Assembly: GCF_017877055.1 (NCBI RefSeq)
Contig: NZ_JAGIPG010000001.1
Location: 248,001-312,000, forward strand
Source: Neorhizobium galegae
Lineage (GTDB): Bacteria; Pseudomonadota; Alphaproteobacteria; Rhizobiales; Rhizobiaceae
DNA length: 64,000 nt
Direction: 5' to 3'
The first letter of the stretch is position 1; each line of letters begins with the position of its first letter. Both the position numbers and the translations under genes were made by a program. Below the pieces are notes generated by a model. The model was not told the origin of the DNA, made no database searches, and worked only from the letters and a program-made list of their open reading frames with translations. Below, piece by piece: positions 1 through 64,000 of the stretch.

Positions 1-727
1 TATGGCTCCCGCCAAGGCGTGAAGGCGATCACAACCGACGTCGGTGGAGCGCGCTATCAAAGACCGTTACATTCGGGCCGAAATTTGTCACGGGCTTCAA
101 TCTGGCAAGTCCGTCGGCCTCGGAAGATCCAGGATCGGTCCCCCTGGTGCCCACCCGGCGCTGTTTTCGGCGACGATCGACAGGTCGGCTTGCCTATCTT
201 TGCGGCGCAGTTAACGAACCGTTATTCTCGAGGCAATAAGGGGCGGTGCAGCCGGGGCGATCCTTTCAACCGCCGCTTTTTTACTGATCGAGCGCGCGTT
301 TCGCAGACGATCTTGGCGTTCGTCCATCGCCGGAGATGGGGACGACGCGACCGCTGTCGTTTTCGCCTGATCGTGTCGCATATTTGCCCAGATTCTGCCA
401 CATTGTGTGCCGCCTACCAGCCATTGAGGTACATGGATACGAAAGGGCTAGCCGTTTCGGCCTATTGCAAAAAGATTTTTTTGTGCTGTTGCGGTGCAAC
501 ATTCCGAGCCCTTCATTGAGGCCTGAGCCCTTGAAAACCATAAGTCCAGGGAGCCGTACCGGGTTCCCGGACAGGAGCCTCATCGAGCGCGAGTATTTTC
601 GTGCAGGTTGCTTTTTTGCTGCGCCGCCACATTTTGTGCCAAACTCGGCCCGATCCTTTTTGCGTGACTGCGGGCTCAAGTCTGCTCTGATTGAAATGGT
701 GGTGACGGGAGGCACCGCCCAAAAAGG
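1..727. other. Non-coding region upstream of exoH
   Basis: No convincing gene is visible in these 727 bases. A frame stays open from the window edge to about 519, but its product is rich in Arg, Ser and Cys with no recognisable motif and no start supported by a Shine-Dalgarno sequence, so it is treated as chance. The stretch from about 400 to 690 has T-rich islands among GC-rich DNA, as expected for a regulatory region, and includes a perfect inverted repeat at 487-501. In S. meliloti other exo genes lie upstream of exoH; here at least 700 bases separate exoH from any upstream gene, so the exoH-exoP block probably has its own promoter here. Confidence 0.5.
487..501. promoter_or_regulatory. 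Inverted repeat TGTTGC-GGT-GCAACA
   Basis: A perfect 6-bp inverted repeat with a 3-base spacer lies next to a T-tract about 230 bases upstream of exoH. Size and symmetry fit a dimeric regulator site, but no regulator can be named from sequence alone. Confidence 0.3.
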
Positions 728-1885
728 GTGACTCGTTTGACTGTCGATCCAAACATATCCTCCCGTATCAATCTGATGCGTATCCTGCTGATCTCCGGCA
801 TACTCTTCGTCCACGTGCCGCACGATCCCGCGACCAGCCCCTTCCTGGGGCTGAATGGTCTGTTCGATTGGCTCAGGGTTTTCCTCGGGGATAGCCTGTT
901 TCGTATCGGCGTGCCGTGCCTCAGCGCGATTTCCGGCTACCTGCTGTTCCAGCGTGGCTGGGAGACGTTCGACTATGCCAAGACGCTTCGCTCCAAGGCG
1001 AGGACGGTCCTGGTGCCTTTCCTATTGTGGAACCTCGGCCTGCTTGGGGCCGTGCTCGTCGTCCAACCCATGGAAATTAGTATTGGGTATTTCCCTGATC
1101 TCTGGAACCTTTCGACGCGGGAACTCTTGAGCAATGCACTGGCCACGGAAGGGTTGCCGATCAATATTCCTCTCTACTTTCTGCGCGACCTGATCGTCTG
1201 CATCATCCTGTCGCCGATCCTTGCCATGTCGGTGCGGCGGTTTCCGGCAGCGACCCTTGGCGTGCTGTTCCTGCTGGCGATCACTCCGGGGTTGACGCTC
1301 GTCATCGTGCTGAAGAAATCGATCCTGTTCAGCTTCACCCTCGGCATCTTCCTGGCGCTCCACCGGGTGGACCTCAAGGTTGCGGACCGGTATGCGGGGT
1401 TGGGTACGGCAGCGATGCTCGCCGCCGCCGTACTGCTGTCCATCGGCCTCTACTGGACCGGCCCGGATTTCCCCTGGCCTCTCGACATGGCGCGCAGTGC
1501 GCTTTCGATTGTCGGCGCCGGCGGATTCTGGCTGATGTCGGCGATCGTCATCCGTTCCTGGGCCGGCCAGCGGCTTGCCGCCACCGGAAGCCTGAGCTTC
1601 TGGATGTTCTGCGCCCATTACCCGCTGCTCGTCCTGATGTGGATGGTGTGGAACCGGGTGGCAGGCGATGCCCTTTATCCCGTCTTCTACGTGGCCGCTG
1701 TCGTCGGAAGCTTCCTCATTCTTTTTATCAGCAACCGCCTCGTCTCGCGCAGAATGCGCGGTCTGTACGAAGTGTTGACGGGCAGCCGCGGTCGCAAGGC
1801 CAAGCTTTCGGCCGCCGCCAGGTCCCACTCACCCGCCGGGGCCAACCATCCCGGCGAACCCGTAATGACGCAACTGCATAGGTGA
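728..1885 (+). CDS. exoH: Succinoglycan succinyltransferase ExoH (acyltransferase 3 family)
   Basis: The 385-residue protein is a polytopic membrane protein of the acyltransferase-3 family, with about ten hydrophobic segments between residues 18 and 345. The early histidine in the first membrane region (FVHVP, about residue 28) is the kind of residue this family uses in acyl transfer. Identification as ExoH rests on family, length (S. meliloti ExoH is about 370-380 residues) and position directly before exoK-exoL-exoA. ExoH adds succinyl groups to succinoglycan repeat units. The start is uncertain: GTG 728 gives the longest frame, while TTG 737 is better spaced from the AAGGG run. exoK follows after 3 bases. 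Confidence 0.85.
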   Translation: MTRLTVDPNISSRINLMRILLISGILFVHVPHDPATSPFLGLNGLFDWLRVFLGDSLFRIGVPCLSAISGYLLFQRGWETFDYAKTLRSKARTVLVPFLLWNLGLLGAVLVVQPMEISIGYFPDLWNLSTRELLSNALATEGLPINIPLYFLRDLIVCIILSPILAMSVRRFPAATLGVLFLLAITPGLTLVIVLKKSILFSFTLGIFLALHRVDLKVADRYAGLGTAAMLAAAVLLSIGLYWTGPDFPWPLDMARSALSIVGAGGFWLMSAIVIRSWAGQRLAATGSLSFWMFCAHYPLLVLMWMVWNRVAGDALYPVFYVAAVVGSFLILFISNRLVSRRMRGLYEVLTGSRGRKAKLSAAARSHSPAGANHPGEPVMTQLHR

Positions 1886-1888
1886 AAC

Positions 1889-2686
1889 ATGACGGCCAAG
1901 GCCAGACAGATTCAACTAACCTGCCAGGTTATCATCGCTGCGGCGGTGTCTGGACTTCTCTCGCCCGCAGCATACGCCCAACAGGGTGCTGCGGGTCAGT
2001 CCTTCGTGGAGAACTTCGACAGCCTCGATCGTTCCGTCTGGTACGTCTCGGACGGCTGGAACAACGGCAAGCACCAGAACTGCACCTGGTCGAAAAAGCA
2101 GGTGAAGGTCGAGGGCGGCGCCCTGCAACTCAGCTTCACGGGAGACAAGACCGGCGATCGCGACTTCGCCTGCGGCGAAATCCAGACCAAGGCGCGTTTC
2201 GGCTATGGGACCTACGAGGTGCGCATGAAATCCGCGACGGGCTCAGGGCTCAATTCGGCGTTCTTCACCTATATCGGCCCGACCGACAAGAAACCGCATG
2301 ACGAGATCGACTTCGAAGTGCTCGGCAAGAATACCGGGCAGGTACAGCTCAATCAGTATGTTTCCGCCAAGGGCAATAATGAAAAGCTGGTTCCGGTCGC
2401 AGGCGGTGCAGACCAGGGCTTCAACGACTATGCGTTCATCTGGGAGGAGAGCCGCCTCCGTTACTTCGTGAACGGCAAGCTCGTCCACGAAGTGACGGAC
2501 AAGACGAAGATCCCGCAAAACCCCCAGAAGATCTTTCTCAGCCTCTGGGGAACCGACACGCTCAAGCAGTGGATGGGCGCATTCTCCTACACTCAGCCGA
2601 CCTCGATGACCGTCGACCGGATCTCCTTTACCGCGATCGGCGAGAAATGCCGCTTTCCTGAATCCGTGCTCTGCACGCTCGGCTGA
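1889..2686 (+). CDS. exoK: Endo-beta-glycanase ExoK (GH16), secreted
   Basis: ExoK is a secreted glycosyl hydrolase of family 16 that cleaves nascent succinoglycan to low-molecular-weight chains. The 265-residue product starts with a signal peptide (cleavage after AAYA, about residue 30). It carries the GH16 catalytic signature HDEIDFE at residues 137-143, in which Glu139 is the expected nucleophile and Glu143 the acid/base. Length matches S. meliloti ExoK (about 269). The ATG lies 3 bases after the exoH stop, and AGGTGA within the exoH end serves as ribosome site. Confidence 0.93.
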   Translation: MTAKARQIQLTCQVIIAAAVSGLLSPAAYAQQGAAGQSFVENFDSLDRSVWYVSDGWNNGKHQNCTWSKKQVKVEGGALQLSFTGDKTGDRDFACGEIQTKARFGYGTYEVRMKSATGSGLNSAFFTYIGPTDKKPHDEIDFEVLGKNTGQVQLNQYVSAKGNNEKLVPVAGGADQGFNDYAFIWEESRLRYFVNGKLVHEVTDKTKIPQNPQKIFLSLWGTDTLKQWMGAFSYTQPTSMTVDRISFTAIGEKCRFPESVLCTLG

Positions 2687-2702
2687 GCCGCCTTGGCGGC
2701 TC
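2685..2702 (+). other. Perfect hairpin at the exoK stop
   Basis: GAGCCGCC-TT-GGCGGCTC begins inside the exoK stop codon and ends 4 bases before the exoL start. There is no T-run, so it is not a typical terminator. It may affect mRNA processing or exoL translation. Confidence 0.5.
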
Positions 2703-2706
2703 GACA

Positions 2707-3915
2707 ATGGAGTTGGACGATTTGACTTTGAACGTTCTCTATCTCGCGCATGACATGGCCGACGCGGCCATCCGGCGGCGCGTGCTGACCTTGAAGGCCG
2801 GCGGTGCGACCGTCACCGTCGCGGGCTTCGAGCGTGGCTCGAACGTACTTGCCGGCGAGCGGGATGTGACAACCGTTTCACTCGGGCAGACGGCGGACGG
2901 GCGTTTTGCGCAGCGCATCGGAGCGGTTCTTGCCGCTCGCATGAGGCTGAAGCGGACGCTGGCTGATATCGCCAAACCCGACGTCATCATCGCCCGCAAT
3001 CTGGAGACGCTGGCGCTTGCCGGACGTGCCGCGTCCATGCTCGGCCGCCAGGTTCCCGTCGTCTACGAATGCCTCGATATTCACCGCCTGCTTCTCGACG
3101 AGGGAATGAAGGGCCGTCTGATGCGCCAGGCGCAGCTGTTTTTCGGCCGCCATGCCAGCCTGCTGATCACCAGCTCCCCGGCTTTCGTGGAAAATTTCTT
3201 CAAACCGCGTTCCGGCCTCGACCTGCCGGTGATGCTTCTGGAAAACAAGGTGCTTGCGCTTGAGCCGGAACCGGTTTCCGGGCCGCTCCAACCCCGCCCC
3301 CCGGAGCCGGGGAAGCCCTGGCGTATCGGCTGGTTCGGGGCGATCCGCTGCCGCAAGTCGCTCGATATGCTGATCGATTTCGCAGCCCGCATGGACGGAA
3401 AGGTCGAGATCGTGTTGCGCGGCCGCCCGGCTTACAGCGAGTTCGACGATTTCGATGCAAAGGTTGCTGCCGCCCCGCATGTCGAGTTCCACGGTGCCTA
3501 CCGCAATCCCGAGGATCTTTCTGCGATCTACGGCGACGTGCAGTTCACCTGGGCGATCGACCTTTTCGAGGAAGGGCTGAATTCCAGCTGGCTGCTGCCG
3601 AACCGTCTCTATGAAGGCGGGCTGTACGGCGCGGTTCCTATCGCGCTGGCAGGCACCGAGACCGGCCGCTTCATCGGCAAGCGCGGCATCGGTCTGGTGC
3701 GCAATCAGGTGACGGCAGAAACCCTCGAAGCGCTGTTCAACGAGATGACGGACGCGCGCTACCTCGATCTCTTTTCCCGGCTTGCCGCCGTGGAGCGCAG
3801 CCAGTGGGTCACCGGACCGGCGGATTGCCGTGCGCTTGTCTCTCGGCTCGCTGCCCTACATCCCAACGTCTCGTCGCCGGCAGAAGTGCCGACTGTTTCA
3901 ACCGTGCAATCGTGA
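2707..3915 (+). CDS. exoL: Succinoglycan glycosyltransferase ExoL
   Basis: The 402-residue product fits ExoL of S. meliloti in length (about 400) and place (exoK-exoL-exoA). ExoL adds the second glucose of the octasaccharide repeat to the lipid-linked intermediate at the cytoplasmic face. The layout is that of a GT-B enzyme: an N-terminal half around residues 1-190 with a VVYECLDIHR stretch, a Pro-rich hinge near 195-205, and a C-terminal donor half containing GWFGAIRCRKS and later ELLPNRLYEGG-like residues. No signal peptide or membrane helix is evident. The start is ATG 2707; a TTG lies a few codons on. Confidence 0.85.
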   Translation: MELDDLTLNVLYLAHDMADAAIRRRVLTLKAGGATVTVAGFERGSNVLAGERDVTTVSLGQTADGRFAQRIGAVLAARMRLKRTLADIAKPDVIIARNLETLALAGRAASMLGRQVPVVYECLDIHRLLLDEGMKGRLMRQAQLFFGRHASLLITSSPAFVENFFKPRSGLDLPVMLLENKVLALEPEPVSGPLQPRPPEPGKPWRIGWFGAIRCRKSLDMLIDFAARMDGKVEIVLRGRPAYSEFDDFDAKVAAAPHVEFHGAYRNPEDLSAIYGDVQFTWAIDLFEEGLNSSWLLPNRLYEGGLYGAVPIALAGTETGRFIGKRGIGLVRNQVTAETLEALFNEMTDARYLDLFSRLAAVERSQWVTGPADCRALVSRLAALHPNVSSPAEVPTVSTVQS

Positions 3916-3923
3916 GGTGGAGT

Positions 3924-4934
3924 ATGGTTTCGCGTTCTCACTCCAATGCCCAGATGTCCGATATCCGGACGCTTCTGGTGATCCCGTGCCTCAACGAAGC
4001 GGCGACGATCGCGCCGCTGTTGCACAAGCTGAATGATCAGCGCGGCGACATGGACATGCTGATCGTCGTTGCCGACGGCGGCAGCCAGGACGGCACGCCG
4101 GAGATCGTCCAGAGCCTCATCCCGGAGATCCGGGACGTCGTCTTGCTCGGCAATCCCAAGCGCATCCAGAGCGCCGCCATCAATCTCGCCGTCGATCGGT
4201 TCGGCGAGGGCCGGGACTTTCTCATCCGCATCGATGCGCATGGGGACTACCCGGACGACTACTGCCGCACGCTTCTGCAGGAGGCGATCGACATGGATGC
4301 CGATTCCGTGGTCGTCGGCATGGAGACGGTCGGCTTCGGCGCTTTCCAGAAGGCGACCGCGGTGGCGCAGAATTCCAAGCTCGGAAACGGCGGATCGAAA
4401 CATCGTGCCGGCGGTGGCGGCGAATGGGTCGATCACGGCCACCACGCGCTGATGCGGATCGAAGCCTTCCGCGCGGTCGGCGGATATGACGAAAGCTTCA
4501 GCCATAACGAGGACGCCGAGCTGGACTTCCGGCTACGCGCCGACGCCTTCCGCATCTGGATGACCGGCAAGACCTACATGACTTATTATCCGCGTTCGAG
4601 CGCTCCCGCGCTGTTCCGGCAATATCTCGCCTATGGCCGCGGCCGGGCGAAGAACCTGATCAAACATCGCTCGATCCCGAAGCTCCGGCAGGCGATCCCG
4701 CTCGCGGTGGCGCCGGTCGTAGTCGGCGCAGTGCTTGCGCTTCTCTATTGGTGGGCGGCCATACCGATGGTCATCTGGGCCGCGGTCTGTATCGGCTACG
4801 GCTTCTGGCTGGCGGTGGGCAAGAACAATCCCTACGGCCCGCTCGCCTCGCTTTCGGCGATGATCATGCATTTCGCCTGGTCGGCGGGCTTCTGGCTGGA
4901 ACTGATCGGCATTCGAGCGCGGAGGATCGCTTGA
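3924..4934 (+). CDS. exoA: Succinoglycan glucosyltransferase ExoA (GT2)
   Basis: ExoA adds the first glucose (beta-1,3) to the galactose-lipid primer. ATG 3924 is chosen because GAGGTGGAG stands directly upstream; the frame is open further upstream, but that part overlaps exoL. The 336-residue protein has a GT2 domain at about 10-230 (VIPCLNEAATI, VADGGSQDGT and IDAHGDYPDD) and C-terminal hydrophobic segments near 255-330 that would anchor it in the inner membrane. The stop overlaps the exoM start (TGATG). Confidence 0.9.
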   Translation: MVSRSHSNAQMSDIRTLLVIPCLNEAATIAPLLHKLNDQRGDMDMLIVVADGGSQDGTPEIVQSLIPEIRDVVLLGNPKRIQSAAINLAVDRFGEGRDFLIRIDAHGDYPDDYCRTLLQEAIDMDADSVVVGMETVGFGAFQKATAVAQNSKLGNGGSKHRAGGGGEWVDHGHHALMRIEAFRAVGGYDESFSHNEDAELDFRLRADAFRIWMTGKTYMTYYPRSSAPALFRQYLAYGRGRAKNLIKHRSIPKLRQAIPLAVAPVVVGAVLALLYWWAAIPMVIWAAVCIGYGFWLAVGKNNPYGPLASLSAMIMHFAWSAGFWLELIGIRARRIA

Positions 4935-5863
4935 TGACGGCAGAGGGAAGGCCGTTCCGCATCGATATCGGTATCTGCACCTATCGGCGTCCGGAACTCG
5001 CCGAGACGCTGATCTCGCTCTTCGAGATTGCCGTCCCGGCGGGCGCGGACCTGCGCCTGATCGTTGCCGATAACGATGCGAGCCCGAGCGCAAGCGGGCT
5101 GGTGGATGGTTTGCGGGAGCGTTCGCCGTTCCCGATCCGCTATGTCCATTGCCCGAAGTCGAACATCTCGATTGCCCGCAATGCCTGCCTTGCGGAAAGC
5201 GATGCGGACTACCTCGCCTTCATCGACGACGACGAGACGGCGGAGCCGGAATGGCTGGTCGGGCTCGTATCGACGGCGAGGCTGACCGGAGCCGATGCGG
5301 TTCTCGGGCCGGTGAGGGCGGTCTATGGAACCCAAAGCGCCGACTGGATGCGCAAGGGCGATTTTCATTCGACCATGCCCGTCTGGGTCGGCGGGCAGAT
5401 CAGGACGGGTTATACCTGCAATACCCTTCTCCACATGCGTTCGCCGGTCGTTGCGGGCCGCAGGTTCGCGCTGTCGCTCGGCCAGAGCGGCGGCGAGGAT
5501 ACGCATTTCTTCACCGCCTTGACGGATGCGGGCGGACGGATCGAATTTGCATCGGATGCAACGGTCGAGGAACTGGTTCCCGAAAAGCGGGCAAGCTTTT
5601 CCTGGCTCGCCAAGCGCAGGTTCCGTTCCGGGCAGACGCATGGGCGCATTCTTGCGACAAAGAATTCCGGCCTCGGCCGGATCAAGCAGACCGCGCTTGC
5701 TGCGCTGAAGCTCGGTTACTGCCTGGCAGTGGCGGCGGCGACCATTCCCTCGCCGGTCACCCGTACGCGCTACGCTCTTCGTGCGGCACTCCATGCCGGC
5801 GCGGTCACGGGCACGCTCGGCATTCGCGAGATCCGCCAATACGGAGCCGCCGAAGCCACATGA
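4934..5863 (+). CDS. exoM: Succinoglycan glucosyltransferase ExoM (GT2)
   Basis: ExoM adds the third glucose (beta-1,4) of the repeat unit. The 309-residue length equals that of S. meliloti ExoM. The GT2 core shows GICTYRRPEL near residue 12, VADNDASP near 45 and the metal-binding acidic cluster FIDDDE near 98. The ATG overlaps the exoA stop by one base, and the stop overlaps the exoO start (ATGA), so exoA, exoM and exoO are translationally coupled. Confidence 0.92.
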   Translation: MTAEGRPFRIDIGICTYRRPELAETLISLFEIAVPAGADLRLIVADNDASPSASGLVDGLRERSPFPIRYVHCPKSNISIARNACLAESDADYLAFIDDDETAEPEWLVGLVSTARLTGADAVLGPVRAVYGTQSADWMRKGDFHSTMPVWVGGQIRTGYTCNTLLHMRSPVVAGRRFALSLGQSGGEDTHFFTALTDAGGRIEFASDATVEELVPEKRASFSWLAKRRFRSGQTHGRILATKNSGLGRIKQTALAALKLGYCLAVAAATIPSPVTRTRYALRAALHAGAVTGTLGIREIRQYGAAEAT

Positions 5864-6885
5864 CGATGAATGATATGCAGGCCCCGGATTTCCAGCCCGA
5901 CGTGAGCTTTGTGATTGCGGCTTACAATGCCGAGGAGACGCTCGCGCGTGCCATCGACAGTGCGCTCGCGCAGATCGGCGTAACGCTGGAAGTGATCGTC
6001 GTCGACGATTGCTCGACGGACCGGACGCGGGCAATCGCGCAAGGCTATTCCGATCAGCGGGTCAGGCTGATCGCCCAGGCGGTGAACGGCGGGCCGGCTG
6101 CGGCCCGAAACGCCGGACTTGCTGCGGCGAGGGGCCGGTGGGTCGCCATTCTCGATTCCGACGACACGGTTTATCCCGTCAGGCTGTTGAACATGCTGGA
6201 GCGGGCCGAGGATGCGCAGGCACAGATCGTCGTCGACAATCTCGACGTCATCCCGTTCGACCACGGGGAGCCCCATGCGATGTTCTCCAAAGAGGCGCTC
6301 AGGCAGCAGTCGATGCTGACGCTTGCCGATTTCATCGGCTCGAACGTGATTTTCCAATCGACCTTCAACTTCGGCTACATGAAGCCGATCTTCGAGCGCG
6401 CGTTTCTCGTTGAGCACGGGCTGCATTTCGACGAGGTGCTGCGGATCGGCGAGGACTATCTGTTGCTTGCTTCTGCCCTGGCGAGCGGTGCACGGTGCGC
6501 GATCGTGCCGGAGATCGGATATGTCTATCACCTGCGCCAGGACTCGATCTCGCGCGTTCTGGAGCAGAGCCATCTGGATGCGATGCTCGCCTCCGACCGC
6601 GTTTTTCTCTCCCGCTACAAGCTGGATGCCAAAGCCTCGGCTGCCCAGCGCAGGCGCACCCGCAGCATCCTCGAAGCGGGTTCATTTCTCACGCTCGTCG
6701 ACGAAATCAAGAAGGGTTCCGTCGGCGGCTTCCTGAAAACGGCAATCGAGAACCCACGTGCGCTCCGACTTCTGCGCATGCCGATCGCCGTTCGCATGCG
6801 TCGGCTGGTGAAACGGCCGACGTCAACTGAAAATCCGATCAATAGGGCGGGGGCGCCCTCAGAAAGGACGAAGGAATGGACATGA
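5860..6885 (+). CDS. exoO: Succinoglycan glucosyltransferase ExoO (GT2)
   Basis: ExoO adds the fourth glucose (beta-1,6). The chosen ATG 5860 overlaps the exoM stop by four bases; ATG 5866 is the other candidate. The frame extends upstream to about 5149 only because it shadows exoM. The 341-residue product opens with a GT2 fold ([32 protein letters not shown]). The C-terminal third (about 210-341) is basic. The 3' end overlaps the exoN start by 10 bases. Confidence 0.9.
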
Positions 6886-7781
6886 AAAGACCAGTTCGAA
6901 AGGCGGTGATACCCGTCGCAGGCAACGGCACTCGGTTCCTGCCGGCAACCAAGGCCATGCCGAAGGAAATGTTGACGATCGTCGATCGACCCGTCGTTCA
7001 ATATGCGGTCGACGAAGCCATGCAGGCGGGAATCGAGAACATCATTTTCGTGACCAGTCGCAACAAAACCGCGATCGAGGACTATTTCGACAGCGCGCCG
7101 GAGCTCGTCGCAACGCTGACCCGCTCGGGCAAGACGGTCCAGGTTACCCAGCTCGAAAAGATGCTGCCGGTCGCCGGCACCGTCAGCTATACGCGCCAGC
7201 AGGTGCCGCTCGGGCTTGGCCATGCGGTCTGGTGCGCTCGCGAACTGGTCGGCAACGAACCGTTCGCGCTGCTCCTGCCCGACATGGTTTCCTACGGTCC
7301 GCAGGGCTGCATGGCCGGGCTGATGGATCTTTATGAAGAAGTCGGCGGCAATGTCTTTGCGGTCGAGGAATGCGCACCGGAAGAGACGTCGAGCTATGGT
7401 ATCGTGGGTGTCGGCCATAGCGTATCGCATGGTTTCGAGGTGACGGAGATGGTCGAAAAACCGAAACCTGCCGAAGCACCGTCCAATTATTACCTGAATG
7501 GGCGTTATATTCTGCAGCCGGAAATCTTCGAATTGCTTGCCCGGCAGGAACGCGGCGCCGGCAACGAAATTCAGCTGACGGACAGCATGCACAAGCTTGC
7601 GCAGGTCCAGCCGTTCCATGCGCATCCCTATCAGGGGCGCACATTCGACTGCGGCAGCAAGCGCGGCTTTATCGAAGCGAATGTCGCTTTCGCCATGCTT
7701 CGTCAGGATATGGGGGCTGAGATTTACGCCTCCATCAAGGAACTGATGATGTCGCACGAGATGCGGGTCAAAGCCGCCTGA
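6876..7781 (+). CDS. exoN: UTP-glucose-1-phosphate uridylyltransferase ExoN (GalU type)
   Basis: The enzyme makes UDP-glucose from UTP and glucose-1-phosphate in the cytoplasm and so supplies donor sugar to the neighbouring glucosyltransferases. The 301-residue protein carries the nucleotide-binding loop [17 protein letters not shown] near the N-terminus, LLLPDM at about 130 and EMVEKPKP near 190, all typical of GalU. The start is ATG 6876 after AAGGAC-GAAGGA; ATG 6882 is an alternative. It is the only metabolic enzyme in the block. Confidence 0.93.
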
Positions 7782-7803
7782 CGCGCATTCAAATCATTAC
7801 GAG

Positions 7804-7830
7804 ACGGATGGCGGCGGTTTCGCCATCCGT
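7804..7830 (+). other. Strong hairpin between exoN and exoP
   Basis: ACGGATGGCG and CGCCATCCGT form a 10-bp stem around a 7-base loop in the 76-base exoN-exoP gap. The sequence after it is TCCCC, not a T-run, so it is more likely an mRNA stabiliser or processing point than a full terminator. It could set exoP dosage apart from the enzymes. Confidence 0.5.
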
Positions 7831-7857
7831 TCCCCAAAGCTCCAGAAAGCGAGCCCT

Positions 7858-10194
7858 ATGGATCAGGTAAACTTCCGGCCGAGAACGATATTCCCGAGCG
7901 AAACGCGGGATAACGACACGTTCATCGATCTCGACAAGCTCTGGGCGGCTGCGATCCGCCGTTCGGGCATCGTCGTCGTCTGCCTCATCGCCACCGTTGC
8001 CCTTGCCGGGCTCTACCTGGTGATGGCGCAGCCGATCTACACCGCCCTGACGCAGATCCTCATCGACGAGAACCTTTCCCGTTATGCTGACGACCCGCAG
8101 GACAGCCAGACGGCCCAACAGATCGACAACCGCATGTCGAGCGCAGTCGAGATCCTCAAATCCAAGGCATTGGCGGTGAGGGTGGTAGACAAGGCCAAGC
8201 TCGATCAGAACGAGACGGTGGTCAATCCGCCGCAGTCGCCGGTCGATCTCGCCAAGGGCGCCATCCGCAGCGTCGTCGCGCTTCTGACGCCCGGCAGCCC
8301 GCCGGCATCCGAGGAGAATATCCGGATGGGCCGGCGCGAAAAGGCGGCGGCCGTCCTGCAGCAATCGCTGACCGTGGAGCGTGTCGGCCGCAGCTCGGTG
8401 ATCGCACTGTCCGTTCGTTCGCCGGACCCGCAGCTTGCCGCGATGATCACGCGGACCTATGCGGAATCCTATCTCACCGAACAGCTCAACGCCAATTTCG
8501 ACGCGACGGAGCGGGCTTCGCTCTGGCTGCAGGAGCGCCTGAACGATCTCAATAGCCGCTCGCAGCAGGCCTCGCTTGCCGTCGAGCAGTTCAAGACCCA
8601 GCACGGTCTGGTTTCGCCGCGCGGCGAACTCCTGTCGACCCAGCAGCTTTCGGATCTCAACAGCCAGCTGATCGTGGCGCAGGCCGATGCGGCAACTGCT
8701 TCGGCACGCTATAATCAATATCAGGCGATCATCGACAAGGGGCCTGACGCGGCCGTTCAGAACGCCGTCATTTCGGCTCGCGATACGGACAACACGGTCA
8801 TTCAGGATCTCCGGAAGCGTTATATCAACATTTCCGACCGCGAGCAGGGCATCGTCCAGCAGTTCGGCGCCAACCATCCGCAGGCCGTCGCGCTCAAGGC
8901 GGAAAAGAGCGAACTCGCGCAGCAGATTTACCGCGAGCTGCAGCAATTGACCGGCAGCTTCCGCAACGTATTCGAAGTGGCGAGTTCGCGCGAAAAATCG
9001 CTGCGTGAGAGTATCGACCGGGTTGCGGGCCGCAATTCGGAAGCGAATGTCTCGATGGTCCAGCTGCGCGAACTGGAGCAGAAGGCGGCGGCGCTGAAGA
9101 CGCTCTATGAATCCTATCTCGGACGTTTCGAAGAAGCGACGCAACGGCAATCCTTCCCGATCGCCAAGGCCCGCGTGATCTCCGATGCCGGTCTGCCGAC
9201 GGCCCCGTCCAGCCCGCGCAAGACGCTGACCATGGCGCTCTCCATCGTGCTCGGCCTGCTGATCGGCGGAGCGGCGGCGACGCTCCTGGAATTCCGCGAG
9301 CGGTTCTTCCGGACCGGCGACGATGTGCAGGAGAAACTGGGCCTTCGCTTCCTCGGCTATCTGCCGATGGTGAGCGGCGCCAGTGCGGAGGAAACGCCGC
9401 CGCCGGCAACGACCGACGCCGAAGCGGCCGGAGCTCCTCCCGGGAACCCGATCTCGTTCCGGCGATTGATGCGGGTGGCGGTCGAGGCGCCGCGGTCTCA
9501 GTTCGCCGAGACGCTGCGCAATGCCAAGCTTGCATGCGATATCATGCTGCAGGAACGGAAGTGCCGGGTGATCGGCGTGGTCTCCTGCCTGCCGGGCGAA
9601 GGCAAATCCATGGTCGCTGCCAATTTCGCCGGGCTGATCGCCTCGACGGGCGTTCGCACTCTGGTGATCGACGGTGACCTGCGCAATCCGGGCCTCAGCC
9701 GCATGCTGGCCTCCGAGCCGGAAGTCGGCCTGGTCGAGGTGGTGCTCCAGCAGACGCCATGGACCAATGCCGCGCGGGTCGATCGCCGGTCGCGCCTGAC
9801 GATCCTGCCGATGACGACGCGCAGCAAACAGCTCGCCCATACGAGTGAACTCCTCGCTTCTTCCGGCATGAGCCATTTCCTCGAAAGCATCAAGGATACG
9901 TTCGACGTCATCGTCGTCGATCTGGCGCCGCTTCTCCCGGTGATCGACGCCAAGGCCTTCGAGCCTTATGTCGACGGTTTCATCTTCGTCACCGAGTGGG
10001 GCGTGACCCCCGCAAAGGCGGTACAGTCGGTGATGCGGTCCGAGCCGCAGATCGCCGCGAAAACGGTGGGCGTGATCCTCAACAAGACGGAGATGTCGGA
10101 GTTGCATCGCTATGCCGATCCGGGCTCGCCGGAACGGCTGCACAGCAGCTACGTCTCCTATTACAAGGAAGGCTCCGTCTCGGCGCCACGGTAG
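7858..10194 (+). CDS. exoP: Polysaccharide co-polymerase / BY-kinase ExoP
   Basis: ExoP controls succinoglycan chain length and export at the inner membrane and is a bacterial tyrosine autokinase. The 778-residue protein (S. meliloti 786) has a first membrane helix at about 42-64, a long periplasmic coiled-coil region (about 200-430), the Pro-rich co-polymerase motif LPTAPSSPRK near 450 followed by the second helix, and a cytoplasmic kinase domain with Walker A PGEGKS near 579-584 and a VIDGDLRNPG Walker A' element. The C-terminus is Tyr-rich (HRYAD, SSYVSYYKEG), the expected autophosphorylation cluster. A strong terminator follows. Confidence 0.94.
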   Translation: MDQVNFRPRTIFPSETRDNDTFIDLDKLWAAAIRRSGIVVVCLIATVALAGLYLVMAQPIYTALTQILIDENLSRYADDPQDSQTAQQIDNRMSSAVEILKSKALAVRVVDKAKLDQNETVVNPPQSPVDLAKGAIRSVVALLTPGSPPASEENIRMGRREKAAAVLQQSLTVERVGRSSVIALSVRSPDPQLAAMITRTYAESYLTEQLNANFDATERASLWLQERLNDLNSRSQQASLAVEQFKTQHGLVSPRGELLSTQQLSDLNSQLIVAQADAATASARYNQYQAIIDKGPDAAVQNAVISARDTDNTVIQDLRKRYINISDREQGIVQQFGANHPQAVALKAEKSELAQQIYRELQQLTGSFRNVFEVASSREKSLRESIDRVAGRNSEANVSMVQLRELEQKAAALKTLYESYLGRFEEATQRQSFPIAKARVISDAGLPTAPSSPRKTLTMALSIVLGLLIGGAAATLLEFRERFFRTGDDVQEKLGLRFLGYLPMVSGASAEETPPPATTDAEAAGAPPGNPISFRRLMRVAVEAPRSQFAETLRNAKLACDIMLQERKCRVIGVVSCLPGEGKSMVAANFAGLIASTGVRTLVIDGDLRNPGLSRMLASEPEVGLVEVVLQQTPWTNAARVDRRSRLTILPMTTRSKQLAHTSELLASSGMSHFLESIKDTFDVIVVDLAPLLPVIDAKAFEPYVDGFIFVTEWGVTPAKAVQSVMRSEPQIAAKTVGVILNKTEMSELHRYADPGSPERLHSSYVSYYKEGSVSAPR

Positions 10195-10205
10195 ACCTGT
10201 CATTC

Positions 10206-10230
10206 AAGGGGCGGTTTGCCGCCCCTTTTT
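10206..10230 (+). terminator. Rho-independent terminator after exoP
   Basis: GGGGCGG, a TTTG loop, then CCGCCCC and TTTTT make a textbook terminator 13 bases past the exoP stop. It lies 3 bases from the convergent cysG stop. The other strand has only AA beyond the stem, so termination of cysG there would be weaker. Confidence 0.92.
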
Positions 10231-10232
10231 CG

Positions 10233-11660
10233 TCAGGCGCTTGCCGCGGTCTGGTCGCTCCACTGCGTGCAGTCGGCGAAATCAGCCTTGCGAAATACAT
10301 GGCCGATTCCGATCAGCACGGGTTCGTCGATGCCGATCTCTGCCATGGCCACAGCGATGCCGCTCAGCCGTCCGGCCCAGCGCCGCTCGTTCGGCCGGGT
10401 CACCGCGCTGACGATCACGACCGGCATGTCGTGCGTCATGCCGGCGTCCGTCAGCTTGCTGACGATCTCGCCCGCGGTACGCCCCGCCATGTAATAGATG
10501 GTCGTGGTCCTTGGATCGGCGAGGCTTTTCCAATCGAGATTGTCGGGCAATACGCCCTTGCGCGAATGGCCGGTGACGAAACGGACTCCCTGCGCGTGGT
10601 CGCGGTGGGTGAGCGACACTCCGAGCCGCGAAGCCATGGCGCTGGCCGAAGTGATGCCCGGCACCACATCGACCGCAATGCCTTCGCGTTCCAGGCAGGC
10701 GATTTCCTCGCCGGCACGGCCGAAGACCATCGGGTCGCCGGACTTCAGGCGAACGACGCGCTTGCCGGCCTTGGCGAACGTCACCATCATGTCGTTGATG
10801 TCTTCCTGACGGCAGCTCACCCGGCCGCCGCGCTTTCCCACCAGCATGCGTTTTGCCTCGCGGCGCGCGAGCTCCAGCACCTCGTCGGAGACGAGGTCGT
10901 CGAACAGGATGACGTCCGCCGCCTGCAGGGCGCGCACCGCCTTCAATGTCAAAAGCTCTGCATCGCCCGGGCCGGCGCCGACGAGGGTGACACGGCCCTT
11001 CTGGGCCGAGGATGCGACGCGGCCGGCATCGGCGAGAATATCGGCTTCGCTGCCCGATCCCGGTTCGCTGCCGAAGGCGCGGTCGACGAAACGTTCCCAG
11101 AAGGCTCTTCGCTGAGGGCCGGGCGCCAGGCGGTCGTTGATCTTTTCCCTGAGCGACTGGGCGAGTTCCGCCCAATTTTTCAACGAGGCCGGCAGCAGGG
11201 TCTCGATACGACGGCGGATCGCCTGCGCCAGGATCGGCGCCGCGCCATCGGTTGAAATGGAAACGACGACCGGCGAGCGGTTGACGATCGAACCGAACTG
11301 GAACTGGCAGAAGGCGGGTTTGTCGATGACGTTGACCGGCACGCCGGCCGCGCGGGCCGCGTCGAAAAACGCCTGCGCCTCGGCCTCATCCTCGCAATCC
11401 GCAATCGCAATCGCTGCGGCTTCGAAAATCGAAATGTCCCACATTTTCGGATGATGAATAAAGCGGCCCTGCGGATGTTCCGCCCCGCGTTCGATCAGCG
11501 TTTCGAACGTCTCGGACAGCCTATCCGCATAGACATGCACATCGGCTCCGCAGGCGGCGAGCAGCTCGGCTTTCCACGCGGCTGCATCCGACCCACCGGC
11601 GACGACGACGCGTCGGCCCTCGAGCGCCCAGAAGACTGGAAGCTTGGCGAGTGGCGCCAT
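10233..11660 (-). CDS. cysG: Siroheme synthase CysG
   Basis: The trifunctional enzyme methylates uroporphyrinogen III, oxidises precorrin-2 and inserts iron, making siroheme for NirB. The N-terminal half is the dehydrogenase/ferrochelatase domain (FWALEGRRVVVAGGSDAA at about 8-25). The C-terminal half is the SUMT methyltransferase (TLVGAGPGDAELLTLKA near 225, VVPGITSASA near 330). The start ATG 11660 gives 475 residues and leaves 25 bases after nasA; ATG 11714 would add 18 residues without domain support. It is the last gene of the nitrate operon, fitting its cofactor role. Confidence 0.92.
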   Translation of the reverse strand: MAPLAKLPVFWALEGRRVVVAGGSDAAAWKAELLAACGADVHVYADRLSETFETLIERGAEHPQGRFIHHPKMWDISIFEAAAIAIADCEDEAEAQAFFDAARAAGVPVNVIDKPAFCQFQFGSIVNRSPVVVSISTDGAAPILAQAIRRRIETLLPASLKNWAELAQSLREKINDRLAPGPQRRAFWERFVDRAFGSEPGSGSEADILADAGRVASSAQKGRVTLVGAGPGDAELLTLKAVRALQAADVILFDDLVSDEVLELARREAKRMLVGKRGGRVSCRQEDINDMMVTFAKAGKRVVRLKSGDPMVFGRAGEEIACLEREGIAVDVVPGITSASAMASRLGVSLTHRDHAQGVRFVTGHSRKGVLPDNLDWKSLADPRTTTIYYMAGRTAGEIVSKLTDAGMTHDMPVVIVSAVTRPNERRWAGRLSGIAVAMAEIGIDEPVLIGIGHVFRKADFADCTQWSDQTAASA

Positions 11661-11685
11661 GCGGGCACCACGATCACGAGATGCT

Positions 11686-14388
11686 TCATTCCGCGGCGGC
11701 TGCAAGACATCCATCGATGATCCCCCTGATTTCGGCGCGGCAGGAGCCGCAATTGGTGCCGGCATTGGTTGCTTTCCCGACCGCCTCGACGCTGTGACAG
11801 CCGCCTCGCACCGCGCCGATGATCCGGTTGACGCCGACCGAAAAGCAGGAGCAGACGGTGGCGCCGGGATCCGGCTGGTCGGCGCCGGGGCGCCCGGCGA
11901 CGATGGCGAAGCGTTTGCGCAGGTCGGCGTGTTCCACGGCAAGTTGGCCGATCGCCCAGTTGCGCGCGACGGCGACCGGCTCGTTCGCGAGGAAAAGGGC
12001 GGCAAGCAGCTTGCCGCCATCGAAAAAGGCGAGGCGCAGATCGCCGGATTGACGGTCGGCATAACCCAGCGGTTCGATCTCGGCCGGAATGCCGAATGTT
12101 CCCCGGCACCACGTTACCCAATCCTCGACCGGGTCAGCGAACGCGAGTTCGATCCGCCAGCCGTTCTCGGCCTTGGCGAGTGCCCAGTAATCCGCCTGGG
12201 GGTTCAAAGGCTTGGAGGCGGAAACCGCAAAGCCGTAGACGTAAGCGGCGAATGGCCGGGCGGCGATCGCGACGTTCTTCGACGCCGGCTGGCCGGAAAA
12301 GGGGTCGGTGACGGGTGCGACCAGCGCATCGATGCGCGCCTTTGCGGCGAACTGGTCGTTCCAGTGCATCGGCACGAAGATGTTTCCGCGGGCCTGGCGT
12401 TCGGTCACCAGCGCCCGGACGATGGCCTTGCCATGCGGGCTTTCGAGTTCGACCAGGCCGGCGCCGCGAATGCCGAGTTCCATCGCATCGCGCGGATGGA
12501 GTTCAGCGAAAGGCTCTGCGATATGGCCGGAAAGCCTGGCACTTTTGGCTGTCCGCGTCATCGTGTGCCAATGGTCGCGGACGCGGCCGGTGTTCAGCGT
12601 CAGCGGGTATTTTTCGTCGGTGCGGTCGGTGGCCGGAGCCTGGACGGGGATGAAACGTGCCTTGCGATCCGGATGGAAGAAGCCGCCATCCGCGAAGAAG
12701 CGTTTGTCGCCATCCCTCAGGAGGGAGGTACCTTCAGCAGGTGCCGGCCATTGGAAGGGAGACAGGCTATCATAGGCCGCGAGGCCGATATCCGAATGAG
12801 CGCCAATATCGAAATCCCGACTGCCCTCATTCTCGAAGGCCGAAAGCGCCGCATGCTCGGCAAAAATATCGGCGGGTGTCTGATAGTCGAAACCGGCAAA
12901 ACCCATCCGCCGGCCGACCTCTGCCATCTGCCACCAATCGGCCCTGGCCTCGCCGGGCGCGGACAGAAACCAGCGCTGGCGGGAGATGCGGCGTTCGGAA
13001 TTGGTGACCGTGCCGTCCTTTTCCCCCCAGCCGAGCGAGGGCAGCAGAACATGCGCGTGGCGGGCGGTGTCGGTGTCTCGAAGAATGTCGGAGACCACCA
13101 CGAAAGGACAAGCCTTGATGGCGGCCTCGACCGCATCGGCATCCGGCATCGAAACGACCGGATTGGTGGCCATGACCCACAGCGCCTTGATCCGCCCTTC
13201 GGCGACGGCGCGAAACATGTCGACGGCCTTCAGGCCCGGCTTTTCGGCGATCCGCGGAGAGGCCCAGAAGCGCTGCACCCGGTCGCGATCCTCGGCGCTT
13301 TCGATCGCCATATGGGCAGCAAGCATGTTGGCGAGCCCGCCGACCTCACGGCCGCCCATGGCGTTCGGCTGGCCGGTCAGCGAGAACGGACCCATGCCCG
13401 GCCGGCCGATGCGGCCGGTCGCCAGGTGACAGTTGATGATGGCGTTGACCTTGTCCGTGCCCGACGACGACTGGTTGACGCCCTGGCTGTAGCAGGTGAC
13501 CACCTTCTCGGTCGTCTCGAACAGGCGGAAGAATTCGCGGAGCTGCGTGGCGGGAAGGCCGGTGCGCTCCATGATCTCGCTGAACGAGAGCCCGGCGGCA
13601 GCCGCGAAAGCTTCACCAAACCCTTGCGTATGCGCGGCGATATAGGTCTGGTCGATCGCCGGGGTTTGCGCGAGATGGGCAAGCAGGCCCATGAACAGCG
13701 CCACGTCGCCATCCGGCCGAATCCCCAGATGCAGGTCGGCGATGTCGCAGGTCATCGTCCGGCGCGGATCGATGACGACGATCTTCATGCCCGGCCGCGC
13801 GGTCTTGGCCGCCGCAAGCCTCTGGTAGATCACTGGATGGCACCAGGCGAGGTTGGAGCCGGTCAGGATCACCAGATCGGCGAGCTCGATGTCCTCGTAG
13901 GTGCCGGGAACGGTGTCTGATCCGAAGGCACGGCGGTGGCCGGCGACGGACGACGACATGCAAAGTCTTGAATTCGTATCGATATTGCCCGAACCGATGA
14001 AGCCCTTCATCAGCTTGTTGGCGACGTAGTAATCCTCGGTCAGCAACTGGCCGGAGACGTAGAAGGCGACCGAATCCGGGCCGTGTTCGGCAATGGTTTG
14101 CGAGAATTTCTGGGCGACGAGATCGAGCGCCGCGTCCCAATCCGCCTGCCGCCCGCCGATTTGGGGCGAGAGCACGCGTCCGTCGAGATCGATGGTTTCG
14201 GCGAGCGCCGAGCCCTTCGAGCAGAGCCGGCCGAAATTGGCCGGATGCTCGGGATCACCCTTGACCGTTACGGCGCCAGAGTCCGCCACTGTGGCGATCA
14301 CGCCGCAGCCGACGCCGCAATAGGGGCAGGTCGTCCTGGTGGTGGTTCCACCCGCCTGCATTTCCGTTTCCAGAAGGCCCGCCCCCAT
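11686..14388 (-). CDS. nasA: Assimilatory nitrate reductase catalytic subunit NasA
   Basis: This cytoplasmic molybdopterin enzyme reduces nitrate to nitrite. The 900-residue protein starts with a [4Fe-4S] motif (TTCPYCGVGC, then a fourth Cys in GRLCSKG), followed by the molybdopterin oxidoreductase domains (about 60-720). It ends with a fused BFD-like [2Fe-2S] domain at about 820-890 (VCSCFSVG and NCGSCRAE), which should take electrons from a reductase encoded elsewhere. The start ATG 14388 has GGAG at the right distance inside the end of the preceding channel gene and leaves only 4 bases between the genes. The frame also stays open upstream through that gene. Confidence 0.94.
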   Translation of the reverse strand: MGAGLLETEMQAGGTTTRTTCPYCGVGCGVIATVADSGAVTVKGDPEHPANFGRLCSKGSALAETIDLDGRVLSPQIGGRQADWDAALDLVAQKFSQTIAEHGPDSVAFYVSGQLLTEDYYVANKLMKGFIGSGNIDTNSRLCMSSSVAGHRRAFGSDTVPGTYEDIELADLVILTGSNLAWCHPVIYQRLAAAKTARPGMKIVVIDPRRTMTCDIADLHLGIRPDGDVALFMGLLAHLAQTPAIDQTYIAAHTQGFGEAFAAAAGLSFSEIMERTGLPATQLREFFRLFETTEKVVTCYSQGVNQSSSGTDKVNAIINCHLATGRIGRPGMGPFSLTGQPNAMGGREVGGLANMLAAHMAIESAEDRDRVQRFWASPRIAEKPGLKAVDMFRAVAEGRIKALWVMATNPVVSMPDADAVEAAIKACPFVVVSDILRDTDTARHAHVLLPSLGWGEKDGTVTNSERRISRQRWFLSAPGEARADWWQMAEVGRRMGFAGFDYQTPADIFAEHAALSAFENEGSRDFDIGAHSDIGLAAYDSLSPFQWPAPAEGTSLLRDGDKRFFADGGFFHPDRKARFIPVQAPATDRTDEKYPLTLNTGRVRDHWHTMTRTAKSARLSGHIAEPFAELHPRDAMELGIRGAGLVELESPHGKAIVRALVTERQARGNIFVPMHWNDQFAAKARIDALVAPVTDPFSGQPASKNVAIAARPFAAYVYGFAVSASKPLNPQADYWALAKAENGWRIELAFADPVEDWVTWCRGTFGIPAEIEPLGYADRQSGDLRLAFFDGGKLLAALFLANEPVAVARNWAIGQLAVEHADLRKRFAIVAGRPGADQPDPGATVCSCFSVGVNRIIGAVRGGCHSVEAVGKATNAGTNCGSCRAEIRGIIDGCLAAAAE

Positions 14389-14392
14389 CGGT

Positions 14393-15244
14393 TCACTCCG
14401 CCGGAACGACGGCAGGATTGACGATACGGCCAGCCGGAACGCTCTGCTTGCCGCCCTTGCGGCCATGGGTCGAGTAGAGCGTCAGACCGACGAAGGTGAG
14501 GCCGCCGACAAGATTACCGATGACGGTCGGGATCTCGTTCCAGATCAGATAGTCCATGATCGAGAACTTGCCGCCGAGCAGAAGGCCCGACGGGAACAGG
14601 AACATGTTCACGATGGAATGTTCGAAGCCCATGTAGAAGAAGAGCATGATCGGCATCCACATGCCGATGACCTTGCCGGACACCGAGGTCGACATCATCG
14701 CGGCGACGACGCCCGTCGAAACCATCCAGTTGCAGAGAACGCCGCGGATGAAGAGCGTCAGCATGCCCGCCGCGCCATGGGCGGCATATCCGAGCGTGCG
14801 GCCTTCGCCGATGTGGCCGATCCTCTGGCCAACCTCGTTCGGCGCCTCGCTGAAGCCGAAGGTGAAGATGATCGCCATCATCAGCGCAACGAGGAAGGCG
14901 CCGGCGAAATTGCCGATGAAGACGAGCGTCCAGTTCCGCAGCACGCCGCCCGCGGTCGCTCCCGGCCGCTTGTCGATCAGGGCGAGAGGCGCAAGCGTGA
15001 AGACGCCCGTCAGGAGATCGAAGCCCATCAGATAGAGGAGGCAGAAGCCGACCGGGAAGAGGATTGCGCCGGCGAGCGGATTGCCGGTCTGCACCGTGAT
15101 GGTTACGGCGAAGGCGGCGGAGAGCGCAAGAATGGCGCCCGCCATGAAAGCCCGGATCAGGGTGTCGCGCGTGGACATGAAGATCTTCGCCTCGCCGGCG
15201 TCGATCATCTTCGTCACGAATTCCGCGGGTGTGACATAGGACAT
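14393..15244 (-). CDS. Formate/nitrite transporter (FNT) family channel
   Basis: The 283-residue protein is hydrophobic with about six membrane helices and FNT-type motifs (GAILFPVGFCLLY near residue 62, FIGNFAGAF near 108, CNWMV near 170, MGFEHSIVNM near 205). FNT channels pass nitrite or formate. Between nirD and nasA it most probably manages nitrite, retaining it, re-importing it or venting excess when nitrate reduction outruns NirBD. NirC is the nearest named relative, but NirC and FocA cannot be told apart here. Confidence 0.85.
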   Translation of the reverse strand: MSYVTPAEFVTKMIDAGEAKIFMSTRDTLIRAFMAGAILALSAAFAVTITVQTGNPLAGAILFPVGFCLLYLMGFDLLTGVFTLAPLALIDKRPGATAGGVLRNWTLVFIGNFAGAFLVALMMAIIFTFGFSEAPNEVGQRIGHIGEGRTLGYAAHGAAGMLTLFIRGVLCNWMVSTGVVAAMMSTSVSGKVIGMWMPIMLFFYMGFEHSIVNMFLFPSGLLLGGKFSIMDYLIWNEIPTVIGNLVGGLTFVGLTLYSTHGRKGGKQSVPAGRIVNPAVVPAE

Positions 15245-15292
15245 TTTTTTCTCGTCTCCCTAGAGCTTAGTCGTTTGAAATGGCCGCCCCGG

Positions 15293-15622
15293 TTATTCGG
15301 CGGCGGCCAGCTGTTCTTCGAGTGCCATGAAGATGTCTTCGCCGCGCAGTTCGAGCCGGATAGTCCGGACTGAACCTTCGTCGGCGCCGAGCGCCTTGCC
15401 GGTTTCGAGCGAGATCACCCAGTTGTGCAGCGGGCACGTTACCGAGGTGCCGTGGACGATGCCCTGGCTGAGCGGCCCGCCTTTGTGGGGGCAATGATCC
15501 TCGATGGCGAAGACCTCGTTGGCGGCGGTGCGGAACACACCGATCTTGCCTTGCGGGGTCTTCACGCAGCGCGCGCCGCGGAGCGGAATGTCGGTCAGCT
15601 TGCCGATTGCGATCCAGTTCAT
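15293..15622 (-). CDS. nirD: Nitrite reductase small subunit NirD (Rieske type)
   Basis: NirD is the small subunit of NADH-dependent nitrite reductase. ATG 15622 is preferred over upstream in-frame ATGs because GAGGAG lies 6 bases before it; this gives 109 residues and a 10-base gap after nirB. The protein keeps both Rieske cluster motifs, DHCPHKGG and CPLHNW (C-x-H and C-x2-H). Some NirD proteins, including that of E. coli, lack these ligands, so here the subunit can probably bind a [2Fe-2S] cluster. Confidence 0.92.
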   Translation of the reverse strand: MNWIAIGKLTDIPLRGARCVKTPQGKIGVFRTAANEVFAIEDHCPHKGGPLSQGIVHGTSVTCPLHNWVISLETGKALGADEGSVRTIRLELRGEDIFMALEEQLAAAE

Positions 15623-15632
15623 GTCCATCTCC

Positions 15633-18083
15633 TCACTCGGCTGCATGCGAATAACCGACCGTCGCCATCGGCCGGAATTCGTGTTTGTCCTTGCCGGAGA
15701 CCCGCTCCGACCAGGGATCGACCTGCGCGAATTTCTGGGAGAAGACGAAGCGCTCGTAATAGGCTTGGCGCTTCTCCGTATCGGTCATGATCTGCCGGCG
15801 GATCTCGTCGAGGCCGATGCGCTTTGCCCATTTGTAGATGCGCTCGAGATAGCGGCCCTGTTCGCGGTACATCTGTGTGAGGGCGACGATGTATTCGAGC
15901 GCCTCGTCCTCGGTTTTCACCAGCCCGAGCACTTCCGTGCCCTTGATGTCGAGGCCCGCAGCGCCGGCGAAGTGGATCTCGAAGCCGGAATCGACGCAGA
16001 TGACGCCGATGTCCTTGCAGGTCGCTTCGGCGCAGTTTCGCGGACATCCGGAGACGGCCATCTTCAGCTTCGCCGGTGTCCAGGAGCCCCACATGAATTT
16101 CTCGATGCGGATGCCGAGACCGGTCGAATCCTGCGTGCCGAAACGGCACCAATCGGAGCCGACGCAGGTCTTCACGGTGCGCAGGCCCTTGGCATAGGCC
16201 TGGCCGGAGATGAAGCCGGCCTTGCCGAGATCGGCCCAGACGGCGGGCAGGTCTTCCTTCTCGATGCCCAGAAGGTCGATGCGCTGGCCGCCGGTGACCT
16301 TCACCATCGGGATCTCGAACTTGTCGACCACGTCAGCGATCGCCCTCAATTCCTGCGAATTGGTGACGCCGCCCCACATGCGCGGAACGACGGAATAGGT
16401 GCCGTCCTTCTGGATGTTGGCGTGGACGCGTTCGTTGATGTAGCGCGACTGGTAGTCGTCGGCATATTCATCCGGCCAGTCGCAAACGAGGTAGTAGTTG
16501 AGCGCCGGGCGGCATTTGGCGCAGCCGCAGGAGGTCTTCCACTCGAGTTCCTGCATGACCGCCGGGATGGTCTTCAAGCCCTTTGCCTTGATCAGGCGGC
16601 GCACGTCGTCGTGGCCGAGCTCGGTGCAGGTGCACATCGGCTGCACGGCCTTCGGGTTGTAGGCGTCGCCGAGCGTCAGAGCCATCAGCTGTTCGACAAG
16701 GCCGGTGCAGGTGCCACAGGAGGCGGAGGCCTTGGTGTGGGCGCGCACGTCGTCGAGCGATGTCAGGCCCTTGGCGGTGATGGTTGAGGTGATCTTGCCC
16801 TTGCAGACGCCGTTGCAGCCGCAGATTTCCGCATCATCCGGCAAGGCTGCAACGGCCGCCATAGGGTCCAGCGGGGACCCTCCCTGGTAAGCCTGGCCGA
16901 AGATCAGCGTGTCGCGCATCTCCGAGATATCGGTCGCCTTCTTCTTCAGATCGTTGAACCAGGCGCCGTCGGAGGTCTCGCCGTAAAGAACCGTGCCGAT
17001 GATGCGGTTGTCCTTCAGAACGAGGCGCTTGTAGATGCCGGCGGTGGCGTCGCGCAGCACGATTTCCTGCCGGTCGTCACCATCGGCGAAGTCGCCGAGC
17101 GAATAGAGGTCGATGCCGGTGACCTTGAGCTTGGTCGGCGTGTCGGAATGCACGAAAGCCGGTTTTGTGTCGCCGGCCAGATGGGACGCGGCGACGCGGG
17201 CCATCTCGTAGAGCGGCGCGACGAGGCCATAGACCATCCCGCCCACTTCGGCGCATTCGCCGATGGAGTATATATCGCCGTCCGAGGTCTGCATGCCGGC
17301 ATCGACGACGATGCCGCGATTGACAGCAAGGCCCGCTTCCTTGGCAAGCCCGGCACTCGGGCGGATGCCGACGGCCATGACCACCAGCGTTGCTGGAATG
17401 ATCGTGCCGTTGTCGAGTTCGACGCCCTCGACCTTGCCATTGCCGATGATCGCCTTGGTATTGGCCTTGCAGATCACCTTGATGCCGCGTTCCTCGACGG
17501 CCTTCTGCAGCAGGTAACCGGCGGCCGGATCGAGCTGGCGCTCCATCAGCGTCGACATCACGTGCAGAACGGTCACGTCCATGCCGCGCTGGGCAAGGCC
17601 GGCGGCGGCTTCAAGGCCGAGCAGGCCGCCGCCGATGACGACTGCCTTTTCGCGCGATTGGGCGGCGAGCAGCATGGCCTGCACGTCGTCAAGGTCGCGA
17701 TAGGTGATGACGCCCGGCAGATCCTTGCCCGGCACCGGGATGATGAAGGGCACGGAGCCGGTGGCGATCACCAGCTTGTCGTAGCTTTCGGTAACGCCGT
17801 GATCGGAGGTGACGGTCTTCGCGGCACGGTCGATCGCGACGATCTTGTGGCCCTTGTAGAGCGTGATGCCGTGGTCGATGTACCAGCCGTCGCCGTGGAT
17901 GACGATCTGCTCGAAGCTCTTTTCGCCGGAAAGAACCGGCGAGAGCATGATGCGGTCGTAGTTGACGCGCGGTTCGGCGTTGAAGATCGTCACTTCGTAG
18001 CGGCCAGGCGCCTGTTCGAAGAGGTGTTCAAGCATGCGCCCCGGCGCCATGCCATTGCCGATGATAACAAGTTTTTCTGTCAT
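15633..18083 (-). CDS. nirB: Nitrite reductase large subunit NirB
   Basis: NirB reduces nitrite to ammonium with NADH. The 816-residue protein has an N-terminal FAD/NADH module (LVIIGNGMAPGR at 4-15, VIGGGLLGLEAAAG near 145), two BFD-like [2Fe-2S] modules near 415-530 (CGCNGVC, CGTC; CTCTELG, CGCAKC), and a sulfite/nitrite reductase half with siroheme/[4Fe-4S] cysteines in TCVGSDWC and SGCPRNC. The ATG at 18083 is set by the FAD motif; the frame opens further upstream. The gene lies 5 bases after nrtC. Confidence 0.95.
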   Translation of the reverse strand: MTEKLVIIGNGMAPGRMLEHLFEQAPGRYEVTIFNAEPRVNYDRIMLSPVLSGEKSFEQIVIHGDGWYIDHGITLYKGHKIVAIDRAAKTVTSDHGVTESYDKLVIATGSVPFIIPVPGKDLPGVITYRDLDDVQAMLLAAQSREKAVVIGGGLLGLEAAAGLAQRGMDVTVLHVMSTLMERQLDPAAGYLLQKAVEERGIKVICKANTKAIIGNGKVEGVELDNGTIIPATLVVMAVGIRPSAGLAKEAGLAVNRGIVVDAGMQTSDGDIYSIGECAEVGGMVYGLVAPLYEMARVAASHLAGDTKPAFVHSDTPTKLKVTGIDLYSLGDFADGDDRQEIVLRDATAGIYKRLVLKDNRIIGTVLYGETSDGAWFNDLKKKATDISEMRDTLIFGQAYQGGSPLDPMAAVAALPDDAEICGCNGVCKGKITSTITAKGLTSLDDVRAHTKASASCGTCTGLVEQLMALTLGDAYNPKAVQPMCTCTELGHDDVRRLIKAKGLKTIPAVMQELEWKTSCGCAKCRPALNYYLVCDWPDEYADDYQSRYINERVHANIQKDGTYSVVPRMWGGVTNSQELRAIADVVDKFEIPMVKVTGGQRIDLLGIEKEDLPAVWADLGKAGFISGQAYAKGLRTVKTCVGSDWCRFGTQDSTGLGIRIEKFMWGSWTPAKLKMAVSGCPRNCAEATCKDIGVICVDSGFEIHFAGAAGLDIKGTEVLGLVKTEDEALEYIVALTQMYREQGRYLERIYKWAKRIGLDEIRRQIMTDTEKRQAYYERFVFSQKFAQVDPWSERVSGKDKHEFRPMATVGYSHAAE

Positions 18084-18088
18084 GGTTC

Positions 18089-18886
18089 TTACTCCGCGGC
18101 TTCGACGAAGCGGTGGCGTTCGTAGAGGAATTTCAGCACCGCCTCGCGGCACTTGAGATAGGTTCGGTCGGAGGCGAGCTCGATGCGGTTGCGCGGCCGA
18201 GGTATGCTCACCTCGAGCACTTCGCCGATCTTGGCGGCCGGGCCGTTGGTCATCATCACGATACGGTCGGACAGCAGCACGGCCTCGTCGACATCGTGGG
18301 TGATCATCACCATCGTGTTGCCGAGGCGCGAATGGATCTCCATGACCGCATCCTGCAGATGGGCGCGGGTCAGCGCGTCAAGCGCGCCGAAGGGCTCGTC
18401 GAGTAGCAGGATCTTCGGTTCCATGGACAGAGCCCGGGCAATGCCGACACGCTGCTTCATGCCGCCGGAGATTTCCGCCGGGCGCTTGTCCTTGGCATGG
18501 GCCATCTGCACGAGGTCCAGGTTTTCCATGACCCAGTCATGCCGCTGCGCCTTGGTCTTGGTGCGGCCAAAGACTTTGGAGACGGCTAGGTTGACGTTTT
18601 CGTAGACCGTCAGCCAGGGCAGCAACGAATGGTTCTGGAAAACGACGGCCCGTTCCGGACCCGGTGCGTTGACCTCACGGTTTTCGAGCAGCACAGCGCC
18701 CGCCGAGACGGGCGTCAGCCCGGCAATGAGGTTGAGCAGCGTGGACTTGCCGCAGCCGGAATGGCCGATGATCGAGACGAACTCCGCCTTGGAGATCGTC
18801 AGGTTGATGTCCTTCAGGACCTCGGCGCGATTGCCGCCACGGTCGAAATGCTTGTCGATATGGTCGAGCTTGAGATAGGCGTTCAT
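18089..18886 (-). CDS. nrtC: Nitrate ABC transporter ATP-binding protein
   Basis: The 265-residue ATPase energises nitrate uptake. Walker A is GHSGCGKST (about 40-48), the signature is EISGGMKQRVGIARA and Walker B is ILLLDEPFG, followed by the H-loop histidine in ITHDVDEA. Length and neighbours (NrtB-type permease, NrtA-type binding protein) place it in the nitrate/taurine importer family. It lacks the extra C-terminal NrtA-like domain of cyanobacterial NrtC and so resembles NrtD/NasD in architecture. The start ATG 18886 has GAGGAG upstream. Confidence 0.9.
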   Translation of the reverse strand: MNAYLKLDHIDKHFDRGGNRAEVLKDINLTISKAEFVSIIGHSGCGKSTLLNLIAGLTPVSAGAVLLENREVNAPGPERAVVFQNHSLLPWLTVYENVNLAVSKVFGRTKTKAQRHDWVMENLDLVQMAHAKDKRPAEISGGMKQRVGIARALSMEPKILLLDEPFGALDALTRAHLQDAVMEIHSRLGNTMVMITHDVDEAVLLSDRIVMMTNGPAAKIGEVLEVSIPRPRNRIELASDRTYLKCREAVLKFLYERHRFVEAAE

Positions 18887-18896
18887 GGTCCGCTCC

Positions 18897-19790
18897 TCAG
18901 TTTGCCGAAGCGCCGCGGGTGATGATCTTGCCGAGCGCGGAAACCAGCTTGTCGAGGGCGAAACCGACAATGCCGATATAGGCGAGCGCGACGATGATGT
19001 CGGGCAGGCGCGATGAGTTCCACGCATCCCAGATGAAGAAGCCGATGCCGACGCCGCCGGTGAGCATCTCGGCTGCGACGATGGCGAGCCAGGAGAGGCC
19101 GACGCCGATCCTCAGGCCCGTGAAGATGTACGGCGCGGCCGACGGCAGCATGATCTTGAAGAAGAATTCGATCTGGTTCAGCCGCAGCACCTGCGCGACG
19201 TTGCGGTAGTCCTGCGGGATGTTGCGCACCCCGACGGCGGTATTGATGATGACCGGCCAGATCGAGGTGATGAAGATCACGAAGATCGCAGAGGGGCTCG
19301 AATCCTGGAAGGCTGCGAGCGACAGCGGCAGCCAGGCGAGCGGCGGCACTGTGCGCAATACCTGGAAGATCGGGTCGAGACCGCGCATCGCCCAGATCGA
19401 TTGTCCGATGATCGCACCGACGATGACCCCGGTCACGGCGGCGAGGCCAAACCCGTAGGCGACGCGCTGCAGCGAGACCAGTACCCGCCAGCCGAGCCCG
19501 ATATCCTGCGAACCGTAGACGAAGAACGGATAGGCGATCAGGTCGTAGGCCTCGGTCCAGACCACATGCGGCGAGGGGAGCGAGGCATCCGGCGCCGAAC
19601 AGAGGACCTGCCAGACAAGCAGGATCAGCGCCAGCACGACGACCGGCGGCACGACGTTGCGCAATGTCGCCATGCCGACCTGCCTGAAATCGATCCTCGA
19701 TACGGGCTTGCCGGAAAAGGGGACGATATTGGCTGCCGGCTTTGCGGTAGCGACTGCGGGTACATTTTCTTTTTTTGCCAGGGCGGACAT
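18897..19790 (-). CDS. nrtB: Nitrate ABC transporter permease
   Basis: The 297-residue inner-membrane permease has an N-terminal extension of about 40 residues before the first helix, then five to six helices and the BPD permease loop around residue 215 (LRLNQIEFFFKIMLPSA). Family relatives are NrtB, SsuC and TauC; the nitrate assignment comes from the flanking nrtA and nirB. It lies 10 bases before nrtC and 62 bases after nrtA. Confidence 0.9.
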   Translation of the reverse strand: MSALAKKENVPAVATAKPAANIVPFSGKPVSRIDFRQVGMATLRNVVPPVVVLALILLVWQVLCSAPDASLPSPHVVWTEAYDLIAYPFFVYGSQDIGLGWRVLVSLQRVAYGFGLAAVTGVIVGAIIGQSIWAMRGLDPIFQVLRTVPPLAWLPLSLAAFQDSSPSAIFVIFITSIWPVIINTAVGVRNIPQDYRNVAQVLRLNQIEFFFKIMLPSAAPYIFTGLRIGVGLSWLAIVAAEMLTGGVGIGFFIWDAWNSSRLPDIIVALAYIGIVGFALDKLVSALGKIITRGASAN

Positions 19791-19852
19791 CGGCGCGCTC
19801 CTTAGAAAGGGAAAAGGCCGGCGCGTGCGTCCACGCGCCGGAGGTGGGGAAA

Positions 19853-21151
19853 TCAGGACGCCGCCTTGATCGAAAGGCTGTCGAGATAGGCCGAGGGGTT
19901 TTCCGGATCGAAGACCTTGCCGTCGAAGAAGGTCTCCTTGCCGCGCGAAGAGGAGGCCGGGATGTCGGCTGCCGCGACCCCGAGATCCTTGGCGGCGGCA
20001 CGCCAGATGTCCTCGCGGTTCACCTGGTTGACCAGCGCCTTGATGTCGGTATTGGCCGGCAGGTTGCCCCAGCGGATGTTCTCGGCCATGAACCAGCTAT
20101 CGTGGCTCTTGAACGGGTAGGACGCGCCGTCCTTCCAGAACTTCATGTAGAGGTCGGTGCCGTTGGCGACACGGCCGTTGCCGTAGTTGATGTCGCCCTT
20201 CAGGCGGCCGAGGACGTCCTTCGGGGGCACGTTGAACCACTGGCGGCGACCGAGGATGTCAGCCATCTCTTCCTTGTTGGCCATGCTGTCTGCCCATTGC
20301 TGGGCTTCCATGACGGCCATCAGCAGCGCCTTGGCGGCGTTCGGGTTCTTCTCGATCCAGTCGGCGCGCAGGCCGAGCGCCTTTTCCGGATGGCCCTTCC
20401 AGAGTTCGCCGGTGGTGGCGGCCGTGAAGCCGATGCCCTGGTTGACGAGCTGCTCGTTCCAGGGTTCGCCGACACAGAAGACGTCCATGTTGCCGACCTT
20501 CATGTTCGCCACCATCTGCGGCGGCGGCACGACGATGGTCGAGACGTCCTTGTTGGGGTCGATGCCGCCGGCGGCGAGCCAGTAGCGGATCCAGAGGTCG
20601 TGCGTGCCGCCCGGGAAGGTCATCGCGACCTTCACTTCCTTGCCCTCGGCCTTCTTCTTCTCGAAGGCGGCCTTCAGCTTGGAGGCGTCGAGCTGCACGC
20701 CGGTTTCGGCATATTCCTTGGAGACAGAGATCGCCTGGCTGTCGAGATTGAGGCGGGCGAGGATCGCCATCGGCACAGGCTTGTTGTTCTGGGTCACCTT
20801 GCCGGTGTGCATCAGGTAGGGCAGCGGGGAAAGGATATGGGCGCCGTCGATGCCGTTCGCGCCACCGCCGAGCACGAGGTTGTCGCGGGTAGCACCCCAG
20901 GACGCCTGCTTGGCGACATCGACATCGGGGAGGCCGTGCTTGTCGAAGAAACCCTTTTCCTTGGCGATGACCAGCGGGGCGGCATCGGTGAGTGCGATGT
21001 AGCCGAGCTTGACGCCCTTGACTTCCGGGCCGGCCGCGGCCGCGAAGGCGCCGGACGGGAATGCGGTCTTGACGGCGCCGACGAGGGCGGCGGTGGCGGT
21101 GGTCTTGATCAGGCTGCGGCGGGTGATGCCGCTTGTCAAAATCTTGGTCAT
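19853..21151 (-). CDS. nrtA: Nitrate-binding protein of the ABC importer (Tat substrate)
   Basis: The 432-residue protein has a twin-arginine leader (TRRSLIKTTATAA, residues 10-22), so it is probably exported folded. The mature part is a CmpA/NrtA binding protein: LGYIALTDAAPLVIAKEKG near 50, FPGGTHDLWIRYWLAAGG near 180 and VVPPPQMV near 205. It captures nitrate in the periplasm for NrtBC. ATG 21151 follows AGAGGG by seven bases. It is the first gene behind the sigma-54 promoter and leader and is paralogous to nasS just upstream. Confidence 0.93.
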   Translation of the reverse strand: MTKILTSGITRRSLIKTTATAALVGAVKTAFPSGAFAAAAGPEVKGVKLGYIALTDAAPLVIAKEKGFFDKHGLPDVDVAKQASWGATRDNLVLGGGANGIDGAHILSPLPYLMHTGKVTQNNKPVPMAILARLNLDSQAISVSKEYAETGVQLDASKLKAAFEKKKAEGKEVKVAMTFPGGTHDLWIRYWLAAGGIDPNKDVSTIVVPPPQMVANMKVGNMDVFCVGEPWNEQLVNQGIGFTAATTGELWKGHPEKALGLRADWIEKNPNAAKALLMAVMEAQQWADSMANKEEMADILGRRQWFNVPPKDVLGRLKGDINYGNGRVANGTDLYMKFWKDGASYPFKSHDSWFMAENIRWGNLPANTDIKALVNQVNREDIWRAAAKDLGVAAADIPASSSRGKETFFDGKVFDPENPSAYLDSLSIKAAS

Positions 21152-21323
21152 GCGCAGGTTCCCTCTGCTGGTTCTTAGGAATTCAGGCACAAAAAAACGC
21201 CGCTTGGAGATTGCGCCCGCGGAAACTGGGAGGAGTTTCCGGGCAGCAAAAACCTTGCGACGTCGATGTCTTTGGAAGCGCTTATGACGCGCTCATCTGC
21301 TCCAATCGCCATTGACTGGGGCG
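21152..21323 (-). promoter_or_regulatory. Structured nrtA leader, probable NasT (ANTAR) antitermination target
   Basis: About 170 bases of leader separate the predicted start point from nrtA. A long hairpin (21215-21244) has arms GCCC-GGAAACT and AGTTTCC-GC-GGGC around a six-base loop. Seventeen bases later comes a run of seven T (21197-21191), preceded by GCGG that could pair with CCGC inside the hairpin's 3' arm, giving a mutually exclusive terminator-like fold. Smaller hairpins lie at 21276-21294 and 21259-21270; the latter has the hexaloop AUCGAC with A1 and G4 as in ANTAR targets, but only a 3-bp stem. NasT proteins act on such leaders; the exact fold is inference. Confidence 0.55.
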
Positions 21324-21333
21324 ATTGTTACCA

Positions 21334-21350
21334 AGCAAGCAGCGTGCCAA
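21334..21350 (-). promoter_or_regulatory. Sigma-54 (RpoN) promoter of the nitrate operon
   Basis: On the minus strand TTGGCACGCTGCTTGCT matches the -24/-12 consensus TGGCACG-N4-TTGCW at every fixed base, with GG at 21348-21347 and GC at 21336-21335. Transcription should begin near 21323. It places nrtA-cysG under RpoN and an enhancer-binding protein, most likely NtrC. Confidence 0.92.
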
Positions 21351-21422
21351 GTTTGATGTGATCGGTTAATACGTTGAAAATAAACGTATTTTTTGATGTG
21401 AAACTTTTGGCTTAAATTGTCG

Positions 21423-21439
21423 GCAGCCTGTGTGGCTGC
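21423..21439. promoter_or_regulatory. Possible NtrC enhancer site
   Basis: GCAGCC-N5-GGCTGC is a 6-bp inverted repeat centred about 108 bases upstream of the predicted start point, the usual distance for an NtrC enhancer. It resembles but does not equal the TGCACC-N5-GGTGCA consensus, so identification is tentative. Confidence 0.4.
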
Positions 21440-21500
21440 AATATTTTTGTGCGGTTGCTAAATTGAATGCGCGCAATTGCTGTGCAGCGCATCTCCGGTT

Positions 21501-22772
21501 TCAGATTTCATGGCGGTCGGCAGGGGCTGCGAGAGAGTTGCTGACGGCGAAATTTTCGACATAGTTCGCCATCTTGGAAGGATCGAAAACATGGCCGTCC
21601 ATGAAGCGGTCGCCGTCCCGGTCGCCTTCGACGCCGACGTCCGGTTCCGTCGGTCCGATGCCGAGTGCTGTCCGATAAAGATCGGGGCGATAGGCCGCGG
21701 CGGCGGCACGCAAACCATTCGCGCTGGACTCCACCTGGCCCCAGCGGATCATCTGGCTGTAAATCCACAGCGCGTGGCTCGGCCGCGGATAGTTCGCAAA
21801 ACCGCGATGGAAGGTGAAATAATCGGCGATTATGCGGCGGTTGCCCTTGGCGTCGAGGCTGAATTCGCCCGACAGAACGTGGCGGATGATGCTCACCGGG
21901 GCGGCGATGAAACGCGGGCCGGCCAGGACCTCCGCCAGCGCATCGTGGTTCTCCGCCTGGTCGCACCAGCGGGCGGCCGCATCGAGCGAAACGATGAGGC
22001 GGGAGACTATCTCGGGATGGCTTTCGGCCCATTCCGGCCGCATGGCGATCACCTTTTCCGGTGCCGACGGCCAGATATCCTGCTTGGCGGCGACGATGCG
22101 GCCGACGCCGCGTTCGGAGGCGACCATGTTCCATGGCGCGCCGACGCAAAAGCCGTCGATGGCGCCGGCTGCCAGCGCATCCGATGTCAGCGGCGGCGGC
22201 ACGACGACCAGTTTGACGTCGCGGTCCGGATCGATGCCGCCGGCGGCGAGCCAGTAGCGGAATTCGTAATTGTGCGAAGAGAACGGATAGGTCATGCCGA
22301 GCGTCGGCAGGGTCTCGGCATTGGCCTTCATGCTGCGGATCACGGCTGCCAGCGCCTGGGCATTTTCCAGCGCGCCCGCTGTTTCGGAAAGCCCCGCCGT
22401 CTCGCGCATCCGCTCGAACAGGCGGGTCGAGAGCGTGATGGCGTTGCCGCCGCGGCCGAGCGAAAACGGCGTGATGGTCGGCGAGGGGTTGGAGCCGAGG
22501 CCGAGCATCGAGGCGACCGGCATCGGCGACAGCATATGGGCGATGTCGAACTGACGGAAGGCGAGGCGGTCGCGGACGTTTGCCCAGGACACGTCCTTGA
22601 CCAGGTCGAGGGTCAGCCCCTCTTTGGCGGCAAAGCCGAATTCGGCGGCGGCGATCAGCACGGAGGCATCGACCAGCGGAATGAAGCCGGCGCGCAGGAC
22701 CTTCGGCCCGTCGCCATTGGCGCGCACGGGGGCGGCGAGATTGGTTCCGGATCGGTCTGTCTTGGTCATCAT
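21501..22772 (-). CDS. nasS: Nitrate/nitrite sensor NasS
   Basis: The 423-residue protein is a CmpA/NrtA-fold ligand-binding protein without any signal peptide, so it stays in the cytoplasm. Key matches to nrtA are TYPFSSHNYEFRYWLAAGG near 170 and VVPPPLTSDALAAGAIDG near 200. In NasST systems NasS binds NasT and releases it when nitrate or nitrite is present. Start choice: GGAG stands 5 bases before ATG 22772; ATG 22769 and GTG 22778 are nearby alternatives. It follows nasT by 43 bases and precedes the nitrate leader. Confidence 0.88.
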   Translation of the reverse strand: MMTKTDRSGTNLAAPVRANGDGPKVLRAGFIPLVDASVLIAAAEFGFAAKEGLTLDLVKDVSWANVRDRLAFRQFDIAHMLSPMPVASMLGLGSNPSPTITPFSLGRGGNAITLSTRLFERMRETAGLSETAGALENAQALAAVIRSMKANAETLPTLGMTYPFSSHNYEFRYWLAAGGIDPDRDVKLVVVPPPLTSDALAAGAIDGFCVGAPWNMVASERGVGRIVAAKQDIWPSAPEKVIAMRPEWAESHPEIVSRLIVSLDAAARWCDQAENHDALAEVLAGPRFIAAPVSIIRHVLSGEFSLDAKGNRRIIADYFTFHRGFANYPRPSHALWIYSQMIRWGQVESSANGLRAAAAAYRPDLYRTALGIGPTEPDVGVEGDRDGDRFMDGHVFDPSKMANYVENFAVSNSLAAPADRHEI

Positions 22773-22815
22773 GTTCACTCCGGCTTTCTCCCGGACATTT
22801 CGGTACCCGGAACCA

Positions 22816-23403
22816 TCACATCAACAGGCCCGCGGCCGTCACCACGCTCTGGGCGATATCCGAGATCTTCTTCTTTTCGTTCATTGCCGTCTGGCGCAGC
22901 AGCGCAAACGCATCTTCTTCCGACAGCCCGCGCATCTTCATCAGAATGCCTTTGGCCCGCTCGATCACCTTGCGCTCTTCGAGCGCCGATTTCGCCTCGG
23001 CGAGTTCCCGCTGAAGCCGGCTGAAGGCGTTGAAGCGGCTCACCGCCATGTCGAGGATCGCCTTGACGCGTTCCTTCTTCAAGCCATCGACCACATAGGC
23101 CGAGACACCCGCATCCATCGCCGCCTCGATCAGGGCCGTATCGGAGCGGTCGACGAACATGGCGATCGGCCGGCTGACGGTGCGGGTCAATTGGAACAGA
23201 TGCTCCATCATGTCGCGGTTGGGGTTTTCGATATCGATGACAATAACGTCCGGCTTCAACGTTTCGATGATGCGCGCGACGCCCTGGACCTCGTGGATGA
23301 CGGTGACATTGGCATGCCCAGCCTCCCGCAGCCCTTCCTCGATGATGGAAGCGCGGATGGCATTTTCATCGATAACCAGAATGGTGAGATCGGGTGGCGG
23401 CAT
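22816..23403 (-). CDS. nasT: ANTAR-domain antiterminator NasT
   Basis: The 195-residue protein has a receiver-like N-terminal domain (ILVIDENAIR, DVIVIDIENPNRD with the candidate phospho-acceptor Asp) and a C-terminal ANTAR RNA-binding domain (about 130-190: SALEERKVIERAKGILMK and LSEEDAFALLRQ). NasT binds paired hairpins in leader RNA and prevents termination; here the obvious target is the nrtA leader. No clear Shine-Dalgarno precedes ATG 23403. The 152-base gap to ftsK holds the divergent promoters of both genes; no further motif was seen there. Confidence 0.92.
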   Translation of the reverse strand: MPPPDLTILVIDENAIRASIIEEGLREAGHANVTVIHEVQGVARIIETLKPDVIVIDIENPNRDMMEHLFQLTRTVSRPIAMFVDRSDTALIEAAMDAGVSAYVVDGLKKERVKAILDMAVSRFNAFSRLQRELAEAKSALEERKVIERAKGILMKMRGLSEEDAFALLRQTAMNEKKKISDIAQSVVTAAGLLM

Positions 23404-23555
23404 TCTTATAGTGATGACGCAGCGCAGCAATCTTGGCAAGGGTGACCGCCACTTCGATCAATTCATGACATCATTCGCCGCTTGGAAAGAACCGGTTAAC
23501 CTTTATTTTCTACTTCCTGTGAGAATGTGCCCTTCCCGTATCTCGTCTGGTTGTC

Positions 23556-26009
23556 ATGCAGTTCTCACGCAATAATCACCCTCAGAGTTCTGACCTTTCC
23601 AACGCCGAAGACGACGCCGTCGATCCGGCGCAGCCGGGTCTTCGCCGCCAGAATCTGGCTGATCTCAACCAGTCGGCGATCGAGCAGGCGCCATGGCAGG
23701 CGGCTTTCCGGCTGGCCCCGAACGTGCGGTTCACCCGCACGCCGGAAAGCGCGCTGGCCCGCAAGGCGAATGCCGGACAAGGCCCCGAGGCGCCGGTCCC
23801 GGCGCCATTGGCCGAGGAGATCGAGGTCATTCCCTCGGAAGTGTTTTTGACGGCCGTCGCGCATGATTCGCCGGTAACCTATCAGCCGCCCGCCGCTCCG
23901 CTCGAACAGATAGCGGGCCTGCAGCAGCTTGCCGCGACCATGCGTTATCACGTGCCGGAATCCCATTCGGTCATCGTCACGCAGCCTGAGCCGGTTCAGG
24001 ACGGCGCACCCGTCGTCGTGCCGCGCCAGGATATCGCGATCTCCGACTTCGCCTTCTGGGACGCCATGCCGTTCGAGCTCGAAGGGCCTGTGGTCATCGA
24101 GACCGAACCCCTGCCGATCAAACCGGAAATCCTGCCGGTCGCCGTGGCGCAGCCGGGCGCGCCCGTCACCGACCTCTATCGCGAGGTGCCGCGCCGGACC
24201 GTGGCCAGAACCGTCGTGGTCGCGCCTTCTCCGAGACCGGAGCCGGTCAAGGCACTGGAGCCTGCGGCCCCCGTCCGGATCGCTCCGCAGCGTGTGATCA
24301 AAACCAGGGCACCGGTCGTCGTCGAACCTGTACCGGCGCCTATCGTCCAGGTCCCGTTGCCAGCACCTGCGCCGGTCGTAGCCGCCGAACCCGCTTTCGT
24401 ACAAGTTGCTCCCGTGCAGCCCGAAATCGTACGTCCGCGGTCCGTGCGGCCGGCCGAGGCGGAATATGAATTCCCGCCGATCTCGCTGCTCCAGGAGCCG
24501 CAGGGCGAGCGCGGCCAGGCGATGCAGCCGGATGCGCTGCAGCAGAGCGCCGGCCTGCTCGAGAGCATTCTCGAGGATTTCGGCATTCGCGGCGAGATCA
24601 TCGACGTGCGTCCGGGTCCTGTCGTGACGCTTTATGAATTCGAGCCTGCGCCGGGTGTCAAATCCTCGCGCGTCATCGGCCTTGCGGACGATATCGCCCG
24701 TTCGATGTCGGCGCTGTCGGCCCGCGTCGCCGTGGTGCCCGGCCGCAACGTCATCGGCATCGAACTGCCGAACGCCACCCGCGAAACCGTCTATTTCCGC
24801 GAGTTGATCGAGTGCGAGGACTATTGGGAGACCAAGCATCGGCTGGCGCTCTGCCTCGGCAAGACGATCGGCGGCGAACCGGTTATCGCCGAACTCGCCA
24901 AGATGCCGCATCTGCTCGTCGCCGGCACCACCGGTTCCGGCAAGTCGGTCGCCATCAACACCATGATCCTGTCGCTTCTCTACCGGCTGCGGCCGGAGGA
25001 ATGCCGGCTGATCATGATCGATCCGAAGATGCTCGAGCTTTCCGTTTATGACGGCATTCCGCACCTGCTGACCCCCGTCGTGACCGATCCCAAGAAGGCC
25101 GTGCTGGCGTTGAAATGGGCGGTCCGCGAGATGGAGGATCGCTACAAGAAGATGTCGCGCCTCGGCGTGCGCAATATCGACGGCTACAATCAGCGCGCCG
25201 CGGGTGCCCGCGAAAAAGGCGAGGTGATCACCGTCAGCGTCCAGGCGGGCTTCGACCGGCAGACAGGCGAGATCCTCTACGAAGAGCAGGAGATGGATCT
25301 CTCGCCGATGCCTTATATCGTCGTCATCGTCGACGAGATGGCCGACCTGATGATGGTCGCCGGCAAGGATATCGAAGGCGCGATCCAGCGGCTGGCGCAG
25401 ATGGCGCGTGCCGCCGGCATCCACCTGATCATGGCGACGCAGCGTCCTTCGGTCGATGTCATCACCGGCACGATCAAGGCGAATTTCCCGACCCGCATTT
25501 CCTTCCAGGTCACTTCCAAGATCGACAGCCGCACCATTCTCGGGGAGCAGGGTGCCGAGCACCTGCTCGGCCAGGGCGACATGCTGCACATGGCCGGCGG
25601 CGGACGGATTTCCCGCGTCCACGGGCCGTTCGTCTCGGATGCCGAAGTGGAACTGGTGGTCCGCCACCTCAAGACCCAGGGCCGGCCTGACTATCTCGGC
25701 ACGGTCACCGAGGACGAAGACGACGAGGAAGACGAGGACGTCTCCAGCCAGGAAGCCGTGTTCGACAAGAGTGCGATGGGCGGAGACGACAGCGACGAGC
25801 TTTACGACAAGGCCGTCAAGGTGGTCATGAAGGACCGCAAGTGCTCGACCTCCTATATCCAGCGCCGCCTTTCTGTCGGTTACAACCGCGCCGCCTCTTT
25901 GGTGGAGCGTATGGAGCAGGAAGGTCTGGTCGGCCCGGCCAACCATGTCGGCAAACGTGAGATCATTGCCGGCGGGCGTTCTGCCGCCGCCGAGGATTTC
26001 GGGGACTGA
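23556..26009 (+). CDS. ftsK: FtsK/SpoIIIE-type DNA translocase without membrane anchor
   Basis: The protein pumps double-stranded DNA, as in chromosome dimer resolution at division. Residues 1-310 are a Pro/Val/Ala-rich linker; no hydrophobic stretch long enough for a membrane helix is present, unlike the usual four-helix FtsK. The motor follows, with Walker A GTTGSGKS at 457-464 and Walker B VIVDEMAD (Asp593), then [19 protein letters not shown]. An acidic stretch ([11 protein letters not shown]) links to a complete gamma winged-helix domain (about 755-810, [19 protein letters not shown]), which in FtsK reads KOPS. It may be a soluble paralogue. The start ATG 23556 lacks a strong ribosome site. 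Confidence 0.88.
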
Positions 26010-26548
26010 AGCGGATTTCTGAAGTTCATACACGCGACGGATCGGGTGGGCGTCACACGGCACGCCCGCAAAAAAATTCCGCTGCGATTGTCCCCATCCC
26101 TGAAACCCGTGCCTACAATTGCCCCGCCTCCGTCGCCGGAGTGTTTCGCGAGACGTTCGCGGGCAGGCGGAGGCCGGCGCCCTGGTTGGACCTGTAACGT
26201 GCAGGAAAGGTCAGGGAGGTGAAAGCCATGGAGGGTGCGCTGAAAGGCAAGCCTTCCTATCAAGCCTCCCCCTGGCCGCCGGGCAGGGTTCGGTTGAGCC
26301 GTGCAAGTGGCAAGGTTTCCCGAAAGGAAGCCGCGAACGAAGCCACGCAGCGAGGCCAGGTGATCACCTGTAGGGGCCGGAAGCCCTGACAAGACGCCGA
26401 AGGCCACGCGAATGCGGAGCCACCTACTAAACTCTATTGAGGTTCCGCATTCGTGTGGGCTCTCCGATCTTTGAAAAGCCACGGCAGGAAACTGCGCGGG
26501 GGGATCTCGCGCGGCCGAAGGTCAGTTCTTGGCGAGTTGCAACCGGTA
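26010..26548. other. 539-base intergenic region after ftsK
   Basis: No protein-coding gene is supported here. It begins with a GC-rich inverted repeat (GGGCGT...ACGCCC, 26047-26067) followed by an A-run, continues with a -10-like TACAAT at 26114-26119, and then holds a dense series of inverted repeats up to about 26460, described as a candidate RNA. From about 26465 to the aminotransferase stop at 26549 nothing distinct is seen. Confidence 0.6.
26126..26461 (+). ncRNA. Candidate structured non-coding RNA (unidentified)
   Basis: A block of about 335 bases carries several paired elements. GCCTCCG (26126-26132) pairs with CGGAGGC (26168-26174). CGCGA and TCGCG form a small stem inside it. GGTTTCC/GGAAGCC close on a CGAAA loop. 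CCACGCGAATGCGGA (26404-26418) pairs with TCCGCATTCGTGTGG (26444-26458), a 15-bp stem allowing G-U pairs, with an inner ACCT/AGGT stem. TACAAT just upstream could be the -10 box. The hallmark sequences of RNase P RNA, tmRNA and SRP RNA were looked for and not found. Strand is inferred from the promoter-like box; no T-run terminator is obvious. Confidence 0.45.
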
Positions 26549-27718
26549 TCACCGGCCGCGGATATAATCGCTGAGCCGGTTGGCGGCGTCCTCGACCTGC
26601 AGCGGATCGCGCAGGAAACAGGCGCGCATGAAACCCTGTCCGCCCGGACCGAAGGCGGTTCCCGGCGCCAATCCGACGCCGGTCTTGTCGACGATCCTGA
26701 AGGCCTCCTCACGGCTGTCGGTAACGCCGTCGATCTTCACGAAGGCGTAGAGGGCGCCCTCGGGCTTCAGCGTTTCCACCCGGTTGGTGGCGATCAGCGC
26801 GTCGCAGAGGATGTCGCGAGATTTTCGCGCCCGTTCGATATTGGTGCGGATGAAATCGTCGCCCTGTTCGAGAGCGGCGATCGCGCCCTTCTGCATGAAC
26901 TGGGCGACGCCCGAGGTCGAATACTGGATGAGGTTGGTCAGCGTCTGGCCGATTTCCGCCGGTGCCACCATCCAGCCGACCCGCCAGCCGGTCATGCACC
27001 AGTTCTTCGAGAAGGAATTGGCGAAGATGATCCGGTCTTCCGGCTCCATCACATCCATGAAAGACGGCGCGCGGGCGCCCTCGAAATAATAGAGGCCGTA
27101 GATCTCGTCGGCGATGATCCACAGGCCATGTTTGCGGGCAAGATCGAGGATCGCCTTGAGATCGTCATGGGTGGCGGTCCAGCCGGTCGGGTTGGACGGC
27201 GAGTTGATAAAGATCGCGCTGGTCTTCGGGGTGATCGCTGCCTTGAGCCGCTCGATATCGAGCACCCAGCGACCGTCGGTAAAGCCGAGTTCGACGGTGA
27301 CCGGCTTGGCTTCCGAAACGCCGATGGCGTTGACGACATTCGGCCAGGCGGGGGAGAGATAGACGATCTCGTTGCCGGCGGAGGCGACCGTCTGGATGGC
27401 GAGAACAATCGACTGCATGCCGGAGCCGGTGACGTAGATGTTGTCGACCGACAGGTCCTTCGCGTAGTGCCGCTGGTAATAACGGACAATCGACTCGCGG
27501 AGTGCGGGAATGCCTTGCGTCCAGGTGTAGAAGGTCTCTCCGGCGAGCAGGGCTTCGCTGGCGGCGCGGGTGATGAAATCGGGCGTCGGCAGGTCGCCTT
27601 CGCCGATCCAGAGCGGCATCAGGTTTTCGCGGCCTCGGGCATAGGTGACGATTTCGCCAATGCCGCTGCGGGGCGCGGCCGCGGCGCGGGCGCTGATGTC
27701 CGGTCTTATGATTGTCAT
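26549..27718 (-). CDS. Class I/II PLP-dependent aminotransferase
   Basis: The 389-residue enzyme belongs to the aspartate aminotransferase superfamily. Seen motifs are SPSNPTGW near residue 170, the Asp/Tyr pair in IIADEIYGLYY, and the PLP lysine in NSFSKNWCMTGWRVGW near 230, followed by the substrate-carboxylate Arg near 365 (MRACFLRDP). The substrate cannot be told. The start ATG 27718 fits the usual N-terminal distance; an upstream in-frame ATG at 27769 adds 17 residues without conservation. It lies downstream of, and is not clearly part of, the sulfoquinovose cluster: 93 bases separate it from the flavin reductase. Confidence 0.85.
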   Translation of the reverse strand: MTIIRPDISARAAAAPRSGIGEIVTYARGRENLMPLWIGEGDLPTPDFITRAASEALLAGETFYTWTQGIPALRESIVRYYQRHYAKDLSVDNIYVTGSGMQSIVLAIQTVASAGNEIVYLSPAWPNVVNAIGVSEAKPVTVELGFTDGRWVLDIERLKAAITPKTSAIFINSPSNPTGWTATHDDLKAILDLARKHGLWIIADEIYGLYYFEGARAPSFMDVMEPEDRIIFANSFSKNWCMTGWRVGWMVAPAEIGQTLTNLIQYSTSGVAQFMQKGAIAALEQGDDFIRTNIERARKSRDILCDALIATNRVETLKPEGALYAFVKIDGVTDSREEAFRIVDKTGVGLAPGTAFGPGGQGFMRACFLRDPLQVEDAANRLSDYIRGR

Positions 27719-27811
27719 GGATTGCCCTGTCGGTCCTGGCTGGTTTGTCGCAAAACTGACTTGGCCCAACCGCGCCCGCGGGTCAATATTTCCGGTGCCG
27801 GATTTTATTGT

Positions 27812-28348
27812 TTACTGGCTGGTGGCGCTGGCGAAGCGGCCGAATGTGCCACGGGAGAAACACAGCGGATCGCCTTCCCGGTGGGCTGCGCGCAGCACGC
27901 GACCGAGGATCAGCGTATGGTCGCCGGCATCGTGCATCGAGGAGAGTTCGCATTCGAAGCGAGCCAGCGTGCCGGGTATGACCGGCACGCCTTCGTGGTT
28001 CTGGTTCCAGAACAGCTCCTCGAACCCCAGGCCGCCGCGCGTGAACCGGGCGCTCAGTAGATCCTGGTCGGCGCTCAGCACATGGATGGCGAAATGGCTG
28101 GCGGCAGTAAAAGCCGCGTGGCGCGACGAGTTCTTGGCCGGCGACCAGAGAACCAGCGGCGGATCGAGCGATACCGAGGTGAAGCTGTTGACCGTCATGC
28201 CGATCGGGCCATTCGGGGTCGTTGCCGTCACCACAGTCACGCCGGTCGTAAATGCCCCGAGCGCATTGCGATAATGCCGCGCGGTCGATGCGTCCGGAAT
28301 GAAGATCTGTTCACTGAGCGTGCTTGCGGTGTCGGCAGTGATCATCAT
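27812..28348 (-). CDS. smoA: Flavin reductase, SmoA-like
   Basis: The 178-residue protein has the flavin-reductase fold of the HpaC/RutF type (FTTGVTVVTATTPNGPIGMT, NSFTSVSLDPPLVLW, FAIHVLSADQ). It would use NAD(P)H to make reduced FMN for the monooxygenase encoded two genes upstream. Its start overlaps the stop of the aldo/keto reductase (ATGA), so the three genes are co-translated. In the described Agrobacterium sulfo-SMO pathway, SmoA is the FMN reductase of exactly this trio; the symbol is given by gene context. Confidence 0.75.
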   Translation of the reverse strand: MMITADTASTLSEQIFIPDASTARHYRNALGAFTTGVTVVTATTPNGPIGMTVNSFTSVSLDPPLVLWSPAKNSSRHAAFTAASHFAIHVLSADQDLLSARFTRGGLGFEELFWNQNHEGVPVIPGTLARFECELSSMHDAGDHTLILGRVLRAAHREGDPLCFSRGTFGRFASATSQ

Positions 28349-29247
28349 GGCACCTGCTTTCCGATTGCGGCTGAGTAGAGTTCGAACCAGGTCTGGCGAT
28401 CGATCGTCACCTTGGCGGCGTCGGCGATCGTGGCGATACGGGCAAGATTGTTGGTGCCGAGTACCGGCAGGATGTTGGCGGGATGGGCCAGCAGCCAGGC
28501 GACCGCGACGGCTGTGGCATCGACGCCCTGTTCCGCGGCGACGCGCTCCAGGACCGACATCAAGCTCTCATTCTTGAACAGCGAGCCGCCGCCGAGCGGC
28601 GACCAGGCCATCGGCGCGATGTTGCGCTCCTGCAGGTAGGCGAGGTCGCCATTGGTGAAGGCGCTTGCCGCCACAAGGCTGATCTCGATCTGGTTGGTGA
28701 CGAGTTCGGCTTCCATGGAGGATTGCAGCAGGGAGAAATCCCAGGGACGGAAATTGGAAACGCCGACGGCGCGCACCTTGCCGGATACGACCAGCGCGTC
28801 GAGCGCCGGGCCTGTCTCGTCCGGATCCATGAACGGGTCGGGCCGGTGGATCAGCAACAGATCGATATAGTCGGTCGCCATGTCGCGCAGCGAGGCCTCG
28901 ACCGACGCGTTGATATGGGCCGCACTGGTATCGTAGTGCTTGCCGCGGACTGCGGAATGGCGACCGGCCGGCGCGACGATGCCGCATTTGGTGACGATCT
29001 CGATTTGGTCGCGCAACGAAGGCGAGGCTTTCAGCGCCGCGCCGAAAATCGCTTCCGCCGTGTAGCCTCCATAGATATCGGCCTGGTCCATGGTGGTGAT
29101 GCCCTGCGCCAGGCAGGCTTCGATCTTCGCCTGGACATGTTTCGGCGAGGTATCGGCATCGTTTCCGATCCGCCACATGCCATAGACGAGGCGGCTGAGA
29201 TGGAGGTCGGGCGAAAGTTGAACGCGGTCCAGGTGGTGAGGGGTCAT
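28345..29247 (-). CDS. smoB: Aldo/keto reductase, SmoB-like 6-oxo-glucose reductase
   Basis: The 300-residue AKR has the catalytic tetrad Asp54 (MDQAD), Tyr59 (DIYGGY), Lys87 (VTKCG) and His134 (LLIHRPD), and C-terminal NADPH-binding residues (LPVLGTNNLARI). In the sulfo-SMO pathway SmoB reduces 6-oxo-glucose, formed when sulfite leaves sulfoquinovose, to glucose. Placement between the monooxygenase and flavin reductase genes supports this role; on sequence alone it could be another AKR. The ATG overlaps the monooxygenase stop by one base. Confidence 0.75.
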   Translation of the reverse strand: MTPHHLDRVQLSPDLHLSRLVYGMWRIGNDADTSPKHVQAKIEACLAQGITTMDQADIYGGYTAEAIFGAALKASPSLRDQIEIVTKCGIVAPAGRHSAVRGKHYDTSAAHINASVEASLRDMATDYIDLLLIHRPDPFMDPDETGPALDALVVSGKVRAVGVSNFRPWDFSLLQSSMEAELVTNQIEISLVAASAFTNGDLAYLQERNIAPMAWSPLGGGSLFKNESLMSVLERVAAEQGVDATAVAVAWLLAHPANILPVLGTNNLARIATIADAAKVTIDRQTWFELYSAAIGKQVP

Positions 29248-30404
29248 CAGTGTCGTCTCCCGTTGCCGAGCGGCGTTGCGGGTGTCTCGGCCGGCACGCG
29301 ACCATAGGCATGCGGCAGCGAACAGGTCTTGAGCTCGGGCAGGACCTTCTGACCGAAATGTTCCGCCTCGTCGAGATGCGGATAGCCCGAAAAGATGAAA
29401 GCCCGGATGCCCATCTTCCGGTAGGCCTCGATTTCCGAGAGCACCTGGTCGGCGGAACCGACCAGCGCCGCGCCGCAACCAGAACGGGCCCGGCCGATGC
29501 CCGTCCAGAGGTGCCGTTCGACGTAGCCAAACTTGTCGGCGAGTTCGCGGGCCTTCGCCTGGTGCGAGACGCCGAGCGAGGTGCTGTCATGGGCGCGGCT
29601 GCGGATCAGCTGGCCGTATTCGTCATCCAGCTTGGAGACCAGATGCTCCGCGTAGTCGCGGGCCTCCTTCTCGGTGTCGCGGACGATCATGTGGACGCGC
29701 AGGCCGTAGTCGAGTGTCCGGCCATGGGCGGCGGCGCGGGCGTGGACCGCTTTCATCCGCTCGGCCAACTGGTCCCTGGTTTCCGGCCACATGAGGTAGA
29801 CGTCGCATTGGGCGCCGCAGAGCTCCAGTGCGTCCGGCGAATAGCCGCCGAAATAGAGGAGCGGGCCGCCGTTCTGCTGGTAGGGCCTCGCCGGCTCGGT
29901 GGTGACGCCCCTGAAATTATAGACCTCGCCCTCGTGATCGATCGTGTCGCGCGTCCAGGCCTGACGGAGGATCTGTACGACCTCGTGGCTGCGGCGGTAA
30001 CGGAAGGCGCTGTCGGCGACTTCGCCGGGAAAATCGGAGCTGATGACGTTGAGCGTCAGCCGGCCCTTCAGCATGTGGTCGAGGGTCGCGACGGTGCGGG
30101 CGAGCATGATCGGCTGCATCTCGCCGCAGCGGATGGCTGCCAGCAGATTGATCCTGTCGGTTATCTGCGAGCAGGCGGCGACGAAGCTCAGCGTGTCCTG
30201 ACCGACCTGATAGGAAGACGGGCAGAGGATGTTGCGAAAGCCGAGCGCCTCAGTGCGCCTGACGATGTCGGAGCAATGTTCCCAGCTAGACTTCAGCGCG
30301 TCATCTGGCACGCCGAGATAGGCGTAGTCGTCTGAGCACAGGGCGGCGAACCAGGATACCTCAGCGGCATCGAGATCCGGCGATGTTATGGGCACGACAG
30401 TCAT
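29247..30404 (-). CDS. smoC: FMNH2-dependent sulfonate monooxygenase (SsuD/SmoC type)
   Basis: The 385-residue protein is a luciferase-like TIM barrel close to alkanesulfonate monooxygenase SsuD. Residues needed in SsuD are kept at a constant offset: Arg236 and His238 (GLRVHMIVR), Arg307 (GIGRARSG) and Tyr341 (FSGYPHL), equivalent to SsuD R226, H228, R297 and Y331. With the AKR, the flavin reductase and the sulfoquinovosidase next door, oxidative desulfonation of sulfoquinovose is the likely reaction. ATG 30404 has GAGGAG upstream and is the first gene of the operon, divergent from a GntR gene. Confidence 0.82.
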   Translation of the reverse strand: MTVVPITSPDLDAAEVSWFAALCSDDYAYLGVPDDALKSSWEHCSDIVRRTEALGFRNILCPSSYQVGQDTLSFVAACSQITDRINLLAAIRCGEMQPIMLARTVATLDHMLKGRLTLNVISSDFPGEVADSAFRYRRSHEVVQILRQAWTRDTIDHEGEVYNFRGVTTEPARPYQQNGGPLLYFGGYSPDALELCGAQCDVYLMWPETRDQLAERMKAVHARAAAHGRTLDYGLRVHMIVRDTEKEARDYAEHLVSKLDDEYGQLIRSRAHDSTSLGVSHQAKARELADKFGYVERHLWTGIGRARSGCGAALVGSADQVLSEIEAYRKMGIRAFIFSGYPHLDEAEHFGQKVLPELKTCSLPHAYGRVPAETPATPLGNGRRH

Positions 30405-30447
30405 CAGATTCTCCTCAACTCCTGACCCTTGAATATCATCCGTGTTT

Positions 30448-30470
30448 GTGTAAATCAATGGTGTATCAAT
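30448..30470. promoter_or_regulatory. Direct repeat in the smoC/gntR intergenic region
   Basis: GTGTAAATCAAT (30448-30459) and GTGTATCAAT (30461-30470) are near-identical direct repeats in the 102-base divergent region. They are a good candidate operator for the adjacent GntR regulator controlling both directions. Confidence 0.45.
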
Positions 30471-30506
30471 TTGAGTGCGTCATTCCCGGGGAGGGGGAAA
30501 CGGCTT

Positions 30507-31211
30507 ATGGACAGTTATCCGGGCAGCCTGCCGATCTATCTGCAAATCGCCGAACTGCTGGTTCGCGACATCGCCGCCGGCCGGCTTGTCGATGGCGAAA
30601 AGCTGGCCCCCGAGCGCGACATGGCGGTGCAGCTCGGCATTGCTGTCGGCACCTTGCGCAAGGCGCTGGCGGAACTGCAGAACCGCGGGCTCCTGGAGCG
30701 GGTGCAGGGATCAGGCAACTACGTCCGGGCGATCAGCGATCCGAAGAGCGTCTATGCGATGTTCCGGTTGGAACTCATCCAGGGCGGCGGCCTGCCGACC
30801 GCGGAATTGCTCGACGTGATGCGGCTCGACAAACCCAAGGACCTGCCGAGGTTCGGCTTTTCGCCGGAAGGACACCGCATCCGCCGCATTCGTCGGCTGT
30901 CGGGCAAAGTCGCGGCGCTCGAGGAGATCTGGCTCGATGGGTCCTATGTGGCGGCGATCGCGCCGGAGGAGCTGTCGGAATCTCTCTATCTCTACTACCG
31001 CACCCGGCTGGGTCTCTGGATCGTCCGGGCGGAGGACAAGATCGACCTCGACACCGTGCCCGACTGGGCGCCGCCTGTTTTCGGCCAGAAGCCGGGCTCG
31101 CCGATCCCCCACGTGCTTCGGACGAGCCTGGCACAGGACGGAGCGCTGGCCGAGGTTTCCCGCACATGGTTCGACCATTCCGTGGCGCGCTACGTATCGC
31201 GGCTGCGGTAG
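30507..31211 (+). CDS. GntR/HutC-family transcriptional regulator
   Basis: The 234-residue protein has a GntR winged helix-turn-helix at about 5-72 (LPIYLQIAELLVRDI, LAPERDMAVQLGI, GLLERVQGSGNYV) and a UTRA effector-binding domain (about 85-230). HutC-type regulators usually sense a sugar or intermediate. It is divergent from the monooxygenase operon and 22 bases upstream of the sulfoquinovosidase gene, so sulfoquinovose or a pathway intermediate is the likely ligand. ATG 30507 follows GGGGAGGGGGAA; an upstream in-frame codon at 30429 would place extra residues before the conserved start. Confidence 0.87.
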   Translation: MDSYPGSLPIYLQIAELLVRDIAAGRLVDGEKLAPERDMAVQLGIAVGTLRKALAELQNRGLLERVQGSGNYVRAISDPKSVYAMFRLELIQGGGLPTAELLDVMRLDKPKDLPRFGFSPEGHRIRRIRRLSGKVAALEEIWLDGSYVAAIAPEELSESLYLYYRTRLGLWIVRAEDKIDLDTVPDWAPPVFGQKPGSPIPHVLRTSLAQDGALAEVSRTWFDHSVARYVSRLR

Positions 31212-31233
31212 ACAACAATCGAGTACCGACACG

Positions 31234-33225
31234 ATGAAATTCGAGACAACACAAGACGGTTTTTCCATTTCCCTGAACGGCCGCAGCATCCTGCGGCACA
31301 GCTCTACCTCGCCCTGCATATTCGTGGGCCAGGGGCAGGAGCGGATGGACATGTACCGCGGCAATTTCGAGGTCGAGGATTACATCGTCGAGCGCAGCGC
31401 CCTACGCCACGCGGATGTCGACGGCAACACGATCAGCCTCTCGGAGGCGCAGGGCCGGGCGCCGCGGCTGGAGCTGACGATCTCGCAAACCGCCGTGCAT
31501 TTCCGGTCGCTGGACGAGACGATCAACCGCTTCTGGATCCGCACCCATGCAGAAAATGACGAGCACGTCTGGGGTGGCGGCGAGCAGATGTCCTATTTCG
31601 ACATGCGGGGCCGCCGCTTTCCGCTGTGGACCTCTGAGCCGGGTGTCGGCCGGGACAAGACGAGCGAAATCACCTTCAAGTCCGACCTGAAGGACAAGGC
31701 GGGCGGCGACTATTACAACACCAACTATCCGCAGCCGACCTACATCTCCTCGGCGCGTTACGCATTGCATGTGGAGACGACCGCCTATTCCGTCTTCGAT
31801 TTCCGCCGCAAGACGTTTCACGAGATCGAAGTCTGGGCGGTGCCGGAGCGGATCGAGCTGTTTGACGCACCGAATTTCGTCGAACTGGTCGAGGCCCTGT
31901 CGCTGCGCTTCGGGCGGCAGCCGGAGCTGCCGGACTGGGTCTACAATGGCGCGATCATCGGCCTCAAGGACGGCGTCAATTCCTTCGAGCGGCTGGAAAA
32001 GATGCGCAATGCCGGCGTGCAGGTGTCTGGCCTCTGGTGCGAGGATTGGGTTGGCCTTCGCCAGACTTCGTTCGGCTCCCGTCTCTTCTGGGACTGGCAG
32101 GCGAACGAGGAGCGTTATCCAGACTTGCGCCGGCGGATCGCCGAACTGAACGAGGAGGGCATCCGCTTCCTCGGTTACGTCAATCCCTATCTCTGCGTCG
32201 ATGGCTCGCTCTTTCCCGAAGCGGAAGCGGCAGGTTATTTCGCCAAGGATCAGCTCGGCCGAACCGCGATCGTCGATTTCGGCGAGTTCGATTGCGGGGT
32301 CGTCGATTTTACCAATCCGGAAGCGGCCGACTGGTTTGCCGAGGAGGTCATCGGCCGTCGCATGCTCGATTTCGGGCTGACCGGCTGGATGGCCGATTTC
32401 GGCGAATACCTGCCGATCGATGTCGAGCTTGCGAACGGCATCGATGCCAAGCTGATGCACAACGCCTGGCCGACGCTCTGGGCCGAGGTCAATGCCAAGG
32501 CGATCGCCAGCCGCGGCAAGACGGGCGAGGCGTTGTTCTTCATGCGCGCCGGCTTCACCGGCGTACAGAAACATTGCCCGCTGCTCTGGGGCGGCGACCA
32601 GTCGGTGGATTTCTCCCGACATGACGGGCTGGTCACCGTGATGTGCGCTGCCCTCTCGTCGGGCCTGCTCGGCAATGCCTACCATCACTCCGATATCGGG
32701 GGATACACGAGCCTGTTCGGCAATGTCCGCACGCCGGAACTCTTGATGCGCTGGGCCGAGATGGCGGCCTTCACGCCGGTCATGCGCAGCCACGAGGGCA
32801 ACCGGCCGCGCGACAATATCCAGATCGATCAGGACCCCGAGGTGCTGGCCCATTTCGCGCGGATGACGCGGATCTATGTGCATCTGGCGCCGTATCTGAA
32901 GACGCTGTCAGCGGAGGCCGCCGCTCGGGGCCTGCCGGTGCAGCGGCCGCTCTTCCTGCATCACGAGCATGATCCGAAGACCTATGCCATTCAGGACGCC
33001 TATCTCTACGGCGCGGAACTGCTGGTGGCGCCCGTCTGGCATGCGGCGCAGGAGGTGCGGAGCGTCTATCTGCCGGAGGGGGTGACCTGGGTGCATGTGT
33101 GGAGCGGGAAAGAATATGCGGGTGGGGAAGAGGTGACGGTTGCGTCGCCGATTGGCAGCCCGCCGGTGTTTTATCGGGCGGATGCGGTTTTCGCGGAGAT
33201 GTTTGCGGCGTTGAAGGGGATGTGA
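31234..33225 (+). CDS. smoI: Sulfoquinovosidase (GH31, YihQ/SmoI family)
   Basis: The 663-residue GH31 enzyme hydrolyses sulfoquinovosyl glycosides, the head groups of plant and cyanobacterial sulfolipid. Catalytic residues are Asp388 (WMADFGEYLP, nucleophile) and Asp455 (WGGDQSVDF, acid/base). The residues that recognise the sulfonate in E. coli YihQ are all present: Arg283 and Trp286 (SRLFW) and Tyr491 (SDIGGYT). General alpha-glucosidases lack this set. There is no signal peptide, so the substrate is cleaved in the cytoplasm after import. ATG 31234 is chosen by the conserved N-terminus; the frame is open further upstream inside gntR. Confidence 0.93.
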   Translation: MKFETTQDGFSISLNGRSILRHSSTSPCIFVGQGQERMDMYRGNFEVEDYIVERSALRHADVDGNTISLSEAQGRAPRLELTISQTAVHFRSLDETINRFWIRTHAENDEHVWGGGEQMSYFDMRGRRFPLWTSEPGVGRDKTSEITFKSDLKDKAGGDYYNTNYPQPTYISSARYALHVETTAYSVFDFRRKTFHEIEVWAVPERIELFDAPNFVELVEALSLRFGRQPELPDWVYNGAIIGLKDGVNSFERLEKMRNAGVQVSGLWCEDWVGLRQTSFGSRLFWDWQANEERYPDLRRRIAELNEEGIRFLGYVNPYLCVDGSLFPEAEAAGYFAKDQLGRTAIVDFGEFDCGVVDFTNPEAADWFAEEVIGRRMLDFGLTGWMADFGEYLPIDVELANGIDAKLMHNAWPTLWAEVNAKAIASRGKTGEALFFMRAGFTGVQKHCPLLWGGDQSVDFSRHDGLVTVMCAALSSGLLGNAYHHSDIGGYTSLFGNVRTPELLMRWAEMAAFTPVMRSHEGNRPRDNIQIDQDPEVLAHFARMTRIYVHLAPYLKTLSAEAAARGLPVQRPLFLHHEHDPKTYAIQDAYLYGAELLVAPVWHAAQEVRSVYLPEGVTWVHVWSGKEYAGGEEVTVASPIGSPPVFYRADAVFAEMFAALKGM

Positions 33226-33244
33226 GGCGGTGCAGCGTCTCTAT

Positions 33245-33414
33245 CTCTCCCCCTTGCGGGAGAGAAAGCAATTTCAACATCTTAGCTTCAGCTAGGGGTT
33301 AGAAATCGCAAGTGAGGGGATGTTTCTGGCAAGACAGCCCCCTCACCAACAAAATCTATGACTTAGCTGAAGCTAAGGTCATGATTTTGTAACCTCTCCC
33401 GCCACGGGAGAGGT
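33245..33414. repeat. Palindromic intergenic repeat element
   Basis: The 230-base gap between the convergent sulfoquinovosidase and ThuA genes is filled by nested palindromes. CTCTCCC/GGGAGAG (33245-33264) and ACCTCTCCC/GGGAGAGGT (33392-33414) are the outer hairpins. GTGAGGGG (33312-33319) pairs with CCCCTCAC (33339-33346). A long imperfect palindrome, CAAAATC-ATGAC-TTAGCT and its complement, spans 33350-33389. The outer hairpins share the CTCTCCC-GGGAGAG core. This layout is typical of dispersed non-coding rhizobial intergenic repeats; it may also end transcription from both sides. Confidence 0.7.
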
Positions 33415-33455
33415 AACCCGCGGTGGCGCCGCGAGCTCGAAGCCTCAGCTCCGCC

Positions 33456-34097
<642 letters not shown>

Positions 34098-34115
34098 TTT
34101 GTTCGTCCTCCAGAA

Positions 34116-35219
34116 TTATTTCGCCAGCCGGCCGTCAACGAGCGATTCCGACAGCGGAGCGGGCCGCTCCGTCGCCGTGGTAATCTTGATCGTGCGCCCT
34201 TCGGCGGACGCTGTGTGGAAGGCTTCCATGACCTCCAGCACATGCAGCGCCAGATCGCCGTTGGCCCGATGCGGTCGGTTGGAACGGATCGCGTAAGCGA
34301 GGTCCGCGACGCCGATCGAGCGATAGTTGCCGTCCGCATAGGGCAAGGTGGTGGGCTGGTCCTCGAATTGGCCACCCTTCTTCAGATAGCCGACAGGTCC
34401 CTCGAAACGGTTCGGGTCCGGCACGATCAGCGTGCCTTCCGTGCCGTAGACTTCGAGCGGCACATGCTTGTGGCCGGCGACGTCGAAGCTCATACCGATC
34501 TGCACCACCGCGCCGTTGGCAAAGGCCATGACCCCCGCCACATGGGTTGGAACATGCACCGGAATACGCTCGCCATTGCGCGGTTCGCTCGTGATGAGGC
34601 GCTCTTTGCGGGGGGTGATCGCAAAACCCGCCACCTGCGAGACGGGACCGAGCAGGTTGACGAGATCTGTGATGTAATAGGGGCCCATATCGAGCATCGG
34701 GCCGCCGCCGACTTCGTAATAGAAGGCCGGGTTCGGGTGCCAGCGCTCGTGGCCGGGGCACATGAAGGTCGCGGTGCCGCCGACCGGAATGCCGATGACG
34801 CCCTGGTCGATCAGTTCGCGGGCGGTCTGGTGGCCGCCGCCGAGGAAGGTATCAGGGGCAGCGCCGATGCGCAGGCCCTTGGCTTTGGCGGCTTCCGCCA
34901 GTTTTTTCCCTTCCGCGAAATTAATCCCGAGAGGTTTTTCCGAATAGGTGTGCTTGCCGGCATCGAGCGCTTGGAGGCCGACGGCGACATGGGCCTTGGG
35001 GATCGTCAGGTTGACGATGATCTCGACCTTCGGATCGGCCAGTAGTTCATCGACGGTGCGGGCCTTTAGATTGAATTCGGAGGCTTTCGCCTCAGCCAGG
35101 TCGCGGTTGAGATCCGCCACTCCGCGGATATCGAGGATCGGAAAGGCCGAGGTCATCGCCTTCAGATAGGCGCCCGAAATATTGCCGCATCCGATGATGC
35201 CGATACCGACTTTATCCAT
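34116..35219 (-). CDS. Gfo/Idh/MocA-family sugar dehydrogenase
   Basis: The 367-residue NAD(P)-dependent oxidoreductase has the Rossmann start GIGIIGCGNISGAYL (5-19), the EKPL motif (TYSEKPLGI, about 92-100) with the conserved Lys, and the GGGPMLDMGPYYITD region near 175-190 where Asp and Tyr take part in catalysis. Members oxidise or epimerise sugars, often at C3. GGGAGGG precedes ATG 35219. It sits in a ROK-dehydrogenase-ThuA operon divergent from a sugar importer, so it probably acts on the imported sugar. Confidence 0.85.
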   Translation of the reverse strand: MDKVGIGIIGCGNISGAYLKAMTSAFPILDIRGVADLNRDLAEAKASEFNLKARTVDELLADPKVEIIVNLTIPKAHVAVGLQALDAGKHTYSEKPLGINFAEGKKLAEAAKAKGLRIGAAPDTFLGGGHQTARELIDQGVIGIPVGGTATFMCPGHERWHPNPAFYYEVGGGPMLDMGPYYITDLVNLLGPVSQVAGFAITPRKERLITSEPRNGERIPVHVPTHVAGVMAFANGAVVQIGMSFDVAGHKHVPLEVYGTEGTLIVPDPNRFEGPVGYLKKGGQFEDQPTTLPYADGNYRSIGVADLAYAIRSNRPHRANGDLALHVLEVMEAFHTASAEGRTIKITTATERPAPLSESLVDGRLAK

Positions 35220-35267
35220 TATTTCCCTCCCGATAAATGCTGATGCTTCCTGGTCCCTTGGGGCGCG

Positions 35268-36467
35268 TCAGAGCGCTGGCCCGGTGGTGCTCCAGGGCGA
35301 TTCATAAAGTTCGTAAAGTGCGACGGCAGCTGCCCCCTGCGCCCAGAAATCGTCGGTCGAATCGTCGAAGACGAGTTCGCTGACGCCCCTCAGCGACGGC
35401 GGAATGGCGAGCGCATAGGCATCGCGCAGGCTGTTCAGGAACGGTTCGCCCAATGCCAGCGACGAGCCGACCAGGATGACGCGCGGCGGCGCGAAAAGCG
35501 TGACGATGTTGGCGATGGTCAGCCCCACGGCCTCGCCGGCGCGGACGGCCGCGCCGATCAGCCGGTCGTCGTCGGCCTGGATCAGCGCCTGAACATGGGT
35601 CATGCCGCGACCGAGCCTTACTGCTTCGGCAAAACGGCCGTCCGTCTGCTGCTCGCCGAGGATGGCGCTTTCGCCGGCCTGGCTCGAAAGCCGCACGATG
35701 CCTTGCGGTCCGGTGCCGAGCACGAGGTCGCCGAGATTGTGGCTGAGGCCGCCGGCGCCGCGGAAAAGCCGGTTGCCATGCAGCACGCCGAGGCCGAGCG
35801 TCTGTTCGAGCGAGATCAGGACCATATCCTGCAGATCGCGGGCCTTGCCGAACCAGTGATGGCCGAGCGTGATGGCATGGGCATCGCTCTCGACGATCGT
35901 CGGAGTCGATAGGCGCGCCGACATTTCCGCAGCAAAATCGATGTTGATCTCGCGGAAGATCGGGCTTGAGCGGATATGTCCGGTGCGGTGTTCGATGACG
36001 CCGGGAAGGCCAAGGCAGACGCTGTCGACATCCTCCAGCGACAGGCCGGCATCGACGACGCAGCGGCGTACGCCGTCCTCGACGAGGTCGGCGATGACGG
36101 CGATCGGCTGGCGGTCGATACGGATCGGCAAAGTGAGCGTGGAGAGCACGTCGCCCCGGAAATTGGTGACCACGAAGACCATGCGGCTTGCGGCGATCTT
36201 GGCGCCGACGACGCGGGCGGCATCCGGATTGACTTCCAGCATGACGCGCGGCCGGCCGCGCACCGCCTCGTTGCGGATATCGCCCTCGTGGCGGGTCAGG
36301 ATCAGTCCGTCGTCGAGCAGCGAACCGGTAATGGCGGAAACGGTGGTGGTCGAGAGTTCGGTGCGCTCGGAAATTTCGACGCGGGAAATAGGGCCGCGCC
36401 GCCGGATCGTATCAAGCACATTCAGGCGGTTGATGGCGCGCAACAATTCGGGATCGGCGGTCTTCAT
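35268..36467 (-). CDS. ROK-family transcriptional repressor
   Basis: The 399-residue protein has an N-terminal winged helix (about 8-70: LNVLDTIRRRGPISRVEIS, LSTTTVSAITGSLL) and a sugar-kinase-like ROK domain (about 85-395), as in NagC/XylR-type repressors. The kinase-like DxGxT phosphate loop is absent, as usual for ROK regulators. ATG 36467 is chosen from domain start; the frame is open 51 codons further upstream without conservation. Two similar 25-bp palindromes in the divergent promoter region are the likely binding sites. Confidence 0.88.
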   Translation of the reverse strand: MKTADPELLRAINRLNVLDTIRRRGPISRVEISERTELSTTTVSAITGSLLDDGLILTRHEGDIRNEAVRGRPRVMLEVNPDAARVVGAKIAASRMVFVVTNFRGDVLSTLTLPIRIDRQPIAVIADLVEDGVRRCVVDAGLSLEDVDSVCLGLPGVIEHRTGHIRSSPIFREINIDFAAEMSARLSTPTIVESDAHAITLGHHWFGKARDLQDMVLISLEQTLGLGVLHGNRLFRGAGGLSHNLGDLVLGTGPQGIVRLSSQAGESAILGEQQTDGRFAEAVRLGRGMTHVQALIQADDDRLIGAAVRAGEAVGLTIANIVTLFAPPRVILVGSSLALGEPFLNSLRDAYALAIPPSLRGVSELVFDDSTDDFWAQGAAAVALYELYESPWSTTGPAL

Positions 36468-36503
36468 CTTCTGCGCACTCGTCGGCTTCTGCACCGAACT
36501 GCT

Positions 36504-36528
36504 ATTTAATTCGAGGTGCAAATTAAAT
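36504..36528. promoter_or_regulatory. ROK operator candidate 1
   Basis: ATTTAATTCG-AGGTG-CAAATTAAAT is an inverted repeat with 9 of 10 positions symmetrical. It lies 37 bases upstream of the ROK gene start, in place for autoregulation. Its left half is identical to that of the second site at 36653. Confidence 0.7.
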
Positions 36529-36625
36529 CCGCTTTGTTCTAGAGCCGATTTTGTGCTGCATGCAATAGATAAAAGCAGCAATTGGCGCAAATTTCGCCAA
36601 AATCTTGCAACGGCGCGCAAGGCTA

Positions 36626-36654
36626 TTGACAGATGCGTTAGGCTTGCCGATTAT
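36626..36654 (+). promoter_or_regulatory. Sigma-70-type promoter of the sugar ABC operon
   Basis: TTGACA (36626-36631) and GATTAT (36649-36654) are 17 bases apart and lie about 45 bases upstream of the binding-protein start. The second ROK site begins inside the -10 box, so repressor binding would block this promoter. Confidence 0.6.
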
Positions 36655-36677
36655 TTAATTCGGATACAGGAATAAAG
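36653..36677. promoter_or_regulatory. ROK operator candidate 2
   Basis: ATTTAATTCG-GATAC-AGGAATAAAG shares its full left half and 10-5-10 layout with the site at 36504. The right half is more degenerate. It overlaps the -10 box and ends 3 bases before the ribosome site of the binding-protein gene. Confidence 0.62.
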
Positions 36678-36697
36678 CTTTGGGAGGAGCGCCTTCA

Positions 36698-37993
36698 ATG
36701 TCCAACAGATATCACAGGATGCGTTTGATTTCCGCGACCGCCGTTGCGCTCGCGGGTGGCCTGTTTACGGCCGGCGCTGCTGCGGCGGACAGCATCATTC
36801 GCTGGATGCATGTCGAGCAGGTGCCGGGAAACGTAGCGGTCTGGAACCAGATCGCCAGGGATTACGAGGCCAAGCATCCCGGCGTCAAAGTCGAGCTGCA
36901 ATTCCTGGAAAACCAGGCCTTCAAGGCCAAACTGCCGACACTTCTGCAGTCGAACGATGCGCCGAGCATCTTCTATACGTGGGGTGGCGGCGTCCTGAAG
37001 GCGCAGTCGGAGACCGGCACGTTGCGGCCGATCAATGCGGCGATCGACGCGAATGGAGGGGAATGGCGCAAGTCCGTCAACGCCTCCGCCGTCGATGGCC
37101 TGACCTTCGACGGCAAGGTCTGGGCTTCGCCCGTCAGGACCGGCCTCGTTTCCTTCTATTACAACAAGGAATTGTTCAAGAAGGCGGGCGTCGATGCCTC
37201 CAAGATCGCGACCTGGGACGACTTCCTCGGTGCCGTCAAGGCGCTGAAGCAGGCAGGGATTACACCGATCGCCGGCGGCGGGCGGGACAAATGGCCTCTG
37301 CATTTCTACTGGAGCTATCTCTCGATGCGTGAAGCCGGGCAAAAGGGCTTTGCCGATGCCAAGGCCGGCAAGAACGACGGCTTCGCCGGCAAGCCTTTCG
37401 TCAAGGCTGGCGAGCGCATGGCCGAGCTCGGCAAGCTTGAGCCGTTCCAGAATGGCTATCTGGGTGCGACCTGGAACGATGCACTTGCCACGTTCGGTGA
37501 TGGCCGTGCCGCGCTCATCCTGAGCTTCGAGAATACGCCCGCGACCCAGGCGTCGAATTCGACGAGCCGCAAAGGCCTGCCCGACGACAATATCGGTCGC
37601 TTCCCGTTCCCCGTCGTCAGCGGTGGGGCCGGGGTTACCACCGACAGCTTCGGCGGTCTCAACGGATGGGCGGTCACCAAGAACGCGCCGCCTGAAACCG
37701 AGGACTTCCTCCGCTACATGGCGAGCGTCGACGTGCAGAAGGTGCTCGCCAGGGATACGCAGATCATGCCGGTCGCCAAGGGTGCGAGCGAAGCGATCTC
37801 CAAGCCGCTGCTGAAGGAAGTTGCGGAGGCTCTTGGCAAGGAAACCTGGCACCAGAACTTCCTCGACCAGGATCTCGGTCCCAATGTCGGTGCGATCGTC
37901 AACGACATCAGCGTCGAAGTGGTCTCCGGCGGCATGAAGCCGGCGGCTGCGGCCCAGCAGATCGAGGATGCCTATTCTCTGGAGCGCAAGTAA
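36698..37993 (+). CDS. Sugar ABC transporter substrate-binding protein
   Basis: The 431-residue periplasmic protein of the MalE/UgpB-like family (cluster 1) has a signal peptide ending near residue 30 (TAGAAA-ADS). Mature motifs include IIRWMHVEQ, YTWGGGVLKAQ and SFYYNKELFKKAGV, typical of sugar binders. ATG 36698 follows GGGAGGAG. It heads an importer operon with two permeases and an ATPase. A sulfoquinovose or sulfoquinovosyl-glycerol ligand (SmoF role) is possible from the neighbourhood, but the ThuA/dehydrogenase operon points equally to an ordinary glycoside. Confidence 0.85.
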   Translation: MSNRYHRMRLISATAVALAGGLFTAGAAAADSIIRWMHVEQVPGNVAVWNQIARDYEAKHPGVKVELQFLENQAFKAKLPTLLQSNDAPSIFYTWGGGVLKAQSETGTLRPINAAIDANGGEWRKSVNASAVDGLTFDGKVWASPVRTGLVSFYYNKELFKKAGVDASKIATWDDFLGAVKALKQAGITPIAGGGRDKWPLHFYWSYLSMREAGQKGFADAKAGKNDGFAGKPFVKAGERMAELGKLEPFQNGYLGATWNDALATFGDGRAALILSFENTPATQASNSTSRKGLPDDNIGRFPFPVVSGGAGVTTDSFGGLNGWAVTKNAPPETEDFLRYMASVDVQKVLARDTQIMPVAKGASEAISKPLLKEVAEALGKETWHQNFLDQDLGPNVGAIVNDISVEVVSGGMKPAAAAQQIEDAYSLERK

Positions 37994-38088
37994 GCGCAGT
38001 GCCGGCGCGCCTGAGGTCATGACCCCGGGAGCGTCGGTTCCTGTTTTCGCCTGACGCCGTTTTGCAGCCCGAAAGGCTCGAAAAATCG

Positions 38089-39030
38089 ATGAGCGATACG
38101 CTGATGTCTGCCAACGCAGTGCCTGCCGGGAACCCAATTGCGGTATCGCGGCACCGCAAGCGGTCCATGGCCAATAGCAAGTGGCCGGTGCTGATCCTGT
38201 TCCTGCCGCCGGCGCTTCTTCTGTTCACGGTGCTGGTCATTCTGCCCATGGGCGAGGCCGCCTGGTATTCCTTCTACAACTGGAACGGCTATGGCAGTCC
38301 GACGCAGTGGGTCGGCTGGCGCAACTACCAGCTCATTTTCCGCAATAGCGCCTTCACGCAGGCACTGATCAACAACGGCCTGATCGTGCTCGCCTCGCTC
38401 TGCGTGCAGGTGCCGCTGGCGCTCTGGCTGGCGACGATGATTTCCAGCCGGATCAAGGGTGCGCTGTTCTTCCGGCTGATCTTCTTCCTGCCCTACGTGC
38501 TCGCGGACGTTGCGGCCGGCATGATCTGGCGTTTCGTTTATGACGGGGATTTCGGTCTCGTCGCCGGTATCTCGCAGATGCTCGGTGTCGAGGCGCCCTT
38601 CTGGCTGGCCGACCGGGACGCGGCGATGTACGCGATATTGGGCGTCGTCGTCTGGAAGTATTTCGGCTTTCACATGATGCTCTTCATCGCCGGCCTGCAG
38701 GCGATCGACAAGAGCGTGCTGGAGGCGGCCGACATCGACGGCGCGACCGGTTTCCAGAAGTTCCGGCTTGTGACATTGCCGCTGCTCGGTTCCACCGTGC
38801 GCCTCTCCGTCTTCTTTGCGGTCGTCGGTTCGCTGCAGCTCTTCGACATGATCATGCCGCTCACAGGCGGCGGGCCGTCGAACTCGACGCAGACGATGGT
38901 GACGTTCCTGTACAATTTCGGGGTGACCCGCATGCAGGTCGGGTTCGGCAGCGCCGTCGGCGTGGTGCTGTTCGTGATCTGCGTGACGCTCGCCTTCAGC
39001 TACAAGCGGGTATTCATGCGCAATGACTGA
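38089..39030 (+). CDS. Sugar ABC transporter permease 1
   Basis: The 313-residue permease (MalF/UgpA type) has six helices after a cytoplasmic N-terminal stretch of about 30 residues. The EAA loop AADIDGATGFQKFRLVTLPLL (from about 217) contacts the ATPase. ATG 38089 is chosen after GAAAGG; ATG 38104 is an alternative. It starts 95 bases after the binding-protein gene, a gap that includes GGTCATGACC but no strong terminator. Confidence 0.88.
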   Translation: MSDTLMSANAVPAGNPIAVSRHRKRSMANSKWPVLILFLPPALLLFTVLVILPMGEAAWYSFYNWNGYGSPTQWVGWRNYQLIFRNSAFTQALINNGLIVLASLCVQVPLALWLATMISSRIKGALFFRLIFFLPYVLADVAAGMIWRFVYDGDFGLVAGISQMLGVEAPFWLADRDAAMYAILGVVVWKYFGFHMMLFIAGLQAIDKSVLEAADIDGATGFQKFRLVTLPLLGSTVRLSVFFAVVGSLQLFDMIMPLTGGGPSNSTQTMVTFLYNFGVTRMQVGFGSAVGVVLFVICVTLAFSYKRVFMRND

Positions 39031-39907
39031 GATTTCGACAGCACCGCCCATCGATGCCGCCAGCGCCCCGACCTCCGGCCAGCGCATCCGCGCCGGCACG
39101 CAGGTCTACATGTACGTGTCGCTGATCATCGTGGCGGCCATCGTGGTCGTGCCGCTCATCAGCACCGCGCTCGGCGGCTTCAAGACGCTGGGCGAACTGC
39201 GCGGCAATCCTTTCGGCCTGCCGACGGAATGGCAGTGGTCGAACTACACGGACATCATCGTCAGCAAACGCTACTGGCTGCAGATGAGCAATTCGCTGAT
39301 CATCGCGTTGCTGACGGTGTTCCTGACGCTGACGTTCGGCGCCATGGCGGCCTTCTGTTTTGCGCATATCCGCTTCTTCGGCTCCAGTCATCTGGTCAAC
39401 TATTTCCTGATCGGACTGATGTTTCCGGCAGCGACCGCGATCCTGCCGCTCTATATCCGCATCCGCGATCTGGGGCTCATCGATACATACTGGGGGGTGG
39501 TGCTGCCGCAGGTCGCGTTCGGCATGGGCATGAGCATCATGCTGTTCCGCAACTATTTCCGCAATTTGCCGTCCGAACTCTTCGACGCGGCCTTCGTGGA
39601 CGGCTGCGGCTACATGCGGTTCTTCTGGCATATCACGCTGCCGCTGTCGCGGCCGATCATCGCCACCGTCGGCATCATCTCCTTCGTCGGCAGCTGGAAC
39701 AGCTATATCGTGCCGCTGATCATGCTGAATTCCGAGAGCCGCTATCCATGGCCGCTTGGCATCATGATCTACCGGGGCGAATTCAGCACCGAATGGCAGC
39801 TGGTGCTGGCCTTCATCACGCTCACCATCCTGCCCACCATCATCGCCTTCTTCCTGGCCCAGAAGCACATCATCGCCGGTCTGACCGCCGGTGCGGTGAA
39901 GTCCTGA
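39023..39907 (+). CDS. Sugar ABC transporter permease 2
   Basis: The 294-residue permease (MalG/UgpE type) overlaps the previous gene by 8 bases. It has six helices and the EAA loop [21 protein letters not shown] (from about 190). It pairs with permease 1 to form the membrane channel. Confidence 0.9.
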
Positions 39908-39929
39908 GCCCCGACCCGGAGTAATTCGC

Positions 39930-41000
39930 ATGGCATCCGTCGAACTCAGACAAGTCCGCAAGGCCTATGGCGCACTCCCGGTCATCCACGGCGTGTCGCT
40001 GGCGATCGAAGACGGCGAGTTCGTCGCGCTGGTCGGGCCTTCCGGCTGCGGAAAATCAACGCTGCTGCGCATGATTGCCGGGCTTGAGGAAATCACCGGC
40101 GGGGACGTCGTCATCGACAATGCTGTCGTCAACGAGCTTACGCCGCGAGAACGCAACATCGCCATGGTGTTCCAGTCCTATGCGCTTTATCCGCACATGA
40201 CGGTCGCCGAGAACATGGGCTTCAACCTGCGCCTTTCCGGCACCCCGAAGCCGGTGATTGCCGAACGCGTCGCCGAAGCCGCCCGCATGCTCGACCTGAT
40301 GCCGCTTCTCGACCGCAAGCCGGCGCAGCTTTCCGGCGGTCAGCGCCAGCGCGTCGCCATGGGCCGGGCGATCGTCCGCAACCCGGCCGTCTTCCTGTTC
40401 GATGAGCCGCTCTCCAATCTCGACGCCAAGCTGCGCGTGCAGATGCGCGCCGAGATCAAGCAGCTGCACCAGAAGGTCGGGACGACGTCGATCTACGTTA
40501 CCCACGACCAGATCGAGGCGATGACGCTTGCCGACCGGATCGTTGTCCTCAACCAGGGAAAGGTGGAGCAGGAAGGCACTCCGATGGAACTGTACAAGAA
40601 GCCGGCCAATCTCTTCGTCGCCGCCTTCATCGGTTCTCCGGCGATGAACCTTCTCGACGGCACCGTGGACGGCGATGGCGGCGAACCCTCCGCGCGGCTT
40701 GGCGACGGAACCGCGATCCGCATAGCGCCGGACCGCAAGGTGAAACGCGGCCAGGCGATCAAGGTCGGCTTGCGTCCGGAGCATCTAAGCCCCGGCGTGG
40801 GTGGAACGGCGCTTGCCGGCCAGACCCTGCTGGTCGAGCCGACCGGCGCGCAGACCCACATCATCTTCGACCTTGCCGGCCACCCGGTGGTCGCGATCGT
40901 CGATGGCGAATATCCGGCCCGTTACGGCGCACGGTTCGAAGCTAACATTCCGGCCGAGCAGGTGCATGTCTTCGACCGCGAAACGGGAGTGGCCCTCTAG
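39930..41000 (+). CDS. Sugar ABC transporter ATPase (UgpC/MsmK family)
   Basis: The 356-residue ATPase has Walker [10 protein letters not shown] (36-44), the signature [15 protein letters not shown], Walker [10 protein letters not shown], and a C-terminal OB-fold/TOBE region (about 240-356) typical of MalK/UgpC proteins that serve sugar importers. It lies 22 bases after permease 2. A gap of 172 bases without a clear terminator separates it from the phosphodiesterase gene. Confidence 0.92.
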
Positions 41001-41172
41001 TCCGGCCTTTGCCGCACGTGTCGGCTCGTCTGCCTTTCTGATGGGCCGTTGGTGCGGCTTTGCCGGCAGATGCGATAATTCGAAGATGTCACGCTGTTGA
41101 AATGTCGGCGACCTAGAACCCGGCAACGCAGGCGATTTGCGATTCCCGCACCCGCAGAAAAGGTCAAGGACA

Positions 41173-42717
41173 ATGGCTGACATCCGCCCCAACGCCCTCC
41201 ATGTCATCGTCGTGGGCATCGATGGGCTGCGCCCCGATATGATCAACGAGGTCACCATGCCCAATCTCGCAGGGATGCGGGCGCGGGGCGTATCGAGCAA
41301 GGACCACAGGACGGTGTTCCCGAGCGAGACGCGGGGCGCCCTGACGGCGCTTGCCAGCGGCGCGCGGCCGGAAACCACCGGCGTGCTCGGCAACGAATTC
41401 TACTCCCGCGACGGATCCGGCCGGCTGACCGGCACGGATACGATCCACGACTGGCGGGCCGGCGAGAAGCGGCTGACCGGCGGCATGGTGACCGCCACCA
41501 ACCTCTCCGAAACGCTCGCCAGGAACGGCAAGTCGTTCGCGGTCGTGACGTCGAGCGGGCAGGGTTCGTTCACCGCGCTCAACTGGAAGGGCGCCGACCG
41601 GGACCAGGCCGGCTACAATGTTCGCCATCCGGCGATCGGCTTCCCGCCAGAGCTTGCCGTCGACATCGCCGAACAGCACAGGATGCCGGCAAACGGTCTT
41701 GATCGTGGCGCGGAAAAGCAGGCTGTCGCAGTGTTCACGGATACCGTCTGGCCCGCCAGGAAGCCGGATGTGGCGATCATCTGGCTGACGGAAGTCGACA
41801 GCGCGTCGCACCGCTACGGCCTCGGCGCCGAGGGCATGCTCACCTCGATGCGCGACTGCGATGTGGCGATCGGCAACCTCCTGGAATGGCGTGACAAACA
41901 GCCCGAAAAAGACGGCATCGTCATTTTCGTCACCTCCGATCATGGTCATTCTACCATCGTGGAATTCATCTCGGTCGGCGATGCGCTGAAGGAAGCGGGT
42001 ATCTCCGCGGGCCTGCGATATGACGATGGCATCGACGTGCTTTACCGCCGCGGCCGCGCACCGGGCTTCTGGCTCCGGACATTCGACAAGGGTCTTCTGC
42101 AGGGCGTTTTCGATGCACTTGCCGTCCAGCCCTGGTATGGCGCGACCTTTACCCGGGCCACCGAGCCGGGGTCGCCTGAGGGCATCCTTGCGGGCACGCT
42201 GGCGCTGGGGCTGACGGGTGCTGCGCATCCCCGCGCGCCGGATCTCTATATCAATCTGAAGGGCGACGATGCGGAGAACGCGTTCGGCGTGCCGGGCACT
42301 TCGATCTGCGATGCCGGCAGCTATAGCGGTATTCCGCTCGGCGGCGGGTCGCATGGCGGCCTGCATTCGACCGAGCTTGCGGCGGTCTTGATCGGCGACG
42401 GCGCAGGCCTCAAAAGCGGCGGACAGGTGATCGCATCTCGCACTGCGATCTACGACATCGCCCCGACCGTTCTCGAAATGCTGGGCCTCCAGCCCGCCGC
42501 CAGCATGACCGGCCGGCCGATGTTCGAGCTTTTCGATGACGCCGGAACCGTGGACGCACCCGAAGTCACCGAATTCACGGCATCGGTCGATGGGAAGACT
42601 TCGCGGATCGCCATCGGCCATGTCGAAGGCCGTGCCTATATCGACGAGGCGGACCTTCTGACTGAAACGCCGGCAGCGAATGCCGGTCAGCCGAAGGTCG
42701 CGGAATTGCAGGCCTGA
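41173..42717 (+). CDS. Alkaline-phosphatase-superfamily phosphodiesterase
   Basis: The 514-residue protein belongs to the type I phosphodiesterase/nucleotide pyrophosphatase family. Visible metal-ligand motifs are VVGIDGLRPDM (Asp near 15), the nucleophile region VFPSETRGALTAL (Thr/Ser near 48-53), WLTEVDSASHRYG with Asp and His near 210-218, and VTSDHGHST with Asp-His near 255. A late His occurs in GGSHGGLHSTE near 396. No signal peptide is seen, so it acts inside the cell. Its place after a sugar importer suggests it cleaves a phosphodiester or nucleotide-sugar linked to the imported substrate. The start ATG 41173 follows AAGGTCAAGGACA. Confidence 0.82.
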   Translation: MADIRPNALHVIVVGIDGLRPDMINEVTMPNLAGMRARGVSSKDHRTVFPSETRGALTALASGARPETTGVLGNEFYSRDGSGRLTGTDTIHDWRAGEKRLTGGMVTATNLSETLARNGKSFAVVTSSGQGSFTALNWKGADRDQAGYNVRHPAIGFPPELAVDIAEQHRMPANGLDRGAEKQAVAVFTDTVWPARKPDVAIIWLTEVDSASHRYGLGAEGMLTSMRDCDVAIGNLLEWRDKQPEKDGIVIFVTSDHGHSTIVEFISVGDALKEAGISAGLRYDDGIDVLYRRGRAPGFWLRTFDKGLLQGVFDALAVQPWYGATFTRATEPGSPEGILAGTLALGLTGAAHPRAPDLYINLKGDDAENAFGVPGTSICDAGSYSGIPLGGGSHGGLHSTELAAVLIGDGAGLKSGGQVIASRTAIYDIAPTVLEMLGLQPAASMTGRPMFELFDDAGTVDAPEVTEFTASVDGKTSRIAIGHVEGRAYIDEADLLTETPAANAGQPKVAELQA

Positions 42718-42731
42718 CCTCGTTCCAGATG

Positions 42732-42757
42732 AAGCGCCCGGCGATGACCGGGCGCTT
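42732..42757 (+). terminator. Terminator after the phosphodiesterase gene
   Basis: AAGCGCCCGG, a six-base loop, and CCGGGCGCTT form a 10-bp stem followed by TCC. Symmetry allows use from both sides, including for the convergent kinase gene at 42825. Confidence 0.8.
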
Positions 42758-42824
42758 TCCTAAGTATCGAGACGCCGCGCGCCCGCAGCGCTGATGCAAC
42801 CGGTGTATGGTAAGCCATGCCGCC

Positions 42825-43445
42825 TCAGAAGCTGTCGAGTCTGATATCGGCTGCCCGCGAATGGTTGAGGATATAGCGGCCGTTCGGCAGGTCGTTGCCG
42901 TCGAGTTTCCACGCGATCCCCGCTTCGTCGAGCCCGTAATGCACCCAGCGAGCCTTCAGCCGCTCGCGCAGCACTTCCTCCGAAGGGCCAACGAAGATCG
43001 TGAGGTCGAACATCTCGGCGAGCCGCGACCAGGGTGCCTCGTCGATCAGCAGGTAGTTGCCTTCCGCCAGAACGATATGGGTGTCGGGAGAGATGGGGCG
43101 GGCCGAGGCGATGGCGATCTCGCGCGATCGATCGAAGACCGGCACCAGAACTTCCTCGTCTCCCTGCCGCACCGCTCTCAGGACATCCGCAAAACCGCGC
43201 ACGTCAAAAGTCTGTGGCGCGCCCTTGCGGGGCAGCAGGCCGCGGGCTTCGAGGAGGCCGTTGTCCATGTGGAAGCCGTCCATCGGCAGGATTTCGGCGG
43301 TTTCCCCTCGCGCTAGCAGGGCTTCGTGCAGGGCGTCGGCGAGCGTCGATTTTCCGCCGCCTGGCGGGCCGGCGACCGCAACGATGAAACGTCGCTTGTC
43401 GCTCGCCCGGTCGATGACCGTCTTGGTGATATCGTCCAATGTCAT
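42825..43445 (-). CDS. P-loop nucleoside/sugar kinase (uridine kinase-like, FrcK-like)
   Basis: The 206-residue kinase has Walker A VAGPPGGGKST (about 23-33), the DGFHMDN motif near 58 and a lid region around 150 (RLKARWVHYG). This architecture matches the uridine kinase/PanK-like family that includes FrcK of the rhizobial fructose operon. The true substrate is uncertain. ATG 43445 precedes the domain by 17 residues; the frame opens further upstream without support. Confidence 0.8.
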   Translation of the reverse strand: MTLDDITKTVIDRASDKRRFIVAVAGPPGGGKSTLADALHEALLARGETAEILPMDGFHMDNGLLEARGLLPRKGAPQTFDVRGFADVLRAVRQGDEEVLVPVFDRSREIAIASARPISPDTHIVLAEGNYLLIDEAPWSRLAEMFDLTIFVGPSEEVLRERLKARWVHYGLDEAGIAWKLDGNDLPNGRYILNHSRAADIRLDSF

Positions 43446-43536
43446 TGCGTCGAAGCCTTGCGGTTCATTTTGTCGAAATGAACTTCTAGCGTCCCGCAAG
43501 GCGTTGACGCAATGCACGAAGGGAAGAGGCGCTCGC

Positions 43537-45855
43537 CTATCGAGCGCCCGCCCTGGCGGCCTTCAGGGCATCCCAGACCCTGTAAGGCGTTGCAGGCATG
43601 TCGAAATCCCTGACTCCGGCCGGGCGGAGCGCATCCAGGATGGCGTTCATCAGCGTCGGCAGCGCGCCGGTCGTGCCGGCTTCGCCGCCGCCCTTGACGC
43701 CGAGCACATTGGTGGGCGAGGGGGTCGGCAGATCGAAGAAACGCGGCGTCGGCATGAAATCGGCGCGCGGCATGAAATAGTCCATGAAGGTGGCGGTCAG
43801 CATCTGGCCGCTGTCGCGGTCGTAGACGATGTGCTCGCCGAAGACCTGACCCGCGCCCTGGGCGAGGCCGCCATGCATCTGGCCTTCAAGCAGGGTATGG
43901 TTGACGACATGGCCGGCGTCGTCGACGCCGATATAGGAGGTGACCTTGGTCTCGCCGGTATTCGGGTCGATCTCCACTTCGGCGACATGCACGCCGCCGG
44001 GGAAATTGCGCTCCGGCTGGATCGACGCCAGCGTGTCGAGCGCATTGCCGTCCGGCGTGACGTTGCGGGCCGCCAGTTCCAGGAGCGAGATCGACATGTT
44101 GGTACCGGCCACCTTGTAGTGGCCGTGGTCGAATTCGATGTCGGTTTCCGAGGCTTCCAGCGCTTCGGCCGCGAGTTTCAGGCCCTTCTTCACAACTTCG
44201 CGGGAGGTGATGGTCAGGGACGCGCCGTGCGAGGCCATGGTGCGCGACCCCATCGTGCCCGCACCCTTGAGCTTGTGAGGTGCATGAACGCTGTTGGCGC
44301 GCAGGTTGATCAGATTCTCGTCGATGCCGAGTTCCCTGGCGACCAGCCGCGGCAGCACCGTTTCGTGGCCCTGGCCGGCGGAGCCGGAAAGCGTGTAGAG
44401 CGTCAGCGTGCCGTCCGCCTCGAAGCGGATCTCGGTTTCCTCCGGCATATGGCCGCCGCCGGACGGTTCGATGAAGATGCCCATGCCGATGCCGCGCAGG
44501 TTGCCGCGCCTTTCCGATTCCTTCCGGCGGGCTTCGAAACCCCTCCAGTCGGAGATCGAAACGGCCTCTTCGAGCATCGCCACATAGCTGCCGCTGTCGT
44601 AAACCGTGGTCGGCGTCTTGTAGGGATAGGCGTCGTCCGGGATCAGGTTCCTCCGGCGAAGCTCGATGCGGTCCATGCCGATATCGCTGGCGGCCTGATC
44701 GACCAGGCGTTCGACGAAATAGTTGATATCCGGGCGGCCGGCGCCGCGATAGGCGGCGATCGGCGAGGTATTGGTGAAGGCGAGGCGGTTGAGGCCGAAT
44801 ACCGCCGGGATGCGGTAACATCCGGTGCCCGTCAGCATCGGGTTGAGCACATTGATCAGCGCGCCGGGCGGCGAATGATAAGCGCCGAGATCGCAGACGA
44901 TATTCATCCGGATGGCGAGGAAATCGCCGGTTTCGCTGAGAGCAAGCTCGCCGGTGAACCTGACAGCGCGGCCGTGATAATCGGCGAGGAAGCTTTCGGT
45001 TCGGCTGGCCGTCCAGCGCACCGGCCGACAGAGTTTCCTGGCTGCGAGCATGATCGCTGCATATTCGGGATAGGCCGCGCCACGGATGCCGAAACTGCCG
45101 CCGACATCGCCCATGTGATGCCGCACCTTTTCCGGCGGGTGGCCGGTGAAGCGGGCCAACCCGTCTGCGAGACCCGTGCCCTGGCTGGCGGAGTAGACGT
45201 CGAAGACATCCGTTCTCAGATCGTAAGACGCCATGAAGGATTTGAGTTCCAGCGGGTTGGCGGCGACGCGCTGAGACTCGACCGTCAGCGTCGCGACATG
45301 CGCCGCCTTGGCGAAGGCTTCGTCGGTCGTGGCCTCGTCGCCGAAACCATGCAGGAAAACCAGATTGCCCGGCACGTCGTCGAAAAGTTGCGGCGCGCCG
45401 GCTTCCAGTGCCGCTTCCGGATCGACGATCGCCGGCAGGTCCTCGTATTCCACCGCGATCAGCTCGGCCGCATCGGCCGCCGCTTCGGCACTGTCGGCCA
45501 CGACCATGGCAACCGGTTCGCCGACGAAGCGGACACGGTCGGTCGAAAGCGCATATCGGTTCGGTGCCTTGATCTTCATGCCATCGACGCCGGGGAAGGA
45601 GACCAGCGGCCCGGGGGCGATCAGGCTGGCCTCCAACGCGTCCTTGCCGGTCAGCACGATATGGACGCCGGGTGCCTCGAGTGCCGCCTCGACATCGATC
45701 GACACGATGCGTGCGTGCGGCTGATCGGCTCTTAAAAATGCGGCGTAGAGCTGGTTGTCCAGCACCTTGTCTGCGGTATATGCGCCTTGGCCGGTAATAA
45801 ACCTTATGTCTTCCCGGCGACCGGTGAAGACCTCATGATCACTGCTCAAAAACAC
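43537..45855 (-). CDS. Xanthine dehydrogenase-family Mo subunit, form II CoxL-like
   Basis: The protein of about 772 residues is the large molybdenum-binding subunit of a hydroxylase. It has the Ald_Xan_dh a/b-hammerhead domain at about 10-115 (FITGQGAYTAD) and the Mo-binding domain to the end. The active-site loop reads AAYRGAGRP, the form II pattern, not the AYxCSFR loop of true CO dehydrogenase. The catalytic Glu is in GVKGGGEAG near residue 735. The small FeS and medium FAD subunits are not adjacent. Start is uncertain: GTG 45855, TTG 45849 (better spaced from GGGAGA), or further upstream in frame. Confidence 0.83.
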   Translation of the reverse strand: MFLSSDHEVFTGRREDIRFITGQGAYTADKVLDNQLYAAFLRADQPHARIVSIDVEAALEAPGVHIVLTGKDALEASLIAPGPLVSFPGVDGMKIKAPNRYALSTDRVRFVGEPVAMVVADSAEAAADAAELIAVEYEDLPAIVDPEAALEAGAPQLFDDVPGNLVFLHGFGDEATTDEAFAKAAHVATLTVESQRVAANPLELKSFMASYDLRTDVFDVYSASQGTGLADGLARFTGHPPEKVRHHMGDVGGSFGIRGAAYPEYAAIMLAARKLCRPVRWTASRTESFLADYHGRAVRFTGELALSETGDFLAIRMNIVCDLGAYHSPPGALINVLNPMLTGTGCYRIPAVFGLNRLAFTNTSPIAAYRGAGRPDINYFVERLVDQAASDIGMDRIELRRRNLIPDDAYPYKTPTTVYDSGSYVAMLEEAVSISDWRGFEARRKESERRGNLRGIGMGIFIEPSGGGHMPEETEIRFEADGTLTLYTLSGSAGQGHETVLPRLVARELGIDENLINLRANSVHAPHKLKGAGTMGSRTMASHGASLTITSREVVKKGLKLAAEALEASETDIEFDHGHYKVAGTNMSISLLELAARNVTPDGNALDTLASIQPERNFPGGVHVAEVEIDPNTGETKVTSYIGVDDAGHVVNHTLLEGQMHGGLAQGAGQVFGEHIVYDRDSGQMLTATFMDYFMPRADFMPTPRFFDLPTPSPTNVLGVKGGGEAGTTGALPTLMNAILDALRPAGVRDFDMPATPYRVWDALKAARAGAR

Positions 45856-46114
45856 TCTCCCACGCCAGGCGATTTCTGCCGGATGCGCCTCTTCGGCCTC
45901 CGTGCCGAGATTCAAACGCCCGGTGGATGGGTATCCCATCCGACGGCCGCAGACTGCTGCCGGCAGCGGACGCTAATGCATGAATTCAACTGAGACAAAT
46001 GCGATTTTATACTATCACTATAATTTCAGGGTTGCTGACAGGCGTGGCAATGAGGAGAGCATCACAGGTGCCCGCGCCGGTCTCTCGGCACGGGCTTAGT
46101 CTATCCGTTGGTGA
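45856..46114. other. Intergenic region between M28 peptidase and CoxL-like gene
   Basis: These 259 bases hold no gene. GCCCG-C-GCCG and CGGC-A-CGGGC form an imperfect hairpin at about 46070-46096 near the 3' end of the M28 gene, without a T-run. An AT-rich stretch around 46000-46025 could contain the promoter for the minus-strand CoxL-like gene's upstream signals, but none is clear. Confidence 0.4.
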
Positions 46115-47836
46115 TCAAGCCGCGCGGACCAGCTGTTCGGCCTGACGCAGAGCCGAGATCACGCGGTTCTGGCCGCGCACAAGCTGCGTCCTGGCGAAGC
46201 CGAGCTTTTCAGGGCCGAGCTTGTCGAGGTCGGCGGCCGTCGAGATGGCGGGCAATTCCGGGATGGGCAAAGCCGGGTCGTGGCGGAAGCGCTGCTCGCG
46301 GGTGTAGTTGAGCGGCACCAGGATGCGGGCGAGCCTCTGGATCACGTGGTTGGCGGCCTTCGGCTCGATCTTGCCGCTGTCGATCCCGGCGTAGAATGCG
46401 GCGAGTGCTTCGGCCAAGGACTCGACCGCCTTGCGGCTCGGCGAAAGGTCGAAGCGGTTGCCGGCCTTCTTCTGGTAGGTGTCGACTGTGTGAAGGAACT
46501 CCCTGGCGGTCGCGCGCCAGTCGAAGGGCAGGATCTTTGCGTTGGCATTGCGCAGCACGGCGAGCAGGTAAACCTTGATGTCGCGCAGCATGATGTCCTT
46601 GTCGGCGATCTCCAGCGTATCGTTTTCGGTGTGCCAGGCTATATTGGCGCCGCAGCCGCCGACCGTGTAGTAGCCCTTCTCCTCGCGGTCCCGTTCCGTC
46701 ATGGTCGAGGACAGCATCAGGTAGCTCGACAGGCCGATATTGTTGAAGGAATAGTCGCCGGCTCGGTGCGGGCGTTCTGCCTCGGCTTTCTTGCCCGCCA
46801 CTTCCTCGATGACGTCGGAGAGGAAGGCTTCCGTCTCGGTCATCATGCAGAGGTTGATGAATTCGGTTGCCCAGCGGCAGCCGGGGCTGTCGCAATTGAC
46901 CGAGGCGACGCAGTTTTCGTCAAGGTCGAGCGCAAAATTGTCGGAGAACCAGGTGGAGCCGGCATAACGGCCGGTCGAGTGGCCGGGCCACCAGCAGATG
47001 CGGATCGAGCGCTTCAACTTGTCGCGGTTGGCCCAGAGAACGCGGGCGATTTCGAGCATCGTTGCATCACCGGTGGCATTGTCGCCGACGCCGACATCCC
47101 AGCTGTCGAGATGGCCGTGCAGGAAGACGTATTTGTCGGGTTCCTCGGTGCCCTTGATGAAGACTTCCGGCAGTTTCGACTTGAACCAGCCCTCTTCCAT
47201 GTCGGCAAAGATGGTGACTTCGGTGCCGGTCCTGGCAAGCTCGATCAGCGCATCGCCGCTCTCGCGGTTGACGGCAACGGCCGGGATCGACGGCTTGCGC
47301 GGCAGGTCGTCGAGATCGGGCGTGCCCCAGACGGTAGTGCAGGTGCCCCAGTGGATATCGACGCCGGGGTTGATGGCGATGACGCCGACCGCGCCAAGCT
47401 CGGTGAACTGCGAAACGAGACCCGGATTGGCGAACCCTTCCGACAGGACCACTTTTCCGCGGACCCTGGCGGCGAGTTCGCCGGTGCCATCGACGGTTTT
47501 CTCGAACATGGTCGAGATCGCTTTCGGCTGGAGGCTGGCGATATAGACGATCTCGCCCTTCACGCCCTTCGATGCATCCAGCGAATAGGACGGCGGCTTG
47601 GCGCGGAAGGTTTTGCCCCCGGCTTCGACACGGGCAAGGCCCGGCAGGCTGAGAAACAGGTCTGCCTCGTGCATCTTGACCTCGACACCGTGCTTGGCGA
47701 GCCGCGCCGCGACCTCGTCCATGGCGCGGTTCACATCGGTCGGATGCTCGCGCTTGTAGGTCGCAAAGCTCTCCACCAGAGCCCAGGGTTCATCCAGCTT
47801 CACCGCTCCCAGAACGGCAGATTCGATCTCGTTCAT
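46115..47836 (-). CDS. M28-family metallopeptidase
   Basis: The 573-residue protein combines a PA-like insertion (about 85-220) with an M28 aminopeptidase core. Zinc-ligand motifs are FLHGHLDSWDVGVGDNATGD (His and Asp near 240-258) and the later Asp in NCDSPGCRW near 320. No signal peptide is seen, so it probably trims peptides in the cytoplasm. The promoter region contains the same palindrome (47867-47881) found upstream of the peptide importer, so it likely belongs to the IclR regulon with that operon. Confidence 0.85.
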   Translation of the reverse strand: MNEIESAVLGAVKLDEPWALVESFATYKREHPTDVNRAMDEVAARLAKHGVEVKMHEADLFLSLPGLARVEAGGKTFRAKPPSYSLDASKGVKGEIVYIASLQPKAISTMFEKTVDGTGELAARVRGKVVLSEGFANPGLVSQFTELGAVGVIAINPGVDIHWGTCTTVWGTPDLDDLPRKPSIPAVAVNRESGDALIELARTGTEVTIFADMEEGWFKSKLPEVFIKGTEEPDKYVFLHGHLDSWDVGVGDNATGDATMLEIARVLWANRDKLKRSIRICWWPGHSTGRYAGSTWFSDNFALDLDENCVASVNCDSPGCRWATEFINLCMMTETEAFLSDVIEEVAGKKAEAERPHRAGDYSFNNIGLSSYLMLSSTMTERDREEKGYYTVGGCGANIAWHTENDTLEIADKDIMLRDIKVYLLAVLRNANAKILPFDWRATAREFLHTVDTYQKKAGNRFDLSPSRKAVESLAEALAAFYAGIDSGKIEPKAANHVIQRLARILVPLNYTREQRFRHDPALPIPELPAISTAADLDKLGPEKLGFARTQLVRGQNRVISALRQAEQLVRAA

Positions 47837-47866
47837 ATCCGGTACTCCCCGATTGTTTTATCTGAT

Positions 47867-47881
47867 GAAACAGCGTTTCAC
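47867..47881. promoter_or_regulatory. IclR-type operator upstream of the M28 peptidase
   Basis: TGAAAC-AGC-GTTTCA is a perfect palindrome 31 bases upstream of the peptidase start. It equals the core TGAAAC-N3-GTTTCA of IclR-family sites such as KdgR boxes. A near copy is at 48898-48912. Confidence 0.75.
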
Positions 47882-47958
47882 AAAACACGAAAACGCTAAC
47901 AGAGGTTCGAAGACCTCGCAAGCGGCTTCGATGGGCTAGAAATCGCACTGACGAAAAC

Positions 47959-47974
47959 GGGCGCCATGGCGCCC
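47959..47974 (-). terminator. Probable terminator after the IclR gene
   Basis: GGGCGCC-AT-GGCGCCC is a perfect 16-base palindrome 40 bases beyond the iclR-type stop; on the minus strand GTTTTC follows it. The short T-run makes it moderately strong. Confidence 0.6.
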
Positions 47975-48013
47975 GCGAATTTCCGAATGATTGGAGATAG
48001 GCCCGACCGGGCC

Positions 48014-48814
48014 TCAAGCCCTTGATTTCACGAGGCCGCTTTCGCCGGGGCCGTGGATCGAAAGGCGCTCGGAAATTTCCGCGGCGGCGTCGAGTGCGGC
48101 TTTCAAATGGCTTTCGCGGCGCTCCTCGTCGAAACGGGCGACAGCGCCGGCGACCGAGATCGAGGCGATGATCGTGCCGTCGGCGCCGGTGATCGGGGCG
48201 GCGACGGAGAAAGCGCCTTCGTCGAGATCGTTGAGGACGATGTTGTAGCCGTTGGCACGGATGCGCTCGAGGGCCTGGCGCAGTTTCGCCCGGTCGGTGA
48301 TCGTATAGGGCGTGAAGGCTTCGAGGGGCTGGGAGAGTGCCGCGTCGATGACCGACGGATCCGCGTAAGCCAGCAGAAGCAGCGATCCGCCGCCCGCATG
48401 CAGCGGGCCATTGCGTCCGGCCTGGGCAAAAAGCCGGATCGAATGCCGGCCGGCGCGGGTCGCCAGAACGTAGCTCTTCAGGCCTTCGCGCACCACAAGG
48501 TTGACGTTCTCGGATGTCTGGTCGCGGAGCGCATCCATGACCGGCCGGGCGGCGTAAAGCAGGGCGCCGTCCTTGCCGAGACGCTCGCCGAGCACGCCGA
48601 TGCGGTAGCCGAGCGCGTATTCGGCGCGTTCCGGATCGCGCGACACGAAGCCGCGTTCCTCCAGCGTGTGGAGCAGGCGGAACACCAGCGACTTGGTCAT
48701 CCCCAGCGATTTTGCAAGCGAGGTGACGCCCTGGTCCGGGCGGTCGGCAAGCGCTTCGAGAAGGGCGAGCGCCCGGTCCACCGCCGCGATCTTGTAGTCT
48801 TTTGGTTCGGTCAT
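48014..48814 (-). CDS. IclR-family transcriptional regulator
   Basis: The 266-residue protein has an IclR winged helix (about 10-75: AVDRALALLEALA, VTSLAKSLGMTKSLVFRLL, ALGYRIG) and the effector-binding domain (about 80-255: SGRNGPLHAGG-like and GAFSVAAPITGADGTIIASIS). GGAGGAGA precedes ATG 48814. It lies between the M28 gene (same strand, downstream) and the divergent importer operon; matching palindromes occur in both promoter regions, so it probably controls both. Confidence 0.9.
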   Translation of the reverse strand: MTEPKDYKIAAVDRALALLEALADRPDQGVTSLAKSLGMTKSLVFRLLHTLEERGFVSRDPERAEYALGYRIGVLGERLGKDGALLYAARPVMDALRDQTSENVNLVVREGLKSYVLATRAGRHSIRLFAQAGRNGPLHAGGGSLLLLAYADPSVIDAALSQPLEAFTPYTITDRAKLRQALERIRANGYNIVLNDLDEGAFSVAAPITGADGTIIASISVAGAVARFDEERRESHLKAALDAAAEISERLSIHGPGESGLVKSRA

Positions 48815-48897
48815 CGGATGGTCTCCTCCGGCATGTGATTTGGATTGCTTGAAGCTTCTTGCAATCTTCTTGGAATGTGTTTTACTCGCTCTCAATG

Positions 48898-48912
48898 CGA
48901 AACGATGTTTCA
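48898..48912. promoter_or_regulatory. IclR-type operator upstream of the peptide importer
   Basis: CGAAAC-GAT-GTTTCA differs in one outer base from the palindrome at 47867. It lies in the 283-base divergent region between the IclR gene and the binding-protein gene, 84 bases upstream of the regulator start and about 185 upstream of the binding protein. Confidence 0.7.
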
Positions 48913-49097
48913 CAGAATAAAACATTGAGAGGCGGGTTGCAAACCCTTACGGCGCACTCATTGAGAATTCTGTGAATTGAGTATCGGCGTCGAATGCGCG
49001 GGAAACGTGTTCGATGGCCGATTTCGGATTTGCGATGCGGAGGGAGAAAACCCTTCGCCAACAAGAGAATAGTCAAGCTATTCAGAGGAGAACGACC

Positions 49098-50750
49098 ATG
49101 AAGTCCGTTTTGAGAAGTGCATTCGCAGCTCTTGTGGTAACAGCCATCGCTCTGCCTGCCTGGGCCGGCGATCCGATCCGCAAGATCACCATCCTCTCCC
49201 GCCCGCAGGCCGGCCAGCAGGCGGAATTCCAGTCCGTCCAGCTGATCGCCCAGGAATGGCGCAAGCTCGGCCTCGATGTCGAAGTCCGGGCCATTCCCTG
49301 GGAGCAGATGTCCGACGAAGTCTGGTACAAGCGCGACCAGTGGGACTCGACCGCCTGGCAGATGGTCGGCCGGCCTGAGCGCTCCGATCCGGACGAGCTC
49401 ATCTTCAACCTCTTCCATTCCTCGACCGCCAAGGATGGCTACAATTTCGCGGGCTACCTGAACAAGGATTACGATGCGACCGCCGAAGCCCAGCGCGGCG
49501 AGATCGATCCGGCCAAGCGCAAGGCGCTCGTCTTCAAGGCGCAGGAGATCCTGTCGAAAGATCAGCCCTACATGATGCTGGTGCATCCGAAGTCGACCTT
49601 CGCTTTCGACAAGACCGTCTGGAAGCCGGAATCGGTCGTCAACCAGAGTGGCATCGGCATCCGCAACACCTGGACCTTCCTCGGCATCGAGCCGGCTGGA
49701 CCCAAGAAGGACCTGATCATCAACTCGTCCGACAATATCAAGGCGATCAATCCGCTTTATATCTCGGGCAGCGTCGACAGCTGGATCACCGAACTCGTCT
49801 GGGACCGCCTGCTGCGCGTCGGCCCGGACGGCCTGCCGAAGGCATGGGCCGCCGAAGGCTTCACCTGGAAGGACGGCACCACGGTCGATGTGAAGCTGAA
49901 ATCCGGCATGAAGTGGCATGACGGCAAGCCGGTCACGCCGGAGGACGTCAAGTTCTCGTTCGAAGCGGCAGTCGGCGGCGAAGCCCCGATGTACAAGCCT
50001 TTTGCGACGAATATCGATGCGATCACCATCAACGGCGATGTCATCACCTTCAAGCTGAAGAAACCGGCCGCCTCCTTCGTGACGTCCAGCCTTGCCAAGG
50101 TCAACCTGATCCCGAAGCATATCTGGGAGCCGATCCTCAAGGATCTCGCCACCAAGCCGGAGACTGCGGAAAGCTATCAGGAGCAGATGCCGATCGGCTC
50201 CGGTCCGTTCAAGTTCACCAGCTGGGCCAAGAACGAGTCCGTCACGCTTGCCGCCAACAAGGACCACTTCGCCGCGCCGAAGGTCGATCGCTGGATCCTG
50301 CGTATCGTACCGAACGCGGAAGCCGCACTCGGCATGCTGCGCTCGGGTGAGATCAACTTCATGGGCGAGTTCACCGGCGATCCGCAGGTGCTGATCGATG
50401 CCGCCAAGAAGGACGGCGACCTGGAAGTGGTTTCCACCGTCGACATGGGCTTTCGCTACATCGCCTTCAACGAACGCCGCCCGCCCTTCAACGACCCGGC
50501 TTTCCGTCGTGCGCTTTCCGAAGCGGTCGATCGCCAGCTGATCGTCAAGGCTGCCTATCGCGGTTTCGCGGTCGCCTCGAACTCCATCGTCTCTCCGGCG
50601 CTCGAATACTGGCATGACAAGTCGGTCGTCGACAGCTTCAAGGCCGGACAGGCCGTTGCGGCCAAGACCCTGAAGGATGCCGGCTATACGCTGGACGGTG
50701 GCAAGCTTCGCTATCCGGGCGATACCAAGGAAACCGTCGTCGCCAAGTAA
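49098..50750 (+). CDS. Family-5 ABC substrate-binding protein, circularly permuted
   Basis: The 550-residue periplasmic protein has a signal peptide (1-23, cut after AWA). Residues about 26-195 read as the segment that is normally C-terminal in SBP_bac_5 proteins (QSVQLIAQEWRKLGLDVEV, LIFNLFHSS, AEAQRGEIDPAKRKA, DQPYMMLVHP). Residues about 203-550 then read as the normal N-terminal and middle part (TELVWDRLLRVGPDG, GMKWHDGKPVTPEDVKFSFE, MPIGSGPFKFTSW, YIAFNERRPPFNDPAFRRAL), ending near KTLKDAGYTLDGGKLRYPG, where the usual C-terminal part would begin. It serves the adjoining DppBCDF-type importer. AGAGGAG precedes ATG 49098. Confidence 0.85.
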   Translation: MKSVLRSAFAALVVTAIALPAWAGDPIRKITILSRPQAGQQAEFQSVQLIAQEWRKLGLDVEVRAIPWEQMSDEVWYKRDQWDSTAWQMVGRPERSDPDELIFNLFHSSTAKDGYNFAGYLNKDYDATAEAQRGEIDPAKRKALVFKAQEILSKDQPYMMLVHPKSTFAFDKTVWKPESVVNQSGIGIRNTWTFLGIEPAGPKKDLIINSSDNIKAINPLYISGSVDSWITELVWDRLLRVGPDGLPKAWAAEGFTWKDGTTVDVKLKSGMKWHDGKPVTPEDVKFSFEAAVGGEAPMYKPFATNIDAITINGDVITFKLKKPAASFVTSSLAKVNLIPKHIWEPILKDLATKPETAESYQEQMPIGSGPFKFTSWAKNESVTLAANKDHFAAPKVDRWILRIVPNAEAALGMLRSGEINFMGEFTGDPQVLIDAAKKDGDLEVVSTVDMGFRYIAFNERRPPFNDPAFRRALSEAVDRQLIVKAAYRGFAVASNSIVSPALEYWHDKSVVDSFKAGQAVAAKTLKDAGYTLDGGKLRYPGDTKETVVAK

Positions 50751-50757
50751 TCCTCGC

Positions 50758-50795
50758 GGAGGCGGCGGGCTCTCCTGGCGCCGCCTCCCTTTTTT
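50758..50795 (+). terminator. Terminator/attenuator between binding protein and permease
   Basis: GGAGGCGGC and GCCGCCTCC form a 9-bp stem (loop 13 bases) followed by C and six T. It begins 8 bases past the stop. Partial termination here would give the binding protein a surplus over the membrane components. Confidence 0.85.
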
Positions 50796-50870
50796 GCCTG
50801 ACGCTTGACATCGGCATGCCTCGCCTTTCCTCCCGAAGGGGCACCGAGCCAAGAGAAGGAATCTTTTCAG

Positions 50871-51848
50871 ATGAAGAATTTCAAGGCTGTGGGCAGCAGG
50901 TTGCTGCAGCTCGCTCTTGTTTTATGGGCGGTGGTGACCATCCTGTTTCTGATGTTTCGGCTGATGCCGGGCAATCCGATGGCCGCCTATATCGACCCGA
51001 CCTTTACGCTCGAGCAGCAGCAGCAGCTGATGGCCCAGTTCGGCCTCGACAAGCCGCTGTGGCATCAGTACCTGATCTATCTCGGCAACCTTCTGCAGGG
51101 CGAGCTCGGCCAGAGTTTTCGCTACCGCGAGCCGGTCGGGCAGCGCATCTGGATCCTGTTGCCGAACACGCTGATCCTCACCTTTTCCTCGCTGATCGTC
51201 GCTTACGTCTTCGGCATTCTCGCCGGTGCCTATCTTGCCTGGCGCCGCGGCAGTTGGGTGGAGCAGGCGGCCATTCCGCTGGTGCTGACCACCCGCGCCA
51301 TGCCGGAATTCTGGCTCGGCATGGTGATGCTGGCGATCTTCTCGTTTTCGCTCGGCTGGCTGCCGGCCGGCGGCACGCGCGCTCCGGGCAATGAATATTC
51401 CGGCTTTCTCGACCTCTATACCTCGCGCGATTTCCTCGCCCATCTGGCGCTGCCGGCAGCGACGCTGGCGATCTACAGCCAGGGCCTGCCGCTTCTCCTG
51501 ATGCGCTCCAACATGCTCGACGTGATGAAGGAGGACTTCGTCACCATGGCCCGCATCAAGGGCCTGTCCAACTGGACCGTGGTGGTGCGTCATGCTGCCC
51601 GCAATGCGCTGCTGCCGGTGATGACCTCGTTCGCGATTGCCGTCGGCTATCAGCTGCAGGGCAATGTCGTGGTGGAATCGGTATTCTCCTGGCCCGGCCT
51701 CGGCCGCGAACTGGTCAACGCGGTAGCGGCTTCCGACTATCCGCTGGCGCAGGGCGCCTTCCTGATGATCGCGCTCGTGGTGATCTTCATGAACTTGGCT
51801 GCAGACCTGCTCTACGCTTTCCTCGATCCAAGGATTTCCCATGCCTGA
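50871..51848 (+). CDS. Oligopeptide-type ABC permease (DppB family)
   Basis: The 325-residue permease shows the DppB/OppB N-terminus (LFLMFRLMPGNPM near residue 25), six helices and the coupling loop EDFVTMARIKGLSNWTV near 220. ATG 50871 has AAGAGAAGGA upstream. It overlaps the next permease by 8 bases. Confidence 0.92.
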   Translation: MKNFKAVGSRLLQLALVLWAVVTILFLMFRLMPGNPMAAYIDPTFTLEQQQQLMAQFGLDKPLWHQYLIYLGNLLQGELGQSFRYREPVGQRIWILLPNTLILTFSSLIVAYVFGILAGAYLAWRRGSWVEQAAIPLVLTTRAMPEFWLGMVMLAIFSFSLGWLPAGGTRAPGNEYSGFLDLYTSRDFLAHLALPAATLAIYSQGLPLLLMRSNMLDVMKEDFVTMARIKGLSNWTVVVRHAARNALLPVMTSFAIAVGYQLQGNVVVESVFSWPGLGRELVNAVAASDYPLAQGAFLMIALVVIFMNLAADLLYAFLDPRISHA

Positions 51849-52755
51849 GATCGCAGCACCCGCCATCATCAAGCCGAGGCGCCCCCATATCCTTGCCCGG
51901 ATGTTCCGTGCACTCAGACTGCCGATGAACGACCCGTTCGCGGCCGCCGGTCTTCTCATCTATCTGGTGTTCATCGTCGTGGCGGTGTTTGCCGATCAGA
52001 TCGCCATGCATGACCCGACCGAAATCCTCTACACGCCAGCCTACGATCTCGCGGCGGACCTCCGGCCGGGGCAGGACGGTTTCATCATGGGAACCACCAG
52101 CCTCGGCCGGGATATCTTCTCGCAGCTCGTTTACGGCAGCCGCTCGGCGCTGCTGATCGGCATCACTGCCGCCTTCATGGTGGCGCTGATCGGCTCTGTC
52201 ATAGGTCTCGTCGCCGGTTATTTCGGCCGCTGGGTGGATGCCATCCTGATGCGGCTTGCAGATATCGCCTTCGGCATTCCCTTCCTGCCCTTCGTCATCG
52301 TGCTTGCGGCCTTCCTGAAGCCGTCGATCTGGAACGTCGTCATCGCCATGGCGCTGGTCCTGTGGCGCGATACCGCCCGCGTCATCCGCAGCCAGGTGCT
52401 GACGCTTCGGACCCGCGGTTATGTCGAGGCAGCGCGGGTGGCGGGGTCTTCCGATTTCAAGATCATCCTGCGCCATATCGCGCCGAACATCCTGCCGCTC
52501 TCCTTCCTCTACGGATCGATCGCGATCGGCTGGGCGATCCTGACCGAAGCGTCGATCAGTTTCCTGGGTTTCGGCGACCCCAACTCGATCAGCTGGGGCT
52601 ACATGCTGCAGGATGCATTTGCCAGCCAGGCGCTCGCCAAGCAGGCCTATTACTGGTTCGTGCCTCCGGGCATCTGCATCATCCTCGTCGTCAGCGCGGG
52701 CTTCTTCATCACCCGTGGTTATGAAAACATCCTCTTCCCGAAGTTGAGCCGATGA
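51841..52755 (+). CDS. Oligopeptide-type ABC permease (DppC family)
   Basis: The 304-residue partner permease has the DppC layout: a short cytoplasmic N-terminus, helix at about 37-58, the GTTSLGRDIFSQLVYGSR motif near 81-98 and the coupling loop RGYVEAARVAGSSDFK near 200. The stop overlaps the start of the ATPase gene (ATGA). Confidence 0.92.
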   Translation: MPEIAAPAIIKPRRPHILARMFRALRLPMNDPFAAAGLLIYLVFIVVAVFADQIAMHDPTEILYTPAYDLAADLRPGQDGFIMGTTSLGRDIFSQLVYGSRSALLIGITAAFMVALIGSVIGLVAGYFGRWVDAILMRLADIAFGIPFLPFVIVLAAFLKPSIWNVVIAMALVLWRDTARVIRSQVLTLRTRGYVEAARVAGSSDFKIILRHIAPNILPLSFLYGSIAIGWAILTEASISFLGFGDPNSISWGYMLQDAFASQALAKQAYYWFVPPGICIILVVSAGFFITRGYENILFPKLSR

Positions 52756-53768
52756 GCGAACCCCTTCTTTCCGTCCGGGACCTTCGGGTCAGCTATCAGG
52801 TGGGGCGCAATTTCGTCCATGCCGTGGATGGCGCGAGCTTCGACATCCCGCGCGGCTCGATTACCGGCCTCGTCGGCGAATCCGGCTGCGGCAAGACGAC
52901 CATTGCCCGTGCCCTGACGCGGGTGATTGCCGAAAATGCCGCGATCACCGGCGGACAGATCCTGTTCGACGGCAAGGATCTCGCAAAGATCCCCGAAAAG
53001 GAGATGAATGCGCTGCGCTGGCGCGACATCGCCTTCATTCCCCAGAGCGCCATGAATTCGCTCGATCCGGTCTATACGGTCGAATACCAGCTCGACGAAG
53101 TGCTGCGCCGCCGCGGCGGCCTGAACCGCAAACAGTCCCGTGCCCGTTCCGAAGAACTGTTCGAGATGGTCGGCATCGATGCGAACCGCCTGAACGATTA
53201 TCCGCACCAGTTCTCCGGCGGCATGCGCCAGCGCGTGGCCATCGCCTTGGCACTCGCCCTCGACCCGAAGCTGATCATCGCCGACGAGCCGGTGACGGCG
53301 CTGGATGTCATCGTGCAGCGGCAGATCCTCGACCAGCTCAAGGAGCTGCAGACGCGGCTCGGCGTTTCGGTGATCCTCGTCACCCACGACATCTCGGTCG
53401 TCGCCTATATCTGCGACCGCACCGTCGTCATGTATGCGGGCAAGGTGGCCGAATCCGGCACCATGCAGGCGGCACTGACCGCGCCGTCGCATCCCTACAC
53501 GATGGGCCTGCGCAATGCCTTTCCGGATCTGCAGGGGGCCGCCTCCGGCATCCTGACCCCGATCGAAGGCGCGCCGCCGAACCTTGCTTCGCCGCCGGCC
53601 GGCTGCCGGTTCAAGCCGCGCTGTCCTTTCGCGCTCGACATCTGCGGCACCGAGCCGCCGGTCATCGAGGTTGCGCCGGATCATCCGGTGCTCTGTCACC
53701 GCGCCCATGAGAGTGCTGCCTTGCGTATCGAATCCGCCAAGACGGAGACATGGATGGTCCCGGCATGA
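52752..53768 (+). CDS. Oligopeptide-type ABC ATPase (DppD family)
   Basis: The 338-residue ATPase has Walker [10 protein letters not shown] (about 42-50), the signature FSGGMRQRVAIALAL, Walker B LIIADEPVTALD and the C-terminal oligopeptide-transporter extension with cysteines CRFKPRCPFALDIC near 290-305, usual in DppD/OppD proteins. Confidence 0.93.
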   Translation: MSEPLLSVRDLRVSYQVGRNFVHAVDGASFDIPRGSITGLVGESGCGKTTIARALTRVIAENAAITGGQILFDGKDLAKIPEKEMNALRWRDIAFIPQSAMNSLDPVYTVEYQLDEVLRRRGGLNRKQSRARSEELFEMVGIDANRLNDYPHQFSGGMRQRVAIALALALDPKLIIADEPVTALDVIVQRQILDQLKELQTRLGVSVILVTHDISVVAYICDRTVVMYAGKVAESGTMQAALTAPSHPYTMGLRNAFPDLQGAASGILTPIEGAPPNLASPPAGCRFKPRCPFALDICGTEPPVIEVAPDHPVLCHRAHESAALRIESAKTETWMVPA

Positions 53769-54754
53769 ACATGATCGCCAAAAGGCCGGATATCCTGGTC
53801 TCGGTTTTTGATGCCAAGCTGCATTATGCCGTGGGTGGTGCATTCGCGGCCATGCGCGGCAAGTCGACGGTGGTGAAAGCCGTCGATGGCGTCAGCTTCG
53901 ATATCCGGCGGGGCGAAAGCGTCGGCCTTCTGGGTGAATCGGGCTGCGGCAAGACCTCGATGGGCCGGCTGCTGTTGAAGCTCGAGGAAAAGACTGGCGG
54001 TACGATCCATTTCGACGGCGAGGAGATCGGTGCCGTCCGGGGCAGCGGGCTGAAGAAATTCCGCTCCAAGGCACAGCTGATCTTCCAGAACCCGTTCGAT
54101 GCGATCAATCCGCGCTTCACCATCCGCCAGACGCTGGCTGAGCCGCTGGAAAATGCCGACATCCCGAGGCGCGAGCGCGAGGGCCGGATCATCACCGCGC
54201 TCGAACTGGTGAAGCTGCCCGAGCCGGCGCAGTTCCTCGACCGTTATCCGCACCAGCTCTCCGGCGGCCAGCTGCAGCGTGTCGTGATGGCGCGGGCGCT
54301 GATCCTGCAGCCGGAATTCGTGGTAGCCGACGAGCCGGTCTCGATGCTTGACGTGTCGGTGCGTGCCGGCGTGCTCAACGTTTTCCGCGACGTCCGCGAC
54401 CGGCTGGGCCTCACCGCCATCTATATCAGCCACGACCTGGCGCTGGTGCGTTACGTTTGCGAGCGGACGATCGTCATGTATCTCGGCCGGATCATGGAAG
54501 ACGGGCCGACCGAGGATATCGTTCGCGAACCGCTGCATCCCTATACCAAGGCGCTGGTCGCCGCCGTTCCGGTGCCGAACCCGGACCAGAGCCATGATCC
54601 GCTGCCGATCGGCCGCGGCGCGCCGGACCCGCGCAATCCGCCCTCCGGCTGCGTGTTTCGTGACCGCTGTCCGGCAGCTCATGCGCGCTGCGCATCCGAA
54701 ATACCGCTGCCGAAACCGGTCGGCACCCGCACCGTTGCCTGCCACCTGTACTGA
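53765..54754 (+). CDS. Oligopeptide-type ABC ATPase (DppF family)
   Basis: The 329-residue second ATPase has Walker [10 protein letters not shown], the signature [15 protein letters not shown], Walker [13 protein letters not shown] and the C-terminal Cys motif [17 protein letters not shown] 53765 gives the four-base ATGA overlap with the previous gene; ATG 53750 is also possible. An insert of about 20 residues ([15 protein letters not shown]) before the first beta-strand is typical of DppF relatives. Confidence 0.92.
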
Positions 54755-54766
54755 TTGGAGTTATCG

Positions 54767-55774
54767 ATGCTTGCCGCCTCCTACACACGCACCGGTCCCG
54801 CCGCGGAGGTTCTCTCCGTGGCTGAGATGGCTGCACCGGTCGCCGGTCCCGGCGAGGTGCTGGTGCGCGTGCATGCGTCCGGCATCAATCCGGCCGACGT
54901 GAAACGCCGCGGCGGCTGGCGCGGCATGGGCATGGATCATCCGCTGATCATCCCGCATACGGATGGTGCCGGCGAGATCGTCGGGGTCGGCGCGGGTGTC
55001 GACAAAGGCCGCATCGGCGAGCGGGTCTGGATGTGGAATGCCCAGGGCGGTTATGGAGAGACGGGCCGTGCTTTTGGCACCGCCGCCGAATTCATCGCCA
55101 TTGCATCGCATCAGGCGGTGAAGCTTGCCGATGCCTTGAGTTTTGCCGATGGCGCCAATCTCGGCGTGCCGGCGATGACCGCCTATCGCGCGGTTTTCGC
55201 CGATGGCCCGGTGACCGGTCAGACGATATTCGTGAACGGCGCGGCCGGCGCAGTTGGCCATTTCTCGGTGCAGATGGCGGTTGCCGGCGGTGCGCGGGTG
55301 ATCGGCACTGTCAGCACGGCGGAGGCTGCGGCGCATGTGAAGGAAGCCGGTGCCTTCGCAACAATCGACCGCAAGACGGAAGACGTATCGGCCCGTATCC
55401 TCCAACTGACCAACGGAGAAGGTGTCGACCGCGTCGTCGAGGTCGATTTCGGGGCGAACCTGGAACTCGACGCGGCCGTGCTGAAACGCAACGGTACCGT
55501 CGCCTCCTACTCGTCGAGCAGCAATCCGACGCCTGTGCTTCCCTACTACGCCTTCGCGGCCAAGGGCGCCAACCTGCGCTTCATCCAGGGTTTCCTGATC
55601 CCGGAGGATCAGCGGCTGGCGGGCGAAAAGATGATCGCCGAGCTTGCCGATGCCGGCAGGCTCAAGGTCGCCATCGGCGCGACATTCCCGCTCCACGAAA
55701 TCGCCAAGGCCCATGAGCGCGTCGAGCGGGGAAGTCTCGGCAATGTCGTCGTTCTGATCGGAGGTGCCCAATGA
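54767..55774 (+). CDS. Zinc-independent NADPH:quinone reductase (MDR family)
   Basis: The 335-residue protein is a quinone oxidoreductase of the medium-chain dehydrogenase superfamily without zinc ligands. It has a GroES-like half (GEVLVRVHASGINPADVKRR at 27-46) and a Rossmann half with the NADPH motif NGAAGAVGHFSVQMA near 158. ATG 54767 has TTGGAG upstream. Its end overlaps the hydantoinase B gene (ATGA), so it is an integral part of the operon, although its place in hydantoin or oxoproline metabolism is unclear. Confidence 0.88.
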   Translation: MLAASYTRTGPAAEVLSVAEMAAPVAGPGEVLVRVHASGINPADVKRRGGWRGMGMDHPLIIPHTDGAGEIVGVGAGVDKGRIGERVWMWNAQGGYGETGRAFGTAAEFIAIASHQAVKLADALSFADGANLGVPAMTAYRAVFADGPVTGQTIFVNGAAGAVGHFSVQMAVAGGARVIGTVSTAEAAAHVKEAGAFATIDRKTEDVSARILQLTNGEGVDRVVEVDFGANLELDAAVLKRNGTVASYSSSSNPTPVLPYYAFAAKGANLRFIQGFLIPEDQRLAGEKMIAELADAGRLKVAIGATFPLHEIAKAHERVERGSLGNVVVLIGGAQ

Positions 55775-57657
55775 GCACCCGATCGATCCATTCCACAGCA
55801 TCCAACGAGGATTCCGAGATGTACAATCCCAAGGAAAGCGAAAGCACGCCCACGAGGGCGGTAAAACCGGAAGGATCCGTCTGCGATCCCGTTTCGCTCG
55901 AAATCATCCGCGGCGCGATCGCCGCCGCCCAGTCGGAAATGGAAGCGCTTCTCGAGCGCACCGCCATCTCCGCCTTCATCCGCGAGAAGAAAGACTTTTA
56001 TACCGCATTGTTCGATGGCGAAGGCGTCATGGCGGTCGGTTCCATGGTGCCGGTCTTCGGCGACATGACCGGCCCGGTCTTCGACAAGTTCCCGGCCGAC
56101 ACGATGAAACCCGGCGATCTCTACTGGTACAATGACTGCTACGGCTCGCGCGGCGCGGTTTCGCATTCCAACGACCAGGTCCTGCTCGCGCCGGTGTTCA
56201 AAGACGGCAAGCGTTGCGCCTTCGTGATGAGCTGGGCGCATTTCGCCGATATCGGCGGCATGCGGCCGGGCTCGATCAGCCCGGATGCGACCGACATCTA
56301 CCAGGAAGGCATCATCATTCCGGTCACCAAGCTGATGGACCAGGGCGTCACCAACGACGCGACGCTTGACATCTTCCACCGCAATTCGCGCTTTCCCGAA
56401 CAGAGCATCGGCGACATGCGCGCGCTGATGGCGAGCGTCGATGTGGGCGTGAAGCGCATCGGCGAAATCCTCGACCGCTTCGGCTCCGACGTTGTTGAAG
56501 ATGCGCTGGCGCAGCTGCTGACCCGCACCCGCAAGCTGGTGCGCTCCAGGCTCGCCGAGACCTTCGACTACGGCACGCACAAATTCACCGACGCGATCGA
56601 CAGCGACGGCCATGGTAACGGCCCGTTCAAGATGCGTCTCTCGCTGACCCGTGAAAAGCTCGCGAATGGCGAGGACAAGTTCACCTTCGATGCGACCGAG
56701 TCCGACGATCAGGCACCCGGTCCGATCAATTTCCTGATGAACCGCGGCGTACCGGGCATGGCGCTCGGTCTCTTCTATCTCGGCGGCGATCCGGGCCAGG
56801 TCTGCAATGCCGGCGGTCCGCAGGCGCTGGATGCCGTGAACCTGCGCCAGGGCTCCTTCCTGCAGCCGAACTTCCCCGCGGCACTCGGCATGCGCGGCCT
56901 GACCATGATGCGCGTGCTGTCGGCTCTGAACGGCCTCGTCAACACGGCGGGCGGCAAGGCGCCGGCCTCCAACTCGGCCTATGTCATCACCATCATGCGC
57001 GGCAACTACAAGGATGACGCAGGCGACCTGAAGCGCTTCCTGCTCGCCGACGGCATCGGCGTCGGTTACGGCGCGCGGCCGGATTCGGACGGTATCGACG
57101 CGGTCTATTTCGTGGCGCAGGAGAACTATCCTGTCGAGTTCCTCGAAGTCGGTTATCCGGTGCGGCTGCGCACCTATGGCATCGTCAAGGATTCCGGCGG
57201 GGCCGGCAAATTCCGCGGCGGCTGCGGCATCATCCGCGAATACGAAATCCTCGCGGAAGACATGATGCTCGCCGTGCGCATCGACAGCGTCAAGAACCCA
57301 CCCTGGGGCATCAATGGCGGCATGGGCGGCGGCACCGGCCGCGTCACCATCAATCCGGGCCGGCCCGACCAGCGCATCGTGCCGCCGCTTTCGGACGGCA
57401 ACAGGCTCGTCAAGGGTGACGTGCTGCGCATGGAGACCGGCGGGGGCGGGGGCTACGGCCATCCGTTCGACCGCGATCTCGATGCGATCCTCGAAGACGT
57501 GCTCGGCGGTTTCGTCAGCGCCGAATCCGCAGAGCGCCTCTATGGCGTCGTCGTGAAGGGCACCAAGGTTGACCAGGCGGCTACGGCCGCACTTCGCGCC
57601 AACCGACCCGCTACCCGTGCATTCCATCGTCAGGAGTATGTCGATGTCCTCGCCTGA
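55771..57657 (+). CDS. Hydantoinase B/5-oxoprolinase family subunit
   Basis: The 628-residue protein is a HyuB-type subunit. Characteristic stretches are DPVSLEIIRGAIAAAQSEM near 40, GAVSHSNDQVLLAPV near 130, FDATESDDQAPGPINF near 308 and the glycine-rich GINGGMGGGTGR near 510 and GGGGGYGHPFDRD near 560. With HyuA it performs ATP-driven opening of a 5-membered cyclic amide such as N-methylhydantoin or 5-oxoproline; which one cannot be told. The first ATG (55771) overlaps the quinone reductase stop; ATG 55819 lies closer to the conserved domain. Confidence 0.9.
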   Translation: MSTRSIHSTASNEDSEMYNPKESESTPTRAVKPEGSVCDPVSLEIIRGAIAAAQSEMEALLERTAISAFIREKKDFYTALFDGEGVMAVGSMVPVFGDMTGPVFDKFPADTMKPGDLYWYNDCYGSRGAVSHSNDQVLLAPVFKDGKRCAFVMSWAHFADIGGMRPGSISPDATDIYQEGIIIPVTKLMDQGVTNDATLDIFHRNSRFPEQSIGDMRALMASVDVGVKRIGEILDRFGSDVVEDALAQLLTRTRKLVRSRLAETFDYGTHKFTDAIDSDGHGNGPFKMRLSLTREKLANGEDKFTFDATESDDQAPGPINFLMNRGVPGMALGLFYLGGDPGQVCNAGGPQALDAVNLRQGSFLQPNFPAALGMRGLTMMRVLSALNGLVNTAGGKAPASNSAYVITIMRGNYKDDAGDLKRFLLADGIGVGYGARPDSDGIDAVYFVAQENYPVEFLEVGYPVRLRTYGIVKDSGGAGKFRGGCGIIREYEILAEDMMLAVRIDSVKNPPWGINGGMGGGTGRVTINPGRPDQRIVPPLSDGNRLVKGDVLRMETGGGGGYGHPFDRDLDAILEDVLGGFVSAESAERLYGVVVKGTKVDQAATAALRANRPATRAFHRQEYVDVLA

Positions 57658-59692
57658 GACCTTTATCGATACGTCCCTTTCCGTCGCAGTCGATATCGGC
57701 GGCACCTTCACCGACGTCGCGCTTCTCGACCGTGCCACCGGCAAGGTCTGGCGGGCAAAGACGCCGAGCGTGCCCTCCGATCCTTCGGAAGCCTTCCTCA
57801 ACGGCATTCGCCTGGCGCTCACCGACGCCGGCCGCGAGGCTTCCTCGCTGGGTCAGGTCCTGCATGGCACGACTGTCGCGACCAACATGATCCTGGAAGA
57901 CAAGGGCGCCCGCACGGCGCTGGTCACCACCAAGGGTTTCCGCCATGTGCTGAACATCGGCCGCCAGGACATTCCCCGCAAGGCGAACCTCTATACCTGG
58001 GTGAAGCCGGCGCGGCCTGTGCCCGCCTCGCGCATCGTCGAGATCGACGAGCGCATCGCCGCCGGCGGTGGGGTACTCGATGCCTTGGATGAAGATAGCG
58101 TGCGGGCTGCAGCAAAGGCGATCCGCGGCATGGATGTGGAGGCGGTCGCCGTCTGCCTGCTGCACGCGTTTGCCAATCCGGTGCATGAGAAGCGCGCAGC
58201 CGAAATACTGCGCGAGGAACTGCCGCATCTCGCTGTTACCACCTCGACCGACGTTCTGCCTGTCGTGCGCGAGTTCGAACGCACGCTGACGACCGTGCTC
58301 AATGCCACCGTCATGCCGGGCGTCACCACCTATGTGGGCCGGCTCGAAAAGCGGCTTGAGGACGAGAAGGTTGCCGCTCCACTGCTGTTGATGCAGTCGA
58401 ACGGCGGTGTCGCCGGAGCGGCGACCATTCGCCAGGCTCCGGCGCTGACGGCACTGTCAGGCCCTGCGGCCGGGGTGGTCGGGGCGCGCTCCGTCGCGGC
58501 TGCCTGCGGTATCAAGGACATCATCACCGTCGATATCGGCGGCACCAGCGCCGATATCTGCCTGATCAAGGACGGCAAGATCGGCCTCACCCAGCACGGC
58601 AAGGTCGGCGAATGGCCGCTGCCGCTGCCGATGGTCGACATGGTGACGATCGGCGCCGGTGGCGGTTCGATCGCCAAGGTGGCGGACGACACGCTGACCG
58701 TCGGCCCGCAGAGCGCCGGTGCCCGTCCAGGCCCCGCAGCCTATGGCCATGGTGGCGAGAACCCGACGGTGACCGACGCGCATGTCGTGCTCGGACATCT
58801 GCCGGCCCGCCTCCTCGGGGGCCGCATGGCGCTCGACGCCGATGCCGCCCGCAAGGCGGTCGACGGCAAGGTGGCGACGCCGCTCGGCCTTTCGACGGCA
58901 ACGGCCGCGCGCGGTATCCTCGCGATCGTCGACAACCACATGGTCGGCGCCGTGCGCGTCGTCTCGGTCGAGCGTGGCCATGATCCGCGCGATTTCACGC
59001 TGGTGCCCTTCGGTGGTGCCGGTCCGCTGCATGGCTGCGCGCTTGCCGAACTGCTTGGCATTTCCCGCATCATGATCGCGCCGGCTCCGGGCATTCTCTG
59101 CGCCGACGGCCTGCTGGCCGCCGACCTCAAGGCCGAGTTCAGCCGGACGCTGCCGAAGGCCGGCGCCATTGATGTGGCCACCGCCAACGGCATCGTCGGC
59201 GAACTCAAGGCCCAGGCATCCGCCTGGTTCGACATGGAGGGCGTGGCCGAAAAGGACCGACGCATCGCGACCGTTGCGCTGTTGCGCTATCACGGCCAGG
59301 GCGGCGAGCTTGCCGTGACCTGGGGCGAAACCCGCGAGGCTGTGGAAGCCGCCTTCGCCGCCGAGCACAAGGCGCTCTACGGTTTTGCGCTGGAAGCCGC
59401 GATCGAACTGGTGACCCTGCGCGTCGAAGCCGCCGGCATGACGGTCGAACCGCCGCCGGCTGTTCTGGAGAAGGGCTTCGATGTCACCCCGTTCGACCAT
59501 GTGCCGGTGCATTTCGAAAGCGGCGTGGCGAGCGTTCCGGTCGTCGACCGTTCGACGCTCGGTGCCGGCGCAACGTTCCAGGGGCCGATGATCCTCACCC
59601 AGCTCGACACGACGACACTGGTTGCGCCCGGCTGGAGCGGCACGGTTCACGGTTCCGGCGCCGTTCTTCTCACCCGCAAGCAGGATGCATGA
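57644..59692 (+). CDS. Hydantoinase A/5-oxoprolinase family subunit
   Basis: The 682-residue ATP-binding subunit has the HyuA N-terminal phosphate motif VAVDIGGTFTDVALLD near 15-30, then LHGTTVATNMILE near 75, and the central actin-like repeat DIGGTSADICLIKDGK near 295 and GAGGGSIAKV near 335. The C-terminal region has VPFGGAGPLHGCALAELLG near 450. ATG 57644 is preferred because CAGGAG lies 7 bases before it; ATG 57638 is alternative. It overlaps the B subunit gene by 14 bases. Confidence 0.92.
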   Translation: MSSPETFIDTSLSVAVDIGGTFTDVALLDRATGKVWRAKTPSVPSDPSEAFLNGIRLALTDAGREASSLGQVLHGTTVATNMILEDKGARTALVTTKGFRHVLNIGRQDIPRKANLYTWVKPARPVPASRIVEIDERIAAGGGVLDALDEDSVRAAAKAIRGMDVEAVAVCLLHAFANPVHEKRAAEILREELPHLAVTTSTDVLPVVREFERTLTTVLNATVMPGVTTYVGRLEKRLEDEKVAAPLLLMQSNGGVAGAATIRQAPALTALSGPAAGVVGARSVAAACGIKDIITVDIGGTSADICLIKDGKIGLTQHGKVGEWPLPLPMVDMVTIGAGGGSIAKVADDTLTVGPQSAGARPGPAAYGHGGENPTVTDAHVVLGHLPARLLGGRMALDADAARKAVDGKVATPLGLSTATAARGILAIVDNHMVGAVRVVSVERGHDPRDFTLVPFGGAGPLHGCALAELLGISRIMIAPAPGILCADGLLAADLKAEFSRTLPKAGAIDVATANGIVGELKAQASAWFDMEGVAEKDRRIATVALLRYHGQGGELAVTWGETREAVEAAFAAEHKALYGFALEAAIELVTLRVEAAGMTVEPPPAVLEKGFDVTPFDHVPVHFESGVASVPVVDRSTLGAGATFQGPMILTQLDTTTLVAPGWSGTVHGSGAVLLTRKQDA

Positions 59693-59693
59693 C

Positions 59694-61076
59694 ATGACGG
59701 AAGCCCAGACCGATCTCGACCGCGTCTTCGCGCATATCGAGGAAAACCGCGAAAGCTTCATCGAACGGGTGATGGATTATGTCCGGCATCCCTCGATCAG
59801 CGCGCAGAACAAGGGCATCGCGGAAGTGGCGGCCATCCTCGTCGACATGCTGAACGGCATGGGCATGGAGGCGACCACCATACCGACCAAGAACCATCCG
59901 ATGGTTCTCGGCCGAATGGAAAAGCAGCCGGGCAAGCCGACCGTGCTTCTCTACGGCCATTACGACGTGCAGCCGCCGGAGCCTTACGAACTCTGGGACA
60001 GCCCGCCGTTCGAGCCGACCATCCGCAACGGCCGCATCTATGCGCGCGGCATCGGCGACAACAAGGGCCAGCATTTCGCCCAGCTGATGGCGCTGGAATC
60101 GCATCTGAAGGTGACTGGCGAACTGCCCTGCAACGTCATCTTCCTGCTGGAAGGCGAGGAGGAGATCGGCAGCCCGCATATCGCCGAGTTCGTCGCCGAG
60201 CATGCGGACAAGCTGAATGCCGCCGATCTGGTCGTTACCTCCGATGGCCCGCTGCATGAATCGGATGCGCCGATCATCACCTTTGGCGTGCGCGGCGTCG
60301 CGTCCTTCGAACTGCGTGCCAAGACCGCCAATCGTGATGCCCATTCCGGCAATTTCGGCGGCGTCATGCCGAACGCGATCTGGAAGCTGGTGCATCTGCT
60401 GGCGACGATGAAGAACGACAAGGGCGAGATCACCATCGATGGCCTGCATGACGTCATCGTCCCGCCGACCAATATGGAGCGTGAGGCAGTCAGCAAGCTG
60501 CCGCTCGATCTCGACGCGATCAAGGCCGATCTCGGCATCAAGGAACTCGACGCGCCGCTCGACCGCGGTTATTTCGACCGGCTGATGTTCCATCCGACGC
60601 TGACGATCAACGGCCTGCATGGCGGTTACGGCGGCCCGGGCCAGAAGACGGTTCTGCCCTGCGAGGCGTTTGCCAAATGCGATATCCGCCTCGTGGAAAG
60701 CCTGACGCCGGATTACGTGTTCGAGAAGGTGCGGGCGCATGTCGCGGCTCATGCGCCGGACGTGGAGTTTGTACCGCTCAACGCCATGCTGCCGTCGAAG
60801 ACGCCGATGGACAGCCCGTTCGCACCGGTCATCCAGGACGCGATCTTCACCGCCCGCGGCGTCGAACCGCTGCTCTACCCGACAGTTGGGGGCTCGTTGC
60901 CGGATTATGTGTTCACGAAGATCCTGAAGAAGCCGGCGTTCGTGGTGCCTTACGCCAATGCGGATGAGGCGAACCACGCGCCGAACGAAAATTTGAAGCT
61001 GGATCTGTTCATCGCCGGAATCAAGACTGGGGCAGCGCTGCTGACGAAGCTGGGTGAGATGAAGATTGATACGTAA
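59694..61076 (+). CDS. M20-family dipeptidase/carboxypeptidase
   Basis: The 460-residue metallopeptidase has the metal and catalytic motifs LLYGHYDVQP near 85, GIGDNKGQ near 120 and LEGEEEIGSP near 155, and the dimerisation-domain motif DAHSGNFGG near 218. Close relatives hydrolyse dipeptides or N-carbamoyl compounds, which would be the next step after cyclic-amide opening. ATG 59694 follows AGGA by 8 bases and lies just after the HyuA stop. It is the last gene of the operon. Confidence 0.9.
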   Translation: MTEAQTDLDRVFAHIEENRESFIERVMDYVRHPSISAQNKGIAEVAAILVDMLNGMGMEATTIPTKNHPMVLGRMEKQPGKPTVLLYGHYDVQPPEPYELWDSPPFEPTIRNGRIYARGIGDNKGQHFAQLMALESHLKVTGELPCNVIFLLEGEEEIGSPHIAEFVAEHADKLNAADLVVTSDGPLHESDAPIITFGVRGVASFELRAKTANRDAHSGNFGGVMPNAIWKLVHLLATMKNDKGEITIDGLHDVIVPPTNMEREAVSKLPLDLDAIKADLGIKELDAPLDRGYFDRLMFHPTLTINGLHGGYGGPGQKTVLPCEAFAKCDIRLVESLTPDYVFEKVRAHVAAHAPDVEFVPLNAMLPSKTPMDSPFAPVIQDAIFTARGVEPLLYPTVGGSLPDYVFTKILKKPAFVVPYANADEANHAPNENLKLDLFIAGIKTGAALLTKLGEMKIDT

Positions 61077-61125
61077 TTTGGGGCAGAGGCTTGTGTTGTC
61101 ACATACCGCCTCCGGCCCGCCGCCC

Positions 61126-61235
61126 CGTCGTCATCCTCGGGCTTGGTCCGAGGATCCATCCGCTTGGTGACGCGCCTCAATGCAGCCAACCTTGGTGGGC
61201 TTGGCCTGGATCCTCGGTCAAGCCCGGGGACGACG
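61126..61235. repeat. Intergenic palindromic repeat (MITE-like)
   Basis: The gap between the convergent M20 and AcuI genes contains 30-bp imperfect inverted repeats: CGTCGTCATCCTCGGGC... ending GATCCA (61126-61158) and the reverse, TGGATCCTCGGTCAAGCCCG... ending CGACG (61207-61235), around about 48 bases. Such GTCATCC-CGAGGATCC palindromes are dispersed in rhizobial genomes. No coding sequence lies inside. Confidence 0.75.
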
Positions 61236-61297
61236 GCGGTGAGGAAGGGGCTTTGATCCGCGCTTGATGGCGTGGGCTGCCAAGTAGAAACTACGGC

Positions 61298-62293
61298 CTA
61301 CTTCGTCACATCGATCACCACCCGGCCCCGGATCTTGCCGGCGATGATGTCCTCTGCCAACTGCGGCAGGTTCGACATCGGCTCTGTCGTCGTGATGTCC
61401 GAAAGCTTGGCGGGATCGAGATCGCGGGCCAGCCGCGCCCAGGCCGACAGTCGCTGTTCCCGGGTGGCGATGACGCTGTCGACCCCGATCAGAGTCACGG
61501 CGCGCAGGATATGCGGCAGCACGGTTCCCGGAAGGTCGGCGCCACCGGCGAGGCCACAGGCGGCGATGGCGCAGCCGCGCATGGTCTGGGAGAGCGCATT
61601 GACGAGAGTCGTCGAGCCGACGCTGTCGACGCCGCCGGTCCAGCGTTCCTTCTGCAGCGGGCCGCCCTTTTCGGCAAGCACGGCGCGGTCGATGAAATTG
61701 GTGGCGCCGAGCGAGGCGAGATAGTCGTGGGTTTCCGGCCGTCCCGTGGAGGCGGTGACATTGTAGCCGCGGGCCGCCAGGAGCGCGATTGCCACCGAGC
61801 CGACGCCGCCGGCCGCACCGGTCACCAGCACTTCGCCTTCACCCGGCTTGATCGAACCCCATTTCTCCAGCGCGTCGACGCAGAGTGCCGCGGTATAACC
61901 GGCGGTGCCGATCGCCATCGCCTGTTCCATCGAGAAGGCATCGGGCAGGCGGATCAGCCATTCCGGCTTGACGCGCTGGTAGCGGCCAAAGGCACCCCAT
62001 TCGGTTTCGGAAAGGCCCCAGCCGTTCAGAACGACCTTGTCGCCGGCCTTCCATTCCGGGGAACGGGATTCGACCACGGTGCCGGAAAGGTCGATGCCGC
62101 CGATCATCGGCAGGCGCCGGGCGATGCGGCCCTTGCCGGTGATCGCCAAGCCGTCCTTGTAGTTCAGCGTCGAAAAGGCGATCTCGACCAGCACGTCATT
62201 GTCGGGAAGGTCGGCGATCGAGATTTCTCTGAAGGCACCTTTCGGCTTGCCGTCGATGGCGTCGATGACCATGGCGGTGAAGGTCTCGGTCAT
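61298..62293 (-). CDS. acuI: Acrylyl-CoA reductase/quinone reductase of the YhdH/AcuI family
   Basis: The 331-residue MDR protein has the family motifs STLNYKDGLAITGKG near 42-56, GGIDLSGTV near 66-74, GTAGYTAALCVDALE near 128 and the NADPH site VTGAAGGVGSVAIALLA near 155. AcuI proteins reduce acrylyl-CoA to propionyl-CoA with NADPH. ATG 62293 has GGGAGAGAAAC upstream. It follows the FadR-type regulator by 49 bases and is probably co-transcribed with it. Confidence 0.83.
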   Translation of the reverse strand: MTETFTAMVIDAIDGKPKGAFREISIADLPDNDVLVEIAFSTLNYKDGLAITGKGRIARRLPMIGGIDLSGTVVESRSPEWKAGDKVVLNGWGLSETEWGAFGRYQRVKPEWLIRLPDAFSMEQAMAIGTAGYTAALCVDALEKWGSIKPGEGEVLVTGAAGGVGSVAIALLAARGYNVTASTGRPETHDYLASLGATNFIDRAVLAEKGGPLQKERWTGGVDSVGSTTLVNALSQTMRGCAIAACGLAGGADLPGTVLPHILRAVTLIGVDSVIATREQRLSAWARLARDLDPAKLSDITTTEPMSNLPQLAEDIIAGKIRGRVVIDVTK

Positions 62294-62342
62294 GTTTCTC
62301 TCCCGATGTTCTGGTGTGCCCGATATTCTGGCGTGATTGAAT

Positions 62343-63101
62343 TTAGGCGGAGGCCTGCGAAGGCGCATCGCGCCTGGCGCGCGCGTCGAGCACGGCGGAA
62401 TAGCTTTCGCGCACATAGGCGAGCAGCCGGGCCAGCGCATCGGCAGCTCTGGCATCTGCACGGTCGCGCACCGCATCGACGATTTCCTGGTGCAGCGAGG
62501 CGACGTGGTGGCGTTCGCGGACCCGGAAGACGATCATGTTGGTGATCGGAATGAAGGCTTCGATGACGGTGTACATCATCAGTTTCAGGGGGCCGTTGCC
62601 GGTCGATTCCACCAGCGCCCGGTGAAAGCGCACGTCGGATGCGCAGAAATCCTCGTCGCTGACCGCCTCGTCCAGTTGCAGGGCGATTTCCGCCTGCATC
62701 GCTGCGAGGTCGGCTTCGCTGCGGTTTGCAGCGGCCAGCCGGCAGCATACGGCTTCCGTTTCCAGCCTTGCGGTGATGATTTCTTCGATATCGAAGGCGC
62801 CGATGCCGACGAGCAGTGTGGCAGCCCCGGTAATTGCCTTCGAAAGGCCCTCCGGATCCGGCCGCTTGACGAAATTGCCGCCGGTCGGGCCGCGCTTGGA
62901 ATGAATGAGGTTCTGGGCGGCGAGACGCTTCAGCGCCTCGCGCACGGTCGGGCGGGAAATGCCGAAACTCTTGGCGAGCTCTTCCTCGGTCGGCAGGCGT
63001 TCGTCGATCTTCAGCCGGCCGTCCATGATCGCGGAACGGATGTTGTCGGACACTTGCCTGGCGATGCCCGTGCGGACAACCTCGTCGTATTTGAGGATCA
63101 T
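62343..63101 (-). CDS. GntR-family regulator, FadR/FCD type
   Basis: The 252-residue regulator has a winged helix (about 8-75: IARQVSDNIRSAIMDGRLK, LPTEEELAKSFGISRPTVREAL) and a C-terminal FCD helical domain (about 95-235), with metal-type ligands in DVRFHRALVES and LHQEIVDAV. Regulators of this type next to GlcD/LldD-type oxidases often respond to lactate or glycolate. It is divergent from the FAD oxidase. GGAAGGA precedes ATG 63101. Confidence 0.88.
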   Translation of the reverse strand: MILKYDEVVRTGIARQVSDNIRSAIMDGRLKIDERLPTEEELAKSFGISRPTVREALKRLAAQNLIHSKRGPTGGNFVKRPDPEGLSKAITGAATLLVGIGAFDIEEIITARLETEAVCCRLAAANRSEADLAAMQAEIALQLDEAVSDEDFCASDVRFHRALVESTGNGPLKLMMYTVIEAFIPITNMIVFRVRERHHVASLHQEIVDAVRDRADARAADALARLLAYVRESYSAVLDARARRDAPSQASA

Positions 63102-63263
63102 GTCATCCTTCCCGCGTATTCCTGGCCCGCGCATTCCCGGGGCTCAGTCTCCTGTCTATAGTGATGCCATGGCGGCGGTGAAAAGGCTACTGCTTTTTAA
63201 ATATAGGTTTGACAAATAGGGGAATGGGAATAACTTCGCCCCAAGAAAAGAGGGAACGAGAGA

Positions 63264-64000
63264 ATGGGCGCAACCGCATTCGGTGGAGCCGGAGCGCAGG
63301 GCAGTGAAGGCGGCATTGCGGAGGAGAGCACCTTGTCCTCCGACCGCGTGAACCGTCTTCTCTCCAGCCTCGAAAACCGGCTGGATGCCGCCGCGATCCT
63401 AGCCGGCGATGCGGTTTCCGATGGTTATGCCGCCGATGCGACTGCTCGTGGCAGTCGACCAGCCGCCGTCCTGCGTCCGCGCAACACCGAAGACGTTTCC
63501 GCCATTCTCTCTGTTGCGAATGAACTCCGCCAGCCGATCGTCGTGCAAGGCGGCCGCACCGGGCTTTCCGGTTCCTCCCGGCCGGTCGAAGGCGAGGTCT
63601 CCATCTCGCTCGAACGGATGAATGGCATCGAGTCGATCGACGCGGCGGCCCAGACGATGATCGTCAAGGCGGGCACGCCGCTGCAGGTCGTCCAGCAGGC
63701 GGCGAGCGATGCGGGCCTGTTTTTCGGCGTCGATATTGGCGCCCGCGGCACCGCGACGGTTGGCGGCAATATTGCCACCAATGCCGGTGGTATCCGGGTT
63801 CTGCGCTATGGCATGTACCGGGCGCAGGTCATGGGGCTGGAAGCGGTGCTGCCGGATGGCACGATCCTCTCCTCGCTCAAGGGTCTGGCGAAGGACAATT
63901 CCGGCTATGACCTCAATCCGCTGTTCATCGGCACCGAAGGCACGATCGGCGTCATCACCCGCGCCTGCCTGAAGCTGCATCCGAAACCGCTGGTCGAGCG
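63264..64000 (+). CDS. FAD-linked oxidase, GlcD/D-2-hydroxyglutarate dehydrogenase type (partial)
   Basis: The gene runs off the window; 245 residues are visible. The FAD-binding (PCMH-type) domain is clear: VLRPRNTEDVSAILSVAN near 75, VQGGRTGLSGSSRP near 98, the FAD-binding GGNIATNAGGIRVLRYG near 175 and DNSGYDLNPLFIGTEGTIG near 212. Substrates in this family are D-2-hydroxy acids such as glycolate, D-lactate or D-2-hydroxyglutarate. ATG 63264 has AGAGGGAACGAGA upstream. The first 20 residues are Gly-rich and unlike the family norm, so a slightly later start is possible. Confidence 0.85.
   Translation, partial: MGATAFGGAGAQGSEGGIAEESTLSSDRVNRLLSSLENRLDAAAILAGDAVSDGYAADATARGSRPAAVLRPRNTEDVSAILSVANELRQPIVVQGGRTGLSGSSRPVEGEVSISLERMNGIESIDAAAQTMIVKAGTPLQVVQQAASDAGLFFGVDIGARGTATVGGNIATNAGGIRVLRYGMYRAQVMGLEAVLPDGTILSSLKGLAKDNSGYDLNPLFIGTEGTIGVITRACLKLHPKPLVE

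Follow-up and report, generated by a model that had tools for sequence, protein, structure and literature searches.

A naturally permuted family-5 solute-binding protein from Neorhizobium galegae, with relatives in Alphaproteobacteria and Haloarchaea

Introduction

The family-5, or cluster C, solute-binding proteins (Pfam PF00496) include DppA, OppA, AppA and NikZ, and are encoded in operons with DppB-like permeases and ATPases carrying the oligo_HPY domain. In the available excerpts of PMC12136057, R383 and D436 of DppA are described as holding the ends of the dipeptide, and E41 and R42 as the charges of the DppB scoop. Circular permutation has been published as a natural feature of one ABC-importer binding protein, TpMglB-2 (Tp0684) of Treponema pallidum, which belongs to a different cluster and is named 'Type Ic / Cluster Bc'. 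According to the excerpts of that report, the permutation is common to a clade and ligand binding is kept, while the permuted stretch is poorly conserved, its authors considering a source in a different gene possible (PMC4990184). It was the one natural permutation of a binding protein that we recognised in searches of the open-access full-text literature. Within family 5 these searches found none, and there the statement of a first-pass annotation of our sequence, which knew of no such description, held. PMC2588589 and PMC2265533, in which the relevant terms appear together, proved unrelated in the content available.

Here we analyse a gene found at 49098-50750 in a 64,000-nucleotide stretch of Neorhizobium galegae DNA (the window, whose positions are used throughout). 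Its product was proposed in that annotation to be a family-5 binding protein with the usual C-terminal part first.

Results

Organization of the gene and its product

The gene (49098-50750, + strand) is a single open frame of 550 codons without internal stops. An alternative in-frame ATG lies upstream at 49014, but an AGGAG motif and, by inspection, a signal peptide (MKSVLRSAFAALVVTAIALPAWA|GD) fit the start at 49098 instead. Residues 1-23 (49098-49166) form this signal peptide, with cleavage at AWA|GD. It is followed by the usual C-terminal segment of the family, now N-terminal (approximately residues 26-194, 49173-49679, delimited by PDB search and HMM and corresponding to canonical profile positions 351 onward), and by a linker of about eight residues, LGIEPAGP (residues 195-202, 49680-49703), which rotation and length comparisons place between the old C-terminus and the old mature N-terminus. 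The usual N-terminal and middle part then occupies approximately residues 203-540 (49704-50717; canonical profile 24-347, by Pfam, PDB search and HMM). The chain closes on residues 541-550 (50718-50747), a new C-terminal tail assigned to the split loop from its sequence and from loop lengths; these final ten or so residues, ending in DTKETVVAK, look like a free tail. Antisense to the gene runs a 656-codon open frame (48882-50852, - strand), which we record as an open frame only.

The two segments stand in swapped order

The protein belongs to SBP_bac_5, with 227.1 bits against a curated cut-off of 32.4, the best stretch aligning residues 249-539 with positions 4-287 of the 368-position Pfam profile. 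It lies far outside the DppA family NF043070 (101.8 bits, cut-off 1005), and Pfam, giving SBP_bac_5 only, places it outside cluster B (type I) as far as its sequence can tell. In a search against solved proteins, Bacillus subtilis AppA (1xoc, E = 5.9e-44) was matched in a crossed manner, residues 204-533 aligning with chain positions 22-347 and residues 38-171 with 368-496. When ten diverse members of the permuted group were combined into a profile, 114 solved sequences matched it, and among the 60 shown no best stretch crossed the junction. Judged by their names, the proteins shown for the two PDB searches (60 of 100 matches, and 60 of 114 for the profile) are oligopeptide-, dipeptide- and nickel-type binding proteins.

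The host genome itself provides a canonical reference. Its Pfam search gave 50 SBP_bac_5 matches, two of which are the permuted protein (profile 291-366 upstream and 4-294 downstream, in the same frame) and the other 48 single, so that the split occurs in just one of 49 family-5 proteins. Forty-nine proteins with a family-5 match is in itself a large set for one genome. From 30 of the 48 canonical paralogues, taken at full length, we built an HMM of 511 positions. Residues 29-174 of the permuted protein match profile 351-491 and residues 198-531 match profile 24-347, each once, which bears out both the proposed order and the claim that each half occurs singly. When the chain was rotated in silico to canonical order, the two stretches merged into one match (profile 29-491) and the score rose from 224 to 302 bits.

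The crossed order, with the C-terminal profile part (start 342-375) first, was found in 42 of 42 permuted proteins, a panel taken from full-length permuted-order matches and thus selected for that order. All 49 canonical comparators, 30 of them used in building the HMM and 19 not, are collinear in one stretch, and none is crossed. Rotation produced a single longer match in 40 of the 42, with a median gain of 75 bits; two (L067 and L105) gained nothing. All 19 loci of a later batch (L116-L134) and L089 are crossed as well, as are L014 and L095, whose frames are broken; L014 was left out of the HMM panel for its frame break, and L095, like L066 (at a contig edge, with the N-terminal and middle part only), was not counted as tested. 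L051, L084 and L108 are in canonical order.

All parts of a canonical chain are thus present once and the canonical order is not found, which makes the protein a variant rather than an ordinary SBP_bac_5 member. An alignment of the native order along the full length of canonical proteins, sought as the result that would have told against the proposal, was not found either. The homology of residues 26-195 to the canonical C-terminal part argues against their being a separate extra domain. On sequence criteria, the product of 49098-50750 is confirmed as a circularly permuted solute-binding protein of family 5 (SBP_bac_5, cluster C).

Break point, linker and loop

The first piece of the host protein extends to profile 491 (residue 174), and profile 24 (residue 198) marks the start of the second. 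Canonical proteins have a median of 20 residues beyond profile 491, and their signal peptide ends near profile 28 on our reading of the profile consensus; permuted proteins have a median of 28 residues between profile 491 and 29. This difference indicates a linker of about eight residues, 195-202, in agreement with the boundaries at residues 195 and 203 originally put forward. The junction measures 21-30 residues in 41 of 42 permuted proteins, and 51 in the remaining one.

Profile positions 347 and 351 bracket the new ends, which fall in a loop of variable length flanked by a helix ending in 'AGY' and a strand 'ITIL'. The examined permuted relatives have this one break point in common, at a nearly identical position. 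From profile 345 to 353 the loop counts 6-20 residues in the 49 canonical proteins, against about 28 in the host protein when its ends are rejoined. The early expectation that the joined ends would form a seamless canonical linker was thus only roughly right, the rejoined loop being longer than that of any of the 49 canonical proteins.

Because the old C- and N-termini are close together and the cut falls in a surface loop, the fold is presumably the usual two-lobed 'Venus flytrap', its old termini closed by the short linker. An AlphaFold model built from 14 close relatives had a mean pLDDT of 40, and a second one, whose input was widened by L014 in its open part and by two canonical viral-contig proteins cut at the break, reached 55; neither is of usable quality. 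With the second model, Foldseek gave partial matches of 252-391 columns, whose rmsd was 10-16 A among the 50 shown.

Distribution among genomes and plasmids

The permutation is common to a clade, a broad family in Alphaproteobacteria and Haloarchaea, a possibility that the first-pass annotation had left to a homologue search. A scan of GTDB contigs for close relatives yielded 14 loci of the same order at 68-99% identity, in Neorhizobium, Rhizobium, Xaviernesmea, a further Rhizobiaceae, Mesorhizobium, Aquibium, Aquamicrobium and Salinarimonas. The Aquamicrobium MAG gene (L014, 5929-7580) is frame-shifted near its end, through a sequencing error or as a pseudogene. Whole-genome searches, covering the host's own phylum and scored on a permuted alignment, gave full-length permuted matches for 12 of the 57 genomes searched in the genus, the host included. 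Since 3-4 best candidates per genome were scored at the wider ranks, the counts there are lower bounds: at least 16 of 397 genomes in the order and at least 13 of 385 in the class (the host included in both, the latter with one further match severed by a contig end), and at least 1 of 299 in the phylum sample, this one being the host. The species are unevenly sampled, and some loci drawn from different collections may represent one species.

With a Halalkalicoccus member as tblastn query against plasmids, 33 haloarchaeal plasmids among the best 60 of 2796 records gave a one-piece match covering at least 80% of the query. On haloarchaeal plasmids the permuted form extends down to about 24% identity. 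Ten of the haloarchaeal records tested for order carry an intact gene (11 proteins), to which L089 is added; L095 has broken frames. Full-length matches on alphaproteobacterial plasmids include Roseomonas, Ketogulonicigenium, Nitratireductor, Microvirga and Maritalea. Plasmid matches from Deinococcus and Fusobacterium, nearly full length but in two pieces, proved canonical on reading, and a Cetobacterium match also appears nearly full length in two pieces. Two other candidates were rejected: a Phyllobacterium match (H95) spans two tandem canonical genes, and a Pararhizobium match (H147) begins in an aminotransferase gene and continues into a canonical binding protein. Viral contigs gave no close relative, only the canonical L084 and, among nine loci, the canonical binding protein L108.

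Phylogeny and selection

In the main tree (84 rows in canonical order; IQ-TREE, LG+C20+F+G4), as in the others, seven close relatives (L001-L004, L007, L008 and L013) were omitted. The 35 permuted rows all fall on one side of a branch with support 90/52, as they do in 90% of 200 bootstraps, and none of 500 shuffles grouped them as well. The tree of the N-terminal and middle part agrees. The nearest canonical row, the Cytobacillus plasmid protein L106, joins the permuted rows at 100/99; its break-point loop, at 20 residues, is the longest among the 49 canonical proteins, and by inspection it has a C-terminal membrane anchor. It differs from the permuted clade in its canonical order. Haloarchaeal and alphaproteobacterial rows are interleaved, Halalkalicoccus L045 grouping with L049, L061-L065 and L098 (95/92), which suggests transfer between the domains.

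Could the same favourable loop have been cut independently, several times? Its length varies widely in canonical proteins, making it a plausible hot spot, the branch carrying the single origin has a support of 90/52, and the shorter C-segment tree requires two changes, of which well-supported branches force one. Against this stand the one-sided grouping, recovered in nine bootstraps out of ten and again with the N-terminal and middle part, and the near-identical break point with its narrow range of junction lengths. We consider repeated permutation unlikely. One old origin, followed by transfer between Archaea and Alphaproteobacteria, is likely from these trees.

In pairwise comparisons of the host protein with six relatives, the moved segment has a dN/dS of 0.00-0.12 and the remainder of the chain one of 0.065-0.089; by these ratios, both halves are under purifying selection.

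Genomic context

Downstream of the permuted gene, which heads the operon, lie all on the + strand, by Pfam, a DppB-type permease (50871-51848; phmmer to Escherichia coli DppB, 2.4e-58), a second permease of the BPD_transp_1 type in the DppC/OppC position (51841-52755), and two ABC ATPases with the oligo_HPY domain (52752-53768 and 53750-54754). This is the layout of a Dpp/Opp-type importer. An IclR-family regulator gene is divergent from it (48014-48925, - strand; Pfam) and probably controls the operon. Only a 172-base gap (48926-49097) separates regulator and binding-protein genes here, at the place where L012 (3203-3964) and L104 (6181-6936) have an Asp/Glu racemase-family gene.

We read 16 annotated permuted records. 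Permease and ATPase genes follow the permuted gene in 13 of them, and in 10 of the 13 two permeases come first and two ATPases after them, with an interposed transposase in L052. Three haloarchaeal records (L053, L095 and L102) have neither adjoining the permuted gene. In these, a gene for a PAP2-type phosphatase comes next (L102, 4148-9573; L053, 6908-9540; L095, 5658-7628), annotated in L053 as inositol phosphorylceramide synthase, and L102 carries two such pairs of binding-protein and PAP2-type genes in succession.

Further out in the window are a gene for an M28 family peptidase (46115-47836, - strand) and one for a hydantoinase B/oxoprolinase (55771-57657, + strand), both by Pfam. Annotations place M28 genes next to the permuted gene in L047, L048, L052, L101 and L104 as well, and hydantoinase B/oxoprolinase genes near it in L047, L048 and L104. 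M28, M20 or M81 peptidase, hydantoinase/oxoprolinase, creatininase and Asp/Glu racemase genes occur near many, not all, permuted genes, and these neighbours point to small amide- or peptide-like substrates. Binding in the manner of DppA seems unlikely: in one alignment each, the residues corresponding to DppA R383 and D436 are Q37 and R92, so that the charges are not kept, and those corresponding to DppB E41 and R42 are D and P in the adjacent permease (residue roles from the excerpts of PMC12136057).

These replaced residues and the three haloarchaeal records without permeases would also fit a protein that has no part in import, such as a periplasmic receptor or a chaperone-like relic. The position of 49098-50750 directly before two permease and two ATPase genes, and the same kind of neighbourhood in 13 of the 16 records, make this quite improbable. 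We thus retain the binding protein of an importer.

Discussion

Our preferred reading, to which we give a probability of roughly 0.93, is that the gene at 49098-50750 encodes a functional binding protein, part of a Dpp/Opp-type ABC importer, and that the circular permutation of its chain is an ancient event. The protein would be exported by its N-terminal signal, would capture a small amide- or peptide-like solute in its cleft, and would deliver this to the permeases of the adjoining genes. The break point lies in what we take to be the C-lobe, so that the exported or anchored N-terminus would stand on this lobe and not on the N-lobe. Several haloarchaeal members have, by inspection, an N-terminal lipobox after a twin-arginine-like start, and are probably lipid-anchored. 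The alphaproteobacterial members that we inspected look soluble, so that anchoring cannot account for the permutation in general.

The permuted protein departs from the canonical family-5 proteins in its segment order and in where its chain now begins and ends, at the profile 347/351 loop, while both of its segments are homologous to theirs and its operon is of the same type. It resembles TpMglB-2 in being a natural, clade-wide permutation of an ABC-importer binding protein. That protein has a type I/cluster B sugar-binding fold in the excerpts of PMC4990184, whereas both segments of the 49098-50750 protein are clearly homologous to family 5.

The permutation could have arisen from two tandem binding-protein genes fused in frame. 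The first copy would have kept its signal peptide and lost its mature N-terminal and middle part, and the second would have lost its C-terminal part. This would have been a single event, followed by inheritance and by transfer between haloarchaea and Alphaproteobacteria. The tandem starting layout that permutation by duplication needs does exist in nature: a Phyllobacterium plasmid (L096, 382-7079) has four tandem binding-protein genes directly before oppB, the last two of which, when read, are canonical. Two permuted genes also lie close together in L102. No duplication intermediate was found among the relatives examined.

That an assembly error, a frameshift or a truncation fused parts of two adjacent binding-protein genes is scarcely credible, for although such genes do occur in tandem (L096) and a tblastn match can run across two of them (H95), the frame is single and free of stops with each half present once, the order recurs in 14 loci from other genome records (L014 being frame-shifted near its end), in finished plasmids and in archaea, and purifying selection acts on both halves.

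The permuted form is thus apparently an old, inherited and working redesign, not an error. It is worth recording because family 5 holds the textbook proteins DppA and OppA, yet our literature searches found no natural permutation in it. Annotation that depends on segment order has a blind spot here: in three of the five permuted proteins scanned, Pfam reported the N-terminal and middle stretch only. The break point, for its part, marks a tolerated site for permuted binding-protein sensors.

In conclusion, these proteins quite probably form an old subfamily of cluster C ('cluster Cc'), naturally permuted, of single origin and spread across Archaea and Bacteria, which would work with standard Dpp/Opp translocators even though the start of the chain, and with it export and, in several archaea, the lipid anchor, has moved to the other lobe. 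With its single break point and its members in both Archaea and Bacteria, the clade offers a natural test of whether import depends on the order of the chain, on the order of folding and on the lobe that carries the anchor.
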